Part shown: positions 1 through 6,274 of the stretch, one piece after another | Numbering within the stretch: position 1 is the stretch's first letter | Layout of the letters: each line of letters begins with the position of its first letter | Source of the DNA: Promethearchaeota archaeon | GTDB taxonomy: Archaea > Asgardarchaeota > Lokiarchaeia > Sigynarchaeales > MK-D1 | Reading direction: 5' to 3' | DNA length: 6,274 nt | NCBI GenBank assembly: GCA_016839385.1 | Contig: JAEOUK010000729.1 | Location: 1-6,274, forward strand | Translations under genes and position numbers: made by a program | The notes under the pieces: model-generated | What the model saw: only the letters and a program-made list of their open reading frames with translations | Told to the model about the DNA's origin: nothing | The model's database searches: none

Positions 1-1745
1 ATGTCCTAAGTGAAAATCTTCAGAATAAACAAACTAATGTAATTCAAGGCAAACCAGTTCCACTAGGATTAACTTTGACTGATCCTACCCGAAATGATTT
101 CCCTGTGATTGACGCGACTGTAGAATTTATTATAAGTGGTAATACTTATGAATTTTTGCATAATGGGAACGGAACATACACTTTTAATTATTTAACTAAT
201 AATGTAGATGCATTTTTCGCTTCAAAAACTCTTATAGGGATAATTCGTATTTCTAAGAATAATTACAATCCTATAGAACTATCAATTACAATTGTTGTTG
301 AAATGCATGAAATACTTCCAGGAATTCCGACTTTTTATTTCTTGTTGATTCTATTTGCCGTGATAGCTATAGTTGGAAGCATTGCAGGTTATAGAATTCG
401 TCAAAATGCAAGAATACCTTCTTTTGTAAAAAAAGTTAGAGCTATGAAAAAGTCTATAAAAGATGATAAAGCTATTGCAGATTCGCTTCTATATCGCGAT
501 AAAGAGGTTTTCATAGCCGAGATAATAAAGAATGAATGGAATAAACTAGGATTATCGTTAGAAGAAATCTTTGGAATAACTCTCGAGAAAGATAAGAAAT
601 CTTTCACAAAAAAGGGAATGTTAGGTTCATCAAAAGAACATGATAATAAACCCCTTGGATTAGTATTAATGAAATGGGACGAGAGAAGTGGTACTGAAAT
701 TAAAGTCAAATATCCAACAGAAATCAATATTTCGGAAAAAACTCTAATGCAGATATATAGCATACATGAATACAGTGGAGAAAAAGGATTAATAACATTA
801 ACAGCAGAAGCTACAAATATCGTATCATATTACACTGGACCAGAAGAGGGGTATTATCTACTATTAATTTTGAACCTCGATGATGATCCTGATGTCTACG
901 AAGGTAGTATTGCAGACACATTAAGAATTCTTTTAGAAAATTTGGAGGAAGAATCTTATATAAAGTTAATACCATCTTTGTTCCAGCGAATATCACTATA
1001 TCCTTCACTTAGCCACGAGGAACTTCTTGCTATTACATATCAAAATAAAATAAAAAGATTAATCATAAATCTTTTAAGAGATGAAGGAGTTGTACTTAAA
1101 TCTGAGCTCTTAATCTGGCTCAAAGATAAATATATACAGGGGTTTGTAGATTTGGATGCTATTTTAAGTGAATTGATTAAATTAGATATTCTAAAAGTAA
1201 GTTCTATCAAAGACATGCCCTCTGAGCTAGTTTTTCTTACTAACGATATTTTTCTTGTTAGAATACCACCCCTTAAATTACTTGATAAGGTCACCAGCTA
1301 TGGCTTACCATCTCAATTTGCCAAGGAATATCATAATGATGTTACAAACTTTTTCCAAACATATCACCCCACAGAAGAAGATAATATAAAAATAGCTGAA
1401 GTCATATCAAATCCGCAAGTTTATGAAACTTTGAGGTTGTTAAGAAGTGCGATAGTTACAAGGGAAGATCTTACAAAACTTCAAAAGAAAGGAGTCAATG
1501 ATTTTTATAGTATTTTGAAAATACTTTATGATAATAAGATGCTAAAAGTCTTTCATGACGAAAAAAATGTTGAATACTATGCCCTTCTCACAGATTTATA
1601 TATTGATTTTATTTTTCCAAAATATTTATTGAAAGCTATAAAATCTGCATATGAACAGAAGTCGAAGGTTAAAAGAGCCTTAATTGAATACCTTAACATT
1701 CTTGAAGATGTCTACTTCAAACTAAAATCAACAAATAAAGAATAA
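1..1745 (+). CDS. Single-pass membrane surface protein with longin-like and winged-helix-like cytoplasmic tail (5' partial)
   Basis: The frame is open from the window edge (first full codon at base 3) to TAA at 1743-1745, giving 580 visible residues; the true start lies upstream. An in-frame TTG at 75 falls inside the beta module and is not a credible start. Numbering from base 3: residues 1-105 are an extracellular Ig-like beta module (NGNGTYTFNY loop). About 108-131 is one transmembrane helix (FYFLLILFAVIAIVG), followed by a basic stretch (RIRQNARIPSFVKKVRAMKK) that by the positive-inside rule puts the tail in the cytoplasm. Residues 217-324 read beta-beta-alpha-beta-beta-beta-alpha, the longin/roadblock-like order, starting at LGLVLMKWDERSG. 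Residues about 349-399 and 470-524 look like winged helices. There is no cysteine. I recognise the tail type from Asgard archaeal proteins; its molecular role is unknown. A receptor or adaptor linking surface to membrane machinery is inference. The next gene follows after 153 bases on the same strand, with its own promoter-like element. Confidence 0.85.
   Translation, partial: VLSENLQNKQTNVIQGKPVPLGLTLTDPTRNDFPVIDATVEFIISGNTYEFLHNGNGTYTFNYLTNNVDAFFASKTLIGIIRISKNNYNPIELSITIVVEMHEILPGIPTFYFLLILFAVIAIVGSIAGYRIRQNARIPSFVKKVRAMKKSIKDDKAIADSLLYRDKEVFIAEIIKNEWNKLGLSLEEIFGITLEKDKKSFTKKGMLGSSKEHDNKPLGLVLMKWDERSGTEIKVKYPTEINISEKTLMQIYSIHEYSGEKGLITLTAEATNIVSYYTGPEEGYYLLLILNLDDDPDVYEGSIADTLRILLENLEEESYIKLIPSLFQRISLYPSLSHEELLAITYQNKIKRLIINLLRDEGVVLKSELLIWLKDKYIQGFVDLDAILSELIKLDILKVSSIKDMPSELVFLTNDIFLVRIPPLKLLDKVTSYGLPSQFAKEYHNDVTNFFQTYHPTEEDNIKIAEVISNPQVYETLRLLRSAIVTREDLTKLQKKGVNDFYSILKILYDNKMLKVFHDEKNVEYYALLTDLYIDFIFPKYLLKAIKSAYEQKSKVKRALIEYLNILEDVYFKLKSTNKE
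324..392 (+). other. Transmembrane helix-coding segment of the first gene
   Basis: About 23 uninterrupted hydrophobic residues (core FYFLLILFAVIAIVG) follow an LPGIP turn and precede a cluster of Arg and Lys. It is the only convincing membrane span in the visible protein. It separates the Ig-like extracellular part from the charged cytoplasmic tail. Confidence 0.9.
651..974 (+). other. Longin/roadblock-like domain within the first gene
   Basis: The translated segment begins LGLVLMKWDERSG (strand 1), then TEIKVKYP (strand 2), helix EKTLMQIYSIHEYS, strands GLITLTAEA, IVSYYTG and YYLLLILNLD, then helix DTLRILLENLEEE. This order matches longin/roadblock-type folds, which in eukaryotes and Asgard archaea act around small GTPases and vesicle trafficking. 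The fold call rests on predicted strand and helix order plus family recognition. No GTPase-contact residue can be assigned from the sequence alone. Confidence 0.55.
1047..1199 (+). other. Winged-helix-like segment 1 of the cytoplasmic tail
   Basis: Helix KRLIINLLRDEG, then VVLKSELLIWLKDKY, then VDLDAILSELIKLDILKV reads as helix, helix, recognition-type helix and short wing strand. This is a common small fold for DNA or protein binding. Sitting directly behind the longin-like domain on a membrane-tethered tail, a protein-protein role is at least as likely as DNA binding. A second similar segment lies at about 1410-1574 (VYETLRLLRSAIVTREDL onward). Confidence 0.45.
1410..1574 (+). other. Winged-helix-like segment 2 of the cytoplasmic tail
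   Basis: VYETLRLLRSAIVTREDLTK is followed by VNDFYSILKILYDNKMLKVF and a short strand pair (EKNVEYYALLTD), the usual helix-turn-helix plus wing order. After it the protein ends in a long helical stretch (about residues 534-575 from base 3) rich in Lys and Glu that could be a coiled coil or packing helix. Assignment is by pattern only. Confidence 0.4.
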
Positions 1746-1750
1746 ATAAA

Positions 1751-1771
1751 ACTTTTTTTTTTATTTTATTT
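1751..1771 (+). terminator. Oligo-T archaeal-type terminator tract
   Basis: Six bases after the first gene's stop codon there is a run of ten T (1753-1762), then A, four T (1764-1767), A and three more T. Intrinsic termination in archaea mainly uses such T-tracts in the non-template strand without needing a stem-loop. No strong hairpin is visible. The position just after the stop fits transcript end formation for the first gene. Confidence 0.6.
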
Positions 1772-1808
1772 CTTGCATCAAAAATTAGAGGATTATAGGT
1801 ATAAAATC

Positions 1809-1823
1809 TTTAAATATAAATAG
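1809..1823 (+). promoter_or_regulatory. Probable archaeal TATA box of the giant gene
   Basis: TTTAAATATAAATAG matches the archaeal TATA consensus well and lies 75 bases before the ATG at 1899. Transcription would start near 1835-1845, leaving a leader of about 55-65 bases. The region is very AT-rich, so chance matches are common. A second weaker candidate, CCTAATTTTATACG at 1870-1883, would fit a leaderless transcript. No Shine-Dalgarno motif is seen upstream of the ATG. Confidence 0.4.
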
Positions 1824-1841
1824 TGGAAGTGACATTTATCT

Positions 1842-1857
1842 TGCAAATACTATTGCA
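1842..1857. promoter_or_regulatory. Small dyad between TATA element and start codon
   Basis: TGCAA and TTGCA flank a six-base spacer (ATACTA), forming an inverted repeat near the expected transcription start. It could be an operator for a dimeric regulator. Five-base arms occur easily by chance in AT-rich DNA, so this is a weak call. Confidence 0.2.
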
Positions 1858-1898
1858 TATTTTATGTAACCTAATTTTATACGTACATTTGAATAAAA

Positions 1899-2006
1899 AT
1901 GAAGTCTAGACGAAAAATTTCGATATTTACTAAAAAAAAATTTAAGGTATTGATTTTCTTATTATTTACACTAATTATCCCGATGATCATTAATTTACCA
2001 TTGTTT
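1899..2006 (+). other. Signal peptide or N-terminal membrane anchor
   Basis: The first 16 residues (MKSRRKISIFTKKKFK) carry eight Lys or Arg, followed by about 20 hydrophobic residues (VLIFLLFTLIIPMIINLPLF). This is the n-region and h-region pattern of a Sec signal. No clear small-x-small cleavage motif is seen, so it may stay as an uncleaved anchor. A polar linker of about 30 residues leads to the first repeat. Confidence 0.75.
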
Positions 2007-5000
2007 TCTAATTTATTTGATGGTAAATTTAATGAACAGGATACCAAGGATATAATAGATAAAACAAAATTAACACCAAAACTAAACGCTCCTATAAATG
2101 CTCACTATTTTAATCACTTTAAAATTATAACCATAGATCATAACCAAGTATCAGGAACAAGCGGTTTTACAAATTTTCCTTTTTTGATTTCACTCTTTGA
2201 TACAAATCTTCGATTCGATGTTCAATCAGATGGAGACGATATTGCCTTTTCTTCTAATAATATTTGGTTAGATCATGAAATAGAATTATTTGTTCAAACA
2301 TATAATGGAACGCATGCTAAACTGGTTGTTTGGGTTCGAATTCCCGCATTATCAACATCATTAGATACGATTATCAGAATGTATTATGGTAATTCAACAA
2401 TGAGCTCGCGACAAAATCCTGAAGGAGTTTGGGATAGTTCTTATAAAGCTGTTTATCATATGAACCAAGATCCATCATCTTCCTCTGTTAGGGATAGTAC
2501 AATTAATAATTACGATCTAACTCCTGGTACGGGATTTAACTCGGGAGATCTAGTGGATGGAATTATTGGTAAAGCTATCCAGTTTGGTGGAGTTAACACT
2601 GAATATCTTGAACTTACTTCAGGTTTTTCTAATCCAACAAGCGCCCTTTCCATCGAGATGTGGTTTAGACCTCAAGTGTATGCAACTTACCAACGATATT
2701 TCACTGCAAGATGGAGCTATCCAGATGTTCGTTTAGAAACCTCCAATTTCATTACCACCCGAATCCGTAATAATCTTGGAAATGTAAGTTCTACAACGGG
2801 ATTATTTAACGGTTGGACGGATCAATTTTATCATTTTGTCATGACATGGCAAGGTGGATCGGTTGGGCGTCAAAAACATTATATTAACGGAACGCTTGAT
2901 AGAGAGGATTACGATCCAGAAGCTTTAGGAACTTCTTCTTCTTGGACAGGTTATAATATCGGTTCTGACACAGATCATACTGATCCTATTGGTGGATTAA
3001 TTGAGGAGTTTAGAATATCTTCAAACGCTCGTTCTCTTGAATGGTATGAAACCGAATTTAATAATCAATATGATCCTAACTCTTTTTACTCTATTGGTGT
3101 TGAACAAGATGTCGTTTGGGACCCTCCTAATTCTCAATATTTTACATTCTATAAATTTCTTACTATAGATCAAAATGAGATAGCTGGAAGTGGTGTTCAT
3201 TATAATTTTCCATTCTTGTTTTCTTTTGTTGATGAAGATTTAAAATACCATGTTCAGCCAGATGGAGATGATATAGCCTTTGCCTTTAACGGAGATTGGT
3301 TAGATCATGAAATAGTCATATTTAATCAAAGCTATAGCGATACCGAAGCTCAAATAATGGTGTGGGTTCAAATTCCTTATTTATATTCTACTGTAAATAC
3401 AGTTATTGCCATGTACTATGGAAATTCAACGATGAGTTCTCGAGAAAATTCAGAAGGTGTGTGGGATAGTGACTATGAAGGTGTTTATCACTTAAATGAT
3501 GACTTTCTAGATGCTACATCTCATAATAGAGATGGAGTTAACACGGGATCGGTGGATGTCGCAGGTAAAATAGGTGATGGTCAAGATTTTGAAAGAGACG
3601 ACATTTCCGATAATATTAACTTAGGAACATGGAGCGTTGCTGGATCCCAGATCACAATTCAAACATGGGTTAAGTTTGAATCTTTTAGTATTCAAGATGC
3701 CAGGATTTTATCTAAAAATTCAGGCACAAGCGATGGTGAGCAGGATCATGTTTGGATGCTCGGAACCTGGAATCAACCCCCCGATAGATTAAGAGGGAGA
3801 ATTAAGACAGGAAGAAGTGATTTATCAGGTACTTCCAGTGTAGTTGCTACTTCTGGCGACCTTTCAATTGATACATGGTACTTAATAGCGATAAAGTATG
3901 ACGGTTCAAACATTTATTTTTCATTGGATGGAACCCCCGTCGGTTCATTTAGTAAAACTGGATCGTTACGAATTAATAATTGGCCTATTACGATTGGAAA
4001 TAGCCCAACTGGTGCAAGAGCTCTTGATGCTATCGTTGATGAAGTTAGAATTTCTTCAACGATTCGATCCGATGACTGGTTAAAAACAGAATATGATAAC
4101 CAAAATGATCCTAGTTCATTTGGTACAATAGGAACAGAACAATTAGTAAATGATATCATTCCTAATGCTGATTACTTTGAGTATCATAAAATTATTACAA
4201 TCGATCATACAAAAGTCGACGGAATAGGAAGTCACATTAATTTCCCGTTTTTAGTCTCTCTTTTTGATAATGATTTACGCAATGATGTTCAAAATGACGG
4301 TGATGATATTGCTTTCTCTGCGAATGGGCAATGGTTGGACCATCAGATAGAACTATTTAATCAATCTTATAATAATACTCATGCTCAGTTAATTGCGTGG
4401 GTTCGCATCCCTTATTTATCCACAGCAGTCGATACTCAAATAACAATGCATTATGGAAATGCCACTATGAGTTCGCGCCAAAATCCGTCAAGAGTATGGT
4501 TAGATTATAAATCAGTATGGCATTTCAGTGAGGTTTCAGGAGCAGGGAATTATATTAAAGATTCAACTTCAAATGATTATGATGGAACTCCTTTTGGTAC
4601 TCAATTTTCTGCAACAAGTATTATAGATGGAGCGAGATACTTTACAGGATCAGGTGATAATAGAATAATTATCGATAAAGGATCAGAATTTTTTGATGGA
4701 GATAATATATTTACCTTTTCTTTTTGGGTGTATCCTAATTATGCAACTGATGCAGAAATGGAAGCAACGGAAGGGAGAGTATTTTACAAACAATCTTCTG
4801 TTAGAATGAATCGATTTTGGCGTCAAAATTGGATGCCTGCTGGTGCAGCAAGATATCAATCTGACATTCAATTCGTTACTTATGGTACGACATATAATAA
4901 TGTAGGGATTAATCGATTACAATGGAATTATATCACATATTCCTACGATGGAACCTACCTAAAATCGTATATTAATGGTCAATTAGGTCCTTCTACAAAT

Positions 5001-6274
5001 ATAGGAGGATATCCTCTTATTACAGATACGACTTCCTTTTATTTTGGTTCGTCTTCAAATAGTTTTAAGGGGTATTTAGATGAATTTCGGATATTAGATA
5101 CCTACAGATCTGATGGATGGGTTGCCACTGAATATTACAACCAATTTAGTCCTACTACCTTTTTCAATATAAGTAGTGAAAAATATTCTCAACCAATTGT
5201 AGAAGTTGATGTTTCAGTTAATGCCATTGATTTATATGGTATCTCACTACCAAATATTACAATTTCGATGTATCAATTTTCTAATTTAATTGAAACAGAT
5301 ATTACTGACACTGATGGGAAAATTAGTTTTTCCGATATAATTGGAGGAGAATATAACTTTACTGCAACAATACATTCAGATATCGCAGGAGTAACTGAAC
5401 TGGTTAACATTACTTCACAAGCAATCTTACTAGATCAACCATTTCAAACCATTAACTTAGTTTGCGATGTTAGTACCCATTTCTTTGAAGTAACAGATAT
5501 TGACGGAATTCCCCTGGAAACCGGTTGGATTATGGTTGGAAACGATACTCACACCATTAAAAAGTGTTACCTCGATCCAACCGGACGTACTCGATTTTGG
5601 TGGGTAAACGCGCCTCCTTCCGAGTACAACTATACCGTCTACTACCAGGATGCGCTCTATAATCCTTCCACGCTTGTCCTTACGTCAGGAGATATTACTA
5701 CGGTAAACACGACCATTCACCTTCAAGTAGAGCTAACGACAGTAGAATTTACAATACAGACAATTAACGTACCAATCAGTCCCGTGAGTGGAGCCAAGCT
5801 TAAGTTGACAGTTGACGATCCATTAGGTGCGAGTATTGTTAATTTGACCACTGACATAAATGGAAAAGCCACATTAAGGTGGTTGAATTCTTCAGGGATA
5901 GGTGGGGACTATGCGCTTCAAATTGAATTTTTTGGAGTGAACAGACTGTTTAACGATACGACTGGAGGGCCTGCTGCAGTGTATAATGTTAGCTTCATCG
6001 TGGTTAATAAAGATTCTCTTGAATTTAGAATTTCAATCGATCTGAGCAAGTTTCAAACGGAACTGTTATCATTAAACCCCACAGATTATATTGAGATTGA
6101 GTGGGGTTCTGTATTGAAGTTAAGAGCATTATTTAATGTGAGTAAGGTAGAATCAGGCTATGAGTCCCTCCTTGGTCCAACATATGCGAATTTAATTACA
6201 TATGAATTGTTATTAGGAGGAATTTCTATTCAATCGGGCTCATTTAACGAAGAAATTGGGAATATAGGAAGACA
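1899..6274 (+). CDS. Giant surface protein with three DUF2341-LamG repeats and Ig-like modules (3' partial)
   Basis: The frame runs from ATG at 1899 to the window end without a stop: 1458 residues plus two bases. TGA at 1890-1892 in the same frame makes this ATG the earliest start; the next ATG (1983) would cut into the hydrophobic leader. Residues 1-16 are basic and 17-36 hydrophobic, a signal peptide or N-terminal anchor. Three tandem units span residues 70-413, 414-758 and 759-1100. Each is a DUF2341 domain (DGDDIAF, WLDHEIELF, WVRIP, MYYGN motifs) then a LamG/concanavalin-like lectin domain ending in a DEVRIS-RS-W-TEY-NQ-DP motif. Residues about 1101-1190, 1193-1281 and 1282-1375 are Ig/CNA-B-like beta modules, and another beta module is cut by the window. 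Many N-x-S/T sequons suggest N-glycosylation. It is probably exported and may bind glycans or neighbouring cells. No catalytic residues are recognised, and the ligand is unknown. The missing C-terminus probably carries a membrane anchor, by analogy with the upstream gene. Confidence 0.88.
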   Translation, partial: MKSRRKISIFTKKKFKVLIFLLFTLIIPMIINLPLFSNLFDGKFNEQDTKDIIDKTKLTPKLNAPINAHYFNHFKIITIDHNQVSGTSGFTNFPFLISLFDTNLRFDVQSDGDDIAFSSNNIWLDHEIELFVQTYNGTHAKLVVWVRIPALSTSLDTIIRMYYGNSTMSSRQNPEGVWDSSYKAVYHMNQDPSSSSVRDSTINNYDLTPGTGFNSGDLVDGIIGKAIQFGGVNTEYLELTSGFSNPTSALSIEMWFRPQVYATYQRYFTARWSYPDVRLETSNFITTRIRNNLGNVSSTTGLFNGWTDQFYHFVMTWQGGSVGRQKHYINGTLDREDYDPEALGTSSSWTGYNIGSDTDHTDPIGGLIEEFRISSNARSLEWYETEFNNQYDPNSFYSIGVEQDVVWDPPNSQYFTFYKFLTIDQNEIAGSGVHYNFPFLFSFVDEDLKYHVQPDGDDIAFAFNGDWLDHEIVIFNQSYSDTEAQIMVWVQIPYLYSTVNTVIAMYYGNSTMSSRENSEGVWDSDYEGVYHLNDDFLDATSHNRDGVNTGSVDVAGKIGDGQDFERDDISDNINLGTWSVAGSQITIQTWVKFESFSIQDARILSKNSGTSDGEQDHVWMLGTWNQPPDRLRGRIKTGRSDLSGTSSVVATSGDLSIDTWYLIAIKYDGSNIYFSLDGTPVGSFSKTGSLRINNWPITIGNSPTGARALDAIVDEVRISSTIRSDDWLKTEYDNQNDPSSFGTIGTEQLVNDIIPNADYFEYHKIITIDHTKVDGIGSHINFPFLVSLFDNDLRNDVQNDGDDIAFSANGQWLDHQIELFNQSYNNTHAQLIAWVRIPYLSTAVDTQITMHYGNATMSSRQNPSRVWLDYKSVWHFSEVSGAGNYIKDSTSNDYDGTPFGTQFSATSIIDGARYFTGSGDNRIIIDKGSEFFDGDNIFTFSFWVYPNYATDAEMEATEGRVFYKQSSVRMNRFWRQNWMPAGAARYQSDIQFVTYGTTYNNVGINRLQWNYITYSYDGTYLKSYINGQLGPSTNIGGYPLITDTTSFYFGSSSNSFKGYLDEFRILDTYRSDGWVATEYYNQFSPTTFFNISSEKYSQPIVEVDVSVNAIDLYGISLPNITISMYQFSNLIETDITDTDGKISFSDIIGGEYNFTATIHSDIAGVTELVNITSQAILLDQPFQTINLVCDVSTHFFEVTDIDGIPLETGWIMVGNDTHTIKKCYLDPTGRTRFWWVNAPPSEYNYTVYYQDALYNPSTLVLTSGDITTVNTTIHLQVELTTVEFTIQTINVPISPVSGAKLKLTVDDPLGASIVNLTTDINGKATLRWLNSSGIGGDYALQIEFFGVNRLFNDTTGGPAAVYNVSFIVVNKDSLEFRISIDLSKFQTELLSLNPTDYIEIEWGSVLKLRALFNVSKVESGYESLLGPTYANLITYELLLGGISIQSGSFNEEIGNIGR
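2106..3137 (+). repeat. DUF2341-LamG unit 1 of 3
   Basis: Residues 70-413 of the giant protein. The DUF2341 part (about 70-177) shows DGDDIAF, WLDHEIELF, VWVRIP and MYYGNSTMSSRQN. The LamG part (178-400) opens VWDSSYKAVYHMN and has SIEMWFRP, the strand HYINGTL and the closing IEEFRISSNARS. The tail SIGVEQ leads into a short Pro-rich linker to unit 2. By hand count about 74 of 110 residues in the DUF2341 part match unit 3. Confidence 0.85.
3138..4172 (+). repeat. DUF2341-LamG unit 2 of 3
   Basis: Residues 414-758. It starts YFTFYKFLTIDQ, aligned with the YF-start of unit 1 exactly 1032 bases earlier. The DUF2341 part keeps DGDDIAF, WLDHEI, WVQIPYL and MYYGNSTMSSRE. The LamG part (522-744) has TIQTWVKFES, WYLIAIKYDG and the end motif VDEVRISSTIRS, closing with TIGTEQ. 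It is the most diverged of the three in its lectin half, and lacks much of the beta-strand text seen in units 1 and 3. Confidence 0.85.
4173..5198 (+). repeat. DUF2341-LamG unit 3 of 3
   Basis: Residues 759-1100, starting YFEYHKIITIDH 1035 bases after unit 2. The DUF2341 part has DGDDIAF, WLDHQIELF, WVRIPYL and MHYGNATMSSRQN, with His replacing the first Tyr of MYYGN. The LamG part (867-1092) has FTFSFWVYPN, WNYITYSYDG, SYINGQL and the closing LDEFRILDTYRS. It ends in FNISSEK rather than the SIG-EQ of the other units, and goes straight into the Ig-like region. Confidence 0.85.
5199..6274 (+). other. Ig/CNA-B-like beta module region of the giant protein
   Basis: Residues 1101-1458. Module A (about 1101-1190) has the DTDGKISFSDIIGGEYNFTA pattern typical of CNA-B or carboxypeptidase-regulatory-like folds. 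Module B (about 1193-1281) reads THFFEVTDIDGIPLETGW, then DPTGRTRFWWVNAPPSEYNY. Module C (about 1282-1375) has SGAKLKLTVDDPLG and TDINGKATLRW, the same Asp-x-x-Gly-turn signature. A further beta-rich module starts near 1376 (EFRISIDLSKF) and is cut by the window. Such modules usually act as stalks that lift binding domains off the membrane. Confidence 0.65.

Follow-up and report, generated by a model that had tools for sequence, protein, structure and literature searches.

A predicted longin–winged helix tail on Asgard archaeal surface receptors and its gene linkage to small GTPases

What could a longin domain and two winged helices do on the cytoplasmic side of an archaeal surface protein? 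The question is raised by the window, i.e., the whole stretch of 6,274 nt analysed here, in which an earlier sequence-only reading had noticed such a tail, an observation that our analysis confirms. The answer that we favour, with a probability of roughly 0.6, is that the protein is an Asgard surface receptor which crosses the membrane once and has a cytoplasmic tail that regulates small GTPases. Outside the cell there would be a large stalk of LamG/DUF2341 (lectin-like) and other beta modules, and inside a longin-winged helix-winged helix module. The longin domain would pair with a small GTPase, either an Arf-like partner, through the longin-like domain at the N-terminus of the latter, or a different one; on binding of a surface or glycan by the outer part, the module would hold or switch the GTPase at the inner face of the membrane, and the winged helices would act as protein-binding arms rather than as DNA binders. 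The predicted fold, the topology signals, the split and fused gene arrangements and the linkage to GTPase genes are observed; three parts of the proposal are our inference, namely that the module contacts the GTPase, what the outer part binds, and in which direction the GTPase is regulated. An exchange factor or a scaffold, rather than an arginine-finger GAP, would be our guess for the type of regulator.

Receptor layout and predicted fold of the tail

The features of the window, all on the forward (+) strand, are as follows.

3..1745 (+): receptor copy 1, C-terminal 580 residues (5' end open, stop codon included)
3..326 (+): last portion of the extracellular part (beta-rich by eye)
327..392 (+): transmembrane helix (hydrophobic stretch with a basic inner flank)
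393..641 (+): juxtamembrane tail (HMM matches; in split loci the separate membrane partner ends in a homologous tail)
642..1742 (+): longin-winged helix-winged helix module, 367 residues (60-63% identity to a stand-alone protein of ~367 aa among the matches listed)
657..995 (+): longin domain, module residues 6-118 (AlphaFold2 model, fold search)
1014..1265 (+): winged helix 1, module residues ~125-208 (AlphaFold2 model, fold search)
1374..1613 (+): winged helix 2, module residues ~245-324 (AlphaFold2 model; Pfam HTH families in relatives)
1620..1739 (+): two C-terminal helices, module residues 327-366 (AlphaFold2 model)
1899..6272 (+): receptor copy 2, N-terminal 1458 residues (3' end open)

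The 20 residues before the transmembrane helix contain no K/R and three D/E, and the 20 residues after it contain eight K/R and no D/E; from this balance the long C-terminal part should be cytoplasmic. N-glycosylation sequons were dropped as topology evidence because the signal is weak (191 compared to 129 reversed motifs outside and 29 compared to 26 inside in 30 fused proteins), and the second ORF of the window has 21 sequons compared to 23 reversed motifs. The portion before the helix had been described as an Ig-like module, which we could not confirm, this segment having no Pfam match. The nearest relative of receptor copy 1 among the matches listed, P0002, is 90% identical, has 921 aa and extends further towards the N-terminus.

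In the ORF at 1899-6272 the Pfam scan detects, after an N-terminal hydrophobic segment, three DUF2341 and three LamG stretches and, below the cut-off, a carboxypeptidase-regulatory-like stretch. This ORF shares 66% identity, over its length, with the ORF downstream of the fused receptor of locus L001, whose module is the nearest counterpart of the window module among the loci (81%). The overall plan is seen in a full-length protein of 2095 aa in L003, which runs from an N-terminal hydrophobic segment to a transmembrane helix, a juxtamembrane tail and the longin-winged helix-winged helix module, its DUF2341, LamG and carboxypeptidase-regulatory-like matches being sub-threshold or weak. The ORF at 1899-6272 is thus the beginning of a second, tandem receptor of this kind, and the window is a junction within a tandem receptor array. 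Genome G113 has four fused receptor copies among the matches listed, spaced by ~8.3 kb.

The AlphaFold2 model of the module shows the longin order first, followed by two winged helices and two further helices, and the b-b-a-b-b-b-a-a fold that defines the Longin domain superfamily is present in this prediction. When the whole module is used as a Foldseek query, the top five matches are all chains of GATOR1/SEAC entries (8fw5_C, E 3.1e-4; 8adl_S, 6.5e-4; 9o5d_D, 7.2e-4; 9o5a_H, 1.7e-3; 7t3a_C, 1.8e-3), followed by Fuzzy-Inturned, more GATOR1/SEAC chains, DENND10, Ykt6, DENND1A, Sec22b and roadblocks, with the Lokiarchaeial longin 8yqg_B at rank 46. Chain 8adl_S is Npr2, and entries 9o5d, 9o5a and 7t3a contain NPRL2; the identities of the GATOR1/SEAC chains other than 8adl_S are taken from the contents of the entries and are probable to that extent. 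The VIA-align matches listed cover hardly more than the longin part, with VAMP7 (12.0), 9o5a_H (11.9) and Ykt6 (11.6) tied. A roadblock fold, which the sequence-only reading had offered beside the longin, is not the best match in either search, longins scoring higher than roadblocks in both. Structure prediction, fold search and the charge of the helix flanks together argue for a longin and two winged helices inside the cell on a single-pass surface protein, as that reading had proposed.

By sequence the module yields sub-threshold matches in Pfam and none in NCBIfam or in the PDB. Its winged-helix domains appear in the model, in the fold search and as Pfam HTH families in relatives, and its alignment across 45 family members contains four invariant positions (W12, G17, P25, P326) and four nearly invariant ones (D13, H42, Y63, G66). 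Both the model and the fold search describe the C-terminal half alone as ordinary winged helices. Winged helices often bind DNA, and one could suppose that the protein is a membrane-tethered transcription factor, with sensing by the surface part, DNA held at the membrane by the winged helices, and a longin domain that dimerises or binds a ligand. The winged helices of relatives do match Pfam TrmB/HTH_5/TFIIE_alpha, a broad profile (A4, built from 45 chosen sequences) reaches mainly winged-helix regulators in the PDB, with a best E of 0.0029 for the ArsR/MarR type that the fold also recalls, and some sources name relatives of the module as ArsR/MarR regulators. However, the recognition-helix stretches of the 45 members have mean net charges of -1.09 and -0.31 (range -4 to +4) and are thus not basic on average, and the recurrent partner gene of the module is a GTPase or a membrane protein. 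We consider a transcription factor unlikely.

The same half of the module raises a second alternative, namely a scaffold for membrane remodelling or sorting that combines ESCRT-II-like winged helices with a longin, so that the receptor would mark membrane patches and GTPases would not be directly involved. Longins are found in adaptor and SNARE proteins, and the first match in the fold search with the winged-helix half is the ESCRT-II chain 2zme_A. Its E of 0.021 is weak, however, with ArsR-type matches close behind, and such a scaffold would leave the GTPase operons described below unexplained. To this alternative we assign the lowest probability of those considered.

Split and fused forms of the receptor

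The search for relatives of the window module gave 452 matches, of which the best 120 were listed; 45 of these together with the window module form the set A2. Among the matches listed are both fused membrane proteins and the stand-alone protein of ~367 residues. In order to examine the gene arrangement, Lokiarchaeial loci were collected with two peptide baits (102 relatives, 80 kept, 70 loci); all of the loci are titled Lokiarchaeota or Lokiarchaeia, and the list is therefore uninformative on other lineages. In 15 cases the module lies in one ORF with the juxtamembrane part. Mostly, however, the module is a separate gene in Lokiarchaeia: 62 separate module genes, all different in sequence, have their N-terminus in view, and 57 of them begin 2-6 nt past the last sense codon of an upstream membrane-protein gene (33 with a one-base overlap of stop and start, 16 abutting and eight with a gap of 2-3 nt). 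According to HMM matches, the membrane protein upstream of these 57 genes has a juxtamembrane tail homologous to that of the window protein. Two further module genes (L048, L053), cut by the contig end, directly follow an acidic tail like that of the membrane protein of L058, and three (L008:331-1449, L009:350-1483 and L025:261-1379, all +) have no membrane-protein gene directly upstream, each of them preceding a split receptor-module pair. The upstream proteins, where uncut, are mostly 1200-1600 aa long; for seven of them hydropathy indicates no helix within the final 120 residues, and their juxtamembrane match lies further in. In L063 the partner upstream of the split module is an ORF of 187 aa (5435-5995, +), which may be a receptor part that is minimal or has decayed. 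Split cassettes are closely followed by a RuBisCO large-chain-like gene (L004:7218-8540 and its cluster, present in 39 of the 70 loci), the L004 member being the one scanned.

In a tree of 75 sequences, the fused modules form one clade (support 100/100) inside the Lokiarchaeial split forms; the L021 sequence, labelled separate within that clade, comes from a fused ORF that the end of its contig truncates. The simplest history suggested by the tree is a single fusion of a pre-existing two-gene receptor. The module itself is more widespread. Searched with the stand-alone protein P0058 at E up to 1e-10, 156 of the 227 genomes in the phylum contain a match, and named relatives include Jord-, Frey-, Ran-, Odin-, Njord-, Hel- and Thorarchaeial proteins. 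Large membrane proteins with a helix near the C-terminal end also adjoin the module on the same strand in several other lineages (for example, L108, L110, L114 and L117), and the juxtamembrane part is matched in those of L108 (5e-9), L110 (6e-9) and L117 (2e-9). Both a membrane protein and a GTPase lie within 2.5 kb of the module in L108, L114 and L115.

Small GTPase genes beside the module

The neighbours of the module genes were surveyed in 110 loci, the distant regions being picked by module matches and not by their neighbours; L102 and L111 contribute no module gene to the count, the former having no match and the latter having lost its module gene in ORF selection. A small GTPase gene lies directly downstream on the same strand, within less than 50 nt, of 14 of the 127 module genes compared to one of the 526 other genes of the loci (Fisher p 7.6e-10, which is a guide only since the loci are related). 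The GTPase adjoins the module gene, from overlap to a gap of 3 nt, in L106, L107, L118, L121-L128 and L131, and in L133 and L134 it does so for the first of their module genes; in L135 it lies 62 nt downstream. Any downstream GTPase neighbour is found for 36/127 module genes and 24/526 others. No enrichment is seen upstream of the module genes (6/97 compared to 30/519 others), and no GTPase lies within 2.5 kb for 16 of the 44 distant module genes listed. A recurrent gene linkage to a small GTPase, of the kind looked for in a small-GTPase regulator, is thus observed. The sequence-only reading had suggested a connection to GTPases as an inference, which now gains support from genomic context, both from these counts and from the GTPases beside Lokiarchaeial receptors described below.

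Nine of the 14 direct operons belong to one Jord/Frey-like group, and the others are L127/L128 (Ran-like, 38-41%), L131 (with L135) and L133/L134 (Hel-like, 33-34%); lineage labels here reflect the best identity to named proteins and are loose below ~45%. Because the 14 cases are related, we count them as about four lineage groups. The operon GTPase of L107 (1156-2010, beside the module gene at 67-1149), which was the one scanned, is Arf-like with ~130 N-terminal residues, a domain that we read from its sequence as a probable longin. The Hel-like loci have a gene triple (L133:3679-7442, L134:5389-8979) that encodes a protein of 341-359 aa, the GTPase and a module protein of 534-575 aa. The first of these proteins matches the longin part alone, and the arrangement is reminiscent of a complex of two longin proteins and a GTPase. 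Jord/Frey-like operons contain, after the GTPase, a third small gene of 107-114 aa (L107:2037-2357, L118:8750-9091, L123:7541-7882); the two members scanned have sub-threshold Pfam matches of coiled-coil type only.

A GTPase is present in 24 of the 70 Lokiarchaeial loci (6 of 15 fused, 18 of 55 split) and was not found within the stretch examined in the other 46, many of which are cut by contig ends. For comparison, two single-contig genomes of 3.3 and 2.3 Mb have 72 and 52 Roc-family matches, or about one per 45 kb. GTPase genes near Lokiarchaeial receptors frequently have the opposite orientation. Of the six beside fused receptors, five lie within ~1.3 kb past the receptor and that of L029 within 40 nt, on the opposite strand. 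Three of them were scanned and are Ras-like, with roadblock or MAPKK1_Int matches below the Pfam cut-offs; downstream of the fused receptor of genome G002, at a distance of 491 nt, is an Arf-like GTPase ORF of 643 aa. A conserved protein of ~292 aa lies between fused receptor and GTPase (L003:7223-8098, L007:7224-8099, L014:5240-6115, L015:2526-3398 and L031:7218-8093, all -), the L003 member having no Pfam match, and an ORF of 686-687 aa is also found beside fused receptors (G001 C1:421870-423396, L103:10891-12951), with two Roc-family GTPase matches in G001. Where the cassettes are split, the GTPase often sits between two of them, and the scanned ones are best matched by Arf in three of four cases, the second GTPase of L062 being best matched by Ras. 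One GTPase ORF (L065:7201-8799, -) has three TSP3_bac repeat matches in its C-terminal part, which is odd for a cytosolic protein.

When the L107 operon GTPase is used as a query among the 30-44 matches per genome, the GTPase between split cassettes ranks first in G002 and G004, second in G003 and third in G001; the best match in G001 and G003 is not beside any module gene found there. An HMM of the N-terminal domain of the operon GTPases matches all 17 split-locus GTPases tried (E 1e-14 to 7e-7), which are included in the 24 of 36 other GTPase N-terminal parts that it matches, and has no match in the GTPases beside the fused receptors of L003, L007, L014, L029 and L031. One GTPase type therefore accompanies the module across lineages, and a second type is often found beside fused receptors.

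The linkage might also be a hitch-hiking accident, with the role of the tail unrelated to GTPases, for example the structural anchoring of an adhesin. The relatedness of the loci by descent and the 46 Lokiarchaeial loci with no GTPase found are consistent with such an accident. However, it would have to account for overlapping genes in about four lineage groups, for the same GTPase type in different arrangements and for a tail that is 60% identical across fused and separate forms, and we regard it as quite improbable. A regulator of small GTPases remains the preferred function: since relatives of the module adjoin small GTPase genes, the cell surface may signal straight to a GTPase switch.

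Relation to NPRL2/NPRL3 and other longin proteins

NPRL2 and NPRL3 have a longin first and then further domains including winged helices; they form a complex with DEPDC5/Iml1 and act on Rag GTPases, and NPRL2 provides a catalytic arginine finger as a GAP. The Asgard module resembles them in its longin-first order, in its length and in the top five Foldseek matches, with the best E given above. Unlike them, it is membrane-anchored, has Arf-like or Ras-like GTPases as gene neighbours, and lacks a Pfam NPR2/NPR3 match. The Pfam models NPR2 and NPR3 have no match over the cut-off in any of the 227 Asgard genomes or in the window's tail. The five GATOR1/SEAC matches extend over 329-435 alignment columns with whole-module TM-scores of only 0.16-0.23, and no GATOR1 chain is among the best 50 matches listed for the winged-helix half alone. 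The hhalign comparison of the module with NPRL2 gave a probability of 0.2% and E 0.27, a test that is insensitive because the profile used for NPRL2 draws on vertebrate sequences alone (Neff 1.5) and the same run also missed the module against the GTPase N-terminal domains. Between module residues 24 and 127, no alignment column is basic in at least 75% of the 45 members (compared by sequence, with no residue-level structural alignment), and an NPRL2-style arginine-finger GAP therefore looks less likely than the exchange factor or scaffold mentioned above. Because the C-terminal half consists of ordinary winged helices, the resemblance to NPRL2/3 rests on the domain order and on a longin fold that is widespread. 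Placing the module in the NPRL2/NPRL3 family finds no support in the sequence tests. A figure legend lists 'longin domain' and 'NPRL2-like longin domain' among the families enriched in Ca. L. ossiferum (PMC9834061); an NPRL2-like longin label thus exists for Asgard proteins, and the proteins that it covers are not evident from the legend. It remains a tentative and rather doubtful idea that there is a shared Asgard surface-to-GTPase axis of receptor, module and GTPase, encoded by separate genes of an operon in several lineages and with receptor and module fused in Lokiarchaeia, and that the module would be a prokaryotic relative of NPRL2/NPRL3 type.

The eukaryotic longin-GTPase pairs (SRX-SR beta, Mon1-Ccz1-Rab7 and the small coat chains with Arf1) share with the module the longin fold and a longin platform that holds a small GTPase, and several of their chains are among the fold-search matches; the PDB search by sequence gave no match between them and the Asgard module. 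We know of no such pair reported as the tail of a LamG surface receptor. Fusions of longin with Arf and of roadblock with GTPases are reported for Lokiarchaeum and MK-D1 (PMC4917890, PMC10933270), the Lokiarchaeal longin-Arf fusions in the former, and the GTPases neighbouring the module look similar, whereas the parts of these papers that we consulted do not connect the GTPases with a receptor or with any longin-winged helix protein. The ESCRT survey describes Asgard proteins with Vps28-C, adaptin-appendage and longin domains, in which the longin is likewise combined with other domains including Ig-like and HTH/PCI, but in the sections consulted these are Vps28-C or appendage proteins and not transmembrane LamG receptors (PMC10936438). 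The literature searched contains no description of a transmembrane longin receptor in Asgard archaea, and none of an Asgard longin receptor was found in the consulted portions of PMC10936438, PMC10933270, PMC4917890 and PMC11291895.

Asgard archaea, relatives of our own eukaryotic cells, have numerous small GTPases in their genomes, for which few partners are known. According to the text consulted, the GTPase genes of MK-D1 are generally not in operons with roadblock, longin or TRAPPC3 genes, and the missing operons make it difficult to pair these GTPases with GAPs or GEFs (PMC10933270); a review raises the question of whether the targets of Loki GTPases can be read from operons (PMC4917890). 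In about four of the Asgard lineage groups, a specific module gene stands directly next to a specific GTPase gene, which provides defined pairs for testing, and in Lokiarchaeia the same module is joined to a surface receptor. If both the shared axis and the NPRL2/NPRL3-type kinship were true, receptor-coupled small-GTPase signalling would be older than eukaryotes.
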